Source of the DNA: Archaeoglobaceae archaeon
GTDB taxonomy: Archaea > Halobacteriota > Archaeoglobi > Archaeoglobales > Archaeoglobaceae
NCBI GenBank assembly: GCA_025058735.1
Contig: JANXDX010000006.1
Span: forward strand, 1 to 59,317
Direction: 5' to 3'
DNA: 59,317 nucleotides
The number at the start of each line of letters is the position of its first letter. Position 1 is the stretch's first letter. The position numbers and the translations under genes were made by a program. The notes beneath the pieces were generated by a model. It saw only the letters and a list, made by a program, of their open reading frames with translations. It searched no databases and was not told where the DNA came from. Positions 1 to 59,317 of the stretch are shown here, one piece after another.

Positions 1-1
1 C

Positions 2-1858
2 TTTGGCTTCAACTTCAGCTTAGTCGTTAACACCGTTGATAGAGATGAAGATACAGCCAATCCAAGATTTTGTCAAGGCTGTTTAAGGCAGTTCATAGTC
101 AATTCCAATGCAATTTTTGGAAAGCAGAGGAGTTACTTTGTGATGAGCACTCCAGCGAATGCAAGCGATAGCCTTGGAAGTTGGTGGCATATTCCCTTAA
201 ACACAACTCTTGGAACTTTGGAAATAACAGATGCTTTAGAATTGAATGCGGTTGTTTTAAGAGCAAACATGAGCATTAACGACAGCAATCCAGGCTTTGT
301 TAACTACAACTACCCAACAAAATCTTTGATGAGCTTTTCAACTCAAACAGAGATCCCAGTTGGAGTTGGAAGTGATGGAATTCCATTCAGCGGAGATGAG
401 GCAAGGCTTAAAGCAATTCCAAGGCCAGAGGTTGAGATATATGGTGGAACTATTTATTCAATAATTCACGTATCCCATGTAGATGATGTTGAGTTTAGGA
501 ATTTTGCAGTTTTCGGCTCTATTTATTGGGCTTCTGGAGTTTCTATTGTAGGTAATAATTTCTTTGCTGAGAACATTTTTGCTGGATTGAGGGCAAATGC
601 TTCAGATCCTCAGCTTAGTGGCCTTAGCAGAAGTGGAACTGCTTTCTACATCTCAGGAAAGAATTGGACTGTGAAGAATTCAACTTTTGCCTTCTCCAAT
701 GTTGGTTTTGCCTCATCTTACAGTCGTTCTGGTAAACTTATAAATGTTATCGGCTTTGAAAATCATCCTGCTTTTGGAGAAGGGAGAAACTTTGAAACAT
801 ACGAAAGTTTTAGAGATCTCACTTTATCCATATGCGTTTCGGCAAAAGCTCACTATGGTGCAATTCTTAGTAGTATAGGGGAGATGTTTTCGGTTGAAGA
901 TTGCACCTTTGAAGAAAATGAATATGGAATATGGATAAACACCAACCACAGCTTTGTTTCAAGATCGCTGATCAGAAACAACCTTGGAGTTGGAATAATA
1001 GTATCGAATTTTAAAGGTGAAGATGTAAAGGAGCCAGTGTTCAACATAACAATAACCAAAAATTCGATCTACAACAACTCAAGGCTTGGAATAGATCTTG
1101 TAGATAGTGATCAGCTTGAAATAGCCCTTAGAGGAGATAACGTAACCTTAAACGATGGACTGCTGAATTGTTCACAGCCAAACTGCGGAATGGATTACCC
1201 TGTTATAAGCTATGCTGAATTCGATGAAATGAGTCAAAGGCTGTACGTTGAAGGTTTTATAGGAAATGAAAGCGTTGGTGGCTCAGCAGCTTTTGCAAAT
1301 GCAAAGGTTGAGATCTACTTGGTTAGAAATTCAACCTCTGGAGACAACTTGATTGGAAACAATTGGACTTTTAACAATTTACTCGATAAACACTACGGTG
1401 AAGGTTACATATACTTGGGAGAAATATATGCAAATTCAGCAGGCTACTTTGAAGGAGAAATAGATGTTTCAGGAAAAGGAGTTGATGCAAATTCCATAAT
1501 TTCAGCAATTGCAATTCTCAATGGCAACACTTCTGAATTTGGACCAAATTCGTTGGTGAGAAAAAGGCTGAACTTGTCTGCAGAGATAGATGTTAAAGGT
1601 CTCAATGCAACTTTAAAAGTTAAAGCTTTTGAAAAAGCTAGAAATGTGAAGGTTTACTGGATAAAACCTTTTGGTATTTCAGTTACTTCAATGAGCGGTG
1701 ATTACGATGAAAGTGGAGGTGTTGGTAACTTTTACTGGTGGAAGTTTAGAGAAATTGATACAAGTGAGACTAAGTCCGTCTACCTCAACCTTACTGCAAT
1801 AGGTAGCTTTTCTTTGAGTGAAGCTTTCAACCTCGGCTTAGATCCTGAAAAATTTTAA
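2..1858 (+). CDS. Secreted parallel beta-helix surface protein (C-terminal part; start lies upstream of the window)
   Basis: The frame is open without a stop from base 2, so the gene begins outside the window; the GTG/ATG at 140/143 are unlikely to be its start. The first half of the visible protein has short repeats of the form V-x-N-x-x-F/I, for example around GNNFFAENIF, VKNSTF and ITKNSIYNNS. These are typical of right-handed parallel beta-helix (pectate-lyase-like) proteins. Many N-x-S/T sequons suggest an extracellular glycoprotein. The C-terminal ~130 residues look like a beta-sandwich domain, and no membrane anchor is visible at the end. The fold assignment is fairly safe; substrate and role are unknown. 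Confidence 0.7.
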   Translation, partial: FGFNFSLVVNTVDRDEDTANPRFCQGCLRQFIVNSNAIFGKQRSYFVMSTPANASDSLGSWWHIPLNTTLGTLEITDALELNAVVLRANMSINDSNPGFVNYNYPTKSLMSFSTQTEIPVGVGSDGIPFSGDEARLKAIPRPEVEIYGGTIYSIIHVSHVDDVEFRNFAVFGSIYWASGVSIVGNNFFAENIFAGLRANASDPQLSGLSRSGTAFYISGKNWTVKNSTFAFSNVGFASSYSRSGKLINVIGFENHPAFGEGRNFETYESFRDLTLSICVSAKAHYGAILSSIGEMFSVEDCTFEENEYGIWINTNHSFVSRSLIRNNLGVGIIVSNFKGEDVKEPVFNITITKNSIYNNSRLGIDLVDSDQLEIALRGDNVTLNDGLLNCSQPNCGMDYPVISYAEFDEMSQRLYVEGFIGNESVGGSAAFANAKVEIYLVRNSTSGDNLIGNNWTFNNLLDKHYGEGYIYLGEIYANSAGYFEGEIDVSGKGVDANSIISAIAILNGNTSEFGPNSLVRKRLNLSAEIDVKGLNATLKVKAFEKARNVKVYWIKPFGISVTSMSGDYDESGGVGNFYWWKFREIDTSETKSVYLNLTAIGSFSLSEAFNLGLDPEKF

Positions 1859-1882
1859 AAACCTTTGATCAAGTATTTTTAA

Positions 1883-2662
1883 ATGGCATCGAAGTTCGGC
1901 TTTAGGAAGGCAAAAGAGAGGATCAAGGAGAGAGCTAAAGAGGCGATATTTGAACTTATTGAGAAAGATAGAAACTTTCGCTATGCTTTAGCAGGAGCAC
2001 TTGGATTAAAAGAAACACTTGAGAAAATAGACGAGCATACAAAAATTTTAAAAGATTTTGCAGTTGAATTTTCAAAACTCAGGGATGAAACAATTAAGTT
2101 GAGAGAAGAAGTGAACGAACTAAGGAAAGAAATGTACGCAGGATTCAAGAGACACGACGAACTCTTAATGAGACATGAAGAGGAGATAAAGAAGTTGAGA
2201 GAAGACATGAATGAAGGATTTAGAAGAGTTTGGATAGAAATTGGATTGTTTAGAAAAGAATTTGAAAAAGAAATTAGAGAGATCAGAACTTTCATGGAGA
2301 GATTGTCGATAAGTCTTGAAGAGGAGGCAAACTATGTTGTTAGCTACTTCTTAGAGAAAAGAGGGATCAAAGTAAGTACTGGAAGATTTTTCCTAGATAC
2401 AGAGTATGAGTTCGACATCTACGGAAAAACAGATGATCTAACAGTAGTTGGAGAAGCAAAAACTCGTGTAAGTCCGAACAACGTTCATGAGATGTTGAAA
2501 AAGATCGATGATGCTATGAAAAAGTATCCAGAGTTCTTCAAAGGTAAAGTTTTGAAAGTTCTTTACTGCATGGTTGCAATACCGGGAACAATTGAAGAAG
2601 CAAATAGAAGTGGTATTTGGATAATTAAATCTGCAAAAGAAATAAATGAGCCACAAATCTAA
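1883..2662 (+). CDS. Coiled-coil protein with C-terminal PD-(D/E)XK nuclease-like domain (DUF3782-like)
   Basis: 259 aa. Residues ~45-145 are strongly heptad-like and charged (coiled coil). Residues ~147-235 look like a restriction-endonuclease fold: a helix rich in Glu (147-149), then E176-x-D178, a turn, and E191-A-K193 at the end of a hydrophobic strand. This matches the D-x(n)-E-x-K catalytic pattern. Archaeal proteins with this layout are catalogued as DUF3782-type and are common in thermophiles, but their function is not established. It follows the surface-protein gene by 24 bp on the same strand. The catalytic residues appear intact, so a DNA- or RNA-cleaving role is possible. That is inference. 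Confidence 0.65.
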   Translation: MASKFGFRKAKERIKERAKEAIFELIEKDRNFRYALAGALGLKETLEKIDEHTKILKDFAVEFSKLRDETIKLREEVNELRKEMYAGFKRHDELLMRHEEEIKKLREDMNEGFRRVWIEIGLFRKEFEKEIREIRTFMERLSISLEEEANYVVSYFLEKRGIKVSTGRFFLDTEYEFDIYGKTDDLTVVGEAKTRVSPNNVHEMLKKIDDAMKKYPEFFKGKVLKVLYCMVAIPGTIEEANRSGIWIIKSAKEINEPQI

Positions 2663-2858
2663 AAAATTAGCTTTTCAGCTTTTTATAAATTTAATTTTTA
2701 TTAATAAAAATATTAAAAGTTTTTAAAATTCTAAAAATAAACAACTAGTGTTGGATATGAGTACAAATTCTAGTCTTTTAGTTCTTTATCTCTTCAACTA
2801 AATTAGTAATCTTTTTACTGTTGATTTTTGCGAAAATAAGTTCATCAGTAGTATAAAG

Positions 2859-2932
2859 TGCCGAGGACGGGATTTGAACCCGTGACCTGCAGATTATGAG
2901 TCTGCCGCCCCAACCAGCTAGGCTACCTCGGC
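2859..2932 (-). tRNA. tRNA-Met(CAU), elongator type
   Basis: 74-nt cloverleaf on the minus strand. It has a 7-bp acceptor stem (GCCGAGG/CCTCGGC), a CAU anticodon in loop CTCATAA closed by GCAGA/TCTGC, a T arm with GTTCAAATC, and discriminator A. CCA is not encoded. The G1-C72 pair argues against initiator tRNA. The other CAU tRNA in the window (50496-50570) has the GGGCCCG acceptor typical of tRNA-Ile2, which leaves this one as elongator Met. Confidence 0.9.
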
Positions 2933-2951
2933 TCGATGTATGTGGAGTTGC

Positions 2952-2970
2952 AATTTAAAAATCCTTTCGA
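2952..2970 (-). promoter_or_regulatory. BRE/TATA promoter of tRNA-Met
   Basis: On the minus strand a purine-rich BRE (CGAAAGG) precedes a TATA element (TTTTTAAATT). The TATA box is centred about 25 nt upstream of the tRNA 5' end, the usual archaeal spacing. Confidence 0.6.
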
Positions 2971-3035
2971 TGATTAACGGTTAACATTTTAATTTATTAA
3001 TTTTAAATTATATATTTAATTATTTTATATTTTAT

Positions 3036-3299
3036 GGTAGACAGTACTAAAACTTGCAATCTTCAATCGAAGACTGAGCTGCAAAATGTACATCTTGATC
3101 GAAACTTGTATTTCAGTGTTCTGTTGAATTTTTCAACTGTCTCCCTTTTAACAGAACTGTATAAACCTCTACTGAACCGTTTTTAATTTAGAACTTTCAT
3201 CTTTTCAAAGTTTTCTGAAAACAAGTGCAACAAATTTGGATAGTTCTCTCTTTTAGCGTATTCAATTTTGCTAATCAAAACTAATTCACTTTTATAGGG
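3036..3299 (-). pseudogene. Decayed coding sequence, possibly a transposase C-terminus
   Basis: One minus-strand frame reads as protein-like sequence across this stretch, broken by two in-frame stops and without a start codon. It includes KRETVEKFNRTLKYKF, which resembles the E-x-x-x-R-x-x-K helix near the end of many DDE transposases. No terminal inverted repeats or target duplications are visible. The coding origin is likely; the transposase identity is a guess. The rest of 2663-3397 is AT-rich and holds only the tRNA and its promoter. Confidence 0.3.
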
Positions 3300-3397
3300 T
3301 TAAACTGACTCAACTTTGACCTTCAAAAGTTTAAAGTCTCCAATGTTTTTACTTTTCGTAGAAGAAAACCTTAAATTTTATCGATCTAGTTAACTCA

Positions 3398-4321
3398 ATG
3401 GAACTTGCCGGAACTTTGATTCTTCCATTAGTATCTTTTTTAATAGCCTTCTTCTCCTCACCAGCTGGAGTAAGTGGAGCTTTTCTTCTTTTACCTTTTC
3501 AAGTCAGTGTTCTAAATTTCACTTCCCCATCTGTAAGTTCTACCAACTTCGTTTACAACTTGATAGCAATTCCTAGCGGTGTTTACAGATACGCTAGAGA
3601 GGACAGAATAGTTTGGCCGCTAGTTTTTACAATTATCCTAGGTACATTCTCAGGAGTGTTTGTCGGAGCTTACCTTAGAGTAACTTACTTCTTCGATCCA
3701 AAGATCTTCAAACTCTTTGTAGGATCTGTATTGCTTTATCTAGGCCTAAAAGTTCTCCACTCTGTAGTAAGTCCAGATCTAAAATCCAAAGAGTTGGAGA
3801 AAAAATTTAAGGAAAGAGTTGATGCTATAAAAAGAGAGCAGATGAAAAGATTGGTAGCTGGATTGCCAAAGGAAGCTGTAGTTAAGACGAGAAAAGTTGA
3901 TTTGAAAAAGATAGAATACGATTTTTGGGGAGAAACTTTTTCATTTCAACCTTTACTTGTTTTCCTGGTAACTTTCTCAGTTGGAATATTGAGCGGGATC
4001 TATGGAATAGGCGGAGGAACTGTGATAGCTCCAATACTTTCAACATACTTTAAATTGCCAGTTTACACGATCGCAGGCGCAACTTTGCTTGGATCGTTTT
4101 TAACTTCAGCCTTTGGTATTCTGAGCTATTATTTAACAGGTTATCCGCCAGACTGGAGAATTGGATTAGCTTTTGGTTTTGGCGGTATTTTTGGAATGTA
4201 CTTTGGAGCAAGATTTCAAAAGTACATGCCATTGAAAGCTGTAAAGGTAGTTCTTTCTGCAATAGTTTTAGGAGTAGCTGTTAACTACATACTGCAATTT
4301 TTTGGCATCACAACTCCTTAA
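3398..4321 (+). CDS. TauE/SafE-family membrane exporter (sulfite/organosulfonate type)
   Basis: 307 aa with about eight hydrophobic segments in two halves, split by a charged cytoplasmic loop (~residues 120-175). The second half carries the glycine-rich family signature G-I-Y-G-I-G-G-G-T. In this family the two repeats form a permease that exports sulfite, sulfoacetate or related anions. In a sulfate reducer, exporting excess sulfite is an attractive role, but specificity cannot be read from sequence. It stands alone and its 3' end overlaps the convergent DUF61 gene by 14 bp. Confidence 0.8.
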   Translation: MELAGTLILPLVSFLIAFFSSPAGVSGAFLLLPFQVSVLNFTSPSVSSTNFVYNLIAIPSGVYRYAREDRIVWPLVFTIILGTFSGVFVGAYLRVTYFFDPKIFKLFVGSVLLYLGLKVLHSVVSPDLKSKELEKKFKERVDAIKREQMKRLVAGLPKEAVVKTRKVDLKKIEYDFWGETFSFQPLLVFLVTFSVGILSGIYGIGGGTVIAPILSTYFKLPVYTIAGATLLGSFLTSAFGILSYYLTGYPPDWRIGLAFGFGGIFGMYFGARFQKYMPLKAVKVVLSAIVLGVAVNYILQFFGITTP

Positions 4322-4718
4322 ACTCAACTCTAAAAAGTATCTGACTAGCTGTTCTGAGTTTTTTCCTTATCTGTGGTAATTCGTACATGTATATCATAAG
4401 TGCATCGTCAACTTTTCTATCTATTCCAAAGGCTTTCCTTATGAATTCGATATGCAATTTATCTCTAACGTAAGCTACTCTTTCTCTACCAAACTCAGTC
4501 AACTCTAAAACAATTGGGATCTTAAACCTTTCCCAATCTATTTCATCTACATATTTAGCTACAAACTTCAGTTCATCTTTCTCAACGTAGTATTCGTTCC
4601 CATCTTTAGCTCTTATCTTTGGATTTTTCTCTTCCAACATTTCCTTTAAACTTCTAGATCTTTCTGCTATGTGTCTATTTATAGATTCCACAAGTTTTGC
4701 TAGAATTCTTTCATTCAC
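4308..4718 (-). CDS. DUF61 / UPF0216 family conserved archaeal protein
   Basis: 136 aa, no membrane segments. The N-terminal region INRHIAERSRSLKEMLEE and the later D-G-N-E-Y-Y-V and R-F-K-I-P-I-V-L-E segments match the archaeal DUF61 (UPF0216) family, which has no assigned function. Its ATG overlaps the stop of the upstream SAM hydrolase gene (ATGA, 4715-4718), so the two are translationally coupled. The pairing is the only functional hint. Confidence 0.75.
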   Translation of the reverse strand: MNERILAKLVESINRHIAERSRSLKEMLEEKNPKIRAKDGNEYYVEKDELKFVAKYVDEIDWERFKIPIVLELTEFGRERVAYVRDKLHIEFIRKAFGIDRKVDDALMIYMYELPQIRKKLRTASQILFRVEFKEL

Positions 4719-5464
4719 AAAAACACCTCCAGCTCAATTTCAACATTACCTCTTTTTATTCCAAGCAGTTCAGCTGCACTCCCATTCCTAACGCTGAGTT
4801 CTAAAGTGTTGAAGCTGTTTATCAAAGCCAAAGTTTCACCTACCTCAACTTCCGAATATGTTCTCACCAGGGGGAACTTCACACCTCTACAGATATAACC
4901 CTTTGCCTTCACAAACTCCTTTGGAAAATTTGTTATCAAGTTGCCGAACTTGTCAACGTAAACGACTTTACACTTTATTTTTTCACCTATTTTAAAATCG
5001 TAGATGTCGAGCTTTTCCATCTCTTTTATCTCTTCTAAAAAGTCGTATCGCTGCAGAGATATAAGAGCTGCGGCTGGAGAAAAAACATCTCTTCCATGAA
5101 ATGTATATGAAAGTTCTCCGACAAGCGATGATATAGATTCATCTATTCTGAAAATTTTTTTGATTCCATCTTTTGCAGCTGATTGATAACAGATTCCGTT
5201 GTCTGGAGCTATAAATACGTGGTTTTTTGTAAAAACTGCTAAGGCTCTCCTTTTACTTCCAACCCCTGGATCAACTACTGCAACGTGTATTGCACTTTTG
5301 AAGTATCTGTAAGAGTGGTAAAGCAAAAAAGCTCCTTGAAGTACGTTTTGTGGTTCAACGTTATGAGTTATGTCTACAATTTTAGCGTTTGGATTTATAC
5401 TTAAAATTACACCTTTCATAACTCCAGGGTAGAAGTCGCCAAAGTCTGTAAGCAGTGTGATCAT
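4715..5464 (-). CDS. SAM hydroxide adenosyltransferase (SAM hydrolase; DUF62 family)
   Basis: 249 aa. The family splits S-adenosylmethionine into adenosine and methionine, using water rather than chloride or fluoride. The N-terminus L-L-T-D-F-G-D, the D-P-G-V-G-S loop (65-70), A-P-D-N-G (86-90) and F-H-G-R-D-V-F-S-P (122-130) are hallmark segments. The proposed activating triad Asp-Arg-His is present as D65, R72 (or R73) and H123. The 21-23 residue insertion that marks halogenases is not evident. First gene of a two-gene unit with DUF61. Confidence 0.85.
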   Translation of the reverse strand: MITLLTDFGDFYPGVMKGVILSINPNAKIVDITHNVEPQNVLQGAFLLYHSYRYFKSAIHVAVVDPGVGSKRRALAVFTKNHVFIAPDNGICYQSAAKDGIKKIFRIDESISSLVGELSYTFHGRDVFSPAAALISLQRYDFLEEIKEMEKLDIYDFKIGEKIKCKVVYVDKFGNLITNFPKEFVKAKGYICRGVKFPLVRTYSEVEVGETLALINSFNTLELSVRNGSAAELLGIKRGNVEIELEVFL

Positions 5465-5636
5465 GTTTGATCGTAGTGTTGCTTTTAAAAGTAACTAATT
5501 CAAAATTAACTATAAAAATCTTTTTACAAACTCTACCAATAGTTATTACTAAAAAAGATTAAACTAATTAATTTAAAAATTGAATATAAATATTATTTTT
5601 AAATATTAAATTTAAAGATTTTTATTAAAATATTAA

Positions 5637-6164
5637 ATGCTGTTTAAACAAAAAACATATATTTCAAAAGAGACATTTAGCGTGGTTCGAAGAATTGAAC
5701 TTCCAGGAATAGGAACAAAGTATGAGCTTGAAACAAAAAAAGGTGATAAAATAGCAATAGTATTTCTTTTTCCAGAAAAAGTCCAACTTTATCTTCTTCC
5801 AAAATCTTCAAAAGATGCTTTATCAGTAGAGATGAATGTAGATGAGGCTAGAAGGCTTGGGAACATTCTTTTTGGAGCTACGATGAAGTGTGAAAAGGAA
5901 AGAATTGAAGTATCTTTTTCTGAAATTTCAGCCATACGTTTGATGCTACACACGTATAGAATAGGTAAGAACTTGGATGGGAAATCGATAGAAGATCTTC
6001 AAATAAGAAAAAGAGCTGGAGTTACTGTAATAGCGGTTTCAAGGAACAACGAAGTAATTGTAAACCCATTACCATCTTTTACTTTCAAAGAGGGAGACAA
6101 AATAGTTGTTGTAGGAGAAAAAAATCAGATAGAACAGTTCGAAAGAGAGATTCTAGAGATTTAA
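5637..6164 (+). CDS. TrkA-C (RCK_C) regulatory subunit of a K+/H+ antiporter, KhtT-like
   Basis: 175 aa, soluble. Residues ~110-175 form an RCK_C/TrkA-C domain (G-K-S-I-E-D-L, then V-T-V-I-A-V, F-K-E-G-D-K-I-V-V-V-G). The N-terminal ~100 residues resemble the partner domain of KhtT-type proteins. Its TAA stop abuts the ATG of the next gene, a CPA2 antiporter, as in khtTU-type pairs where the RCK_C subunit gates K+ efflux through a nucleotide or ion ligand. The upstream 170 bp is AT-rich and holds the likely promoter. Confidence 0.8.
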   Translation: MLFKQKTYISKETFSVVRRIELPGIGTKYELETKKGDKIAIVFLFPEKVQLYLLPKSSKDALSVEMNVDEARRLGNILFGATMKCEKERIEVSFSEISAIRLMLHTYRIGKNLDGKSIEDLQIRKRAGVTVIAVSRNNEVIVNPLPSFTFKEGDKIVVVGEKNQIEQFEREILEI

Positions 6165-7226
6165 ATGGAAGTTTTCTTAGCTATAACTATTTGCGCGTTG
6201 TTAGCTTATCTGGTAAAAACTTTTTCACTCCCTTCTATCCCCCTCTACATAGTTTTAGGTTTAATTTTAGGCAATTCCGGACTCAAAATTTTGAAGAGTA
6301 GCGAAGTTTCAGATGTTTTTTCAGAACTTGGAGCAGTCCTTCTAGCTTTTTACATTGGAATGCAGCTGAATTTTTCAACTTTAAAAAAAGTTGAAAATTT
6401 CTACTCTGGAATTGCAGACCTAATTTTGAACTTCTTGCCAATACTTTTTTTAACAGCCTTTTTAGGTTTTGAATTGAAAGATGCTTTAGTTTTATCTCTA
6501 GCTATTTATACAAGTAGTACTATCATGGTTTTTAGATCACTTGTAGAAAACAAAAAACTAGCTCTTCCGGAGTCTGAAACAATTGTTTGGATAATGGTGT
6601 TCGAAGATCTGGTTATCTTGATTTTACTTCCTGTAGTTTTTGCTTTCCACGTGGAGATATATGGAATATTTATTGTGATCTTTTCAACTTTCCTGATCTA
6701 CAACTTTTCAGAAAAGTTGAAGGTTGTTAAGCTGGGAGAAGATGTGGCAGCTTTAGTTTCTTTATCAATACCAGCTTTTGCAGTAGTTATTTCCAAGGTT
6801 TTCGATTTTCCATCTGTTTTATCTGCAATATTTTTTGGTTTTGCATGTTCAAAAGTTAAAGAAATAGAAAAAGCAATCTTACCATTTAAAGAAGTTTTTC
6901 TTTCCCTTTTCTTCCTTTTCTTTGCAGCAAAAATAAGCTTCTCTGTCTTTCCAGATGTAAAAGTATTTTTAATTATTTTGATCTTGGCCGTAATTTTAAA
7001 GATCCTTGCCGGTATCTTAGCTGGGTTGATAGTCCACAGATCTTTTAATTCTGGAATAGAGATCGGTGCTACAATTGTTCCAAGGGGAGAATTTTCTATT
7101 TTACTTGCAATGTTTCTAGGAAATGAAACCGTTTCAGCAGTAATAACGTTGTTAGTTTTAGTATCATCGATCCTTGGAAGCTTTACAGCGAAGTACAGCT
7201 ACAAGTTAAAATCAATTTCTGTTTAA
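6165..7226 (+). CDS. CPA2-family K+(Na+)/H+ antiporter, KhtU/Kef-like membrane subunit
   Basis: 353 aa, almost entirely membrane segments (about 11-12). It carries the F-E-D-L-V-I-L motif near residue 147, typical of the ion-binding region of CPA2 exchangers, and P-R-G-E-F-S near the C-terminus. It ends after the membrane domain with no fused RCK domain; that function is supplied by the preceding gene. Likely role: pH or K+ homeostasis at the cytoplasmic membrane. Ion specificity is inferred from the family. Confidence 0.85.
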   Translation: MEVFLAITICALLAYLVKTFSLPSIPLYIVLGLILGNSGLKILKSSEVSDVFSELGAVLLAFYIGMQLNFSTLKKVENFYSGIADLILNFLPILFLTAFLGFELKDALVLSLAIYTSSTIMVFRSLVENKKLALPESETIVWIMVFEDLVILILLPVVFAFHVEIYGIFIVIFSTFLIYNFSEKLKVVKLGEDVAALVSLSIPAFAVVISKVFDFPSVLSAIFFGFACSKVKEIEKAILPFKEVFLSLFFLFFAAKISFSVFPDVKVFLIILILAVILKILAGILAGLIVHRSFNSGIEIGATIVPRGEFSILLAMFLGNETVSAVITLLVLVSSILGSFTAKYSYKLKSISV

Positions 7227-7356
7227 TTTATTTTAAAAATTATTTTATAATAGTATTTTTTGTTATTAAAAAGGTTAAAAATTTCATATTAATAATAAAT
7301 ATTAAACAATTATATAATTAATTTACAGAAAATTTAAAAAACGTTACTGTACATCT

Positions 7357-8081
7357 TTGTGTTACATCGCTCAGCAATGTACTTTGATCTTAGTCTGCTG
7401 CGTTGGACTTGAGGAGATGGGTAAAGAGGGGTACTGTAAAAATTACGATCTTGAGTGTGCTCTAAACTACACGTTGTCGGATCTCGGGCTGCTGCAGAAC
7501 TTGAAGGTAATGAATGTTCAAAAACTGCATGAAAAGTTCTTGATAGATAAGAACGTATTACAACCAAAAGCATCTCTTTCACCGATCGTGCAGATCAAAG
7601 GGAAAAACGTACAGTTTTGAATACAGAAAAGTACTATCAAAGTTCAGAAGAAACAAAAAAGTTGAATATGTAGCGATTATGCAATTTTGCTTTGTTGATA
7701 AAAAATATACGTAGCTTACGTCAAGTTTAAAGACTCAGAAGTAGATCGTCTAACTTCGACTCCTTGACAAGTTTTACGCCCTCGATCAAAAACTTCCTGG
7801 CTACTTACTACAGCAAATGGCTTAAGGGTAAAAGGATCGAAGTTTACGAAAAAGGATCTCAACATCTCAGTCGAAAGTTTGACTACCAAGATCACGAGTT
7901 CAAGGTGAATGATTTAATGGAAGATTTAGTCAGCAAAAAACTTGAGGAAAGATGGAAACGCTTAAAAAAGATAAGCTTAGTTTTTACGTTCAAAAATAGC
8001 AGATTACTAAGTCCCCAGGTTTCTGATGGAATTGCAGAAATGATAAGAAAAGAACTGCTTGAAAAAGTTGAAGATGAGTAG
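7357..8081 (+). pseudogene. Decayed protein-coding gene, identity unknown
   Basis: Four plus-strand open segments in shifting frames succeed each other: 7357-7620, ~7616-7720, ~7720-7768 and 7764-8081. All read as natural protein sequence. The last one (105 aa) is charged and helical and ends QVSDGIAEMIRKELLEK. Together they would make a protein of roughly 240 aa broken by several frameshifts. I do not recognise the family. The terminal 105-aa frame could still be expressed from its ATG at 7764. The flanks (7227-7356 and 8082-8198) are AT-rich and empty apart from the ferritin promoter region. Confidence 0.4.
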
Positions 8082-8198
8082 AGATATTTTAATGTGAATT
8101 GGCCAGACTTGGAAGTAAAGTTGTTTCTAGCTAGATGAAAAAAATTAAAAAGTCAGAAAGATTTATAAATTTAGATTAGAAAAAACTCAGGTGATCGA

Positions 8199-8729
8199 AT
8201 GGCCATTAGTGAAAAAGTTTTAAAAGCTTTAAACGCACAACTGAACAGAGAAATATATTCTGCGTATCTTTATTTATCTATGTCAGCCTACTTTGAATCG
8301 ATCAACCTTAAGGGCTTTTCAAACTGGATGAGAGTACAATGGCAAGAAGAACTTGTGCATGCGATGAAGTTTTTCGACTACATAACAAGCCGCGGTGGAA
8401 GAGTTGAGTTGTATGGAATTGAAACTCCACCAAAAGAATGGAAATCTCCAATAGATGTGTTTGAATTTGCTTTGAACCATGAAAAAAATGTTACATCTAG
8501 GATCAACGAACTCGTAGAACTTTCAATGGCAGAAAAAGATTATGCAACACTCAACATGTTACGGTGGTTTATCGATGAACAGGTTGAGGAAGAGAAGAGT
8601 TTTGAAGAAATTCTAATAAAACTTAGGTTTGTTGGAAGTGATGCGAGAGCTTTGTTTTTCTTAGATGCTGAGCTTGCAAAGAGAAAATTTGGTGTAGAAG
8701 ATGAAACTGGAAGCTCTTTACAAGATTAG
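8199..8729 (+). CDS. ftn: Ferritin, Archaeoglobus type
   Basis: 176 aa four-helix ferritin that oxidises Fe(II) and stores Fe(III) in a protein shell. Ferroxidase ligands are in place: E18, E51, H54, E95, and E127/E131 in the fourth helix. It aligns from memory with A. fulgidus ferritin with a one-residue offset. At the position of A. fulgidus K150-R151, the pair linked to its open tetrahedral 24-mer, this protein has A149-R150. The last 29 bp overlap the ferric reductase gene, which implies co-translation of storage and release functions. Confidence 0.93.
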   Translation: MAISEKVLKALNAQLNREIYSAYLYLSMSAYFESINLKGFSNWMRVQWQEELVHAMKFFDYITSRGGRVELYGIETPPKEWKSPIDVFEFALNHEKNVTSRINELVELSMAEKDYATLNMLRWFIDEQVEEEKSFEEILIKLRFVGSDARALFFLDAELAKRKFGVEDETGSSLQD

Positions 8730-9207
8730 TTACGGTCTTTACGTAGTTACTTCTGTAAAAGATGGAGCTTTCGCAGGACAAATAGCAAATACAGTTTTTC
8801 AGGTAACTTCTGAGCCACCAAAAATAGCTGCATGTTTAAACAAAAAGAACACTACTCATGAATATGTTAAAAATTCAAAGGTTTTTAGTGTAAGCGTTCT
8901 TGAAAAAGATACACCTCTACAGTTCATAGGAATATTTGGTTTCAGAAGTAGTAGAGATTTTAACAAATTTAAAGATGTAAACTTTAAGATTGGGAAAACT
9001 GGAACCCCAATAGTTTTAGACTATTCTGTAGCTTTTTTTGAGGCAGAAGTTGAAAAAGAGCTCGACGTTGGAACTCATACGATCTTCGTAGGAAAAGTTA
9101 TAGACGCTGAAATTTTAAAAGAAGCTGAAGTAATGACGTATGCTTACTACCACTTGGTGAAAAGAGGGAAAACACCTAAAACTGCGACGGTTTACCTTGA
9201 AAAATAA
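8701..9207 (+). CDS. Flavin-dependent ferric reductase (FeR-like, flavin reductase family)
   Basis: 168 aa with the FMN-binding split-barrel fold of the flavin reductase family. Its start LEALYKISYGLYVVTS, the C-L-N-K-K-N-T-T-H segment and the C-terminal K-T-P-K-T-A-T-V-Y closely resemble the NAD(P)H-dependent ferric reductase of A. fulgidus as I remember it. It reduces Fe(III) chelates through bound flavin. The start codon lies inside the ferritin gene (29-bp overlap), so release of stored iron is a likely job. Alternative: a general flavin reductase. Confidence 0.85.
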   Translation: MKLEALYKISYGLYVVTSVKDGAFAGQIANTVFQVTSEPPKIAACLNKKNTTHEYVKNSKVFSVSVLEKDTPLQFIGIFGFRSSRDFNKFKDVNFKIGKTGTPIVLDYSVAFFEAEVEKELDVGTHTIFVGKVIDAEILKEAEVMTYAYYHLVKRGKTPKTATVYLEK

Positions 9208-9260
9208 CTTTCAACTTTTATTTTTAGATTATTTTATAATAATAATTATTTTTATAAAAA

Positions 9261-10481
9261 CTATTTTCTCAACTTCTCCTTCAACTTCTGGTAGAGGAGA
9301 GGTAAAAACAAACCAACGTCAGTTACTATCCCTACAGCTTGATGAGTTCCCCTATCCATAAGTTTAGTTACTACTGCAGGATTTATGTCAACGCATATCG
9401 TTTTTACACTTGATGGTAACAAGTTTCCAACTGCAATGCTGTGGAGCATGGTAGCTAACATTAGAACCATCTCTACTCCCCTTAAAGCATCTTTCATTAC
9501 TTTTTTAGCTTCCATGACATCTGTTATAACTTCAGGTAATGGTCCATCATCTCTTATCGAACCGGCAAGAACGAAGGGAACACCTTTCTTTACACATTCG
9601 TACATTATGCCTTCTTTCAAAATACCTTTTTCAACTGCAGCTTTTATACCTCCAGCTGCTACAATTTTACTTATAGTGTAGAGATGATGTCTATTCCCTC
9701 CTGGCATTGGACGCCCGGTCTTTACGTCCATTCCTAAAGAAGTTCCAAAGAGGGCCATTTCTATGTCGTGGACAGCAAGAGCGTTTCCAGATAGGAGTAC
9801 ATCTATGTAACCATCTCTTATCATAGCTGCGAGAGCATCTCTCGCAGCAGTGTGGTTTACGGCAGGTCCTGCTACTACAGCGATCTTTCCTCCCCTACTC
9901 TTTATCTCCACAATATCTTCAGCTATATCTTCAAGTATCTTTTCGTTTGGTCTTTCAGAAGATACTTTTCCGCCCATGAACTCGAAGTAAGTAGACTTTC
10001 TAGGTCTTTCTGGCGGAATAACTTTTACTCCTTTTTCACCAACAACTACTAGATCTCCTTTCTTTACTTCATCTATCGCTACACAGAAAGCTTTTCCATC
10101 TCTAATAACTATTACTCTATCCATCGACACATCTTCAACTTTCAACCATTCACCCCTGTATCGAACAAAAGTTGGATGGTTGGTTGTTACGTAGAAGTTT
10201 TCTGGTAAAACTTTATCTGCTGGAGCTTCGGCTAAAGTAATATTTTCAACATCTGGCATCTTTGCACCAAGTTTGTGCAGTTCTTTGAGCAACTCCTCTA
10301 AATGTTTTTCATCTCTACCGATCACTAAAAGCTTCGCATAACTTGTATCGTGTTTTCTTCTTCCAATTTTGAATTCGATTATTTCGAAATCACCTTCCAG
10401 ATCTAAAATCGTATCCAAAACCTTTGGAAGGATCATGGAATCTATCAAATGTCCTTCAAATTCAACTTCTTGCGATATCAA
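9261..10481 (-). CDS. LOR/SDH-type protein (TIGR00300), archaeal ornithine cyclodeaminase-like
   Basis: 406 aa. The N-terminal ~100 residues form the 'LOR/SDH conserved region' domain. The C-terminal ~270 residues hold a Rossmann-type NAD-binding region (G-G-K-I-A-V-V-A-G-P-A-V and I-C-V-D-I-N-P-A-V). Archaeal members have been linked to ornithine cyclodeaminase activity (ornithine to proline plus ammonia). It is the last gene of an operon starting with acetylglutamate kinase and overlaps the preceding gene by 4 bp, which supports an ornithine/arginine role. The exact reaction remains inferred. Confidence 0.75.
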   Translation of the reverse strand: MISQEVEFEGHLIDSMILPKVLDTILDLEGDFEIIEFKIGRRKHDTSYAKLLVIGRDEKHLEELLKELHKLGAKMPDVENITLAEAPADKVLPENFYVTTNHPTFVRYRGEWLKVEDVSMDRVIVIRDGKAFCVAIDEVKKGDLVVVGEKGVKVIPPERPRKSTYFEFMGGKVSSERPNEKILEDIAEDIVEIKSRGGKIAVVAGPAVNHTAARDALAAMIRDGYIDVLLSGNALAVHDIEMALFGTSLGMDVKTGRPMPGGNRHHLYTISKIVAAGGIKAAVEKGILKEGIMYECVKKGVPFVLAGSIRDDGPLPEVITDVMEAKKVMKDALRGVEMVLMLATMLHSIAVGNLLPSSVKTICVDINPAVVTKLMDRGTHQAVGIVTDVGLFLPLLYQKLKEKLRK

Positions 10482-11233
10482 GTTATCACCTCTTTCAGAT
10501 ATTCAAAAGTTTCTATTATTGCTCTCTCGTCTCTAGTCTCTATGGTTAAAAACTTATCGTAGTTTTTTATTGGAAACTTTCTTAGATCAACTTTGCCTTT
10601 TCCTAAGGCTAGATGTTCGTCCAACTTTCCGTTGTTGTCGTGTACGTGTATGTTTACTACATCGTCGAAGTGATCCATGAAAAACGGATCCTCCTGTATG
10701 TTGTAGTGACCGATGTCCAAAGTTAACTTGAGTTCAGTTTCTTCCATAACAAGTTCAAGAGCTTTCCTTACTTTTCCCTCTATTAGTATAGTATTTTCAA
10801 GTGCAAGCTGAACATTCACATCTTTAAGGAAAGGTAGGAGTTCTTTTAAGATTACTCTTTCATTGTGCTCTTCATAAAAATCTTTCATGAAATAGAATTT
10901 TCCATTGTTTACAAAGGTAGCATTCCATCCCAAGTGAAAAGTTACAACTTCTACGTAGCACTTTTCAGCTAAAAAGCAAACTTCTGATAATTCTTTGTAA
11001 CTAGCTCTTCTCATGTTTTCGCTCAACGATATGAAGTTTGTACTAGTAGATGGAGCATGTATGAGAAGGTCTAGATCGTAACTCCACATCATCTCTAGAA
11101 TTTCAGTGTAGTCTAAAAATCTGTAGTAAGGATGATCTATAAGAATTTCTAAGTGATCAAATCCGTTCTTTGCTGCAAATTCAAAAGCTTCCTCAGGTTT
11201 GTGTTTAACATCTGGTTGTATTCCGATTTTCAT
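10478..11233 (-). CDS. Sugar-phosphate isomerase/epimerase-like TIM barrel (AP endonuclease 2 family)
   Basis: 251 aa. The pattern K-I-G-I-Q at the start, repeated beta-alpha units, L-A-L-E-N-T in the middle, then T-L-D-I-G-H-Y-N and N-I-H-V-H-D-N-N-G are the metal-binding strands of xylose-isomerase-like TIM barrels (E at ~146, H at ~176, H at ~212). Substrate unknown. It sits between argB and the ornithine cyclodeaminase-like gene with 4-bp overlaps on both sides, which fixes it in that operon without explaining it. Confidence 0.7.
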   Translation of the reverse strand: MKIGIQPDVKHKPEEAFEFAAKNGFDHLEILIDHPYYRFLDYTEILEMMWSYDLDLLIHAPSTSTNFISLSENMRRASYKELSEVCFLAEKCYVEVVTFHLGWNATFVNNGKFYFMKDFYEEHNERVILKELLPFLKDVNVQLALENTILIEGKVRKALELVMEETELKLTLDIGHYNIQEDPFFMDHFDDVVNIHVHDNNGKLDEHLALGKGKVDLRKFPIKNYDKFLTIETRDERAIIETFEYLKEVIT

Positions 11234-12090
11234 GGTTCCACAATCGTTCCTATTCCATCTTTTGTGAAAAGTTCTAAAAATAAAGCATTTTTCCTCGAAT
11301 CTATTATGTGTGCTTTTTCAACCCCTCCTTTCAAAGCCCTCATAACTGCTTCAAGTTTTGGCTTCATACCACCAGAAACGTTCTTCAAAAACTCTTCAAG
11401 TTCACTCAGTTTGATTTTCCTTAAAAGTGTTGATGGATCTTTCAGATCTCTAAACAATCCTGGAACATCGGTCATCATTACCAACCTTTTAGCCTTCAAA
11501 GCTGCAGCTACATCTCCAGCAGCTATGTCTGCATTTAAGTTGTAAACGTTTCCCTTTAAGTCAGCTGAAACTGGAGATATTACTGGAACAAAATTGTTTT
11601 CAAGCAATATTTCTAGGATCTCTGGATTTACTAATTCTGTCTCCCCAACAAATCCTAGATCTACTAGAATCTCTTCTTTTCCCTTTTTTATTTTCATCTC
11701 TTTTTTCTTTGCAATCAGTAGTAAACCATCTTTTCCGCTGAGTCCAACTGCTCTTCCTCCGTACTTTATAAATTTTGTAACGATCTTTGAGTTTATCTTA
11801 CCATCTAAAACCATCTCTACAATTTCCATAGTAGTCTCATCTGTTACTCTAAATCCTTCAACAAATTTTGGTTTTATTCCGAGCTTTTCCATCTTCTCAT
11901 CTATTTCTGGCCCTCCACCGTGTACAACTATTGGCTTTACTCCAATGTTGCTGAGAAGTATTATGTCTTTGACGATCTCCTCCAACGCAGATTCACTGTC
12001 CATCGCATGACCACCTATTTTTATTACGATCTTTGCTCCTTGAAACTCTTTCACATAGTGTAGAGTTTCGATCAGCGATTCTACGTTCAT
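11230..12090 (-). CDS. argB: Acetylglutamate kinase
   Basis: 286 aa amino-acid kinase that phosphorylates N-acetyl-L-glutamate in arginine biosynthesis. Visible motifs: K-I-G-G-H-A near residue 24 (phosphate binding), V-V-H-G-G-G-P (~56-62), E-G-F-R-V-T-D (~78-84), G-L-S-G-K-D-G, and the N-A-D-I-A-A-G-D segment near 190. First gene of the argB-TIM barrel-cyclodeaminase operon, with 4-bp overlap to the next. Divergently transcribed from dsrC across ~90 bp. Confidence 0.93.
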   Translation of the reverse strand: MNVESLIETLHYVKEFQGAKIVIKIGGHAMDSESALEEIVKDIILLSNIGVKPIVVHGGGPEIDEKMEKLGIKPKFVEGFRVTDETTMEIVEMVLDGKINSKIVTKFIKYGGRAVGLSGKDGLLLIAKKKEMKIKKGKEEILVDLGFVGETELVNPEILEILLENNFVPVISPVSADLKGNVYNLNADIAAGDVAAALKAKRLVMMTDVPGLFRDLKDPSTLLRKIKLSELEEFLKNVSGGMKPKLEAVMRALKGGVEKAHIIDSRKNALFLELFTKDGIGTIVEP

Positions 12091-12130
12091 ATCTCTACAT
12101 CACCTCCGGTAGATAAGTTTAACAGAAAAC

Positions 12131-12175
12131 GCAAGTTATTTATTTGAACGTAGAAGATTGATAGATTAGGAGGTG
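12131..12175 (+). promoter_or_regulatory. Promoter and Shine-Dalgarno of dsrC
   Basis: A BRE-like CGCAAG (about 12130-12135) precedes the TATA element TTATTTATT (about 12137-12145). The expected start is near 12167, right before a strong GGAGGTG ribosome site at 12169-12175, so the leader is very short. Confidence 0.55.
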
Positions 12176-12180
12176 GACAG

Positions 12181-12528
12181 ATGCCAGAGTTGGAAGTGAA
12201 GGGTAAAAAACTTAAGCTTGATGAAGACGGTTTTTTACAAGATTGGGAACAATGGGATGAAGACGTTGCAAAAGCTTTAGCTGCAGATACACGTTTTAGT
12301 CCACAACCTATAACTCTTACTGAAGATCATTGGAAGATAATAAAGTATCTGAGGGATTATTTCTTGAAGTACGGTGTAGCTCCACCTATTAGAATGTTGG
12401 TAAAAGAATGTAAAAAATTAGTGAAGCCGGATTGTGATCTGCAGTATATTTATAAACTCTTTCCACAAGGACCAGTTAAAGATGCTTGTAGAATAGCTGG
12501 CTTACCAAAGCCAACTGGCTGTGTCTAA
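12181..12528 (+). CDS. dsrC: DsrC sulfur-carrier protein of dissimilatory sulfite reduction
   Basis: 115 aa. The start PELEVKGKKLKLDEDGFL and W-E-Q-W-D-E-D-V-A-K-A-L-A are characteristic. The flexible C-terminal arm carries both functional cysteines, C103 and C114 (penultimate), separated by ten residues. That distinguishes true DsrC from TusE-like relatives with one cysteine. DsrC takes sulfite-derived sulfur from DsrAB as a trisulfide and passes it to the membrane DsrMK complex. It is monocistronic here and dsrAB are not in the window. It is the best single indicator that the organism respires sulfate or sulfite. Confidence 0.95.
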   Translation: MPELEVKGKKLKLDEDGFLQDWEQWDEDVAKALAADTRFSPQPITLTEDHWKIIKYLRDYFLKYGVAPPIRMLVKECKKLVKPDCDLQYIYKLFPQGPVKDACRIAGLPKPTGCV

Positions 12529-12744
12529 TTTTTAAATTTTTATTTAATATTAAATTTTTGTTAATTTATAATCGATCGTAGAAATTTTTACCGGTTTTTT
12601 GTTAAGCTCTTCAAAAGTCTTCGTAATTGAAAATTAACTAACTACTTCAACTTTGTTTTAAAATTCTTTTCATTTTACTTCTCTCGAATTACAACTTCAA
12701 AAATTTCTCAAAAAGTTTAAATTTCTGATAAACAAACTAATTTT

Positions 12745-13002
12745 ATGGACGACTTCGAGTTCAATGATGATGAGATAGAGATCGAAGGAGGAGATGAGAT
12801 AAAGTTGGCTGAAATATACAAAGTCGCCAACAAGCTTATAAAATTACTTGAAGAAATTAAAAGTTTTGAACTTAGAGAAGCTGTAGCTCTCATGCTGATA
12901 AAGGAATTAATAGGTGATGACAAAATTTTACTTGGAATTGCAACAAAGATGCTTCAAGATCTAAGCTATGGGTTTGAGGAGGATGAAAGCTATGTAAGTT
13001 GA
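12745..13002 (+). CDS. Small acidic helical protein, unknown function
   Basis: 85 aa. A very acidic N-terminus (about residues 2-18, mostly D/E) precedes an amphipathic helical region with repeated Leu/Ile-Lys pattern (K-L-I-K-L-L-E-E-I) and an acidic tail. No Cys or His and no known motif. The upstream 215 bp after dsrC is AT-rich and noncoding. Protein-like composition and frame length support a real gene. I cannot assign a family. Confidence 0.6.
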   Translation: MDDFEFNDDEIEIEGGDEIKLAEIYKVANKLIKLLEEIKSFELREAVALMLIKELIGDDKILLGIATKMLQDLSYGFEEDESYVS

Positions 13003-13047
13003 CCTCAGAAATCGGCAAATTCATCATTTTTCAGAGCTGTTAATTCA

Positions 13048-14016
13048 TCATCGGCGATCTAAGTTTGTCACCAAAACTTTTAACCTTTTCTTCAAGTGCA
13101 AGTTCAGTACTATCGTGCCAGCTAGTATGTTCGAATGGTAAGTAACAACTCTCCAAGTGGCTACCAAGATCCCGAGCAATTCACTACTTACAAACTTTGA
13201 ATAAAGGTAAGCCATGCTAAATTCAGCCAATCCACTACTTCCTGGAGTTAGAGGGATGAGAGAAATTACTACTATGATCAGCTGAGCAGTGTAGGAGTAG
13301 AGTAGGAAATGGTCACTTCCTAAAGATAGGAGGATGAAAGATGGAATTGTAAAGCCAAAACTCCACATAAATGCAGTTATAAATAAAAAGAATGCTAAAT
13401 CTTTCTTTTTTTCTTTTAATTTTAAAGCTGCTTGACGAAAGTTGATAAGTTCCATAATAATTTTATCTTTCTTTTTTCTAAAAATTTTTGCAATCCAGAT
13501 CATGTTCCTATCGTCTTTAAAAATTAAATAAAGTATAAATATAAAAATTATTAAAGAAATTAAGAACACTGCAGCAACTCTCAAACCAAAAATACCATAA
13601 CCTGTAAGGAGGACAAAAAATGGTAAAGCAGTTGCAAAAAAAACAGCATCTAAAAACCTCTCGACAAGTACTATGAAAGCAGACTCTCCTGCAGAAACTC
13701 CACGGTCGTTGAGCATCTTAGCTCTTACAGGTTCCCCACCTGCTGAAGATGGAGTAATAGCAGCGGTAAGCATTCCTACCATTGTTACTTCTAGGGTGTA
13801 GAAGAAGGGAACTTTGTACCCTAAACTTCTTGCTATCGTTTTCAACCTGAAAGCCCACAAGATCCAGAAGAGTACTTGCATCAAAAAAGCTAGTAAGATG
13901 TAGAACGGATCAGCGTTCTTTATAGCTTGCCAAGTTAGTTCAGTTGTAGTAGCTTTAAGTATTAAGATAGTTGCTAAAGCACTTATTACCAGAGCTAATA
14001 TCAATTTCTTGTTCAT
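13048..14016 (-). CDS. AglD/MprF-type flippase-like membrane protein (UPF0104)
   Basis: 322 aa with about eight membrane segments. The motifs A-F-R-L-K and T-P-S-S-A-G-G-E-P-V-R-A near residue 90, and P-L-T-P-G-S-S-G-L-A-E near 255, are signatures of the lysylphosphatidylglycerol synthase transmembrane/UPF0104 family. Members are thought to move lipid-linked substrates or act in cell-envelope lipid modification. Last gene of a five-gene operon; its ATG overlaps the preceding XRE/CBS gene by 4 bp, so that regulator may control it. Confidence 0.75.
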   Translation of the reverse strand: MNKKLILALVISALATILILKATTTELTWQAIKNADPFYILLAFLMQVLFWILWAFRLKTIARSLGYKVPFFYTLEVTMVGMLTAAITPSSAGGEPVRAKMLNDRGVSAGESAFIVLVERFLDAVFFATALPFFVLLTGYGIFGLRVAAVFLISLIIFIFILYLIFKDDRNMIWIAKIFRKKKDKIIMELINFRQAALKLKEKKKDLAFFLFITAFMWSFGFTIPSFILLSLGSDHFLLYSYTAQLIIVVISLIPLTPGSSGLAEFSMAYLYSKFVSSELLGILVATWRVVTYHSNILAGTIVLNLHLKKRLKVLVTNLDRR

Positions 14017-14561
14017 CTCTCCTCTTCTGTTAAGACTTTCATAACATCGTGCTTCGTAATTATCCCAACTATCTCACTATCTTTTTTGACAAGAACAGCT
14101 GGAAATTCAAGAAGTAATTTTATTATTGTATTTAAAGGTGTCTTCTCACCCACGCATGGAAAAGGTTGCTCCATAACATCTTTCACTTTAAAATCTATCT
14201 TCCCTTCGAAGATCTTTTTTATTATCTTGTTTTCAGTTATGCTTCCAACGATTTTTCCCTCTTGTATTACAGGCATCTGAGAAATTCCATGTTCAAGCAT
14301 AACTTTGACAACATCTCTCACAACATCTTCCGGAGAAGCACATATAACAGGACTTTTCATTATAGCCGAAGCACACTTCTTTCCTTCAAGTCCATTCAAA
14401 ACTTCTTGTATTTTTTTTACAAGGGAAAGTTTTGGATCAAATTTTCCACATTCGAGCTTTGCAATCAAGGATTGACTTACTCCTACAAGTTTAGCTAACT
14501 TCTTTTGACTTACTCCGATCTTCTTCCTTCTAAGCTTTATCTCTTCGATCTCTGGGTACAT
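14013..14561 (-). CDS. XRE-type helix-turn-helix regulator with two CBS domains
   Basis: 182 aa. Residues ~6-58 are an XRE helix-turn-helix (I-G-V-S-Q-K-K-L-A-K-L-V-G-V-S-Q-S). Residues ~63-118 and ~125-180 are paired CBS motifs (A-S-P-E-D-V-V-R-D-V-V-K-V-M-L-E-H-G-I; V-G-I-I-T-K-H-D-V-M-K-V-L). CBS pairs bind adenine nucleotides, so DNA binding probably responds to energy state or a related metabolite. The start overlaps the TFS stop by one base (TGATG) and the stop overlaps the flippase start by four. Confidence 0.85.
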   Translation of the reverse strand: MYPEIEEIKLRRKKIGVSQKKLAKLVGVSQSLIAKLECGKFDPKLSLVKKIQEVLNGLEGKKCASAIMKSPVICASPEDVVRDVVKVMLEHGISQMPVIQEGKIVGSITENKIIKKIFEGKIDFKVKDVMEQPFPCVGEKTPLNTIIKLLLEFPAVLVKKDSEIVGIITKHDVMKVLTEEER

Positions 14562-14869
14562 CAGCTATATTCCCTCCAAGTTTTTCCACATTTCGTACAT
14601 CTGAAAAACCTAACTTCCGGCTCATCTGCAGCTCTTAGCTGTCTTAGCCACCAGTATGCTTCGTTGTTTCCACACTCTGGACAAACTGCTCTTGTTGTTG
14701 GTAAAACTATTATGTTGACCTCCTCTATTATCGGGATCTCTTCCTTTTTTCTTTTTTCTTTTATCACTATTGAGTAATTCTCAGCCTCTTTCTCATACCC
14801 GCACTTTTTGCAAAAAGCCCTCTTCCCAGAATAAAAAAGTATACTTCTACACTTTGGACAAAATTCCAA
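14561..14869 (-). CDS. tfs: Transcript-cleavage factor TFS (TFIIS/RpoM-like)
   Basis: 102 aa. Two zinc ribbons: C4/C7/C20/C23 at the N-terminus and C63/C66/C91/C94 at the C-terminus. The acidic dipeptide D82-E83 in the C-terminal ribbon is the catalytic element that stimulates RNA cleavage in the polymerase active site. The start was chosen because M-E-F-C-P-K-C is the invariant TFS N-terminus, even though it overlaps the Nudix gene by 23 bp. Confidence 0.92.
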   Translation of the reverse strand: MEFCPKCRSILFYSGKRAFCKKCGYEKEAENYSIVIKEKRKKEEIPIIEEVNIIVLPTTRAVCPECGNNEAYWWLRQLRAADEPEVRFFRCTKCGKTWREYS

Positions 14870-15260
14870 TTAAATACACCTCCGCATCTTTTACCATCTT
14901 TTCATGATCGAAGGCAAGCTTTGGAAGAGAATTTATAGAAAACAGAGCAACCTCCTTTGCATCACTTCCAGCTCTAAGTTCTCCCCCCTTTGGAATGACT
15001 ATGAAGCAAATAGAAACAAAATGTCCTCTAGGATCTCTATTCGGATCGGAGTAAACGCCAACTAACTTGTAAACTTCTCCCTTCAACCCTACTTCTTCCT
15101 CAACTTCTCTTAGCACAGCATCCTCAACTCTTTCTCCGTACTCAACTATTCCTCCAGGTAGAGCGTAATAGCCTTTAAAAGGTTCATTCAACCTCTTCAC
15201 AAGAACGATCTTACCTTGATATGGGATTACAGCATCTACTGTAAGTGTAATGCACTTCAT
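14847..15260 (-). CDS. Nudix hydrolase
   Basis: 137 aa from the preferred ATG at 15260, which overlaps the upstream PHP stop as ATGA (15257-15260). A longer start at 15314 would run deep into the PHP gene and add a non-conserved leader. The Nudix box G-x5-E-x7-R-E-V-E-E-E-V-G is complete at residues ~36-58. Archaeal enzymes of this size often hydrolyse ADP-ribose or oxidised nucleotides; the substrate is not determinable. It overlaps the TFS gene by 23 bp. Confidence 0.85.
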   Translation of the reverse strand: MKCITLTVDAVIPYQGKIVLVKRLNEPFKGYYALPGGIVEYGERVEDAVLREVEEEVGLKGEVYKLVGVYSDPNRDPRGHFVSICFIVIPKGGELRAGSDAKEVALFSINSLPKLAFDHEKMVKDAEVYLIGILSKV

Positions 15261-15892
15261 GGGATAAACATCTTGCTTTGCTTCATATATCTTTTTGCTT
15301 TTTCCAGAGACCAACCAACTTTTCCAACCTCTAGAAAACTGTGCGCATCACTTCCTATTGAGTACCTTATTTTAAAGCTGTCGGCCATTATTAGGAAGTT
15401 CTCATCTGGGCATTTGTGTCTTGAATTTATTTCTACAGCAACATCTTTTTCTCTCATCAACTCCAAAAGTTTCAGATCGAGCTCTTCTATCTTTTCATTA
15501 AAACAGAAAAAATCTGAAAATAGATGACCAAGAACTTGAAATTCGCAGTTTTCTAAACATTTTAGAACTCTAGTGTAGAAATCTAGAGATGATATACATT
15601 CGTGGACTGAAGCTACTACGAAATCGAACTCAAATTTTGGCAAGAGGATCTTTCCATCTACATCTATACTGCACTCGATTCCACTGTATATTTTTAGATC
15701 AAATGTAGATGCTGCAGCATCAATTTCTTTAAGTCTCATAGCTGCTTTTTTCTCATTCAATCCTCTGCTGTATTCTATGCTGTGGTCTACTATTGCTAAA
15801 CTTTTTATGTTCAAAGCTTTAGCTCTCTTTGCAATCTCGTATACACTGCTCTCACCATCTGAGTAGTTGGAATGGATGTGTAGGTCAATCAC
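15257..15892 (-). CDS. PHP-domain metal-dependent phosphoesterase
   Basis: 211 aa starting at a GTG. The H-x-H motif D-L-H-I-H-S-N-Y-S-D-G near the N-terminus, I-V-D-H-S at ~34-38, a Glu in G-I-E-C-S (~72), a V-A-S-V-H (~90) and I-G-S-D-A-H near the C-terminus supply the usual metal ligands. It resembles histidinol-phosphatase-like or RNase P p30-like PHP proteins. The H-x-H-S-x-x-S-D-G start fits small-molecule phosphoesterases better. The GTG start overlaps the TGA of an upstream TrmB pseudogene, a relic of coupling. Confidence 0.75.
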   Translation of the reverse strand: MIDLHIHSNYSDGESSVYEIAKRAKALNIKSLAIVDHSIEYSRGLNEKKAAMRLKEIDAAASTFDLKIYSGIECSIDVDGKILLPKFEFDFVVASVHECISSLDFYTRVLKCLENCEFQVLGHLFSDFFCFNEKIEELDLKLLELMREKDVAVEINSRHKCPDENFLIMADSFKIRYSIGSDAHSFLEVGKVGWSLEKAKRYMKQSKMFIP

Positions 15893-16520
15893 TTCAAAAA
15901 GTTGATCAAAGGCTCTATAAGAGTTTTTGTGAACTCCAAAAAACCTCTGTTCTCGCTCAGTATTCCTATTTTATTTTTCTTACTTATAAATATTGTGAAG
16001 ACGCACCTTTCATCAAAGACGATCAGACCTTAACCTATGTCTTTTAGTCCAACTCAAGACATCCTTTGTTTTTGAATTCGTAGTGAGATCATCTACCTAC
16101 TTTGCATTTGATGAAACAACTAAAACTTCTTTCACAATACTTAGAGCTTTTACTCTCATCATCATAGATATTACAGCCACAACGTTCTTTGATGAACTTG
16201 CAATCTCCTTTTCTCTAAAACTGTTTCACCTCTGTAAACTCTTATATTAAGTCTATTTTATCTATGTAAATTCAAGGGATTCCTAGTTCTCCTATCAAAG
16301 TGCTTACTTTTCATTTGCAGATGAGCATTTCTCTTAAACTTTTCGAAAGATTCCATGAAGCCTTAGCAATCAAAGACTACATCGTATACAAATGTTCTCG
16401 GTACTCTACTTATTTCTGAAATTCTTTAGCAGTCAAAAGCTCGCAGTTAGCTAATGTTAAAAGGACCTTAGTTTCATAATCTGTAAAACCAAAGTTCTTA
16501 AGCGCACACACTGCGTTCAC
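15889..16520 (-). pseudogene. TrmB-family transcription regulator, frameshifted remnant
   Basis: Starting at a GTG (16520), one minus-strand frame reads LKNFGFTDYETKVLLTLA...LLTAKEF. This is the winged-helix start of TrmB regulators. The frame is then lost to stops and shifts. The last ~38 codons before 15889 are intact in another frame and include KIGILSENRGFLEFTK, the usual TrmB C-terminus. The stop TGA overlaps the PHP gene's GTG start, so the gene was once first in this operon. It has several disruptions and is very unlikely to be functional. Confidence 0.75.
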
Positions 16521-16530
16521 AGATTGAACT

Positions 16531-16618
16531 AAGTTAATAAATATATATCGTCGTTTCTTAAGCTACAACATGAAAAGTTAATAAATATATATCGTCGTTT
16601 CTTAAGCTACAACATGAA
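16531..16618 (+). repeat. Exact 44-bp tandem duplication of promoter plus start codon
   Basis: Two identical 44-bp units, 16531-16574 and 16575-16618. Each contains an A/T-rich TATA element (TTAATAAATATATAT) and ends ...ACAACATGAA, so each has its own ATG (16570 and 16614). The second ATG starts the surface-protein gene. The first gives only M-K-S-stop. There are no mismatches between the copies, so the duplication is recent or maintained. Confidence 0.95.
16578..16593 (+). promoter_or_regulatory. TATA promoter for leaderless mRNA of the COG1361-type gene (copy 2)
   Basis: The TATA element of repeat unit 2 is centred ~26 nt upstream of the ATG at 16614, so transcription should start at or within a base or two of the start codon (leaderless). 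The equivalent element in unit 1 (16534-16549) would start a transcript at the first ATG. Confidence 0.65.
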
Positions 16619-18410
16619 AAAACTGCTAGTGTTACTAATAGCTATAATAGTACCAGTTTCAGCTTTAGATTACGAAGATAAGCCAGAAATATCAGTTTCA
16701 AATATTCTTGTCTTCAACGAACTAACTGGAAACTTTGTTCCAACGAACAGCACTGAAGATGGAGAGAAATTGATCAAAGTATACGTTTTCAACAGTGCAA
16801 TGAGAAAAGAAGTTAGGTATGAAAACGTGCAGGAAGCTATGTTCTTTAGCGACGAAACAGCCCTTTTTACAGCTTATAATGTTGAATTTGAATTACTTGG
16901 GAATGAAATGGTAGAAGTTTTGACACCAAAAGTTTTTATACCTGCTTTGCCACCAAAGGAAGTTTTAAAAGAACCTATACCTTTGGTTTTCAGAGTTAAG
17001 ATCAAGGAAGGAGCTGAATTGAAGTTGAAAACTTACTTCTATAGGATAGATTCCGTAAGGCTTGGCAGCACTTTTTACGAAATGAAAGTCCCAAAAACTA
17101 TAGTAAACACTACTCAGTACAGGGTTTTAGATCCTGCAAACGTAACGAACGTTACAAGTATAACTTACGAGTATCAGATAAAGATAAGCGAGTATGAGAT
17201 AAACTTCGTTAAAGTTGAGCAGGAAATTCCATTAAAACTCTCAGTTGAGAGAGATGTCAAGCTTGAAGTAGTTGAAATTTCACATAACAGGGTTTTTGGA
17301 GTTGGAAAAGGTGAAATTTACTTGAAAGTTAAAAACAACGGAGGAAGAGATGCTAGAGATGCTCAAATAGTTTTAAGGTTACCAGCTGGCTTTGAAACTC
17401 TAAAACAGGCTCAGCAGCCCTCACCACCTTTAACAATACCTTTTTTGCAACAACCTATCCTGCAACAGCAAGCAACAGCTCAGAGAGAAGAAATTGTTCA
17501 CTACGTTGGTAGTATTCCTTCAAATAGCTGTGCTGAGGCTAAAATAAAGTTCAACGTGAGAGTGGAAGATCCTGGGAACTACACTCTCTACTTGAAGCTA
17601 AGATATCTGGATGAATTTGGAAAAATAAGAGAAAGCAACGAAGTACCAATAAGCTTCTTAGTTGAAGAGATGCCAAAAGTTTCAGTTGTAGATGTGGAGA
17701 GTGGAGTTTACGTAAACTCAAAAGGTAAAGTTGTTGTAAAGATCAAATTTGACAAAGATTTGCAGAAAGTAGTAGCTAAGCTGAATACAAACGCTCCGCT
17801 TTCTGTTTTAAGTTCGGAATGTTATTTAGGAAACGTTGAAACTGGAAAGATCTACAATGCATTATTCTCTGTAAGAGCTTTAAGTGATGCAGAGGCTGTA
17901 GAATATCCTGCAGAGCTTTTGATAAAGTTTGAATCTTCAGGAGAAGTTTTTGAGTTAAAACCGGTAATTTTTGGTGTAAAGGTAAATCCAAAGGTTGAAT
18001 TTGCAGTTGAAGGTTTAGCTGAAGTAAGTGCTGGTGAGGAAGCTGTAGTATCTTTCAAAGTTTTAAACTTAGCAAATATGACGATCAAAGATGCCACAGC
18101 TAGGTTGACAGTTGTTGATCCATTCACATCAACAGACGATTCAGCTTTCATAGGTGATCTAGCACCTGGAGAGTGGAAAGAGATCAAGTTCAAAGTCATG
18201 GCTGACAGAGATGCTACTCCAAAAATCTATTCTCTGAACCTAGAAGTGAAGTTTAAAGATCGAGATGGAAATTGGGTTTACAGTGATCCTGTGAAAGTTT
18301 TGATAAATGTGAAACCTTCAAAGCCACCTTACACAATAATTCTAATAGCTGCAGCGATCATTGCAGCTGCTGCGGTGTATTATTTGAAAGTTATTAGGAA
18401 GAAGGGCTAG
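16614..18410 (+). CDS. Secreted membrane-anchored surface protein with CARDB/S-layer-like domains (COG1361-type)
   Basis: 598 aa. It has an N-terminal signal peptide (K-K-L-L-V-L-L-I-A-I-I-V-P-V-S-A), a long extracellular beta-rich region with several Ig/CARDB-like modules, and one C-terminal transmembrane helix (~573-592) followed by K-V-I-R-K-K-G. The motif G-K-G-E-I-Y-L-K-V-K-N-N-G-G is typical of such modules; a Pro/Gln-rich linker sits near residues 262-292. It ends one base before the RND exporter gene. In archaea this protein class often accompanies RND/MMPL exporters, probably as an extracellular partner. Confidence 0.75.
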   Translation: MKKLLVLLIAIIVPVSALDYEDKPEISVSNILVFNELTGNFVPTNSTEDGEKLIKVYVFNSAMRKEVRYENVQEAMFFSDETALFTAYNVEFELLGNEMVEVLTPKVFIPALPPKEVLKEPIPLVFRVKIKEGAELKLKTYFYRIDSVRLGSTFYEMKVPKTIVNTTQYRVLDPANVTNVTSITYEYQIKISEYEINFVKVEQEIPLKLSVERDVKLEVVEISHNRVFGVGKGEIYLKVKNNGGRDARDAQIVLRLPAGFETLKQAQQPSPPLTIPFLQQPILQQQATAQREEIVHYVGSIPSNSCAEAKIKFNVRVEDPGNYTLYLKLRYLDEFGKIRESNEVPISFLVEEMPKVSVVDVESGVYVNSKGKVVVKIKFDKDLQKVVAKLNTNAPLSVLSSECYLGNVETGKIYNALFSVRALSDAEAVEYPAELLIKFESSGEVFELKPVIFGVKVNPKVEFAVEGLAEVSAGEEAVVSFKVLNLANMTIKDATARLTVVDPFTSTDDSAFIGDLAPGEWKEIKFKVMADRDATPKIYSLNLEVKFKDRDGNWVYSDPVKVLINVKPSKPPYTIILIAAAIIAAAAVYYLKVIRKKG

Positions 18411-18411
18411 T

Positions 18412-20589
18412 ATGTACAGTCGTCTAGCAAATTCTGTAGCAAGCTTTGTAGCCTCAAGACCTGGAATAGTCGTTGCTACTTTATCTCTAGTAATGATCCT
18501 CTCAGCTATATCATCTCAAAACGTAAAGCTTACATCTGGAGTTGGAGCAATGTTTAGCGAGGAGAATAAAATCTACAGACAATACAAACAGTACGAGAGA
18601 GATTTTGAAATAAGTACTGGCAACATCTTTTTAATTGTAAAGGGTGAAGACGTTTTGAACAGGGAAACCTTTGATCTTATGCTCAAGATCCAGGAAAGGA
18701 TCGAAAGTATAGAGGGTGTTGTGAACACCGTTTCTCCAGCGTCAACGATACTACAGTTCTACAAACATCTACCAGTTGACGAGTTTGAACTAAAAAGATC
18801 GGCTGAAATCTATGCTAATCAACTAGTTCCAAAGCAGACTACGGCTTTGATAACAATTTCGATAGCCACTACTGATCTGGATGAGCAGAAAGAGATTGCA
18901 AGACAGATAGAGGAGATTTTGAAGTCAACATACATTCCACCATCTCTAACAGTTGAAGTCACCGGTGGAGCTGCTATGAATTTGCAAGTTGAAAGAGAGA
19001 TCGTTAAGAGCTTAAGGATCACGATGACGGTTTCAACGATCTTGATGATCTTGATCCTGTACTTCACTTTTAGCGGAGTTGTTAGAAAAAAGATTACAGC
19101 TTTCTTTCCGTTGATAATATCTGTCATGTCTGTTCAGATCCTATACGGTTTAATGCCTATTTTAGGAATACCACTTTCCGAACATACAAACGCTGCTTTG
19201 CCTATGCTGATAGGGCTTGCAATAGAGTACGGAGCACAACTTCAGAACAGGTACGAGGAAGAAAGAAAAGCAGGCAAAAGGCGGGAAGAGTCAATAACTA
19301 TATCTGTAACTTCAACTGGCTTAGCTATACTGATGGCTTTACTAACAACCGTTGTAGGTTTCATGTCCATGCTTACTCCGGGAATTCCTGCGATGGCAAA
19401 TTTTGGTGTGATCGCTTCTCTAGGTTTGATCATCACTTACATACTTACTCTAACTTTTTTGCCAGCCATTCTAAAAATTTTGGATAGGGAAGAAGTTAGA
19501 GAGGAGATAAAACCGGGGATCCTTGAGAAAACTCTAGAAATAGTAGCATCGTTCACATCGAAAAGACCATTTGGAATTTTAGTAGTAGCAGCTATAATAA
19601 CGATCTTTGGAATCTATTCATCGCAATTCGTAGAAGTTGAAACAAACTACAACAAATATCTGCCAGAAAACCTTCCAGCATTACAAAAGTTCAGAGAACT
19701 TGAAACTTTAGCTGGAGGACAAAGAGTTTATACAATGGTTTTGTTTGCTGAAGATCTAGATGCAGAAAAAATCAAAGAAATCAAAGAATTTTCTAAATAC
19801 GTTGTTAGTAGAGAAGAATTGATCTACGATTACAGATCTATAGATAAGTTGTTGGAAAGTTTAGCTGCAAAAGGGATCGAAGATGAGTTTGCTTATTTGA
19901 ACTACATACCTGAAGAACAGAGAAAGTTTTACATTTCTGGAGATTGGCTTGTAGTGCATTTTTTCAGTTATGCAGACACTTATTCTGAATTTAGAGAGCT
20001 TTACAAATCTATTGTAAAAGATGCCGAACATTACGGCTTTGAAAATTTTTATTTAACTGGTTTTCCTGTTCTCTACAGTGAAATGGGAAGGATTATGATT
20101 GAAGGACAGACAACTATGACTTTAGCTGCCTATTCTTTCATAGTACTACTGCTCCTAGTTATATACAGATCTCCGAGGAAGGCAGTAGTTCCACTTGTAG
20201 CGATAACAGTAGTGATTGGAGTTATGAACCTTATAATGTACTTTTTTGGAATAAAACAAACTATGCTTTCGATCGCTTTGAATTCGATGACTTTGGGCTT
20301 GGGAATAGACTTTTCCATACACGTGCTTGAAAGGTACTTTGAGGAGAGGAAGAGGTTCGATCCGATCACATCGATCAGAAGGACTATAGAAAGAACTGGA
20401 AAAGCAGTAACAACTGCTGCTTTGACAATGGCTGGTGGATTTGGATCTTTGATGTTTTCACCTTTTCCAATTGCCCAAAATTTCGGACTTCTAGCTTTTA
20501 TAGCAATAATTTTCAGCTTAATTTCAGCACTAACTGTTGTTCCAGCTTTCTTGGTCGTTACAGAGAAAATAAATATTAAAAAATTATAA
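18412..20589 (+). CDS. RND-superfamily exporter (MMPL/HpnN-like)
   Basis: 725 aa with two homologous halves. Each half has one membrane helix, a large extracytoplasmic loop (~45-190 and ~410-560) and five more helices. G-L-A-I-E-Y-G-A-Q-L-Q-N-R-Y-E-E-E near 280 and G-L-G-I-D-F-S-I-H-V-L-E-R-Y near 640 are the typical RND fourth-helix regions with acidic residues for ion coupling. Likely exports lipids or hydrophobic compounds. Directly behind the COG1361-type surface protein, with which it probably forms a unit. Confidence 0.85.
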   Translation: MYSRLANSVASFVASRPGIVVATLSLVMILSAISSQNVKLTSGVGAMFSEENKIYRQYKQYERDFEISTGNIFLIVKGEDVLNRETFDLMLKIQERIESIEGVVNTVSPASTILQFYKHLPVDEFELKRSAEIYANQLVPKQTTALITISIATTDLDEQKEIARQIEEILKSTYIPPSLTVEVTGGAAMNLQVEREIVKSLRITMTVSTILMILILYFTFSGVVRKKITAFFPLIISVMSVQILYGLMPILGIPLSEHTNAALPMLIGLAIEYGAQLQNRYEEERKAGKRREESITISVTSTGLAILMALLTTVVGFMSMLTPGIPAMANFGVIASLGLIITYILTLTFLPAILKILDREEVREEIKPGILEKTLEIVASFTSKRPFGILVVAAIITIFGIYSSQFVEVETNYNKYLPENLPALQKFRELETLAGGQRVYTMVLFAEDLDAEKIKEIKEFSKYVVSREELIYDYRSIDKLLESLAAKGIEDEFAYLNYIPEEQRKFYISGDWLVVHFFSYADTYSEFRELYKSIVKDAEHYGFENFYLTGFPVLYSEMGRIMIEGQTTMTLAAYSFIVLLLLVIYRSPRKAVVPLVAITVVIGVMNLIMYFFGIKQTMLSIALNSMTLGLGIDFSIHVLERYFEERKRFDPITSIRRTIERTGKAVTTAALTMAGGFGSLMFSPFPIAQNFGLLAFIAIIFSLISALTVVPAFLVVTEKINIKKL

Positions 20590-20689
20590 TATTAACAAAT
20601 AAACTTTATTTATTAAATTTATTAATAAATAAAATATTTTTAATATTTTGAACTCGCAAAAGTTATAAATTTGTGAACTAGGAAAACTC

Positions 20690-21715
20690 ATGAAGTTCGG
20701 ACTTGTAGTATCGCCACCATTTCCAGACATAGAAAGAGCTGTTAAAATAGCTGAAAGTGCAGAAAAATCAAACTTCGATTCAGTAGTAATACCAGATCAT
20801 ACTCTTATGGTTCCCCCAGGTTATACACCTAATACCTTTTTCCTTTTAAGCTTGATAGCTACAAAGACACATAAAATATCCTTAGGAACAGGAGTAACAG
20901 ATTTCGCCCGTCATCATCCGTCAACTTTAGCTCAATTCTTTGCAACTCTTGAAAATTTTGCAGGACCAAGGATTTTTCTTGGAGTTGGTGCTGGAGAAGC
21001 CATGAACATAAAACCTTTTGGAATAGAATGGAGAAAACCTCTAAGAACCTTAAAGGAGGGAATTGAAGTAGTAAAAAAGCTTTGGAGCGGTGAAAGGTTT
21101 AATTACAATGGTGAAATATTTAAATTAGAAGATGCATTTCTTCAAGTAAAACCAAACAGTGAGATACCTATTTACCTTGGAGCAAACAGTAAAAAGTCTA
21201 GAATTTTGTGTGGAATGCTCTGTAACGGCTGGATGCCAATAGCTGAAACTCCAAAAACTTATAGAGAAAACTTGAAGGATGTAAAAAAGGGAGCTGAAAA
21301 AGCTGGAAGAAGTTTAGATGAGATAGATACAGCTTTACAAATTTACACAGCGATCGATGAAGATAGAGAGAAAGCTTTGCAGAGGGCTAAGATTTTCTCG
21401 GGAGTAGTAGTATCTTCTTTAGAAAAAGCTGAACAAGCTGGATATAGTTTTGATTTTGCTGTTTCAAAGAAGTTCTACTTTGAAGAGTTGTTAGTCAAAG
21501 AAGATCTACTTGCAAGGTTTATTCAAATGTCTGCGAAAGTTACCGATGAAATGATCGAGGATTTCTTTATCGTTGGAACTCCAAGAGATGCTGAGCAGAA
21601 GATTGAAGAGTTCAAAAAAGCTGGAGTAAAACATCTGATGTTGATAAACATCGGCCCAGATCCGAAGTTTGTTCTAAAAATTTACAGTGAAAAAGTTGTA
21701 CCAAGTTTCAGATGA
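20690..21715 (+). CDS. Luciferase-like (LLM) F420-dependent oxidoreductase
   Basis: 341 aa TIM barrel. V-I-P-D-H-T-L near residue 40, L-G-T-G-V-T-D (~68-74), the H-H-P segment (~78-80) and G-V-G-A-G-E-A-M-N (~103-111) are the coenzyme-binding parts of the bacterial luciferase-like family. In Archaeoglobales most such enzymes use F420. It could be a secondary alcohol dehydrogenase, a methylene-H4MPT reductase relative or another hydride-transfer enzyme; the sequence departs from Mer as I remember it. A TATA element lies ~30 bp upstream of the ATG. Monocistronic. Confidence 0.75.
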   Translation: MKFGLVVSPPFPDIERAVKIAESAEKSNFDSVVIPDHTLMVPPGYTPNTFFLLSLIATKTHKISLGTGVTDFARHHPSTLAQFFATLENFAGPRIFLGVGAGEAMNIKPFGIEWRKPLRTLKEGIEVVKKLWSGERFNYNGEIFKLEDAFLQVKPNSEIPIYLGANSKKSRILCGMLCNGWMPIAETPKTYRENLKDVKKGAEKAGRSLDEIDTALQIYTAIDEDREKALQRAKIFSGVVVSSLEKAEQAGYSFDFAVSKKFYFEELLVKEDLLARFIQMSAKVTDEMIEDFFIVGTPRDAEQKIEEFKKAGVKHLMLINIGPDPKFVLKIYSEKVVPSFR

Positions 21716-21739
21716 GCAAATCTAAGACTTTTTTATTGT

Positions 21740-22759
21740 TCAACACTCTTTGCTTTTAATCAAACCGAACTTTTCATAGAGCTTTTCTCTGAGATTTCCT
21801 GTATAGATCATCCTTCTTTTATCAAGTTCTTCCATGAGTTTTTCGATCTCTTTCACTCTTCGTTCGATCTCTCTAGCTTGCAGTGAATCCTCGATCAGAG
21901 ATCGGAACGCTTTTACTATGGAAGCAACGAGGTCTACTGGATATTCTCTTCCTTGAATCTTTAGAACATCTATACCCATTTCCAAAAACTTTGGAACTTC
22001 TCTTGAAAGTGTAAATCTTTCGTTCAAATTTTTCTCCTTTCTCATCTCTTTCAAAACTTCTTCAGGCACAACTTTCATCACTAAGGGATCGTCTAAATAC
22101 AAGCATGGCCTGTAGCAGCCTCCACCTTTCTCTGGATTGCCAAAAACCTTCTCAACTATCATCCCATCTGAATCTACTAGTTCTATTCTTTCAAAAGCTT
22201 TTGCAAAGTAGTTGAAGAAGTTGCAGTTTCCAACACCCTTGTAACAGGCTGTTCCACTTATCAAAACCTCAGTTTTTAGTCCAAGGCTGTGAGCGTATCT
22301 GTTTAAAACTTCAAGCCTCTCGAAGTCTCTTCTGAGTTCTGTACTAAAAACGACTGTTGTTGCACCAAATTTATGATAAAATTCTACTTTCTCCTTACTA
22401 TCTATGTGACAACCAACGCTAGCAATGACCTCTAGTTCTGGGAAGTTTTTTCTAATTTCCTTTATAAACTCAGGAGTCTTGACTATTATTCCATCAACTC
22501 CCCATTCGTTGTAATCTAAAACTCTTTTTTCTATGAGTTTTGGAATTAACTCTTTTTCTATAACCGCGTTCATAGCAACGTAGATCTTTTTATTCATTTT
22601 CTTGACTATTTCAACCGCTTCTTCAATTTCACAATGTCTAAGCTCGTATCCACTCCTCCTACTAAAACCTAGTGCACCTACAAAAACACTATCAGCCCCA
22701 GCTTTGAGAACTGCTTTTACCATTTCTAGCGTTCCACCTGGGGCAAGAAGTTCAACCAT
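21740..22759 (-). CDS. U32-family peptidase/collagenase-like protein
   Basis: 339 aa. The start L-L-A-P-G-G-T-L-E and G-A-D-S-V-F-V-G, the E-L-R-H-C region and the later cysteines (C-Y-K-G-V-G-N-C-N-F and G-G-G-C-Y-R-P-C) are the U32 core. The cysteines probably ligate an Fe-S cluster. Many U32 proteins are now linked to tRNA or quinone hydroxylation rather than proteolysis, so 'peptidase' is only the family name. A 50-codon frame ends four bases upstream on the same strand. Confidence 0.85.
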   Translation of the reverse strand: MVELLAPGGTLEMVKAVLKAGADSVFVGALGFSRRSGYELRHCEIEEAVEIVKKMNKKIYVAMNAVIEKELIPKLIEKRVLDYNEWGVDGIIVKTPEFIKEIRKNFPELEVIASVGCHIDSKEKVEFYHKFGATTVVFSTELRRDFERLEVLNRYAHSLGLKTEVLISGTACYKGVGNCNFFNYFAKAFERIELVDSDGMIVEKVFGNPEKGGGCYRPCLYLDDPLVMKVVPEEVLKEMRKEKNLNERFTLSREVPKFLEMGIDVLKIQGREYPVDLVASIVKAFRSLIEDSLQAREIERRVKEIEKLMEELDKRRMIYTGNLREKLYEKFGLIKSKEC

Positions 22760-22763
22760 AATT

Positions 22764-22916
22764 TCACCTATTCTTTTTTAAGATAACAAGGACAGTCCCG
22801 TTTCTTTGCTTTTTTTCTTCATAATCTAAGGAGTCAAGTTTCTCATGAAAGATTTTAAATAGTTCCTTTGAAAGCTTGCATTCAGATTGCAAACTTTTTG
22901 GTGGTGTGATCATCAT
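22764..22916 (-). CDS. Short open frame (50 aa) ahead of the U32 gene; small gene or remnant
   Basis: Starts ATG-ATG at 22916 and stops four bases before the U32 ATG. The protein is Lys/Glu-rich and ends RNGTVLVILKKNR. Immediately upstream another open stretch reads K-N-Y-S-L-L-I-E-D-E-T-E-K-T-L-Y-L-D-D-E-N-D-I before three consecutive stops. The frame may therefore be the tail of a decayed gene that once preceded the U32 gene. Confidence 0.3.
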   Translation of the reverse strand: MMITPPKSLQSECKLSKELFKIFHEKLDSLDYEEKKQRNGTVLVILKKNR

Positions 22917-23396
22917 CAAATATCGTTTTCGTCATCCAAGTATAAAGTCTTTTCTGTTTCATCTTCGATCAAGAGAGAATAGTTCTTAAGCTAAACGTGG
23001 CCCCCTTCAAAAAATTAAAGTAGAATAAAATGATCGTAACAGAGTTCTCATGTTGTTTCATTAGTGTATTTGGCATAAAACTTGTCGAACTCTATAAAGA
23101 TGAAACTTTCAAGGTTCACTCTGTTAGTGTTAAAGATTAGTGAAGTTCAGCTGATAATTCAATTTTCATGATCGGTTAGATGTTTTAAACTGTAGCTGAT
23201 GTTGAAATCATCGTTACTGCACTGAAAAGAATAAGTAAGCAAATGGATCGACTATGAGCTTTAAAAAATTGCTGTTTACTTTAAAATTTGCGAGGAAATT
23301 GTTTTCAAAAATTTGCTTAAATTAAGTTTGAACGAAATTAAAAATTTGCAGAAAATCTAAAAGTAGAAACATCCACTAAGTTATCTCTATAAAAAT
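22917..23396. other. Gene-free stretch with scattered coding-like fragments
   Basis: No intact gene. Short protein-like pieces appear on both strands, for example a 36-codon plus-strand frame at ~23029 and a helical piece containing DVEIIVTALKRI at ~23195, all broken by stops. It looks like decayed coding sequence. No repeats or mobile-element ends were seen. Confidence 0.35.
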
Positions 23397-23470
23397 CGGG
23401 CCGGGAGGGATTTGAACCCCCGACTGCGGGATTAAGAGTCCCGCGCTCTTCCTGGCTAAGCTACCGGCCC
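23397..23470 (-). tRNA. tRNA-Lys(CUU)
   Basis: 74-nt cloverleaf on the minus strand. Acceptor GGGCCGG/CCGGCCC, anticodon CUU in loop CTCTTAA closed by CGGGA/TCCCG, T loop TTCAAAT, discriminator G, no encoded CCA. Its 5' end is only four bases downstream of the ACA box of the predicted H/ACA RNA, so the two should share one transcript that RNase P would cut apart. Confidence 0.92.
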
Positions 23471-23471
23471 T

Positions 23472-23534
23472 AATTGTAGCTCCGCGAACCGACCCGAGTT
23501 CATGCTTTCTCACACGGGCGTGAGGAGCGGAGCC
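23472..23534 (-). ncRNA. Probable H/ACA-type pseudouridylation guide RNA
   Basis: Single hairpin on the minus strand. The lower stem is GGCTCCGC with GCGGAGCT (seven Watson-Crick pairs plus one G-U), followed directly by ACA (23477-23475). Above it is an internal loop with strands UCCUCACG and UCGGUUC, then an upper stem CCCG/CGGG. The apex has GUGA...UGAAC, whose tandem G-A pairs fit the K-loop bound by L7Ae. The distance from the upper stem to ACA is 14-15 nt, the spacing required for H/ACA guidance. Target not identified. Confidence 0.75.
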
Positions 23535-23552
23535 ATTTATATTTAGAATATC

Positions 23553-23570
23553 GAACATAAAAACTTTGCG
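23553..23570 (-). promoter_or_regulatory. Promoter of the H/ACA RNA-tRNA-Lys transcript
   Basis: A BRE-like CGCAAAG followed by TTTTTATG on the minus strand lies ~25 nt before the H/ACA hairpin. No comparable element fits between the hairpin and the tRNA, which supports one joint transcript. Confidence 0.5.
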
Positions 23571-23870
23571 TTTCTAAAAACTCAAAACTCTAAAAAACAT
23601 AAATAATATATTTTAATTAAAATTAAAAATTTTAAAAATAAAATATTTTTTAATAAAATATATATTAAAATTATTTTCTATAAAAAATTTCAAAGTCGAT
23701 ATCAAATAGTCACCGCTCGACGTTTTCACATCTACTACAGCGTAGCTAAGTGTAGACGAATCTCTAAAATCTTTTTATAATATCATTTTTTAATTTTTAT
23801 TTTTATTTTCGATCTTTGCACAAATAAAAACGAAGAAAAAGTTGTTAAACTTCTTAGATACTGTTGAACA
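23571..23870. other. AT-rich spacer before the Lhr-type helicase gene
   Basis: No gene seen. Long A/T runs occupy 23590-23690. A less AT-rich patch (23700-23765) has short complementary pieces (CTACA/TGTAG) but no convincing RNA fold or box motifs. The helicase promoter should lie in the last ~60 bp. Confidence 0.4.
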
Positions 23871-26456
23871 ATGCGAGAAGAACTACTAAATGCTATCAAA
23901 GAAGTCGGAATTTTAGAACTTACAGATATGCAAAAAAAAGCAAGGGAGCTCATATTATCTGGAGAAGACGTAATAATCGTAGCTCCAACTGGAACTGGAA
24001 AAACTGAAGCTGCAATAATTCCAATTTTTGAGAAATTGCTAGAAATGGAGAAAAAAAGTTTACTAGTTCTCTACATAACGCCACTTAGAGCTTTGAATAG
24101 AGACATGTTTAGAAGACTCATAAAGATAGCTGAAAAGCTCAAAATAAGAGTAGAAGTTCGCCACGGCGATACACCGCAAAGAGATAGAGTCAAACAATCG
24201 AAAAATCCGCCTGAGATCATGATTACAACTCCTGAAACTTTTCAAATTCTCTTTTTAGGAAAAAGATTGAAAGAATCGCTGAAAAACATTAAATTTGTTG
24301 TTATCGATGAGATCCATGAGCTTGCTGATAGTAAAAGAGGAGTTCAACTTTCTATAGCTTTGGAAAGATTGAGAGAATATACAAACTTTCAAACCATAGC
24401 CCTTTCAGCCACAGTCGGTGACCCTGAAAAAGTAGCTAAGTTTTTTGGAATGAAGAATGTAAAAGTTGTTAGCGGAGAAAAAGAGAAGAAGTATGAATTC
24501 TATATATTAAAAGATAAAAAAGACAATTTGGAGTTGATAAAAGAGATATTGAAGAAAGAGAATGCTCTGATCTTTGTAAATACGAGAAGAACTTCCGAAG
24601 CTTTAGGTTTAAGGTTAAAAGAGAAATGTGAAGTAGAAGTCCACCATGGAAGTCTTTCTAGGGAAGTAAGGATCGAAGCTGAAGAGAAGTTTGCTAAAGG
24701 TGAGCTAAGAGCTTTAGTTTGCACCTCTTCTATGGAGCTGGGCATAGATATTGGTCATGTTAGTGCAGTAGTGCAGTACAACAGCCCTAGACAAGTTGTC
24801 AAACTTTTACAGCGTGTTGGTAGGAGTGGGCATGGGTTAGGTAGAGTTTCGAGAGGTTACATAGTGGCTGAAAACTTTGACGAAATACTGGAAGCTATGG
24901 CCATAGTTGACCTTGCTAGAAAAAACGTTCTGGAGGAGCCAGAGCTTCACTTTAAAAGTTTAGATGTTTTAGCAAATCAAATTTGTTCCTTAGCTTTAGA
25001 ATACAAAAGGATAGATTTAAAGAAGGCTTACGAAATTGTAAAAAGGGCTGAAGCTTACAAGGATCTTAGTTTCGAAGAATTCTTAGAGATATGTAAGTTT
25101 CTAGCGGAGATAGATAAGATCAAGTTAGACGACAAGGTTGTTGCAACTTCTAGGACTAGAAAGTACTTCTACGAAAACATATCTATGATACCAGATGAAA
25201 AACAGTACAAAGTTTACGACGTTTCGAGTGGAAAGGTAATAGGTACTCTAGATGAAAGTTTTCTTTCAACTTTCAGTGGAGAAGTTTTTGCAATGAAAGG
25301 AGAGTTCTGGAGAGTTTTAAGTGTTGATGAATTTGTAAAAGTTGAACCTTATACAGGAGAAGGAGAAGTACCATCTTGGGTTGGAGAAGAGATTCCCGTC
25401 CCTTTTGAAGTTGCGCAAAGAGTGGGGAAGATAAGAGAAGAAATAGCAAAGAAAGGTATACCCTCAGATTACAACTTGAACGAGGGAGCAGTTGAAGAGA
25501 TCTTAAAGGTTTTCAAGGAAAAACCTCTGATACCAACTCACGAACTAGTGACGATAGAAGGAAATGGAACAGTTTTCCTAAATGCTTGCTTCGGAAGCAA
25601 AGTTAACGAAGGACTTGGAAGAATTCTTGCAATGCTTTTATCTTTAAAGAAAGGAGTAAACGTTTCTGTAGAAATAGATCCATACAGAATTAAACTTGAA
25701 CCTGCTAGAGCTGAGGAAGTTAAGCAAGTTCTTTTAGAAATAGACACTGAAAATCTGGAAAATTTAGCAGAAAGGTCTTTGATAGAAACAAAACTTATGC
25801 AGTGGAAAGTAGTAAATTCTGCTAGGAAATTTGGTTTGTTTGAGAAAGGAGATGATGTTAGCAGGATAAATTTGAAGAACCTTGTTATAAAACTTAGGGG
25901 AACTCCAATATACAGGGAAGCTTTGAGAGAAATTTTCTTAGAAAAGGTAGATCTGAAGAAGTTGTCGGAAGTTGTTAAAAAGATAAAAAACAAAGAAATA
26001 AAAATTGTTCTAAGCGACAAAGTCAGCTCTATAAGTTTGATCAGTAAGAGCTATTCAAACGAAGTTTTTGTAACAAGATCTGAGGAGTCTGTCTTGAAAA
26101 TTTTCAAAGAAGCGATCTTGAATTCTTTGTGTAAAGTTTTATGTTTGAACTGTGGAGCAAGTTACACTGAAGTTGTAAGGAACTTCAGCAGATTCAACTG
26201 TATGAAGTGTGGTTCAAGGATGATAGCAGTTTACAATTCAAAGAGAGTTGAACCAGGGAGGCTTGAACTTTTAAAGATCGCAAACCTTGTAAAGAGCTAT
26301 GGAATAAGAGCTGTCTACGCTATGAACACGTTCGGAGTCGGAGCTGAAACTGCTTCAAAGATACTTGGAAAAATTTATGAAAACGATGATGCTTTCTTTA
26401 AAGCTTTGATGAAAGCTGAAAGAGATTTTATAAGAACTAGAAAATTTTGGAGCTGA
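23871..26456 (+). CDS. Lhr-type superfamily 2 helicase with C-terminal zinc-binding motif
   Basis: 861 aa. Motif I A-P-T-G-T-G-K-T (38-45), motif II D146-E-I-H149, motif III S169-A-T, and motif VI Q-R-V-G-R-S-G-H-G near residue 315. After the two RecA domains comes a long Lhr-core-like region with the winged-helix and beta-barrel parts. Near residues ~757-783 is a C-x2-C...C-x2-C zinc motif, then a helical end that could be a small helix-hairpin DNA-binding element (N-T-F-G-V-G-A-E-T-A). Probably a 3'-5' DNA helicase in replication-coupled repair; it is distinct from Hel308. Confidence 0.82.
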   Translation: MREELLNAIKEVGILELTDMQKKARELILSGEDVIIVAPTGTGKTEAAIIPIFEKLLEMEKKSLLVLYITPLRALNRDMFRRLIKIAEKLKIRVEVRHGDTPQRDRVKQSKNPPEIMITTPETFQILFLGKRLKESLKNIKFVVIDEIHELADSKRGVQLSIALERLREYTNFQTIALSATVGDPEKVAKFFGMKNVKVVSGEKEKKYEFYILKDKKDNLELIKEILKKENALIFVNTRRTSEALGLRLKEKCEVEVHHGSLSREVRIEAEEKFAKGELRALVCTSSMELGIDIGHVSAVVQYNSPRQVVKLLQRVGRSGHGLGRVSRGYIVAENFDEILEAMAIVDLARKNVLEEPELHFKSLDVLANQICSLALEYKRIDLKKAYEIVKRAEAYKDLSFEEFLEICKFLAEIDKIKLDDKVVATSRTRKYFYENISMIPDEKQYKVYDVSSGKVIGTLDESFLSTFSGEVFAMKGEFWRVLSVDEFVKVEPYTGEGEVPSWVGEEIPVPFEVAQRVGKIREEIAKKGIPSDYNLNEGAVEEILKVFKEKPLIPTHELVTIEGNGTVFLNACFGSKVNEGLGRILAMLLSLKKGVNVSVEIDPYRIKLEPARAEEVKQVLLEIDTENLENLAERSLIETKLMQWKVVNSARKFGLFEKGDDVSRINLKNLVIKLRGTPIYREALREIFLEKVDLKKLSEVVKKIKNKEIKIVLSDKVSSISLISKSYSNEVFVTRSEESVLKIFKEAILNSLCKVLCLNCGASYTEVVRNFSRFNCMKCGSRMIAVYNSKRVEPGRLELLKIANLVKSYGIRAVYAMNTFGVGAETASKILGKIYENDDAFFKALMKAERDFIRTRKFWS

Positions 26457-26507
26457 TGAACGTTTACACACAGAATTGGTAAAATTTTATTTCATATTTA
26501 ATAAAAA

Positions 26508-27008
26508 TTATATATTTTCTCCTAAATATATTCCTTTGTAACTCTCCGTACCTCTGCAGAGCTTTATGAAGATCAACTGAACTATTCTAGCGTTTCTTTT
26601 TAACCAAATTCCACTTTCGTTGTGGACAACTAACCCTATTTCACTTCTTCCCTCGTATCCAGCATCCCAAACTGCAGTGATCAGAGATACTCCACTCCTC
26701 GCAAGAGTAGATCTAGGTTTAGCTATTGCGATCAGATCGTTTGGAATCTTTAGAACTTCGTTCAATCTAACTCTGTAAACACCTTTTTGCAAAAAAACCC
26801 AGTTTTCAAAAACTATCTCTTCAACTTCAGCTAACTTCCTTTCTGAGTTATCAAAATCTACTTTACAGTCTCCTTTTATTCTGAAAACTTTTTGCAAAGT
26901 ACAATCGAAACCATTTGGTTGAAGCTGAACTTCTAAGTCTACATAACCTCTAATTAATTCTTTTTCAACTATCAACTTTCTTATATCATCTTTTGAAAGT
27001 ACGCACAT
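26508..27008 (-). CDS. dut: dUTPase / dCTP deaminase-like nucleotide hydrolase
   Basis: 166 aa from ATG 27008; the GTG at 27011 is also possible, but 27008 gives a TGATG overlap with the upstream stop. The core K-P-R-S-T-L-A-R-S-G-V and T-A-V-W-D-A-G-Y-E-G-R-S-E-I matches the trimeric dUTPase/dCTP deaminase fold. W-D-A-G-Y-E-G-R-S resembles archaeal dUTPases more than dCTP deaminase, whose catalytic T-L-E segment is not evident. Likely keeps uracil out of DNA by hydrolysing dUTP. Last gene of the lysC operon. Confidence 0.75.
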   Translation of the reverse strand: MCVLSKDDIRKLIVEKELIRGYVDLEVQLQPNGFDCTLQKVFRIKGDCKVDFDNSERKLAEVEEIVFENWVFLQKGVYRVRLNEVLKIPNDLIAIAKPRSTLARSGVSLITAVWDAGYEGRSEIGLVVHNESGIWLKRNARIVQLIFIKLCRGTESYKGIYLGENI

Positions 27009-27319
27009 CACATGAAGTCTACGTAGTAAGCATCGATTTCATCGTACATCTTTGCAACTTTTGCAACTTCCACAGCTATTATGTGCGCACATGGTTTTTC
27101 TCCTTTCAACCTTATCAAAAAATCTGCACAAGTGCAAAAGAACTCATCAACTACGTACTCTTCTCTACCAACAACTACAAAGAAGTCCTTGTATTTTTTA
27201 ATTCTTCTTTCTTTCAAATAAAAGAAAGCTTTTTCACCTCTTCTTCCGTAAACTGTAAGTAGTTTTTTGTAAAGTTCGTAGCTTAAGCCCTTTTTTGCAA
27301 CTTCAATTACTTCATTCAT
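27008..27319 (-). CDS. Small SWIM zinc-finger protein
   Basis: 103 aa. The segment F-C-T-C-A-D-F...K-P-C-A-H-I-I-A-V is a complete SWIM motif (C-x-C-x(n)-C-x-H), a zinc-binding module for nucleic-acid or protein contacts. Nothing else is recognisable. Its start overlaps the DUF2150 gene by 8 bp and its stop overlaps the dUTPase start, so it is embedded in the Pcc1/DHH operon. Confidence 0.75.
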   Translation of the reverse strand: MNEVIEVAKKGLSYELYKKLLTVYGRRGEKAFFYLKERRIKKYKDFFVVVGREEYVVDEFFCTCADFLIRLKGEKPCAHIIAVEVAKVAKMYDEIDAYYVDFM

Positions 27320-27848
27320 TCGATGTATCTATCCTACTCAACTCTAAAACTGTACTTATACAATCTATTCCATCCAGCCAGCTCAAAATTATGCTATCAC
27401 TTTCAACGTCGATATCTGGGAGCTTTTCTCCACTTATAACCTTTGCACCGATCTTTGCAATCAAATCTAAGGCTCCATCTAGATCTCCAGCTTTCTCCAT
27501 TCTAAAAGCCTCATTTAAAAGGCTTTCAAAGCTTTTCTTACTGGTCTTTCCTTCCAAATAGTATTGAAAAGATCTTACTATAGCTTCAACACTTTCAGCT
27601 GTGAATTTGAACGCAAGATCTTTAACTTCAGAATCGAACCTGATCTCTCTGCTGAAAAGATCCCTTATCTTTTTCAGTTCTTTCTCGGCATCATCTTTCT
27701 TAATTTCTCTCTCTTTGATAGCCCTAACTATGTTCAAACAAGCTATAACCACATCTTCCATCATCTGATCGAAGATCTCCAAACTCTCTTCATCTTTTGC
27801 ATTTTCAATTTTTTTTATCCAGTTGATCAATCTATTTTCCGAATACAT
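27312..27848 (-). CDS. DUF2150-like conserved archaeal protein
   Basis: 178 aa from the ATG at 27848 (M-Y-S-E-N-R-L-I-N-W); an earlier ATG at 27866 runs further into Pcc1. All-helical, acidic, with S-W-L-D-G-I-D near residue 160. Length and N-terminal Y-S-x-x-R/W pattern resemble the uncharacterised archaeal DUF2150 family. Overlaps Pcc1 by 22 bp and the SWIM gene by 8 bp. Confidence 0.6.
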   Translation of the reverse strand: MYSENRLINWIKKIENAKDEESLEIFDQMMEDVVIACLNIVRAIKEREIKKDDAEKELKKIRDLFSREIRFDSEVKDLAFKFTAESVEAIVRSFQYYLEGKTSKKSFESLLNEAFRMEKAGDLDGALDLIAKIGAKVISGEKLPDIDVESDSIILSWLDGIDCISTVLELSRIDTSNE

Positions 27849-28036
27849 TCCAAAATTCCCTCGCAAAGTTTTAAATGCATTAAGTAATCGTCCACAGCAT
27901 AAAGTAAAGCACCGATCTTGTTTGTTTTTATTTCAATTTTTATCAAATCTCCTTCAGCGTAGCATTTGCACCACTCAGGATCTTCTACTTTCAAAGCTTC
28001 TGCAACGATCTTTGCATCATCCATTTTTATTTTCAT
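27827..28036 (-). CDS. pcc1: KEOPS complex subunit Pcc1
   Basis: 69 aa starting at ATG 28036, which overlaps the DHH stop as ATGA; a longer start at 28054 is less likely. The pattern E-G-D-L-I-K-I-E-I-K-T...L-L-Y-A-V-D-D-Y-L-M is typical of Pcc1, the small dimerisation subunit of KEOPS, which makes t6A37 in ANN-reading tRNAs. Kae1, Bud32 and Cgi121 are not in the window. Linkage to the DHH nuclease gene is seen in other archaea. Confidence 0.8.
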   Translation of the reverse strand: MKIKMDDAKIVAEALKVEDPEWCKCYAEGDLIKIEIKTNKIGALLYAVDDYLMHLKLCEGILECIRKID

Positions 28037-29346
28037 GCAAGCGCTGTGCAGCAAATTCTATCTACCTCTTTTAAAAACTCCTCTATCTTGTTTGAAGGTA
28101 TGTTTGCTCCAGCGGCAACTTTATGTCCTCCTCCAACTCCTCCAACTTTTTCGGCAGCTAAACGCATAACTTCTGCCAAATTCAACTTTTGGGCAATTTT
28201 TTCGTTTGCTCTAGCTGAAACTTTAACTCTATCGTTTTTTCTGTTTATAACTATCAACGGTTTTTCTGTGAAGATGTAACGTGAGTAAGTAGTTGCGATC
28301 AAGCTAGTCGTTGGCGCATCTTCCATAACAATGTACCTCATACAGAATCCTTCCTTGACATCGTTTTTTCTCTTTAAAAGCTCTTCATGGACTTTTGTCA
28401 GATAATCTTCATATATACTTAAAGCTCTATCAAGGTAAGATCTATCTCCCATGAGCAATCCCATAGCAACTCCCGTAGCTCCTGCTCTTCCGCAGGAGTT
28501 TACTACGTCTGTAAGTAAAGCTGCACTCTTTATAGGTGCATTTTTCAAAACGATCCTTCTACCAAATATAGATTCAAAGACACCTTCATAAGTCCCAAGT
28601 TTTAGAAGTCTCAAAGCAATCGCATCTGAAAGTCTTTGAAGTTCTTCAAAACTAAGATCTTCAAAATCTTTCTCACCATCAATTTTTATTTTTTTCAAAA
28701 ATTCTTCAAGTTCACCATCTTTTTTGTAGAAGTTCAAGTAAGGTTCTAAACTTAAAGATAAGACTTTTTTGATTTTTCCAGAAGCTAGATTTATTCCTTC
28801 CTTCTCCTCTACATACCCTCCCTCTTTCCCCTCTTTCAGTACAACTTCATTCGGTCCTTTGAACTTTTGTTTATCTCCTAAAATTCCTACTATTGCTGTG
28901 GAAGATAGATCGTTGTTATCTCCTAAGGCTTTTGCAAAAAAGTAAGCTACTCCACTTGCAGAGAGTTCGTAGGTTCCGTCTAATCCAAATATGTGCGGAT
29001 TTATATGAACCAGGTTTCTCTTAGGATTTATGTTTCCAACTGGGATGTGGTGATCAAGAATTATTAGATCACTTTCAACTTTTGACATCTTCTCTGGATA
29101 AGCACTTCCCATGTCAGCAAAGATCAGTAAAGTTCCCTTTTCATATTCGAAATCATCGTTTAGAGTTTTCAAAAAAGATATTTGAAAGTTCTTTTTCGCT
29201 CTTAGCAAAGCTTTAGCTACTATTGCTCCAGCTGAGATTCCGTCAGCATCGTAGTGAGTATAAACTCTAATGAATTCGTGTCTTGAAACAAGTTCAGAAG
29301 CTTTTTTCGTAGATTCTTTAAGAAGATCCAAGCTTGAACTCATCAT
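28033..29346 (-). CDS. DHH-family phosphoesterase, archaeal RecJ-like nuclease
   Basis: 437 aa. T-H-Y-D-A-D-G-I-S-A-G (~49-59), A-D-M-G-S (~96), L-D-H-H-I-P (~117-122) and the C-terminal DHHA1 motif G-G-G-H-K-V-A-A-G are all present. These are the metal and substrate residues of RecJ/GAN-type exonucleases. Archaeal homologues associate with the CMG replisome or degrade short nucleic acids. Start overlaps lysC by 29 bp; stop overlaps pcc1 by 4 bp. Confidence 0.85.
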   Translation of the reverse strand: MMSSSLDLLKESTKKASELVSRHEFIRVYTHYDADGISAGAIVAKALLRAKKNFQISFLKTLNDDFEYEKGTLLIFADMGSAYPEKMSKVESDLIILDHHIPVGNINPKRNLVHINPHIFGLDGTYELSASGVAYFFAKALGDNNDLSSTAIVGILGDKQKFKGPNEVVLKEGKEGGYVEEKEGINLASGKIKKVLSLSLEPYLNFYKKDGELEEFLKKIKIDGEKDFEDLSFEELQRLSDAIALRLLKLGTYEGVFESIFGRRIVLKNAPIKSAALLTDVVNSCGRAGATGVAMGLLMGDRSYLDRALSIYEDYLTKVHEELLKRKNDVKEGFCMRYIVMEDAPTTSLIATTYSRYIFTEKPLIVINRKNDRVKVSARANEKIAQKLNLAEVMRLAAEKVGGVGGGHKVAAGANIPSNKIEEFLKEVDRICCTALA

Positions 29347-30709
29347 GTATGATCTTTAAAGCGTTCACTCCGTCTTTTGAATCTACTGCAAAAGATATGT
29401 TGTATTCAGAGCAGCTTTGACTTATCATAACAACGTTTATCTTATTTCTTCCAAGAGCAGAAAATATCCTTCCGGCAACTCCAGGAGTTCCTGCCATTCC
29501 TGCACCTACAGCGCTTACAATCGAAACGTTGTCTATCTTTCTAACACTCATCATTCCATTTTCTAGGGATTTCAAGATCTTGTACGCTTTCTCAGCATCC
29601 TTTTGATCGACAACTATTGAAAGGTTCAGTTCTGAAGAACTCTGTGCTACCATTATCACATTTATTTTGTTTTCTGCGAGCATTCTAAAGACTTCTGACA
29701 TAGTTTCTGCAAAATCCAATCCAGCCCCTCTGACATTTATTATACTAGCTACCTCTATTAAACTTAAAGCTTTAACTACATCTCCTTTGTTTTCGATTTT
29801 ATCTCTGACAACAGTTCCCTGAGAATCTGGGTTGAAGGTGTTCTTTATCCTAACAGGAATGTCTTTTTTCATTACAGGCTCAAGAGCTCTTGGATGCAAT
29901 ATCTTTGCTCCGAAATGTGAAAGTTCCATCGCTTCGAAGTAGGATATTTCTGGAATTAACCTAGCATTTGGAACGTACTTTGGATCTGCTGTCATTATAC
30001 CATCAACTTCTTTCCAGAGCCAAACTTCATCAGCATCGATCGCTGCAGCTATTATCGTTGCCGAATAATCACTTCCTCCCCTTCCAAGTGTTGTTATACT
30101 TCCATCATCCGCAGCACCTATGAATCCTGTAACAACTGGAACCGTCTTTTTTATCTTTATCAAAGGCTCAATTCTACTTTTTATTATGTTGTAAACTCCT
30201 GGTATTGGTTTTGCTCTACCGTAGTTTTTGTCGGTAATTATTCCTGCGTCTCCTCCAGTTAAAGCTACAGAATCTACACCTAAAGAAATTAGAGATGCAG
30301 AGAATATCGGAGCTATCAATCTTTCACCGAACGAAACTATGTAGTCTTCACTTCTCTTTGTAAGTTCTCCTAGGTAACTTATTCCAAGTAGAACTCTTTC
30401 TAGTTCATCGAAAAGTTTTTCCAGAGTGTATATTACTTTGTTCTTTATGTCTTCACTTTTTACAGCATATTCTACAGCTTCGTAGTGTTTCTTCATCATG
30501 TCTGCTGTGAACATCTTTATGTATCCAGCTGAAGGTTCTTTGCTGCATTTCTGAGCTGCATTTATTAAAGCATCGGTTACTCCTGCCATCGCTGAAACGA
30601 CAACGACTATTTCATTTTCATTTGCATATTTTTTCACTAAGCTAGTGCAGTAGAGTATGTTTTTTCCATCTTTTACACTCGTACCTCCGAACTTCATTAC
30701 GATCCTCAT
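29318..30709 (-). CDS. lysC: Aspartate kinase with two ACT domains
   Basis: 463 aa. The N-terminal K-F-G-G-T-S-V is the kinase signature; G-R-G-G-S-D-Y-S-A (~230) and the W-K-E-V-D-G-I-M-T-A-D-P segment belong to the kinase core. Residues ~315-460 form two ACT domains (R-G-A-G-L-D-F-A and V-G-A-G-M-A-G-T-P-G-V-A), which in this family bind Lys or Thr for feedback inhibition. First gene of a six-gene operon; divergent from the phosphoribosyltransferase gene. Confidence 0.92.
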   Translation of the reverse strand: MRIVMKFGGTSVKDGKNILYCTSLVKKYANENEIVVVVSAMAGVTDALINAAQKCSKEPSAGYIKMFTADMMKKHYEAVEYAVKSEDIKNKVIYTLEKLFDELERVLLGISYLGELTKRSEDYIVSFGERLIAPIFSASLISLGVDSVALTGGDAGIITDKNYGRAKPIPGVYNIIKSRIEPLIKIKKTVPVVTGFIGAADDGSITTLGRGGSDYSATIIAAAIDADEVWLWKEVDGIMTADPKYVPNARLIPEISYFEAMELSHFGAKILHPRALEPVMKKDIPVRIKNTFNPDSQGTVVRDKIENKGDVVKALSLIEVASIINVRGAGLDFAETMSEVFRMLAENKINVIMVAQSSSELNLSIVVDQKDAEKAYKILKSLENGMMSVRKIDNVSIVSAVGAGMAGTPGVAGRIFSALGRNKINVVMISQSCSEYNISFAVDSKDGVNALKIIHDEFKLGSS

Positions 30710-30785
30710 CTGTTCTTCCCTACTCTGAAAGTTTTTAAAAGTTTGTTTACCAAAAAGATTTTAATTTGAAAATTAACAATTTTCG

Positions 30786-31361
30786 ATGAAGTGTCTTCAG
30801 TACAGTTGGGAAGAGATTTTAAAATTTTGTGAAGAGCTTGCAAATAAAATAAAAAAAAGCGGCTATAGGCCAGATGTAATAGTTGCAATAGCAAGGGGAG
30901 GCTGGATCCCAGCTAGAATACTTTGCGATCATTTGAACATCAAAGAACTTTACAGTATAAAAACGGAACACTGGGGAATTGTAGCTACTAAGACTGGGGA
31001 GGCTAGGATAACTCAGCCCTTGAATGTTAAACTTGAAAATAAAAAAGTTTTAGTTGTAGATGATGTAGCAGATACTGGGGAAACTGTAAAGCTCGTTCTC
31101 GATCACGTGAAAAGCTTTTCACCTGAAGACGTTAAGATAGCTGTGATCGATTACAAGAGAACTTCTGGCTTCGTTCCAGACTATTACGTAAATTTTATAG
31201 AGGAGTGGAAGTGGGTAGTTTATCCCTGGAGTTTGAGGGAAGATGTTAAAGATCTGTTGAAAGACAAGAAGTTTAATTTAAAGGAAGCGATGGAGTATTT
31301 GAAGAGTCTAGATCTGAAAGTTTCAGAGGAGATAGTTAGAGATGTCTTATCAGATATGTGA
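30786..31361 (+). CDS. Purine-type phosphoribosyltransferase (COG2236-like)
   Basis: 191 aa. A-I-A-R-G-G-W-I-P-A near residue 39 and the PRPP-binding loop V-L-V-V-D-D-V-A-D-T-G-E-T (~87-99) place it in the type I phosphoribosyltransferases. The D-Y-K-R-T-S-G region and trailing W-V-V-Y-P-W resemble archaeal hypoxanthine/xanthine transferases. It overlaps the adenine deaminase gene by 20 bp. Together they would convert adenine to hypoxanthine and then to IMP. Confidence 0.82.
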   Translation: MKCLQYSWEEILKFCEELANKIKKSGYRPDVIVAIARGGWIPARILCDHLNIKELYSIKTEHWGIVATKTGEARITQPLNVKLENKKVLVVDDVADTGETVKLVLDHVKSFSPEDVKIAVIDYKRTSGFVPDYYVNFIEEWKWVVYPWSLREDVKDLLKDKKFNLKEAMEYLKSLDLKVSEEIVRDVLSDM

Positions 31362-33009
31362 ATTGATCGAAGTTGCAAGTGGGAAAAGAAAAGCTGATCT
31401 AGTTTTAAAAAGAGCTGAAGTTGTAAACGTTTTAACAGAAGAAATATACAAAGCTGACGTTGCCTTTTATAGGAACAAAATTGCGGGTGTTGGAAGGTAC
31501 AGTGGGATTAAGGAGATAGATTGCAGTGAATTGTATGCTGTTCCAGGGTTGATCGATGCGCATTGCCACGTTGAAATGACGATGCTAAGCCTTTCAGAGT
31601 TTGCAAGGTTAGTTGTTCCAAGGGGATGCACTTGTGTAGTTTCTGATCCGCATGAAATTGCAAACGTTTTAGGGATTGAAGGGATAAAAGTTCTCTCTGA
31701 AGAAGCAAAAAGAAATTCCATAAGATTCTATTTTCTAGCACCATCTTGTGTCCCATCATCAAAACTTGAAACTTCTGGAGCAGAAATTGGAGTCAAAGAA
31801 ATAGAAGATCTTTTTGATTTGGGTGCCATAGGTTTAGCAGAAGTTATGAATTACCCTGGAGTTTTAAATTGTGAAAAAAATATAATTGAGAAAATTTTAA
31901 TTTCTGAAGGAAAAATTTTAGATGGTCACTGTCCAAAGTTGAGAGATCAAGCTTTGAACGCTTACGTTTCAGCTGGAATAATGTCTGATCATGAAAGTAC
32001 AGATTTTGAAGAAGCTAAGGAAAAATTAAGGTTGGGAATGGCTTTGATGATAAGAGAGGGTTCTGCAGCGAGGAACTTAAAAAACTTGAAAAAGTTGATA
32101 CCTAACAGAAAAGTTATGCTCGTGACCGATGGAGATAGAACTGTAGTAGATATATTGAAAGAAGGTTACATGGACTACGTTTTTAGAAGAGCTGTTGAAG
32201 AAGGAATAGATGAGTTGTACGCTTTGCAAGCTATTACTATAAATCCAGCAGAATACTTTAGAATAAATTCTGGACTAATAGCTCCTGGTAGGTTTGCAGA
32301 TGTAGTTCTTTTGAAAAATTTGAAAAAATTTGAAGTAGAAAAAGTTTTTGTTGATGGAAAAGAACCTGTTTTTGAGAAATTTGAGTATCCAGAATTTGTG
32401 AAAAAAAGTGTTAAAGCTGGAAAAATATCTCCGGAAAAAATTAAGATCGAAAGGAGAGGTCTTGCTGGGATAATAGAGGTTGTAGATGGAGAAATATTGA
32501 CAAACGAAGTCGTAGATTTTGTCGATGGAGTAGATGTTGAAAGAGATATAATAAAAGTTGTAGTAGTCGAGAGGCATGGAAAAAGTGGAAATATTTCAGT
32601 CGGATTTGTTAAAGGTTTTGGAATAAAAAGAGGTGCTTTAGCTCAAACCATTGCTCACGATGCTCACAACATAGTAGCAGTTGGAGTGAGTGATGAGGAG
32701 ATATGTAGAGCTGTAAATACTCTGATCGATCTGCAGGGTGGAATAGTTGTCGTCGATGGCTCTGAAACTTTATCACTTCCCTTGAGAATTGCTGGATTGA
32801 TGAGCGATGAAAATGCTGAAATTTTGGCTGAAAAGCTTTTAAAAATCGATAAAAAGATAAAAGAGTTAGGATGTAAACTAAAATCACCAGTAATAACTTT
32901 ATCTTTCATAGCTTTACCCGTAATACCAAAGTTGAAGATCACAGACCTTGGATTGGTTGACGTTGAAAAGTTTGAAGTTGTAGATGTTTTCAAAAGTGTT
33001 GTTAATTAA
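31342..33009 (+). CDS. ade: Adenine deaminase
   Basis: 555 aa amidohydrolase. P-G-L-I-D-A-H-C-H-V-E (~64-74) carries the metal-binding H-x-H. D-G-H-C-P (~194-198) and S-D-H-E-S (~214-218) continue the active site, and the C-terminal domain with A-H-D-A-H-N-I-V-A-V-G is typical of Ade rather than other amidohydrolases. Converts adenine to hypoxanthine and ammonia. Translationally coupled to the preceding phosphoribosyltransferase. Confidence 0.9.
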   Translation: MSYQICELIEVASGKRKADLVLKRAEVVNVLTEEIYKADVAFYRNKIAGVGRYSGIKEIDCSELYAVPGLIDAHCHVEMTMLSLSEFARLVVPRGCTCVVSDPHEIANVLGIEGIKVLSEEAKRNSIRFYFLAPSCVPSSKLETSGAEIGVKEIEDLFDLGAIGLAEVMNYPGVLNCEKNIIEKILISEGKILDGHCPKLRDQALNAYVSAGIMSDHESTDFEEAKEKLRLGMALMIREGSAARNLKNLKKLIPNRKVMLVTDGDRTVVDILKEGYMDYVFRRAVEEGIDELYALQAITINPAEYFRINSGLIAPGRFADVVLLKNLKKFEVEKVFVDGKEPVFEKFEYPEFVKKSVKAGKISPEKIKIERRGLAGIIEVVDGEILTNEVVDFVDGVDVERDIIKVVVVERHGKSGNISVGFVKGFGIKRGALAQTIAHDAHNIVAVGVSDEEICRAVNTLIDLQGGIVVVDGSETLSLPLRIAGLMSDENAEILAEKLLKIDKKIKELGCKLKSPVITLSFIALPVIPKLKITDLGLVDVEKFEVVDVFKSVVN

Positions 33010-33079
33010 TAGAATATTATAATATACAAATTTTTAATTTTAAAAAGTAAAATTAAAATACCAATCACAAACTCGAAGC

Positions 33080-34120
33080 ATGTACGAGGTTGTAAAAGGT
33101 TACGACTTCACAGATCTTCTGAGAAAAAACTTGGTATATTTGCTAGTTGTAGGTAATACCAAGACAGCAGAAATCCCTGGAATAACGGTTGCTGGTGCAA
33201 ATCCTGAACTAATTAAATACACTCCGCCAGCTGATGCTGAACTTCTGTACTATGGTAGATGTTTATCTATAAAAGGTATTCCGGCAACTCCGGATGGAAA
33301 ACCTACTCCTGCTCTGATCTCTTATGCAGCTTTGAAGCTTACAAAGATACCATTCTTTGTAATATCTTCCGGTTTAATAGTAAAACCGAAGATACCATTC
33401 ATAGACCTTCAAGCTCCAGTTGGAGAGAATATAGCTGAAAAAAGAGCCATGGATGAAAAAGACGTTGAAGAAGTAGTTGAAAGAGCTAAGATATTAGGGG
33501 AGAATTTTTCAAAAGTTTGCGATGCTTTGATCGTAGGAGAAAGCATTCCAGCTGGAACTACAACTGCCGCAGCTGTTTTGAAATCTTTTGGTTTAGATCC
33601 GGCAGTATCTTCAAGCATGCCAGAAAATCCAATAGAATTGAAAAAGATCGTTATAGAAAAAGCTTTAAAGAGAGTTAGAAAATCTGAGCCATTAGAAATC
33701 TTATCTGCTGTAGGAGATCCAGTTTTAGCTGCTGTTTGTGGAATAGCGCTTGGAAGTAAAAAGCCAGTAATACTAGCTGGAGGTACTCAGATGGTTGCGG
33801 CTAGTAGGTTGATAAGTTCTATGGGTAGAGCTGAGATCGCGATAGCTACAACTGTTTACGTAGCTAGAGATAAGAATGCTAATTTGAAGTTAGCATCTTG
33901 CCCTGTAATAGCTGCAGATCCAATGCTTGGAAAATCTAAATATCTTGGGCTCAGAGCTTATGAAGAGGGGTTTGTGAAAGAGGGTGTAGGTGCTGGAGGT
34001 TTAACTTTGCTTTGCTACGCAAGGGGTTTTGAAGTTTTGAATGAGGTTGAAAAAAGTTACGAGGAAATAGTTATAAAACCGATTTCCTACAGAGCTCATG
34101 GAGATCTTTCTCAGAGGTAA
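33080..34120 (+). CDS. UPF0284 / CobT-like nicotinate-nucleotide phosphoribosyltransferase homologue
   Basis: 346 aa. G-I-T-V-A-G-A-N-P near residue 34, the long Ala/Gly-rich core with V-G-E-S-I-P-A-G-T-T-T-A-A-A (~152-165) and I-L-A-G-G-T-Q-M-V-A-A-S (~231-242) match the archaeal UPF0284 family related to CobT, which activates the lower base for cobamides. Archaeal members are assumed to serve cobamide synthesis, but the reaction is less certain. Its last 23 bp overlap the PGI gene. Confidence 0.8.
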   Translation: MYEVVKGYDFTDLLRKNLVYLLVVGNTKTAEIPGITVAGANPELIKYTPPADAELLYYGRCLSIKGIPATPDGKPTPALISYAALKLTKIPFFVISSGLIVKPKIPFIDLQAPVGENIAEKRAMDEKDVEEVVERAKILGENFSKVCDALIVGESIPAGTTTAAAVLKSFGLDPAVSSSMPENPIELKKIVIEKALKRVRKSEPLEILSAVGDPVLAAVCGIALGSKKPVILAGGTQMVAASRLISSMGRAEIAIATTVYVARDKNANLKLASCPVIAADPMLGKSKYLGLRAYEEGFVKEGVGAGGLTLLCYARGFEVLNEVEKSYEEIVIKPISYRAHGDLSQR

Positions 34121-34796
34121 AAAGTTTAAAGCTGAAATAAGAAAAGCTTCAGACCTTATACCAGTTTTAGCGTTTCCAGAAGCTTTAAAAGAAGATTTCA
34201 ACGCTTACTACATGTTTAGAAATATTTACTTTGATGATGAGCAACTTTCAAAGCTAAAAGAAACTGGCCTGAGGTACGATTACACTATAATGATTTCAGC
34301 GGAGGTTGGAGGGGAGAGGATAAAAACTTTAGGTCACTACCATCCTGAAGTGTTTGAAGGTTTAACTTATCCGGAAGTGTACCAAGTTTTAAAAGGGAGA
34401 GCATTTTTTTTGCTTCAAAAAGAAGTAGAAGGAAAAATAGTCGATGCAGTTGTTGTAGAAGCTGAAAAGAAAGATATTGTAATAGTTCCTCCAAACTATG
34501 GACATGTTACTATAAATCCAGAAGATGAAAAAATTGTAACAGCAAACTGGGTCTGCAACAAGTTTAGCCCAATATATGAACCTTACAAGATGAGGAGGGG
34601 GGCTTGTTATTACTACGTGAATGAAGAGTGGATAAAAAATCCAAGATATGGAAAAGTACCGGAGTTAAGATTTGCAGAACCAAACAGTTTCTTTGACTTG
34701 GAAGATATGTTTGAATTGATAGATGATGTTGAGAAACTGTCTTTCCTTACAAAACCACAGGAAAAAATTAATATAATTAAAAAAATAAGGATATAA
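34098..34796 (+). CDS. pgiA: Cupin-type glucose-6-phosphate isomerase
   Basis: 232 aa. The metal-binding cupin residues are H80, H82 (G-H-Y-H-P-E), a Glu in L-T-Y-P-E-V-Y, and H136 (P-P-N-Y-G-H-V-T-I-N-P). This is the archaeal cupin PGI, unrelated to the classical enzyme; it interconverts glucose-6-P and fructose-6-P, most likely for gluconeogenesis here. The start ATG lies within the CobT-like gene. Confidence 0.9.
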   Translation: MEIFLRGKKFKAEIRKASDLIPVLAFPEALKEDFNAYYMFRNIYFDDEQLSKLKETGLRYDYTIMISAEVGGERIKTLGHYHPEVFEGLTYPEVYQVLKGRAFFLLQKEVEGKIVDAVVVEAEKKDIVIVPPNYGHVTINPEDEKIVTANWVCNKFSPIYEPYKMRRGACYYYVNEEWIKNPRYGKVPELRFAEPNSFFDLEDMFELIDDVEKLSFLTKPQEKINIIKKIRI

Positions 34797-34804
34797 AATC
34801 TTTT

Positions 34805-35008
34805 TTACATCGTAACTGCTAGCTTTATGTCTTCAGCAGTAACCGTCTTCCTTCCAGCATGCTTAGCAATATCTACAGCCTTCTTTGCAATTTGCAAAGC
34901 ATAGTCTTCTAGTACTTCGACCATCTTTTCTACAGCTTCAGCACTAACTCTTTCTGCACCAGCTTTTCTGATGAGCCTATCTACTGGTGCCATAGGTAAT
35001 TCAGCCAT
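34805..35008 (-). CDS. Archaeal histone (HMf family)
   Basis: 67 aa histone fold without tails. P[13 protein letters not shown], then the central helix and [18 protein letters not shown] 35008 is chosen because a perfect GGAGGTGA ribosome site lies five bases upstream; the GTG at 35017 would fall inside that site. Forms dimers and longer polymers that wrap DNA. Convergent with pgiA, whose stop is only eight bases away. Confidence 0.95.
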
Positions 35009-35054
35009 TCTACTCACCTCCTACTTCCTATTACAAAAATAAGTAATATTAGTA

Positions 35055-35070
35055 GTATATATACTTTTCG
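35055..35070 (-). promoter_or_regulatory. Strong BRE/TATA promoter of the histone gene
   Basis: On the minus strand CGAAAAGTATATATACT combines a near-consensus BRE (CGAAAAG) and TATA box, about 50 nt upstream of the start codon. This predicts a leader of roughly 25 nt that carries the GGAGGTGA site. Confidence 0.75.
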
Positions 35071-35255
35071 ATCGAACTTCGAGTTTATGTCTTCTTTGAC
35101 TTCAAACATTTAGCTAAAGGTCCTTAGTATTGAAAAGGAGTAGGATAGAGTTGCAGTATTTGATCGAATGAGAAAGCACTAGCGTAAGAATGAGCTGTAA
35201 GAATTAATACAATAATTAAAAATTATAATTTGAATTGAAAAAATAATAAATTAAA

Positions 35256-35576
35256 TCAACCAAACAATGCTGCTAGCCCTTCTACAGCCTCTTCCTCTTT
35301 CTTTTCTTCCTCTTCCTTCTTCTTTTCTTCTTTCTTCTTTTCTTCTACTTTCTTTTCTTCTTTAGATGGTGTTATAGCTGGAACCGCAGGAACCATTGTT
35401 GTCGAAGCTCTTTGAATTACTTCATCTATGTTTACACCATCTAAAGCCGCTACCAAAGCTTTAACCCTTGCTTCGTTTATTGTAACTCCGGCTGCTTTTA
35501 AAACAGCTTTAACGTTCTCCTCATTTATTTCTTTTCCAGCAGCATGCAACAACAAAGCAGCATATACGTATTCCAT
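35256..35576 (-). CDS. rpl12: 50S ribosomal protein L12 (P1/aL12)
   Basis: 106 aa from ATG 35576, which has GGAGGTG five bases upstream; the longer ATG at 35597 precedes that site. The helical N-terminus [15 protein letters not shown] dimerises on L10. A charged hinge of Lys/Glu leads to the conserved tail [11 protein letters not shown], which recruits translation factors. Third gene of the stalk operon, 13 bp after L10. Confidence 0.95.
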
Positions 35577-35589
35577 AAAAACACCTCCT

Positions 35590-36594
35590 TTATCCAAACA
35601 ATAAGCTTAAACCTTCTACAGCCTCATCTTCTTTCTTCTCTTCCTTCTTCTCTTCTTCCTTCACCTTCTCCTCCTTCTTCTCCTCCTTTCTCTCCTCTTC
35701 AACGGTAATCTTTCCTAGAACAACTTTAAGTTCATCATCCAAAGCTTCTTTTGGAAGTAGAGAAGCTAAAGCTAGCATTTCTTTGTAAGCTTTTAAGATT
35801 ATTTCTGGCATAACATCTCTTTCAAATATTCCTGCACTTATTGCTAAGTTCTTTGCATTCGTTAGAGCCTTCATTAGTATTAAGCTTGCAGTCTCTCTAG
35901 TTATGTAGCAGGTGTTAACAGCTAAATTTAAAGCGTTGGTGTAGGCTTTTTGAAGTTCTGAAACTGTTTTTTCTTGATCTATCTGCAAATAATCTGGAGT
36001 TAAGATTACGCCATCGTATACAGCTCTAACTTCCAGTCCGATCTTTATCGGTCTTATTTCTAATTTCTCAAGAGCTCTTGCAACCTCTGGTTTAACGATC
36101 TCTCCAGCTTTTACGAGAGTTACTTGACTCTTTATCAAAACTTTACCTTTATCTATCGACAAAGGTATTCCAGCAGCTTGAAGTTCTGCCATATGAGGGC
36201 CTGGTGGAATGTTTGTTGGTCCAGGTTGTAAAACTATGTCTACTGGCGAAATTTGGTTTGGTTTTAGGAAAGATTGTTCTTTTGTCTCTTCTAGTTTTTT
36301 AAAGAGTTTAAATGGATTCATATCTGTTAATACTATGGCAGTTTGATCTTCTATGAAATCCTTCAGTTTAACGTACTCTCCACCGATCGAATCAAAGGCC
36401 TTTTCAAGTAGAGAATTCTTGACAACCTTTAATATTCCAAACTGTCTAACAAATCTTCTAATTTTTTGCATTTGAGTTGCTGTAACTCCCCTAAAACCAA
36501 CTATAGCTAGTACCGGATATGTTTTTATTAGATCTCTGATCTCGTTCACACTTTCAAGTTTCCACTTTGGTACAACTCCTTTAATGGCAGCCAT
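35590..36594 (-). CDS. rplP0: 50S ribosomal protein L10 (acidic P0)
   Basis: 334 aa. The N-terminal rRNA-binding domain ([17 protein letters not shown]) is followed by the archaeal insertion, helices that hold L12 dimers, a Lys/Glu hinge, and the tail [12 protein letters not shown], nearly identical to that of L12. Its ATG overlaps the L1 stop by one base (TGATG). Confidence 0.95.
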
Positions 36595-37238
36595 CAGATC
36601 ACCTTAACAGCTGGACCCATTGTAGTTTTAACGTAGACTGATTTTAAAACAAAGTTTGGATTTTCGTACTTGTTCTCAACAACCTTCAAGATCTCCAAAG
36701 CATTTTCAGCCAACTTGTTAACATCCATCGTTTTCAACCCTATGGAAGCGTGAAAGATCGGCTTATCTCTAGTCCTTATCTTTACGGAGTTCCTCAATCT
36801 TTCAATATGTGGCTTTGGATCAGCTAAGGGAGGTATTGGCTGTGGTATCTTTCCCCTTGGGCCAAGGATCGGGCCTAGTTTTTTACCAACTTCTGGCATC
36901 AGAGGTGCTTCAGCTAGGAAGAAGTCTATACTTTTTACAAGCTTTTTTGCAGCCCTTTTATTTTTAGACAGTTCATCTATCTCCTGCGGACCTAAAACTA
37001 CATCTGCTCCAGCGTTTTTTGCTTTTACAGCAGTCTCACCTTTGGCAAATATGCCAACCTTTCTACTCTTACCCAGTCCATGCGGTAGTTGTACAATTGT
37101 ATCTATCCTGTTCTCTGGTCTCTTCATATCTACTCCTTTCAAATTCACAGCTATTTCTACTGTTTCTGTGAATTTTCTATCTTTTGATTTGCTTATCGCT
37201 TCTCTTATCGCTTTCACTAGTTTTTCTTTATCAATCAA
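36594..37238 (-). CDS. rpl1: 50S ribosomal protein L1
   Basis: 214 aa. N-F-V-L-K-S-V-Y-V-K-T-T-M-G-P-A near the C-terminus and G-P-R-G-K-I-P-Q-P in the middle are the L1 signature. It forms the mobile E-site stalk. In several archaea and bacteria L1 represses its own operon by binding the mRNA leader; the short AT-rich leader here gives no clear mimic. First gene of L1-L10-L12. L11 is not adjacent. Confidence 0.95.
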   Translation of the reverse strand: MIDKEKLVKAIREAISKSKDRKFTETVEIAVNLKGVDMKRPENRIDTIVQLPHGLGKSRKVGIFAKGETAVKAKNAGADVVLGPQEIDELSKNKRAAKKLVKSIDFFLAEAPLMPEVGKKLGPILGPRGKIPQPIPPLADPKPHIERLRNSVKIRTRDKPIFHASIGLKTMDVNKLAENALEILKVVENKYENPNFVLKSVYVKTTMGPAVKVI

Positions 37239-37286
37239 ATAAATTCACCCCGCACTCGTGAATTTCTGAACAAAGTATTAAAAAAG

Positions 37287-38105
37287 TTATTTTAATGTAT
37301 CGTTCAAAACTACGTCAAACAAGTTTTGTGGTATATCTTCATCTCCTTCGTAACCGATCGCAGAATCGATCGAATGTCTAGCTATGTAACCTGCTACGTG
37401 CAGCAGTGTATCGTTGTATTCAACATCTTTCTCCATGCTAGCTGTGCAGGGAAAGCTGTGATGAGCTTCAGAGATCAGATTCCAAAGTTCTCTGATATTT
37501 TCCATTTTGAACTTCAACAGTTTTATTCTGATGTACCAAGCTGCTCCACAAGGCTGACTTTTTAGAACTCTTATATTTTCTAAAACCTCACTAACTTCTA
37601 TTTCAAAAACTGGATATCCTATAGAAAAGTACTCGTAAAACTTCTTCATAATACCTTTCTTCGGTTTAAAACTGCAAAAAGGTTTTGGAGATGAAAATTC
37701 TATTCCAAAATTTTCACATTTTTCTGATAATTGTTTTCTTAATCCTGGCTGGCACCATCTTGGTTCTTCAACTGGAACTATGAGGCCGGAAACTTTTCCT
37801 TCTAAAGCTTTTGGAAGCTCGATCAGTATGTCTGGGTGAACATTTATAGCTACAGCTACATCAGCATCAGCGATCTTCTTCGGAAGGTAATCTGATGCAT
37901 CTTCAAGAAATCTTGGCATAGTTTTCGGATCTGGCATAGCATAGACTGCTACTATATTCTTTGTAAAGCTGTAAAGCTTTTGTTTGCATTGAGTACATCG
38001 ATCTATTCCACAGGCTCCAAAAGATGGACAGGAATTTGGATAGTTCATGAGATTCGCTATGAACCTTTCACCGAAAAACCCGTTTTCAAATACAATCAGT
38101 TGCAT
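37287..38105 (-). CDS. DUF166-like conserved archaeal protein (cysteine-rich)
   Basis: 272 aa. The N-terminal N-S-C-P-S-F-G-A-C-G-I-D-R-C-T-Q-C segment has four cysteines in a C-x5-C-x4-C-x2-C arrangement that could hold Zn or an Fe-S cluster. More cysteines occur at W-C-Q-P-G, F-C-S-F-K, P-C-G-A-A-W and F-P-C-T-A. The layout matches archaeal DUF166, a family once annotated as a possible thymidylate synthase without firm proof. It lies between L1 and polC on the same strand. Confidence 0.65.
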   Translation of the reverse strand: MQLIVFENGFFGERFIANLMNYPNSCPSFGACGIDRCTQCKQKLYSFTKNIVAVYAMPDPKTMPRFLEDASDYLPKKIADADVAVAINVHPDILIELPKALEGKVSGLIVPVEEPRWCQPGLRKQLSEKCENFGIEFSSPKPFCSFKPKKGIMKKFYEYFSIGYPVFEIEVSEVLENIRVLKSQPCGAAWYIRIKLLKFKMENIRELWNLISEAHHSFPCTASMEKDVEYNDTLLHVAGYIARHSIDSAIGYEGDEDIPQNLFDVVLNDTLK

Positions 38106-38135
38106 GGTAAAAATAGATCGGTGTTTAAGTTTTTC

Positions 38136-41100
38136 TTAGAAAAAATCCGAAATAGAAATTTGCTTCTTAGTGTCACTTTCGAAGAGAGATTTTATTTCAA
38201 GTTCTACGAGTTTTATCCTTTGCTTCGTATATTCAGAAACTTTGAACTCCTCACAAAGCATCTTTGAAAGTTCCAAGTACTTAGTTATTGAGCTGCTGTG
38301 AACTGTCAACGCTATTTTTCCACCACACTTCAGACATTTTCCGCTCAAAGGTAACCTTCTATATTTAGTATTGCAGTCCAAGCATCTGAATTCTTGTCTT
38401 GAAAAAGCCCTGAGGTTTCCAACTATGTCTGGTAAAAAGTGAATGTTTATTACTCTCTCTGCAACATCATCAGCATCTACTGCAGCAATTTTCTTAGCTA
38501 GCTCCATCTGAGCTTTTAATTTATCTTGCATCTTCTCAAGGTACTTGTAAGCACTTTCTCTATTCCCCTCTGTTATGTTGCAAGTGTCATGCGTGAATTT
38601 GAGTCCGTAAAATCTTTCATCTTTTTTTAGCCTATCTGAAACTTTTTCTATCAAATCAGCTAAATCTTTGGGATTCGCATATCTTAAAGTTGCTTCGTAG
38701 AACTTTAGAGGGTATCTATCTACTACATCCATGTTGTGAACTTCTTTGTCTACTTCTCTAGGATCAACTATAGCTGTTAAAACTAGCGGAGCATCCATCT
38801 GTCCACCTCTTTTTTCTGGTAAGAACTTCCTTGAAAAATTAAGAAGACCATCTAAAAGAAGCATTACACTATCTTCATCTCCATCGCAGTTCCTTCTTTT
38901 AGCTGCATGGAAGTAGGGATGAGCATAACAAGCCAAAAAATCAGAAAAACCTATTATCCTTCCAAGAACACCTGCTGAAGTGTGCGGCGCTAATCCTATG
39001 ACAAGATGTCCTATAAGGTCTTCAGGTTTCTCTGCTCTGTAGTAAGGTTCAAGGCCGTAGAAGTGGAGAAGTAGATCGTCTATGAACTTGGATACCTTCA
39101 AAAGATAGTTTGCAGCATCTCTTGGCAATATTATGTCTTGAGGTTTTAGTTCTACTATTTGATCATCGCTTTTGATCTCTCTTCCTAAGTAATCCCTTCT
39201 ATAATCTAACTCTTTTAACTTCTCGACACTTAATCCTATCTCCTTAGGTTTGAAATGAGTCAATGGGAGGTCTGTCATATCGTATCTGCAAGTCCCATCT
39301 TTAAAAACGTAAACTTCGTATTTAGCTCTAAGAATACCTTTCTCTATTTTTTCAGGTATTTTGTATTTTGAAGTCATTCCAATTACTCCTTTAACGTTTT
39401 CAGCGTTTCCAACTTTTGATGATGCTTTTTCATACAATTCTCTTATATTTATGGTTCTTTTATAGTAGGGCTTGGTTTCTTCACCACATTTACACAGTTC
39501 ATCTCCAACTTTTGTTTTACACTTTGAACAGTAGTAAACTTGTTCAGTGGCTCCTCCACATTCACATTTTATCCAAAAAGTTTCTTTTCCACACTCTTTA
39601 CATCTTTTTATAGCTAATTCAACTTCGATTTCGCCCTTTGGAGAATTGTAATCTTTTGTATAGTTTATTGCATTCTTTAAATCCCTTGTTTTTCCTCCTG
39701 CAAGTCCTACTGGGAATAGTATATGTGGAGGTGGGCTCATTTTTCTTTCTTTTGCCTTTTCAGGTCTACCCATCCTTGCACCTATTCTACAGATAGCTTT
39801 CGCTCTAACATCTAAGCCTGAAAGGTTTCTAACTGCATCTAAAACATCTTTTCCTTTAACATCACCAACTTTTTTCAAATCCCTGTCTAACCCTAAGCAT
39901 CTGATGAGAACTTTCCATTTTTCTAAAATTATATTTCCATCTCTAACTTTATGTTCAACCAACAGCTTTTCAAGTATACTTTTAGCTTTCGCATCGAAGG
40001 GGAAAAACAACTTGCTGAGTTTTCCTTCAATTTTACCGTTCTTCGATATATGATCTCTTAAATATTCCAATTCCTCCATTTCTATGTCGTGCCAAAGGTA
40101 GGTGTGATCTGGATGTAGAGGTAAGTTGTATTCGTCGCAAAGCTTTAAAGCATCATCTTCACTTATCTTTCTTAAATCTCCAGAAATTTTTCCTTCAACT
40201 TCCTGTATCCACCATTCGTAGCAGTAGGATGCTGGAATTAGTGGGAAATTGTTTTCTAAAAAGTCACCAAAGTTTATAAGTATCTCACCTAAATCTAAAA
40301 TTAGATCTACTTCGTTCTTTACAGTTTTAGCTTCACTAACGCTGTTTATCTTCAAAACGTCTCCGTTTTTCAATCTAACGGTTGGCCCTTCTATTGTAGA
40401 AACTGGAACCACGCTTGCAGCCTTTCCTGGTAACTCTATTTTCAATTGAGTTCCTACTGCTATGAAATCCAACAAAACCGTGGTAGCAGGGTTTATGCCT
40501 ACAGTAGCAAGTCCAGAATTTCTTGCTCTTCCATACCTTATCCTAAACCCTCCTTTTCTAGATGGATGACTCAAAACTGGTCTTCCAGCTACCATGTCTG
40601 AAAGATATTTGTCTCTAGGCTTAACTTCTTCACTGCTTTCAGCTTTTATCAACTTATCTAACCATTCCCATCCATCTAATTTAACAGAATCTACGATCTT
40701 TTTTAGCTTTGGAGCTTTAAGAGCTATCCCTTCTGCGATCACTAAAGCCATTCCTCCTCTAACTCTGTTAGTTTCTACCCTTGGAAGGTTTCTGTAGCCA
40801 GAAACTTCTACATCTTCCGTAGGTTCTCCGTCTATACATATTGGACAGTTTGAGACGATCAACTTGATCTCGTCATCACTTGGTAAGTACTGCAGATTTG
40901 CAACTTTTTTGTAAAGCTGTATCTCTTCACAGTATCTAAGAATCTCTTCTTCTTTAGGCAAATACTTTCCAATTCCGATCTTTCTTCTTACATAGTCTGC
41001 AACTAAAACAGAAATGACTTGAGCTGTACCTCCTGCACTTCTTATTGGACCTGCGTAGTATATTTTTACAAAATCATCTTTCCAAATTTTTACTTTTGCA

Positions 41101-41513
41101 ATCCCTTCTATCGGTGCTGCAACGACGCCTTCTGTCATTATTGCTACAGCAGTTCTTACAGCTTTATCTAAAATATCCTCTTTACTGAAGTTTCCAAACT
41201 TTCCATCGATTATGTCGTCTGCGATCGAAAAACAGATCTTTTCTCTAGAAAGATTCATACTTTCTAATTCGATTATTCTATTGGATACAGGTATTCCTAT
41301 CAGTTTTTCAACTCTTTCTGCCATGTTTTTGGCTACAGGTATTTCGACGAAAGTTTCAGGATCTAAACCTAAACTTCTAGCTTTTTCGGCAATATTGTAA
41401 GCTTCATACAATTTTTCAAGCAAATTCTCATGGTATTTTTTTATTTCATCTTTTAAATAGCTTCTTTTTTCATCTTCAAACAACTGAAAAAACTTGTCTA
41501 AAGTTAAGTACAT
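38136..41513 (-). CDS. polC: DNA polymerase D large subunit DP2
   Basis: 1125 aa, normal size for an uninterrupted DP2; no intein is present. Visible landmarks: G-P-I-R-S-A-G-G-T-A-Q near residue 144, the N-C-D-G-D-E-D-S-V-M-L-L catalytic segment near residue ~880 with its aspartates, and several zinc motifs (C-K-E-C-G, C-S-K-C, and C-L-D-C...C-L-K-C-G near the C-terminus). With DP1 (not here) it forms the euryarchaeal replicative polymerase. A TATA element lies ~40-55 bp upstream of the ATG. Confidence 0.97.
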   Translation of the reverse strand: MYLTLDKFFQLFEDEKRSYLKDEIKKYHENLLEKLYEAYNIAEKARSLGLDPETFVEIPVAKNMAERVEKLIGIPVSNRIIELESMNLSREKICFSIADDIIDGKFGNFSKEDILDKAVRTAVAIMTEGVVAAPIEGIAKVKIWKDDFVKIYYAGPIRSAGGTAQVISVLVADYVRRKIGIGKYLPKEEEILRYCEEIQLYKKVANLQYLPSDDEIKLIVSNCPICIDGEPTEDVEVSGYRNLPRVETNRVRGGMALVIAEGIALKAPKLKKIVDSVKLDGWEWLDKLIKAESSEEVKPRDKYLSDMVAGRPVLSHPSRKGGFRIRYGRARNSGLATVGINPATTVLLDFIAVGTQLKIELPGKAASVVPVSTIEGPTVRLKNGDVLKINSVSEAKTVKNEVDLILDLGEILINFGDFLENNFPLIPASYCYEWWIQEVEGKISGDLRKISEDDALKLCDEYNLPLHPDHTYLWHDIEMEELEYLRDHISKNGKIEGKLSKLFFPFDAKAKSILEKLLVEHKVRDGNIILEKWKVLIRCLGLDRDLKKVGDVKGKDVLDAVRNLSGLDVRAKAICRIGARMGRPEKAKERKMSPPPHILFPVGLAGGKTRDLKNAINYTKDYNSPKGEIEVELAIKRCKECGKETFWIKCECGGATEQVYYCSKCKTKVGDELCKCGEETKPYYKRTINIRELYEKASSKVGNAENVKGVIGMTSKYKIPEKIEKGILRAKYEVYVFKDGTCRYDMTDLPLTHFKPKEIGLSVEKLKELDYRRDYLGREIKSDDQIVELKPQDIILPRDAANYLLKVSKFIDDLLLHFYGLEPYYRAEKPEDLIGHLVIGLAPHTSAGVLGRIIGFSDFLACYAHPYFHAAKRRNCDGDEDSVMLLLDGLLNFSRKFLPEKRGGQMDAPLVLTAIVDPREVDKEVHNMDVVDRYPLKFYEATLRYANPKDLADLIEKVSDRLKKDERFYGLKFTHDTCNITEGNRESAYKYLEKMQDKLKAQMELAKKIAAVDADDVAERVINIHFLPDIVGNLRAFSRQEFRCLDCNTKYRRLPLSGKCLKCGGKIALTVHSSSITKYLELSKMLCEEFKVSEYTKQRIKLVELEIKSLFESDTKKQISISDFF

Positions 41514-41685
41514 ACGTGAAAGCTGATGCAGGAGAGATAACCTTTTCCACTATTTATAATATATAATAGTAATTATTGATTAATAACAATTTCTAATTTT
41601 GAAGTATGTTAGAGAATTAATTCAAATAGAACTTTAGCTAAACTATTATATATTTATATTATACTTAATAACTTATATTAATATT

Positions 41686-41757
41686 TGCCCCCGCCGGGAC
41701 TCGAACCCGGGTCGAGGAGTCCGCAGCCCCTCAGGATATCCCCTACCCCACGGGGGC
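41686..41757 (-). tRNA. tRNA-Arg(GCG)
   Basis: 72-nt cloverleaf on the minus strand. Acceptor GCCCCCG/CGGGGGC, anticodon GCG in loop CTGCGGA closed by AGGGG/CTCCT, T loop TTCGAGT, discriminator A, no encoded CCA. Confidence 0.88.
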
Positions 41758-41777
41758 TTTTTTCTGTAGTTGGAAAA

Positions 41778-41790
41778 GTTTAAAAATTTA
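41778..41790 (-). promoter_or_regulatory. TATA element of tRNA-Arg
   Basis: AAATTTTTAAAC on the minus strand is centred ~26 nt upstream of the tRNA 5' end. The tRNA itself lies in the polC leader side of a 313-bp gap that is otherwise AT-rich and empty. Confidence 0.55.
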
Positions 41791-41826
41791 GTGAACAAGG
41801 TTAATATAAATAGTAATTAAAATAAG

Positions 41827-42312
41827 TTAATATTTATTTAATTTTTTCCTACAAGACTCGCAAAATTCGTCTGACTTCTCATCTACATCTAAAACTGAAT
41901 TGCTGAAGCACATAACGCATTTTCTATTTTTACAATGTCTTAAACCTAAAACATGTCCTATTTCATGTGTAGCCTCTTTTAATAATCTTTCTTTTATTTT
42001 ATTTCCGACCAAGCGATAGGTGGAAACTATCGCTCTACTTCCGTTCAGCTCGGCCTCACCAAATACAAAGTTCATGAAGTCAGCGTACAGATCGTAGCTG
42101 GTTACACCTAAAGTTATCCAAACATCTCTTAACCAAAAAAGAAGACACGTAGAATTAAACTGTTTTCTCGATCTGTTGTAGCAACTTTCAAGCGGTTCTA
42201 AATTTTCTAAAATTTTTACTCCTTCGAGCCAGTAAAACTTCTCCGAAAGCCTCTCTTTAAGGAACTCTAGGAGTTCAATGTTTGAAAATCCAACCGGTTG
42301 TAAGTAGATCAT
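41827..42312 (-). CDS. amzA: Archaemetzincin zinc metallopeptidase
   Basis: 161 aa. The diagnostic motif H-E-I-G-H-V-L-G-L-R-H-C is followed by C-V-M-C and a C-terminal C-x-x-C. This is the archaemetzincin pattern with three catalytic-zinc His, a Met turn and a second four-Cys zinc site. Natural substrates are unknown in archaea. Its start overlaps the stop of the RHH-protein gene by 4 bp. Confidence 0.93.
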   Translation of the reverse strand: MIYLQPVGFSNIELLEFLKERLSEKFYWLEGVKILENLEPLESCYNRSRKQFNSTCLLFWLRDVWITLGVTSYDLYADFMNFVFGEAELNGSRAIVSTYRLVGNKIKERLLKEATHEIGHVLGLRHCKNRKCVMCFSNSVLDVDEKSDEFCESCRKKLNKY

Positions 42313-42836
42313 AAAGAGATGACGATCAGCTTTCCAAATCCCTCTTTTATGTCAACTTTCAACTTTTGACCTTCAAAAACTTTTTCGAGAAATATTTTTA
42401 CAAACTTTTTTATTTTCAAATCGTTTAAAATCAGGGTGTATATTCCTTCGTTTTCAACCTTTATCTCGTACCAATTTGTCTTTTCGACATATCTTAATAT
42501 TTTTTCAACAGTATCTAAACCCTTCAACTTGTACTGAACTGCATGACTCAGTCCAATCTCTTCCATCTGTTTCCAAAATCCTTCGTTATTAACTTTCTCT
42601 ATCTCCGAAAAAATAACTCTCCAATGCTCTATGTCTAAAATTATGTGCTGTCCCTTAGCTAAGTAATCTGCCCACACTTTTATACTTTCGGTATCTATCT
42701 TCGATGTCAAGATCTCGTAGCCAAGATCTATCAACTCACGTACCACTTGGCTAGCACTTTTTCCAGTGTCTTTGACAAGTTTGTCTAACTTATCCTTTGT
42801 AACTTTATCTAAGGACAAACTTATCCTTTCTACCAC
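42309..42836 (-). CDS. Ribbon-helix-helix (CopG-like) protein with extra C-terminal domain
   Basis: 175 aa. Residues 1-50 (R-I-S-L-S-L-D-K-V-T-K-D-K-L-D-K-L-V then S-A-S-Q-V-V-R-E-L-I) form an RHH DNA-binding fold. The remaining ~120 residues are a mixed alpha/beta domain I cannot name, with no Cys and few His. Coupled by ATGA to amzA, so it may regulate or be processed by the peptidase. The gap to acsA is 396 bp. Confidence 0.7.
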   Translation of the reverse strand: MVERISLSLDKVTKDKLDKLVKDTGKSASQVVRELIDLGYEILTSKIDTESIKVWADYLAKGQHIILDIEHWRVIFSEIEKVNNEGFWKQMEEIGLSHAVQYKLKGLDTVEKILRYVEKTNWYEIKVENEGIYTLILNDLKIKKFVKIFLEKVFEGQKLKVDIKEGFGKLIVISL

Positions 42837-43199
42837 GATCGATATTACTCAACATATTTATTTATGTTTTTTGTGGTTAGATCTGAGCAATTTCATGAAT
42901 TGATTGAACACTTTAAACGTATAGAATAGATTTTAACGTTGAAAAAGCCTTCTGCATTTAAAAGAAAGGAGATCTTTAGAAAACAAATCGACTTCAACAA
43001 CACTGCAAGTTTCTATTTTTGGACATATTTTAGGAAAATCTATATTTTTATTTAATAATATATCTTAAATTATTAATATTTAAGATCTAAAAATTTTAAA
43101 TTTTTTATAATTATTTTCAGTAATAACAATGTACATAATTCAACACGTTCAACTGATCTCGAACAAACTTGACCGTGGATACAAATTTGATAATAAATA
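42837..43199. other. AT-rich spacer between the RHH gene and acsA
   Basis: No gene seen. A short frame starting GTG at ~42873 reads V-V-R-S-E-Q-F-H-E-L-I-E-H-F-K-R-I-E then stops. The rest is dominated by A/T runs at 43030-43110 and holds no repeat or RNA-like fold I could detect. Confidence 0.35.
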
Positions 43200-43211
43200 C
43201 ATTTATAAATA
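43200..43211 (+). promoter_or_regulatory. TATA element of acsA
   Basis: CATTTATAAATA is centred ~26 nt before GTG 43233, so the transcript may be leaderless from that GTG. A GAGAGGTGG stretch just before GTG 43242 would instead support that later start. Confidence 0.5.
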
Positions 43212-43232
43212 ATATCTAATAGGTTATGAGAG

Positions 43233-45287
43233 GTGGTGTGGGTGGAAGTTAAAGATCCGATTGAAATGATGAAACAGGAATTTAACAATTACATAGTTCC
43301 GAAGGGATGGGAAGCAAAGATTGAAAGTTTAGAAGATTGGAATAAATTTTACCAAGAAACTGTAAAAGATAAAGAATCTATTTCAAGATATTGGGAAAGT
43401 TGGGCTGAGCAGATATTTTGGTTTAAGAAGTGGGAAAAAGTACTCGATGACAGTAATCCTCCGTTCTATAGATGGTTCGTTGGAGGACAAACGAATCTAG
43501 CATATCTCTGCACAGATTGGCAGTTGCAGAAAGGTAGGAAAAACAAAGTTGCAATAATATGGGAAGGAGAACCTGTAGATGAGAAAGGAGAGCCAAAAGA
43601 AGTTAGAAAGTTAACTTACTACGATCTTTGGAGAGAATCTAATAGGATAGCTTATTTTTTGAAGAACAGACTAGGTGTTAAGAAGGGAGAAGTTGTAACT
43701 CTCTATTTGCCGATGGTTCCAGAACTACCTTTGTACATGCTTGCTTTGCAGCGCATAGGTGCAGGACACAGCGTTGTTTTTAGTGGCTTTAGTGCAGAAG
43801 CTCTAGCAATTAGAGCAATCGATGCTGGTGCTAGGATAATAATTACAGCGGACGGTGTTTGGAGAAGGGGAAAGATTTTGAACTTAAAAGCAATAGTTGA
43901 TGAAGCTGTAAAGTTATGTGAGAAGGAAGGCCATAAAATAGAGAAAGTTGTAGTTTTTAGAAGAGTTGGTAACGAAGTTTCATGGAATCCTGAAAGAGAT
44001 GTTTGGCATCACGAACTTCTAGCTGAAGTTCCAAAAAACGTTGTAGTTGAATGCGAAAAAATGGGGAGTGATGACACAAGTTTCATCCTCTACACTTCTG
44101 GAACTACGGGAAAGCCAAAAGGTGCTCAACACAGTGTTGGAGGTTATGCAGTTTACCTCTACGCTACAACTAAGATGATCTTTGACATAAAAGATGACGA
44201 CATCTACTGGTGCACAGCTGACATAGGTTGGATAACTGGTCACAGTTACATAGTTTACGGCCCACTGATGCATGGAGCTACGGAGATAATGTATGAAGGA
44301 GCATTAGATTACCCAGATCCAAGTAGATGGGCTGCCATGATCGAAAGGTATGGAGTTACAATATTCTACACAGCTCCAACTGCAATAAGAATGCTGATGA
44401 AGTATCCTGAAGAAATATATCTAAAACATGACACCTCTACACTAAGGATCGCTCACAGCGTTGGAGAGCCAATAAATCCAGAAGCTTGGCGCTGGTACTT
44501 CAGAGTATTTGGAAAAGAAAAGACTTGCAGCTCAAGTACTTGGTGGATGACTGAAACTGGAGGTATTATGACTGGTCATTATCCAGGAAGAGGAAAAATA
44601 TTACCTTTGAAACCAGGAACAAATGGTCCAATAATTCCAGGGGTAACTTTTGCGATCGTCGACGATGAAGGAAATCCAGTACCTCCTGGAAAAAGAGGTT
44701 ACTTCGTTATAACTTCCCCATGGCCAGGGCATCTGATGACCCTGTGGAAAGATCCTAAGAGGTACATAGAAGTTTACTATGGGAAATACATGCATAAAGG
44801 CTGGTGGTATTACACTGGCGACTTTGCAATGATCGATCATGATGGATGGATATGGGTTTTAGGCAGAGCTGACGACGTTATAAAAGTTGCAGGGCACAGA
44901 ATTGGAACTTTGGAAGTAGAATCAGCTATGGTCAAGCATCCAGCTGTAGCTGAAGCTGCCTGTGTCGGTAAAAGTGATCCGATAAAGGGTGAAATTCCTC
45001 TCATCTATGTAACACTGAAGAAAGGATACGAAGTGAGTGATGAGTTGAGAGATGAATTGAGAAGACATCTAAGAGCTACAATTGGTCCAGTAGTTGCAAG
45101 TGATGCATTGATAACGTTTGTCGATGCACTACCAAAGACTAGAAGCGGTAAAATAATGAGAAGACTCTTAAGAGCAGTTGCAGAAGGAAAACCTCTTGGA
45201 GACGTCTCTACTTTGGAGAGCGAGGTTGCAGTAGAGGAGGCGAAGAAGGCATACGAAATTGTAAAAGCTGCGTTGGAGAAAAGGTAA
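43233..45287 (+). CDS. acsA: Acetyl-CoA synthetase, AMP-forming
   Basis: 684 aa (681 from GTG 43242). Motifs: Y-T-S-G-T-T-G-K-P-K-G (P-loop-like), W-W-M-T-E-T-G-G (acetate pocket), Y-T-G-D-F-A-M-I-D-H-D-G, G-R-A-D-D-V-I-K-V-A-G-H-R and the C-terminal P-K-T-R-S-G-K-I-M-R-R, whose Lys is the catalytic and acetylation-regulated residue. Activates acetate to acetyl-CoA. The organism also has an ADP-forming acyl-CoA synthetase fused to an acetyltransferase at 54770. Confidence 0.95.
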   Translation: MVWVEVKDPIEMMKQEFNNYIVPKGWEAKIESLEDWNKFYQETVKDKESISRYWESWAEQIFWFKKWEKVLDDSNPPFYRWFVGGQTNLAYLCTDWQLQKGRKNKVAIIWEGEPVDEKGEPKEVRKLTYYDLWRESNRIAYFLKNRLGVKKGEVVTLYLPMVPELPLYMLALQRIGAGHSVVFSGFSAEALAIRAIDAGARIIITADGVWRRGKILNLKAIVDEAVKLCEKEGHKIEKVVVFRRVGNEVSWNPERDVWHHELLAEVPKNVVVECEKMGSDDTSFILYTSGTTGKPKGAQHSVGGYAVYLYATTKMIFDIKDDDIYWCTADIGWITGHSYIVYGPLMHGATEIMYEGALDYPDPSRWAAMIERYGVTIFYTAPTAIRMLMKYPEEIYLKHDTSTLRIAHSVGEPINPEAWRWYFRVFGKEKTCSSSTWWMTETGGIMTGHYPGRGKILPLKPGTNGPIIPGVTFAIVDDEGNPVPPGKRGYFVITSPWPGHLMTLWKDPKRYIEVYYGKYMHKGWWYYTGDFAMIDHDGWIWVLGRADDVIKVAGHRIGTLEVESAMVKHPAVAEAACVGKSDPIKGEIPLIYVTLKKGYEVSDELRDELRRHLRATIGPVVASDALITFVDALPKTRSGKIMRRLLRAVAEGKPLGDVSTLESEVAVEEAKKAYEIVKAALEKR

Positions 45288-45727
45288 GTGTAAAATTAAA
45301 AAAGTGAAAAATTAATGAGAATATTGAATTACTTTAGCTTAGCACTGCCAGTAGCTGCTTCAGATCAACATATCAATAGCAGCCTTTACGACTTTAATTT
45401 TTGATTGCAACAACGCAGATCAGTTGCAGCATGTTGCAATTTAGTCTGTACAACTTTTTCTCCTTTTATTCCAGCTTGAAACTTTTTTAACCTTTTGTTA
45501 TGTAATTCACTATTTAGATTGATTTTTTTCTCTTCAGCTGCGCACTTACAAACTATCGTGTCTATAAAAAATTTCTTCTCTACAAACAACTTTACTACCT
45601 CTTAGAGTTTCTATTCCTTTAAAGCAAGTTCGAAAAATTCTTACAAGCCTAATCGTTGACTATAGAATAATTTTAAATTCATAATTTAAAAATTTTTAAT
45701 ATTTAAAATAAAATTTAAATATATTTA
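45288..45727. other. Gene-poor gap with an inverted repeat
   Basis: A 67-codon minus-strand frame (45386-45589) is Lys-rich and has no recognisable family; I treat it as noise or decay. Perfect 9-bp arms ATTGCAACA/TGTTGCAAT at 45404-45412 and 45432-45440 enclose 19 bases. The remainder is AT-rich. Confidence 0.35.
45404..45440. repeat. Inverted repeat, 9-bp arms
   Basis: ATTGCAACA and its exact complement TGTTGCAAT are separated by 19 nt. No U-run follows, so it is not a classical terminator. It could be a protein-binding site or chance. Confidence 0.5.
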
Positions 45728-45958
45728 TTATATTTCCGCTCCAATGATCGTTTGAGTCCTAGTTACACCTTCTAAGCTTCTTATCTTGTCTACAGTACTG
45801 TTTATTTCTGAGAGATTTGGAGCATCAATTATCACGACGAAGTCGAATTCTCCAAAAACATGGTAAACATCTTTTATGTACTGTAACTTTTTAACCTCCT
45901 CGTAGAAGATCTTCTCTCTTCCAGGCCAAACCGTGACCATGATCAAAGCTACTACCAT
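45728..45958 (-). CDS. Stand-alone Lrp/AsnC ligand-binding (RAM) domain protein
   Basis: 76 aa. V-V-A-L-I-M-V-T-V-W-P-G-R then V-Y-H-V-F-G-E-F-D-F-V-V-I-I-D-A and L-E-G-V-T-R-T-Q-T match the RAM effector domain of Lrp/AsnC regulators, without a helix-turn-helix. Such single-domain proteins bind amino acids and may mix with full-length Lrp proteins. Located ~440 bp from acsA, tail to tail. Confidence 0.85.
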   Translation of the reverse strand: MVVALIMVTVWPGREKIFYEEVKKLQYIKDVYHVFGEFDFVVIIDAPNLSEINSTVDKIRSLEGVTRTQTIIGAEI

Positions 45959-46135
45959 GCTTCAGATTGCTTTGCAATATTTTTAATCTTTTCTTTTTTG
46001 TTCTAGATGAAATTGGATGAGCATGGATCTAAGAAAACTTTGATTTTTACAACTCTAGCAAGTAAAACTAACAATAAAAGCAAATCTAAGTTGAACTTAC
46101 AACGAAAAATTTTTAGTACAAACAAGACATGAACT

Positions 46136-46675
46136 GTGGAAGAGCTGGAGTTGTTGAAGAAGTACGTTTCAGATGAAAAACTGATCAAGCATTGCATAGC
46201 TACAGCAGCTATAATGAGAGAAGTCGCTAGAGAACTTGGAGAAAATGAAGAACTTTGGTGGAAGATCGGTGTTTTACATGACATAGATTATGAGATCATT
46301 TCTGGAGACATGAAAAAACATGGATTAGTAGGTTACGAGATCTTGAAGAGGGAAAATGTTGAAGAGGAGGTAGCTGAAGTTGTGAAAAGACACAACCACA
46401 ACTTGTTCAGCGACTATGAAAAACCTGTCGAGATTACTTTACAAGCATCTGACAGTGTTTCAGGGTTAATAATAGCTTGTGCTTTGGTAAAAGGTGGAAA
46501 AATTGACGATGTAACTCCAAACACTGTTAAAAAGAAGTTTAAAGAAAGAAGTTTTGCTGCAGGATGCAGTAGGGAAAGAATAAAGATCATAGAAAAAATT
46601 ATGCCCCTTGAAAGATTTTATGAAGTGGCGATAAGGGGGTTGAAAAGTGTAAAGAAGGAAATAGATCTAATTTAA
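46136..46675 (+). CDS. HD-domain metal-dependent phosphohydrolase
   Basis: 179 aa from a GTG start. H-C-I-A-T-A-A-I-M-R near residue 21, V-L-H-D-I-D-Y-E (~47-54, the HD pair), K-R-H-N-H-N (~84-89) and a D in L-Q-A-S-D-S-V-S-G (~106) give the HDIG-type metal site. Substrate unknown. Its 3' end overlaps the convergent Trm10-like gene by 4 bp. Confidence 0.8.
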   Translation: MEELELLKKYVSDEKLIKHCIATAAIMREVARELGENEELWWKIGVLHDIDYEIISGDMKKHGLVGYEILKRENVEEEVAEVVKRHNHNLFSDYEKPVEITLQASDSVSGLIIACALVKGGKIDDVTPNTVKKKFKERSFAAGCSRERIKIIEKIMPLERFYEVAIRGLKSVKKEIDLI

Positions 46676-47649
46676 TTGATACTGTAGCTCCTTCTCTCAT
46701 CGTTCCACTTGAGAAGCTTAAAAAACTCATCACTTACAACAAAAAATCTCAACTCTCTAGCAACGTAGTAAAAATCTTCCTCGTTTACATTCAACCAGTC
46801 AAAAATTTTTAAATCAGACCTTTTTACAGCTCTAAAAACTTTATCTCCTACAAGAACTCTAAAACTCACTTTTGATAACTCTTTCCTTAACCTCCATCTA
46901 GCAACAACTCTTGGCTGTACAATTCTAACTGCCCTCTCAACATCTTCTCCATCGCAAACAACTCTTAGCAAAATTTCTACTATCTGGTTTATCCTATCTG
47001 GAACACCTATTTTATCTCCTCTCAACTCAATTTTCCTTGAAAGAACTTCGAAGTTCGAATCTCTTAGAGCTTTACCTATCAAAGGTGTCAAAACTTTCTC
47101 TTCTCCTTTATCAACTATCCCACCGACGACGTAACACCTAGCTTTCTCACCTTTAAAAACTTCTTCTGCGTAAGGATCTAGGAGAACAACTTCTTTTATA
47201 CCTTTTTCAATGAGAAAATCCTCCAACCTTTCATAGTATTTTCCAATACCGAAATTTTTACCAGCTATTATCAACTTATCATCCCACAAAAACCTTCTTA
47301 TTGATCCGAGGGTTTGTTCTATCTGCTTTTTTAAACTCCTTTTCTCCTTTTCACTGTGCATTTCATAGAAACGACAATCTATAGCTATGTATGGAAAATT
47401 GTCTCTAGAAACTACATCTTCTTTGCTAACAGCAATTTTCTCATCTACTTCTCTCTTCTTTGAGAGACAGACGTCGGCAACTTCGCATTCTACTGGTACT
47501 ATTGATCTATAATCTTTACATTCAGATAGAAAAAATTCTCCATTAGCAACTTTTAGTGCTATTTCTTCAAGATCTGTTTCGAAGTTTACACCGATACCTC
47601 TTATCCCCTTCTCTTTCAAGATCTGGATGAAGAGGTCGAGTAAACGCAT
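46672..47649 (-). CDS. Trm10-like tRNA position-9 methyltransferase (SPOUT, COG2419-type)
   Basis: 325 aa. The central ~170 residues (about 85-240) resemble the SPOUT fold of archaeal Trm10: I-A-I-D-C-R-F-Y-E-M-H-S, E-K-R-S-L-K-K-Q-I-E-Q-T-L-G-S-I-R-R-F-L, then V-V-L-L-D-P, and Y-V-V-G-G-I-V-D-K-G at the SAM knot. Archaeal members methylate A9 or G9 (N1) of tRNA. The N-terminal domain is probably tRNA-binding. Assigned from motif layout, so moderately sure. Confidence 0.7.
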   Translation of the reverse strand: MRLLDLFIQILKEKGIRGIGVNFETDLEEIALKVANGEFFLSECKDYRSIVPVECEVADVCLSKKREVDEKIAVSKEDVVSRDNFPYIAIDCRFYEMHSEKEKRSLKKQIEQTLGSIRRFLWDDKLIIAGKNFGIGKYYERLEDFLIEKGIKEVVLLDPYAEEVFKGEKARCYVVGGIVDKGEEKVLTPLIGKALRDSNFEVLSRKIELRGDKIGVPDRINQIVEILLRVVCDGEDVERAVRIVQPRVVARWRLRKELSKVSFRVLVGDKVFRAVKRSDLKIFDWLNVNEEDFYYVARELRFFVVSDEFFKLLKWNDERRSYSIN

Positions 47650-47677
47650 AAATAAATAAAATAAAAATAATAAATTT

Positions 47678-49633
47678 TTATCTTCCTTTCCATCTAGGCT
47701 TCTCTTTCCTCAAGAAAGCTCCAATCCCCTCTTTTAGATCTTCTGTAGCAAACAAGAGACCTGCTGCTGTGCATTCCCATTCTAAACCTACATCAGTTGG
47801 AACTTCTCCTCCCTTGTTTATCAATCTCTTTATCATGGCCATTGAAATTGGTGCACAACGTTCCGCTAGTTCTTTTGCAAACTTCACAACTTCTTCTTCA
47901 AACTTGTCGTCATCGAAAACCTTGTTTACCAATCCCCACTTGGCAGCTTCTTCTGCAGTAATTCTTTCACCTGTAAGTGCTAGTTGCATAGCTCTACTGA
48001 TTCCAACAAGTTTAACCAATCTTTGCGTCCCACTCCACCCTGGGATCAATCCCAAAGTAACTTCTGGAAGCCCAATTATTGCAGACTTCTTTGCTAGCCT
48101 TATGTCGCAGTTCATTGCAATTTCTAGCCCTCCTCCTAATGCATAACCGTTTATTGCAGCGATTACCGGTTTTGGAATTTCGTTGAACTTCCTAAAGACC
48201 CTCTCCCCCCTTCTATTATGTTCAAGAAAATCGAACGGATGTAGTATTACGGTAGAAAGATCTGCTCCAGCTGAAAACGCTCTATCGCCAGCGCCTGTTA
48301 CTACGATTACTTTTACCTCATTATCTTTCCAAAGCATCTCTAAAGCTCTGTCCAATTCATCTAGCATTTCTGTGTTAATAGTGTTCAACCTTTCGGGCCT
48401 GTTGAGTATCAACTTTGTAACTCCACCTTCAAGTTTTTCGATCTTTATAGTTTTGAACTCCGCTTTCTCCTCCCTTTTCCCCTCAATTAGATCTTTCAAC
48501 TTACCTTCTTTCAAAGTTTTGGCAGGTTCGAATATTTTCTTTCCACAAAACTCTTTAAGTTCTTCTAACCTATTAACGATCTGTTCTTCGCTAAAGTTTT
48601 TAGCGAATTCAAAAGGTCCAAAAGGTCTGTTCAGTCCAAGTTTTATTGCTGTATCTATCTCATTTGGACTTGCAACGCCGAGTTCTGCTAGTTTAACAGC
48701 TTCGTTGATCTCTACGAACATGAAATCCATCGGATTAACTTTTGTTGTTGCTTTGCTCGTATCTATCTTAGGTCTCCCAGCGCTCCAATCGTACCAACCT
48801 CTTCCACTCTTAGCTCCAAGTTTACCTTCTTTTACCATCTTCTCCAAAACCTCTGGAGGCTCGTAGTCTGGGCTGATCGTTGCTGCGTAGTACTTCATAG
48901 CATTGTAAAATATGTCTATACCTGTGTAATCCATGAGTTCAAATGGTCCCATTGGTAAACCAACACTACGCATTGTTGCATCAACTTCTTCTGGAGTGGC
49001 TACACCTTTACTCAGTATGCACATTAGTAGAGCTCCACTTGGGGCAGTAACTCTGTTAACTATAAACCCAGGAACGTCTTTTTCAACTCTAACTGGTGTT
49101 TTACCAAGACTCTTTACAAATTCGATCAAAGTTTTCATAGTCTCTTCACTCGTTTTTTCACCTTTTATAACTTCAACGAGTTGCATCAGTACTGGTGGAT
49201 TGAAGAAGTGCAAACCTGCAAACTTATCTTCTCTCTTAGTAGCTTTTGCGAGGTCTGTGATCTTTATGGTGGAAGTGTTGCTCGTAAAAATGCATTCAGG
49301 CTTTGCATACTTTTCGCATTCTTTAAAAACTTCTACCTTCAAATTGAAGATCTCTGGAATTGCTTCGATGATCAGATCAGCATCTCTCACAGCTTCAGCC
49401 AGATCTAAAGTAGTTTTTATTCTTGGAAGGATCTGCTCTACACTTTCCTTTATTCTTCCTTTTGATTGCAATTTTACAAGGCTTTCTGTGATCATTTTCA
49501 TTGCTTTGTCGAGAAACTCCTGTTTTATATCCCTCATAACAACTTTGTATCCAGAAATTGCGCAAACTTCAGCAATTCCATGCCCCATTACTCCTGCCCC
49601 AAGAACAGCCACAGTTTTTATTTTTTCAGTCAT
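47678..49633 (-). CDS. 3-hydroxyacyl-CoA dehydrogenase / enoyl-CoA hydratase fusion
   Basis: 651 aa from ATG 49633, which has GGTGAT five bases upstream and begins M-T-E-K-I-K-T-V-A-V-L-G-A-G; the longer start at 49681 adds an unlikely leader. Residues ~6-300 are the NAD-dependent dehydrogenase (G-A-G-V-M-G-H-G, then H-F-F-N-P-P). Residues ~300-395 are its second C-terminal domain, and ~405-650 a crotonase (F-S-A-G-A-D-L-S; E-V-T-L-G-L-I-P-G). Two consecutive beta-oxidation steps in one chain. Confidence 0.93.
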   Translation of the reverse strand: MTEKIKTVAVLGAGVMGHGIAEVCAISGYKVVMRDIKQEFLDKAMKMITESLVKLQSKGRIKESVEQILPRIKTTLDLAEAVRDADLIIEAIPEIFNLKVEVFKECEKYAKPECIFTSNTSTIKITDLAKATKREDKFAGLHFFNPPVLMQLVEVIKGEKTSEETMKTLIEFVKSLGKTPVRVEKDVPGFIVNRVTAPSGALLMCILSKGVATPEEVDATMRSVGLPMGPFELMDYTGIDIFYNAMKYYAATISPDYEPPEVLEKMVKEGKLGAKSGRGWYDWSAGRPKIDTSKATTKVNPMDFMFVEINEAVKLAELGVASPNEIDTAIKLGLNRPFGPFEFAKNFSEEQIVNRLEELKEFCGKKIFEPAKTLKEGKLKDLIEGKREEKAEFKTIKIEKLEGGVTKLILNRPERLNTINTEMLDELDRALEMLWKDNEVKVIVVTGAGDRAFSAGADLSTVILHPFDFLEHNRRGERVFRKFNEIPKPVIAAINGYALGGGLEIAMNCDIRLAKKSAIIGLPEVTLGLIPGWSGTQRLVKLVGISRAMQLALTGERITAEEAAKWGLVNKVFDDDKFEEEVVKFAKELAERCAPISMAMIKRLINKGGEVPTDVGLEWECTAAGLLFATEDLKEGIGAFLRKEKPRWKGR

Positions 49634-49818
49634 ATACATCACCGTACAAAGTTTTATTTTGAGGTAGATAACTTTTTCCATTCTTATGCAAAAATTTTAG
49701 CTCAAATTTTACAATTGTGGGTCTATTAGATGGAAAAATTTCTATATGAATGTTTGATACGTCACAACAAAAATACTGTACTTAATTTAATAAAAAATTT
49801 AATAAATATATAATATTT

Positions 49819-50361
49819 TTATATTATAAAGATCGCTACTGCTACGACAGTAGTAAAATCTTTAACTTCAGCTTTTGCAGTTACACTGAAAGTTCTAGCT
49901 GGTTCTATACCAAAAGCTGTTTTTAGCATATAAGCTGCATTTTTTGCTGCAACATCGTCTTCTTCTCCATTACAGTATCCATGGTACTCTGTCAGATAAC
50001 CGTTTAAAGATTGATCTGGTGGAATTGCAGCACCTATGCTTGCAAAGATCTTTTTACCTTGCTCACAACTTGTCATCTTTGCCATTACGCAAAAGACGAT
50101 TTGACCAGATACCAACTCTTTAAGCCCCTCCTCAGTACTTACGATTTCGCAGTAGGGAGGATATATACTACTTACAGGAACCAAGTTGAACCTCTCTACG
50201 CCAGCATCTCTTAAAGCTAGTTCAAAACTGACTAAGGCATCGCTGTGTCTTCCAACTCCTTTTGTAAAGAAGACCTTTCTTGGTAATAATCTTGGAAAAG
50301 TAGTACTTTGGATTAAGCCTTGACTATACCCATCTACAGTACTATCCTCAGTCTTATCCAT
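49819..50361 (-). CDS. pdaD: Pyruvoyl-dependent arginine decarboxylase
   Basis: 180 aa proenzyme that cleaves itself between S64 and S65 in N-L-V-P-V-S-S-I-Y-P-P to create the N-terminal pyruvoyl group of the alpha chain. G-Y-L-T-E-Y-H-G and the conserved Glu residues follow. Produces agmatine from arginine for polyamine synthesis and, in archaea, for agmatidine in tRNA-Ile2. The N-terminus is about 12 residues longer than in M. jannaschii as I recall. The tRNA-Ile2 gene lies ~135 bp upstream on the same strand. Confidence 0.92.
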   Translation of the reverse strand: MDKTEDSTVDGYSQGLIQSTTFPRLLPRKVFFTKGVGRHSDALVSFELALRDAGVERFNLVPVSSIYPPYCEIVSTEEGLKELVSGQIVFCVMAKMTSCEQGKKIFASIGAAIPPDQSLNGYLTEYHGYCNGEEDDVAAKNAAYMLKTAFGIEPARTFSVTAKAEVKDFTTVVAVAIFII

Positions 50362-50495
50362 CCCTTCTCACTACAAGCTTTGGAGTAAAAAGAGTATTTA
50401 AATTTTACTGCAGTTATAGCTTCTTTTGTAGACAGATCATTTCTGAAGTTTTTTATTAAAAATAGTTTTCATATCTCTGTTAAAGTTATGACCTG

Positions 50496-50570
50496 TGGGC
50501 CCGGAGGGATTCGAACCCTCGACCGCCCGGTTATGAGCCGGGCGCTCTAACCAGACTAAGCTACGGGCCC
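50496..50570 (-). tRNA. tRNA-Ile2(CAU), agmatidine-modified type
   Basis: 75-nt cloverleaf on the minus strand. Acceptor GGGCCCG/CGGGCCC, anticodon CAU in loop CTCATAA closed by CCCGG/CCGGG, T loop TTCGAAT, discriminator A. The GGGCCCGUAGCUUAG start and GC-rich anticodon stem are typical of archaeal tRNA-Ile with a CAU anticodon, whose C34 is changed to agmatidine by TiaS so it reads AUA. Distinct from the Met tRNA at 2859. Confidence 0.85.
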
Positions 50571-50587
50571 CTTGTTAAGTTTACCTA

Positions 50588-50600
50588 AATATATATAATC
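50588..50600 (-). promoter_or_regulatory. TATA element of tRNA-Ile2
   Basis: GATTATATATATTT on the minus strand is centred ~25 nt upstream of the tRNA 5' end, between the SRP RNA 3' end and the tRNA. Confidence 0.65.
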
Positions 50601-50624
50601 CTTTTGGTGAGTTTTCATGATCTT

Positions 50625-50935
50625 GGTGGGCACGCCTCGGGTCGATCTGCTAACGTAGCAGCTTAAAACTTCCAGACATCTCCTCCCCGTTCCCCCGAAA
50701 GCGCCGAACGTCTGGGGTTAGCCTGCTCCCTTCCGGGCCTAGGCCGGTCCCCCCAGCAGATGTAGGTAACCTTCCCTCCGGAAAGCTACCTACAACCGCC
50801 GACCCTTCGGGACGAGGATTCTGCAATATCTGGAAGTTTTAAGCCACTACTTTACAGACCTTCCCTCGGCTTCGGCCCCCGCATATCGACGGTTTCGGGT
50901 TACAGAGGACGCCGAACCCCCCGGCCTAGCCCACC
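50625..50935 (-). ncRNA. SRP 7S RNA
   Basis: 311 nt on the minus strand. The ends GGUGGGCUAGGCC...GUGCCCACC pair (archaeal helix 1). The 5' domain with CUGUAACCCGAAA, the helix 8 region with GGAAGGGAGCAGGCUAACCCC, and GGCC-rich stems are all recognisable. Helix 5 contains an AU-rich perfect complement, GCUUAAAACUUCCAGA with UCUGGAAGUUUUAAGC. It scaffolds SRP19 and SRP54 for membrane targeting. Confidence 0.95.
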
Positions 50936-50950
50936 AAAAATAGATTTCCT

Positions 50951-50968
50951 AGTTCTTAATAAACTTTT
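50951..50968 (-). promoter_or_regulatory. Promoter of SRP RNA
   Basis: AAAAGTTTATTAAG on the minus strand (BRE-like A-run plus TATA) is ~26 nt upstream of the SRP RNA 5' end. Confidence 0.5.
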
Positions 50969-51068
50969 CTCCAAAATTTAAAATATAAATTGAATAGTTA
51001 GAATTTCAGCTCGAGCTAAACTTTTTCAAGAAAAACTAATTTTGTCACTTATTTTTCAAAGAATTTAA

Positions 51069-51482
51069 TTAAAACTCTTTCAAATCTTGAAAACATCCAG
51101 CAAGCACTTTTTCTCCATCTATCTTCTTTATTAAACTGTCTCCATCTATCAAGATCACTTTGCCTTTAACCTCTTTTATCTTACATCCACGGGAAATCTT
51201 AACAACCTCTCCAACTAAAACTTCACCTTCGCAAAAACTTTGTATCAATACATCATCACCTTTCACTTTTTCGAAAAAGTTGAAGGCTCCAAGAACAACT
51301 TTTTTAGCATTTACAGATCTAACTACACAGTTCCTTGCCGTGTAAACTTCTTTTGCCTCAATTCCTCCAAGGATCGATGAACTAAGCCCAACTAAAACTC
51401 TTCCATCGAACTTTATCCATCCATCTACGACGCTCCTCTTTTTGACTATTAAAAGATTTGATTTTTTATCAACCAGTATCAT
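51069..51482 (-). CDS. Small all-beta protein, bactofilin/beta-helix-like repeats; function unknown
   Basis: 137 aa of short strands separated by G/D/N turns with a ~18-20 residue period: V-L-V-G-L-S-S-S-I-L-G-G-I-E-A, V-V-R-S-V-N-A-K-K-V-V-L-G-A, V-L-I-Q-S-F-C-E-G-E-V-L-V-G-E-V, G-K-V-I-L-I-D-G. This looks like a small beta-helix or beta-roll similar in style to bactofilins. No signal peptide. Coupled by 4-bp overlap to the PUA gene, third in the prenyltransferase-like operon. Confidence 0.55.
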   Translation of the reverse strand: MILVDKKSNLLIVKKRSVVDGWIKFDGRVLVGLSSSILGGIEAKEVYTARNCVVRSVNAKKVVLGAFNFFEKVKGDDVLIQSFCEGEVLVGEVVKISRGCKIKEVKGKVILIDGDSLIKKIDGEKVLAGCFQDLKEF

Positions 51483-51940
51483 TTCTTTACACCTTGCCTA
51501 ACTTTTACCGCAACCCCTCTCCTAACCTCAAGCATTTCATATGCTGAAAGTAAAGCTTTTCCAGTTGCTAACAAAGAATCTTTGGTGTTTACTACTAGAA
51601 CTTCATCTCCAGCTCTAATTTTCTCATCTACATAAACTACGTGTTTTGCAAAAACACTTTTTCCAGAAGCTATGAACTCTGAAACTTCATCCAAAACTAC
51701 AACTCTGAGTTTTGGAAAAGGGAAAAATTTTTGCAATCTTTTAGCACCTTCGATGCTTATAGTCAACAATCCAGAATCTGGAACTAAGGTTGCAATCCTT
51801 TTACCTTCATCAAATATCTGTCTAACTTTTCCAGTTGTAGAGAATATAAAACTGCAAGTTTCTGGAAACAAAGCTTTTCCGGCTCCTTTTCCAAACTGAT
51901 AGTCTGCAATTGTTCTTACAATTCTCAAACTATCTACCAT
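51479..51940 (-). CDS. PUA-domain RNA-binding protein
   Basis: 153 aa. Residues ~70-150 (L-R-V-V-V-L-D-E-V-S-E-F-I-A-S-G-K-S-V-F-A-K-H-V then D-E-V-L-V-V-N and A-T-G-K-A-L-L-S) are a PUA domain of the kind found at the end of archaeosine tRNA-guanine transglycosylase. The N-terminal part (A-D-Y-Q-F-G-K-G-A-G-K-A-L-F-P) resembles the domain that precedes PUA in stand-alone archaeal TGT-PUA proteins. Overlaps its neighbours by 4 and 11 bp. Confidence 0.8.
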   Translation of the reverse strand: MVDSLRIVRTIADYQFGKGAGKALFPETCSFIFSTTGKVRQIFDEGKRIATLVPDSGLLTISIEGAKRLQKFFPFPKLRVVVLDEVSEFIASGKSVFAKHVVYVDEKIRAGDEVLVVNTKDSLLATGKALLSAYEMLEVRRGVAVKVRQGVKK

Positions 51941-52487
51941 ACCTCCTCTCCCTTCTCTGGTATTCTCTAAGCATCCTAAGAAAGTCTATGTATCTAAAGT
52001 TTTTCCAATCTACATCTGCAAAGAAAAGTTCACTGTATATACTTTGCCAAATCAAAAACCCGGGAATTTCTTTTCCAACTTTTATTATCATATCTGGTTG
52101 AGATTTTATAGCCAAATGCTCTTCTATGATTTCTTCGTTGACTTTTTCAGGATCGATTTCTCCAGCAAGAACCTTCTCTGCCAACTTCCTAAAAGCATTT
52201 GCTATCTCCCTCTTTCCATCGAAAAAAACAAAGTTTACAATCAGATCGCCTTTTCCAAATTCAAAAATTTTCTCATCAACTACTCTAACAAAAGCTTTTA
52301 GATCTGAGAACTCTATTTCGATCTTCTCCTTCAAACACAAGGTTAGTTCTTTTATCTTGAATTTCTTAACCCAATCGACAAATTCTAAAAACTTTTCTCT
52401 TTCGATCTTGTCAGCTACAATAACTACGTGCCTTGGGACTTTTTTTATCTCACTTTCCAACTTTTTTGCATAAACTTTACGTAGCAT
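51930..52487 (-). CDS. Divergent cis-prenyltransferase homologue, probably lacking catalysis (NgBR-like)
   Basis: 185 aa, shorter than the ~230-260 aa of UppS. The scaffold is clear: P-R-H-V-V-I-V-A-D (18-26, equivalent to P-R-H-V-A-I-I-M-D), F-D-G-K-R-E-I-A-N-A near 89-98 and P131-D-M-I-I-K-V-G...F-L-I-W-Q-S-I-Y-S-E-L-F-F-A-D-V with the end R-R-E-R-R-Y-G. The G-N-x-R after Asp26 and the Arg/Ser of the R-T-G-G-E-x-R-x-S motif are missing. First gene of the operon, divergent from DUF92. Confidence 0.75.
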   Translation of the reverse strand: MLRKVYAKKLESEIKKVPRHVVIVADKIEREKFLEFVDWVKKFKIKELTLCLKEKIEIEFSDLKAFVRVVDEKIFEFGKGDLIVNFVFFDGKREIANAFRKLAEKVLAGEIDPEKVNEEIIEEHLAIKSQPDMIIKVGKEIPGFLIWQSIYSELFFADVDWKNFRYIDFLRMLREYQRRERRYGR

Positions 52488-52525
52488 ATTTTAAAATTTA
52501 AATTCCCTCTACTTAATTTTTTGCA

Positions 52526-53683
52526 ATGCTGAAGCTTTCGATCGCTCTAATATCTGTCGTTTCGATCTTAGACCAAGGAATCGCAATAGCTATGTTGACA
52601 GCTTTACTAATTTCCTATGCTAGAAAAAAGGAAGAAATCAACATATCCGAAGAAAGAAACATAAATTTTTTAATTTTGGCAGTATTCTTATCATTTCTTT
52701 CATTTTTCCTTCCAAAAGGTGTTGTTTTCGCAGCAATTTTTTCATCTCTAGCACACAAGCTTAAAGGAGGGGTTTTTAAAAACCTCTTCTTTTACACAGT
52801 TTTCGGATTTCCATTCTTCTTCTACTACTACAACACGATAAGCACATCAATTTTCATAGCTTTGTCCGGCGCAATAGCAGCTTCCCTAGTAGAAAGTGTA
52901 CAGAGTAGAGTTGACAAGCAATTCACAGTTTTGTTAGCTTTGACTACAGCTTACGTTATCTTCACAATTTACGTTCCAGATGCGTCAATTTTTGACTTGA
53001 TCTTAGCTCTCACTATATCTTTGCTGCTCAGCTACTTAGCTATGAGGATGAAAATTGCAGATGAAAGTGGTCTTTTGGCAGCAACTCTATGTGGATTGAT
53101 AGTTATTCTTTTTTCAGACTTTTTACATTTCATAGTTCTACTCCTCTTCTTCTCACTTGGTTCCGCTGTAACTAAGTACAAGTACCAGCTTAAGATGCAG
53201 CTGGGAATAGCTGAAGAGGCTGGAGGAGCTAGGGGATATGCAAATGTTTTAGGAAATAGCCTTCCTGCACTTTTCTTTGCAATGAATACTTACTATGGAG
53301 AAATTTTTTCAGCTGCATTTGTTTCAAGTGTTGCATGTGCTTTAGCAGATACTATGGCAAGTGAAATTGGAAAAACTGCGAAGAAAGTTTATCTGATAAC
53401 TAACTTCAAGCGAGTTAAGCCTGGAACGAGTGGTGGGATCTCTTTCATAGGTGAGCTAGCAGCTTTACTCGGTTGCTTTTTAACTTTCCTTGTATCGTTT
53501 GCGCTGAACATAGTCGACTTCGATCTTTTGATCGTCTTTGCAGCCTTTGTTGGAGTTCACGTTGATAGTTTGCTTGGAGCTACTTTAGAAAAGAAGAATT
53601 TGCTGACAAACTCTGTAGTAAATTTGCTTGCAACTCTTTCTGCTGGTGCTACTTATTTAGCTCTGAAGATCGCAATACAGTAG
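52526..53683 (+). CDS. DUF92-family membrane protein (VTE6-like polyprenol/phytol-phosphate kinase family)
   Basis: 385 aa with ~10 membrane segments. The C-terminal half has A-G-G-A-R-G-Y-A-N-V-L-G-N (~229-241), A-D-T-M-A-S-E-I-G-K (~273-282) and K-P-G-T-S-G-G-I-S (~300-308), the DUF92 signature. Plant relatives (VTE6) phosphorylate phytyl phosphate. Divergent by 38 bp from the cis-prenyltransferase-like gene, so a role in polyprenol phosphorylation is plausible. Converges with the next gene (31-bp overlap). Confidence 0.8.
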   Translation: MLKLSIALISVVSILDQGIAIAMLTALLISYARKKEEINISEERNINFLILAVFLSFLSFFLPKGVVFAAIFSSLAHKLKGGVFKNLFFYTVFGFPFFFYYYNTISTSIFIALSGAIAASLVESVQSRVDKQFTVLLALTTAYVIFTIYVPDASIFDLILALTISLLLSYLAMRMKIADESGLLAATLCGLIVILFSDFLHFIVLLLFFSLGSAVTKYKYQLKMQLGIAEEAGGARGYANVLGNSLPALFFAMNTYYGEIFSAAFVSSVACALADTMASEIGKTAKKVYLITNFKRVKPGTSGGISFIGELAALLGCFLTFLVSFALNIVDFDLLIVFAAFVGVHVDSLLGATLEKKNLLTNSVVNLLATLSAGATYLALKIAIQ

Positions 53684-54093
53684 TTTTGTTCGACAGCTAA
53701 AGCTTTTCCAAATATCTCTTCCAAATCCTTCAAAAGTTCTGTAAACGTATCAAAATCATCAACTACTAGTATGTAGCTTCCTTTAACCAATTTTAGGAGT
53801 TTTTTCTTGTCAACCTTGTTCGATACTTTTGAAAGAATTAAAAGATCGACTTCAAAATCGAGTTTAGGTTCAATCAAAATTATTCCAACATTTCTTATGT
53901 TTTCCTTTCTTAAAGCGTTCCACAGAACTTCTACAGATTTCTCATCTTCGCTGACTATGTAGACCTTCTTGAATTCCTTTGCTATTAAGAGGATCAGCTG
54001 CCAAATTGTAGCTCCGAAGTAGACTGCAACATTCCTTCTTACACAGAAATTTTTTATTATTTTTTTAGCTGACTCAAAAGCCTCATTCTTCAT
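53653..54093 (-). CDS. Unassigned protein with a Rossmann/methyltransferase-like layout
   Basis: 146 aa. The strand-helix order looks like a shortened class I methyltransferase: V-A-V-Y-F-G-A-T-I-W-Q-L then V-Y-I-V-S-E-D-E-K-S-V-E, then N-V-G-I-I-L-I-E-P and Y-I-L-V-V-D-D-F. The usual G-x-G-x-G SAM loop is missing, so activity is doubtful. Coupled to the preceding gene by 11 bp. No firm family. Confidence 0.5.
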   Translation of the reverse strand: MKNEAFESAKKIIKNFCVRRNVAVYFGATIWQLILLIAKEFKKVYIVSEDEKSVEVLWNALRKENIRNVGIILIEPKLDFEVDLLILSKVSNKVDKKKLLKLVKGSYILVVDDFDTFTELLKDLEEIFGKALAVEQNYCIAIFRAK

Positions 54094-54445
54094 ACTTTGA
54101 ATTTATCAGTTCTCTTAGAGCAAAGATCTTCTCTTCAAAGCTGAAGTTGCAGCTTATTATAGCTCCCTCAAAATTTAAACTCAAAACCCTTTCTGCTTGC
54201 TCCCTTCCAACTAAGATCTTTTCAAGACTCGACGGCATCGTGCAAAAAACCAACACTTCACACTTTATCTTCTCAAAGTTTCTCAAGAAGTTTTCAGCTC
54301 CTAAGCTACCAAGTTCAAATGTTACTACTACGAAATCGTAGGAAGAAAAATCAAAATCAAATGAGTTGAGCAAATCTACTTTATACTCTGACGAAATCGT
54401 TTCTGCTATTTTTTCCAATCCTAAAGATAGGACTGCAAACTTCAT
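54083..54445 (-). CDS. Unassigned small protein with faint tubulin/FtsZ-like segments
   Basis: 120 aa. The stretch Y-D-F-V-V-V-T-F-E-L-G-S-L-G-A-E-N followed by V-L-V-F-C-T-M-P-S-S-L-E and later A-I-I-S-C-N parallels the order of FtsZ strands around its G-G-G-T-G-T-G loop, but the loop itself is not conserved and the protein is one third of FtsZ length. Likely a conserved hypothetical; the resemblance may be convergent. First gene of a two-gene unit. Confidence 0.45.
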   Translation of the reverse strand: MKFAVLSLGLEKIAETISSEYKVDLLNSFDFDFSSYDFVVVTFELGSLGAENFLRNFEKIKCEVLVFCTMPSSLEKILVGREQAERVLSLNFEGAIISCNFSFEEKIFALRELINSKYEE

Positions 54446-54518
54446 ATGATAAATAGGTCTTAGAGTTAAATTTTTCGCAAACTGTAAAAGTTTAAATAAG
54501 TGTATTTAACTTAAAATC

Positions 54519-54719
54519 ATGGAAGAAGAGGTTGTAAACCTTATAAAAAAGATCATAGAGGAGAGGGGTAAAAGAGAATTGAAACTATTAGACATTCAAA
54601 AAGCCAGTGCTATAGCGGTTGAGAAAGGGCTTGATGCTTCTTGCGTAAGACAGGTTATAGAGGAGATAAACAAGATGTTGGAAAATAAATTCAAAAGCAA
54701 AATAACTCAGATGCTCTGA
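54519..54719 (+). CDS. Small helical protein, unknown function
   Basis: 66 aa. Three predicted helices (E-E-V-V-N-L-I-K-K-I-I-E-E, L-L-D-I-Q-K-A-S-A-I-A-V-E-K, C-V-R-Q-V-I-E-E-I-N-K-M-L), charged, one Cys. The arrangement could be a small winged-helix or helical bundle. A TATA-like TTTAAATAAG lies ~25 bp upstream of the ATG, which suggests a leaderless transcript and supports a real gene. Confidence 0.6.
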   Translation: MEEEVVNLIKKIIEERGKRELKLLDIQKASAIAVEKGLDASCVRQVIEEINKMLENKFKSKITQML

Positions 54720-54769
54720 AAATTTATTCACTCTTTCGTGCTAAAAAGTTTTTACGCAACTTTATTTTA

Positions 54770-57421
54770 TTATGCTTTTATTTTAATTCTAACATCAACA
54801 ACTTCTATCCCATCTTTGTTTACAAGAACTGGATTGCAGTCTAGTTCTACGATTTCAGCAAAATCCTCTACAAGAGCGTTAATTTTTAAAAGCAGATCTA
54901 CGAAAGCTTCAACGTTTGCAGCTTCTCTACTTCTATAACCTGTCAACAGTGGATAAGACTTTAAACTTTTTACCATTTCCCAAGCCTCGCCTCTTGTTAT
55001 CGGTGTAACTCTTATCGATACATCTTTGAATATCTCTACCAACTCCCCTCCAGCTCCGCAAGTTATCAGAGGACCGAAGTTCGGATCCTCTGCAACTCCA
55101 ACGAACATCTCTACACCTTTCCCCATCTTTTGGAAAACTACACCTTCAACGTCCATGTGCTTTAAATTGGCTACCATCTCTTTTGCAACTCTAACAGCTT
55201 CTTTTCCTTCAAGATCAAGTTTTACGGCTCCATACTCTTTCTTGTGGACTATTTTTTCTGAAACAATTTTTACAGCAACTTTTCCTAGGTCTTCAACTTT
55301 CCTCAAAACTTCTTCGCTTTCCAACTCCTCTGGTTTAACGAAGATGTACGGAGCTACGTTTATTCCATAGCACTTCAGAAGTTCAAAAGCATCGTCCATC
55401 CTCATCCATTCCCTTTTTCCAAGTGATGCTGCAACTATTGCAATCGCTCTATCTTTATCAACTTCAAATTTTTCATAAGCCTCTTTCGGTTTATTCCTCC
55501 AGAGAGCATATTCTACTGTTTTTCCTAAAACTTTTGCAGCTATGTTTGGATGTTGAAAAACAGGTACCGTTATACCTTCACCTTTTAGAACTATCTCCTT
55601 GACATCTGTTCCAACGTAAACAAAGATCACAGGTTTCTTCAACTCGTTGGCGTACTTTGCCGAACTCAAAACAGATTTAAATACTTCTTTCGTCTCTTCC
55701 AAACTGACGGCTTGGACAAATATTATTATTATTGCGTCAACGTTTTGATCTTCGGCCACGATCTTTACAGCATCCTCGTAGTGCTTTATGTTTGCTGAAG
55801 CTGTCATGTCGACTGGATTCTTAACGCTAGCAATAGGTGGCAACATCTTTTTAAGCCTCTTTTGAGTTTCCTGCGACAGATCTGGAACTTTCAGTCCAAC
55901 TTGCTCACACCAGTCTGAAGTTATAGCTCCAAGTCCTCCCCCGTTCGTCACTATAGCAACATTTCTACCCTTTGGCAGTGGTTGAGAAGTTAGGAAGTCT
56001 GCTATGGCAAAGAGTTCATCCAAGGCACTAGCTCTTATAACTCCAATTTGCTTGAAAAACACATCTACAATTAAACCAGAAGCGGAAACTAAAGCTCCTG
56101 TGTGTGAAGACACTGCTTTTGCTCCTGCTGGAGTTAAACCTGAAGCCATAGCTAATATTGGTTTCTTTTTGGTTACCCTCTTAGCAATCCTCGCAAATTT
56201 TCTTGGATTTCCAAAAGATTCTAGGTAGAGCATTATAACGTCTGTCCTCTCATCATCTTCCCAGAGTTCTATCAGATCGTTGCTCGATATGTCTGCTCTG
56301 TTTCCAAGAGATACGAAGCTTGAAAGCCCTAAACCAACAGAGTTTACGTAATCTATTACAGCTAATCCTACTGCTCCACTTTGTGAAGCGAAAGCTATCT
56401 TCCCCTCTCTTGCAGGGTTTGGAGCGAAAGTAGCGTTCAATCTAACTTTTGGATCTGTGTTTATTATACCCATGCAGTTTGGCCCAATCAGTCTCATTCT
56501 GTACTTCCTGCAAACTTCAAGTAATTTCTTCTCTCTTTCCTTTTCCCCTATTTCAGAAAAACCAGCAGATAAAACTACTAGAACTTTTACACCTTTTTTT
56601 CCACACTCTTCAGCTACTTCAATTACCTCTTCTGCGGGAACACTTATAACAGCTAGATCTACTTCATCTGGAATATCTAGAACTGATTGATAAGTTTTAA
56701 CTCCCTGAGCATACTTTGCTGTTCTGTTTACTGGATAGACAACTCCCTCAAATCCATAAGTTAGCATGTTGTAGAGAACTTTCCCTCCAACCTTTCTCCT
56801 ATCTCTCGAAGCTCCCACGATCGCTACACTTCTTGGATAGAAGAGGTGCTTCAGCGTGTTCATCGTAGCGATCTTTCCTCTAACATCGTACTTCTCAAGA
56901 ACCTCTTCAGTTATGCTTGTAGCCATTCTAACAACGATGTAGCCACTCTTGATCATAACTTTAACAGGAAAACCAGATTCTCTAAAAACTTCGAGCATTC
57001 CATAGTTCTCTGGCAAGACGTTTGCTTCGAATATGTCTATACCTTTCCTACTTGCAACTTCAGCCAGAAAACCTAGCATCAGTGTTCCAACTCCTCTCCT
57101 TTGGAACTCATCTGCTACAGTAAAAGCAACTTCGGCAACATCTCTGTTTATGCGGTGAAATTCTGCGTGACCTATGATTCTGTTGTTGTGTATTGCTACA
57201 ACCCCGTAATTCTCGTCACTCAAACTACAAGCTTTTCTTACGTAATCCTCTATGAACTTTTCTGATGGTTTTGAGAAAAATCTAAATCTAAGAGATTCTG
57301 GTGAAAGAGATCTGTAAAGATCTAGAACCTTTTCAAAGTCTTCAGATTCAATTTTTCTGATGTAAATGACAGAACCGTCTTTAAGAGTTACAAAATCTTT
57401 TAAATAGAGTTTTTCTCGCAT
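54770..57421 (-). CDS. GNAT acetyltransferase fused to ADP-forming acyl-CoA synthetase
   Basis: 883 aa. Residues ~10-170 are a GNAT domain (acetyl-CoA loop F-Q-R-R-G-V-G-T). Residues ~185-310 are a CoA-binding Rossmann domain (V-A-I-V-G-A-S-R-D); ~330-640 hold the ligase domains with the phospho-histidine segment S-S-H-T-G-A-L; ~660-883 form the ATP-grasp beta domain. The His is retained, so acyl-CoA + ADP + Pi to acid + ATP should work. The GNAT is N-terminal, unlike E. coli PatZ where it is C-terminal. Monocistronic. Confidence 0.88.
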   Translation of the reverse strand: MREKLYLKDFVTLKDGSVIYIRKIESEDFEKVLDLYRSLSPESLRFRFFSKPSEKFIEDYVRKACSLSDENYGVVAIHNNRIIGHAEFHRINRDVAEVAFTVADEFQRRGVGTLMLGFLAEVASRKGIDIFEANVLPENYGMLEVFRESGFPVKVMIKSGYIVVRMATSITEEVLEKYDVRGKIATMNTLKHLFYPRSVAIVGASRDRRKVGGKVLYNMLTYGFEGVVYPVNRTAKYAQGVKTYQSVLDIPDEVDLAVISVPAEEVIEVAEECGKKGVKVLVVLSAGFSEIGEKEREKKLLEVCRKYRMRLIGPNCMGIINTDPKVRLNATFAPNPAREGKIAFASQSGAVGLAVIDYVNSVGLGLSSFVSLGNRADISSNDLIELWEDDERTDVIMLYLESFGNPRKFARIAKRVTKKKPILAMASGLTPAGAKAVSSHTGALVSASGLIVDVFFKQIGVIRASALDELFAIADFLTSQPLPKGRNVAIVTNGGGLGAITSDWCEQVGLKVPDLSQETQKRLKKMLPPIASVKNPVDMTASANIKHYEDAVKIVAEDQNVDAIIIIFVQAVSLEETKEVFKSVLSSAKYANELKKPVIFVYVGTDVKEIVLKGEGITVPVFQHPNIAAKVLGKTVEYALWRNKPKEAYEKFEVDKDRAIAIVAASLGKREWMRMDDAFELLKCYGINVAPYIFVKPEELESEEVLRKVEDLGKVAVKIVSEKIVHKKEYGAVKLDLEGKEAVRVAKEMVANLKHMDVEGVVFQKMGKGVEMFVGVAEDPNFGPLITCGAGGELVEIFKDVSIRVTPITRGEAWEMVKSLKSYPLLTGYRSREAANVEAFVDLLLKINALVEDFAEIVELDCNPVLVNKDGIEVVDVRIKIKA

Positions 57422-57489
57422 AGTGATAATTTTTCAACGGATTAAAAACGTTTTGCAACTCAAAGTTAAATAAATTAATTTTATATTAA

Positions 57490-58233
57490 TTATATTATTT
57501 CTTTAAATTTTTTAAATACTTCGCGGATCCTATTTTTCTTGAAAAATACAGCCATATACTTTGATCTCTTTATTTCAACCTCTTCTACGTCAACCCTTTT
57601 TTGCCCATCAGCTATTGCTAGTCCTTTTGCTTTTATTAGAATTTTTCTATCGCTTTTGAAGATCATTGGACGCCAGTTGAGCTTAAAAGGTGCTACTGCG
57701 TTTAGAATAATAACTTCTGAATGTGGATCAACGATCGGTCCGCCTGCAGATAAAGAATAACTTGTAGAGCCTATTGGAGTTGCTACGATCACACCGTCGC
57801 ATCTCAAAGATTCTATTGGTTCACCATCGACGTATATTTCAGCGTCCATGATCTTTGCAACTTCTCTAGAAAAAACCGCTATTTCGTTCAAAGCGATCAG
57901 TTCACCTTCTTCAGTTTCACAACTTATCCTTTGAAACTTCTCGATCTCGAAATCTAAAACTGCTCTTCTAAGTTTTTCCTCAAAATCTTCTGGACTTGAA
58001 TGAGTCAGTATTCCAACTCTTCCAACGTTTATTCCAAAGATCGGAACTTCTCTTCTCAAGTACTGTAAAATTCTCAAGATCGTTCCATCTCCACCAATGC
58101 TAACTACGAAATCAAAATCTTCCAATTCGAAACTTGGTTTTTCAAAGATTTTTGATTCTACTTCAAGAGATCTTAGAAACTTTGAAACCTTCTCAGTCAA
58201 CTTTGAATCTTTGTAAACTATCGCCGCTCTCAT
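57490..58233 (-). CDS. nadK: NAD kinase
   Basis: 247 aa. V-S-I-G-G-D-G-T-I-L-R (~48-58) is the diphosphate-binding GGDG motif, N-E-I-A-V (~114-118) and T-P-I-G-S-T-S-Y-S-L-S-A-G-G-P (~152-166) complete the ATP-NAD kinase signature. Makes NADP. Its ATG overlaps the stop of the IMPase-type phosphatase by ATGA. Confidence 0.93.
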   Translation of the reverse strand: MRAAIVYKDSKLTEKVSKFLRSLEVESKIFEKPSFELEDFDFVVSIGGDGTILRILQYLRREVPIFGINVGRVGILTHSSPEDFEEKLRRAVLDFEIEKFQRISCETEEGELIALNEIAVFSREVAKIMDAEIYVDGEPIESLRCDGVIVATPIGSTSYSLSAGGPIVDPHSEVIILNAVAPFKLNWRPMIFKSDRKILIKAKGLAIADGQKRVDVEEVEIKRSKYMAVFFKKNRIREVFKKFKEII

Positions 58234-59018
58234 AAAACCATCTTCAAGATCTTTTTGTGAAGTTTCGGATTGGATGCTACTACGTTCAATCTCTCGTCGA
58301 TCTTTTTCTCACTTAGAGGTTTTCCAAACTCATCTGTAACTTTTCCTCCAGCTTTTTCAACTATGTAAATAGCTGCAGACGCATCTACAAAACGAAGCAC
58401 GTTTCTGATATCTATGAAGCAATCAAATACACCACTTGCTACCATACACAGCTCAAGTGAAGCGCAGCCGAAAACTCTTATCCTTTTGAATGGTAAAACT
58501 TTTGTTGGATAATAAAATATACTGTTGCAGAAGAGACTCTCAACGTCGCTAACTTTTAACTCTTTTCCGTTCTTGTAAGCTTTCACATCTGCGTAATATT
58601 CATCGTCTGTAGAAAGGTTGTAGACGTATGCAAAAAAAGTGTCTTTTAACTTTTCACTGAAACTGAAGTTCAAACTTACAGAGTACAGTGGAATGTTGTT
58701 TTCTGCGTTAAAAGTTCCATCCAACGGATCTAGAGCTACAAAAACATCTCCTTCTCCAGAAAAACCACTTTCTTCACTGAAAACTGTCAACTTCTCCTTC
58801 TTTAGGATATCTAAAGCAGCTTTTTCAGCCATGAAATCTATAAGCTTAGTCTCACCACCGTCAACTCCAAATCCTACAGTTTTCCCTTTCTCATAATTGT
58901 TCAACTTTTCTATTGTTTTTTTAACTTCTTTAGCTATCGATCTTGAAATCGAAAGTGCATGTCTTGCATCCACAAAGTTCCTAGTTTCGGTAAAATAAAT
59001 TTCTGTTGCAAGTTGCAA
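58230..59018 (-). CDS. Inositol monophosphatase/FBPase/NADP phosphatase family enzyme
   Basis: 262 aa. S-E-E-S-G near residue 81, D-P-L-D-G-T (~95-100) and V-D-A-S-A-A-I-Y-I-V-E-K-A-G-G (~215-229) are the metal and substrate motifs of the IMPase superfamily. Archaeal members hydrolyse inositol-1-P, fructose-1,6-bisphosphate or NADP. Coupling to NAD kinase suggests NADP phosphatase as at least one activity. First gene of the pair. Confidence 0.88.
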   Translation of the reverse strand: MQLATEIYFTETRNFVDARHALSISRSIAKEVKKTIEKLNNYEKGKTVGFGVDGGETKLIDFMAEKAALDILKKEKLTVFSEESGFSGEGDVFVALDPLDGTFNAENNIPLYSVSLNFSFSEKLKDTFFAYVYNLSTDDEYYADVKAYKNGKELKVSDVESLFCNSIFYYPTKVLPFKRIRVFGCASLELCMVASGVFDCFIDIRNVLRFVDASAAIYIVEKAGGKVTDEFGKPLSEKKIDERLNVVASNPKLHKKILKMVL

Positions 59019-59179
59019 AGGCTTATTAAAATATTTAATTTATTTTTATTTATATTTTAATACAAATTATCAACTTTCTGAGAACCATCTCTACAGACTA
59101 GCGCAGCTAAAACAACATCGACCGCAAAACGTATCAAGGTACACTTTCACAGGTTGTTCAACTTTCCATCTAGACAAAA

Positions 59180-59191
59180 AGATTTAATATG
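59180..59191 (+). promoter_or_regulatory. TATA element of the acylphosphatase-like gene
   Basis: AGATTTAATATG is centred ~24 nt upstream of ATG 59209, which predicts a leaderless or nearly leaderless mRNA. Confidence 0.5.
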
Positions 59192-59208
59192 ATCAAACTA
59201 CATCTAGC

Positions 59209-59317
59209 ATGGCTTTAAAGATCACGATAAAGGGCAAAGTCCACGGCGTTGGCTACCGCCTCTTCTTACTTGAAGAAGCAGACTCGCTTTTCATCCCTTG
59301 CTTCGATGCTAAAAACG
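59209..59317 (+). CDS. Acylphosphatase-like protein (N-terminal fragment; continues past the window)
   Basis: 36 codons are visible. M-A-L-K-I-T-I-K-G-K-V-H-G-V-G-Y-R matches the acylphosphatase loop K-G-x-V-Q/H-G-V-G-F/Y-R, including the catalytic Arg. The next residues (L-F-L-L-E-E-A) deviate from small acylphosphatases, so a longer protein with an acylphosphatase-like start is possible. Truncated by the window edge. Confidence 0.6.
   Translation, partial: MALKITIKGKVHGVGYRLFLLEEADSLFIPCFDAKN

Follow-up and report, generated by a model that had tools for sequence, protein, structure and literature searches.

The close apposition of a hairpin resembling an H/ACA guide RNA and the gene for tRNA-Lys(CTT), on the minus strand of a 59,317-nt stretch of an Archaeoglobaceae genome (hereafter, the window), raises the question of whether both RNAs derive from a single precursor. 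We consider it probable, at roughly 0.8, that the locus is a dicistronic stable-RNA gene in which a Pab91-type guide and tRNA-Lys(CTT) would be transcribed together, the guide being released by RNase P and directed at 23S rRNA.

The minus strand, read directly from the bases, presents the order GCUCCGC-[UCCUCAC]-GCCCGUG-K-loop-CUCGGGU-[CGGUUC]-GCGGAGC-UACA, followed by AUUA and by tRNA-Lys(CTT). The single hairpin occupies positions 23475-23534, with a core at 23475-23533 once a possible terminal G-U pair is set aside. The two strands of its lower stem, GCUCCGC (23527-23533) and GCGGAGC (23479-23485), form seven Watson-Crick pairs, within the 7-9 bp that characterize H/ACA lower stems; of the eight pairs proposed in the initial annotation these seven stand, and the eighth is the possible terminal G-U. 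The upper stem, which together with the K-loop spans 23492-23519, had been put at 4 bp and is actually longer, comprising a closing G-U pair, CCCG:CGGG, a U-U mismatch and a G-C pair. The proposed K-loop with tandem G-A pairs is present as a UGA...UGA signature, invariant in 13 family sequences (alignment A2), and constitutes a predicted binding site for L7Ae. The ACA box (23475-23477), likewise invariant in the 13 aligned family members, lies 14 nt past the upper-stem closing pair, in agreement with the canonical spacing of 14-15 nt first noted and within the 14-16 nt range of archaeal H/ACA RNAs (PMC4652768). The hairpin has a minimum free energy of -25.7 kcal/mol (z = -2.7 against dinucleotide shuffles) and is the top-ranked match to a general H/ACA descriptor in the 59-kb window; the same descriptor, applied to the sequences flanking the genome's 44 other tRNA genes, returned no second hairpin of this type.

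An Rfam covariance search of the stretch, of the kind suggested at the outset, matched Pab91 (RF02795) over the full length of the model (33.6 bits, E=6e-5). This score falls below the gathering score of 71 bits, so that, judged by its sequence, the hairpin is a divergent homologue or functional equivalent of Pyrococcus Pab91 and no formal Rfam member. A match to snoR136 was also sub-threshold (28.6 bits, gathering score 43) and was dismissed as chance.

A DNA search of 40 relatives located the hairpin away from tRNA-Lys in many genomes. In an alignment of 13 family sequences, none of which has more than one gap, the proposed structure pairs 98.9% of cells, and the compensatory changes anticipated in relatives are present: five pairs are changed on both sides, two of them in the lower stem and three in the upper stem. 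None of 500 shuffles reached as high a value, and slid versions of the structure lowered pairing to 31-47%. When the family was scanned with a covariance model of the guide, 46 of its 55 genomes proved to have a homologue, as did two genomes from another family of the class, each giving a single strong match; in the genome under study (G000) the match is the only one, even at E values up to 10. The named records retrieved by a pattern search belong to Archaeoglobi lineages, one of them being a Mnemosynella record. No match to the guide model was returned for any of the six genomes of genus g4 (G012, G023 and G047-G050), while most other genera of the family have it.

The longer upper stem bears on the choice of guide elements. 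In homologues the pair adjacent to the pocket is G-U, A-U or G-C, and this variation assigns it to the upper stem, which in turn defines the guides as CUCAC (5', positions 23520-23524, kept in most homologues) and CGGUU (3', positions 23487-23491). The required target hence consists of GACCG, or a wobble equivalent, followed by UN and GUGAG. The 23S gene of the organism itself carries GACCGTCGTGAG, in which the match is GACCG-U-C-GUGAG, with bipartite complementarity around the UN over 5+5 positions and one G-U wobble, located in the pairing of CGGUU with GACCG. Within the 3-kb rRNA locus this 5+5 guide matches a single site, with 0.026 expected in shuffled sequence, and it has none on the reverse strand of that locus or on either strand of the 59-kb window; three genus relatives (G001, G007 and G009) carry an identical 23S site. 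The initial annotation had pointed to CGUGAG in the 23S peptidyl-transferase region, but because the upper stem is longer its pocket was shifted by one base, and its register (CUCACG with UCGGU or UCGGUU) has zero sites in the rRNA locus.

The predicted pseudouridylation site is the U of GACCGUCGUGAG in 23S rRNA, which we take to be the equivalent of E. coli U2593 by our own count along the E. coli sequence. In P. abyssi, Pab91 acts on 23S U2690(2685), in the peptidyl-transferase region (PMC6138745), and the sequence comparison resolves the predicted target as this known Pab91 site, the equivalent of P. abyssi U2685. Pairing of CUCAC and CGGUU with GACCG-U-C-GUGAG would direct pseudouridylation of a U near the peptidyl-transferase centre, a prediction based on the complementarity and on the published Pab91 experiments in Pyrococcus. 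The match to Pab91, the covariation, the presence of homologues in most of the family and the 23S target together support the identification of 23475-23534 as a true archaeal H/ACA guide RNA of the single-hairpin type, as originally proposed.

Compared to its relatives, the hairpin has the U-U mismatch in the upper stem and one additional loop base, and its covariance-model score (78.3 bits) is among the lower ones in the genus. These features would suit a decayed copy, devoid of guide function and retained merely as a tRNA leader. Against such decay, it has an intact lower stem, ACA box and K-loop signature and two intact guide elements, the pairing with 23S rRNA is preserved, and it provides the sole guide match in a genome estimated to be 99.84% complete, all of which makes a mere leader highly improbable and favours a functional guide.

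The tRNA search identified 45 tRNA genes in the genome, among which tRNA-Lys(CTT) was found once (23397-23470, minus strand). The ACA box of the guide is separated from the 5' end of this tRNA by the four nucleotides AUUA (23471-23474), the distance given in the initial annotation, which had also placed the only fitting promoter upstream of the hairpin. We scored promoters with a 16-base model (consensus gCAAAAAaTTTATAAA) trained on the remaining 44 tRNA genes, each of which carries a BRE/TATA-type element, mostly located at -35 to -41, near -37. Within -60 to -20, tRNA-Lys(CTT) reaches no more than -1.8 bits, whereas all 44 other tRNA genes score 4.3 bits or more, and still 1.3 bits or more in leave-one-out. 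The sole strong element in the 220 nt upstream of tRNA-Lys(CTT) is the BRE/TATA-type sequence ACGCAAAGTTTTTATG (23556-23571, minus strand; 11.4 bits), which starts 101 nt upstream of the tRNA and 38 nt upstream of the hairpin core; in the H/ACA genes of genus relatives a like element is found at -35 to -37. The position in which a tRNA promoter would be expected is filled here by the GC-rich hairpin, leaving tRNA-Lys(CTT) without a promoter of its own, and no promoter was detected between hairpin and tRNA. A T-run immediately 3' of the tRNA (23391-23395) provides a possible terminator. The presence of a lone strong promoter before the hairpin, and of none for the tRNA, strongly implies that guide and tRNA-Lys(CTT) share one promoter and one transcript.

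Elsewhere in the window (50496-50936, minus strand), the SRP RNA gene lies 53 nt upstream of tRNA-Met on the same strand, and tRNA-Met keeps its own promoter-like element.

A tRNA occurs within 1 kb downstream of the hairpin in only three of the 46 homologues, all belonging to this genus: tRNA-Lys at 4 nt in G000, tRNA-Lys at 35 nt in G009 and tRNA-Leu(CAA) at 34 nt in G005 (hairpin locus G005:C11:18069-18126). Tight linkage is therefore not general among relatives, and G009 and G005 alone come near it. In G009, an 11.0-bit element precedes the hairpin and a 7.8-bit element is found at -41 of tRNA-Lys, while in G005 the element of tRNA-Leu(CAA) scores 7.4 bits; in both genomes the tRNA promoter-like element begins within the ACA tail. 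The retention of such elements after the hairpin lends some weight to the notion that the two genes in G000 are also expressed separately, with a cryptic tRNA promoter within the hairpin DNA and a hairpin RNA that ends by itself. We regard this as very unlikely, given that the tRNA-Lys score of G000 lies under those of all 44 other tRNA genes, even in leave-one-out, and that the AUUA spacer has no T-run, and co-transcription remains the preferred reading.

The 4-nt fusion occurs in one assembly among the sets searched, and this assembly is a draft genome in 29 contigs, circumstances that would be compatible with an assembly artefact joining two loci. Yet the junction is embedded in a 59-kb contig, each of the two genes has only one copy, so that no repeat could drive a false join, and the close relative G009 has both genes in the same order and orientation. 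An artefact is hence extremely improbable, and we treat the fusion as genuine.

In an unrooted four-taxon 23S tree, without an outgroup, G000 and G009 form a group apart from G001 and G007 (37 sites versus 7 and 4), and an A directly following the K-loop is common to the hairpins of G000 and G009 and missing from the other aligned sequences. We looked for synteny between the G000 pair and tRNA-Lys loci in genus relatives and found none. The genes on either side of the pair are not the same in G000 as in G009; synteny thus lends no support to common descent of the linkage, and independent origins in the two lineages are possible. The simplest account is that the spacer was lost in the G000 lineage; the arrangement would probably have arisen through loss of the spacer holding the tRNA's own promoter, from genes that were already neighbours.

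Further observations concern other members of the genus. In G004 the hairpin lies beside an enoyl-CoA hydratase-like gene similar to that of G005, without the tRNA-Leu(CAA) found there. In G001 and G006, a second promoter-like element, also strong, precedes tRNA-Lys at -101/-102, matching the distance found in the window. This coincidence led us to consider a hairpin remnant before tRNA-Lys in these genomes, but no H/ACA hairpin was detected about 40-105 nt upstream of their tRNA-Lys genes (L002 and L004). The similarity between the tRNA-Lys leaders of G000 and G001 was equalled in 1 of 300 mononucleotide shuffles, and G006 has a different strong hairpin in the stretch upstream of tRNA-Lys; a remnant is only suggested by these sequences and is best taken as a lead.

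The data outline the following pathway for the pair. Transcription would start just before the hairpin, from the element at 23556-23571, and end after the tRNA. Folding predictions for the joint precursor give a hairpin and a cloverleaf that form independently, joined by a short single-stranded linker. RNase P, cutting at the 5' end of the tRNA, the predicted cleavage site being the end of the AUUA spacer, would yield tRNA-Lys together with a guide RNA whose 3' end, four bases past ACA, may then be trimmed. L7Ae, Cbf5, Nop10 and Gar1 would bind the guide; the genome encodes Cbf5, L7Ae/eL8, Nop10, Gar1 and RNase P RNA. Release of the guide 3' end by RNase P is deduced from the position of its normal cut. 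Trimming of sRNA 3' ends is plausible, and within a single transcript the guide end could instead be generated by a different endonuclease or through exonucleolytic trimming, RNase P serving only to finish the tRNA. We deem this unlikely, since RNase P RNA is present and its normal cut falls 4 nt after ACA, making a further endonuclease unneeded, and we retain RNase P as the candidate releasing enzyme. According to PMC4245976, archaeal RNase P and H/ACA particles both have L7Ae as a subunit. It is conceivable, though rather doubtful, that RNase P has become the obligate maturation enzyme of this guide, that the supply of a guide modifying the peptidyl-transferase centre is tied to that of the only tRNA-Lys(CTT), and that L7Ae, as a component of both particles, meets one precursor.

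The guide itself is of a known kind, and the novelty lies in the gene arrangement. Like Pab91 of Pyrococcus, it is a single hairpin with a K-loop and an ACA box, with guides CUCAC and CGGUC/CGGUU, directed at the same 23S target in the peptidyl-transferase region; it differs from the Pyrococcus RNA in its sub-threshold score, in its lower-stem sequence and in lying 4 nt from a tRNA. Archaeal dicistrons of tRNA and C/D box sRNA are known from N. equitans (tRNA-Val-sRNA8), I. hospitalis and T. tenax (PMC3491384, PMC7994747), and there too a single precursor contains the guide RNA and the tRNA, one end of the guide being produced by tRNA processing. In those dicistrons, however, the C/D RNA lies downstream of the tRNA and is freed by tRNA 3' processing (RNase Z being named for N. 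equitans), whereas here an H/ACA RNA lies upstream and release by RNase P, an enzyme that N. equitans lacks, is proposed; the pair does not belong to that class. Plant dicistronic tRNA-snoRNA genes, as they are cited in PMC3491384 and PMC7994747, also place a tRNA and a snoRNA under one promoter, but with the tRNA first, a C/D snoRNA second, release by RNase Z and eukaryotic transcription. In P. abyssi, the Pab21-snoR9 transcript, a longer transcript of stable RNAs, similarly begins with an H/ACA guide, although the partner there is a C/D guide in place of a tRNA (PMC4652768). No report of an H/ACA RNA preceding a tRNA was found in the open-licence literature searched.

If correct, this reading would widen the known range of tRNA-guide RNA dicistrons, adding the H/ACA class and a guide position 5' of the tRNA, and RNase P would gain a role in guide RNA maturation. 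It would also provide a series for dicistron formation, from separate genes, through neighbours 35 nt apart with two promoters, to a 4-nt fusion with one promoter. This series stands in a small-genome lineage, and would illustrate how such dicistrons may form.
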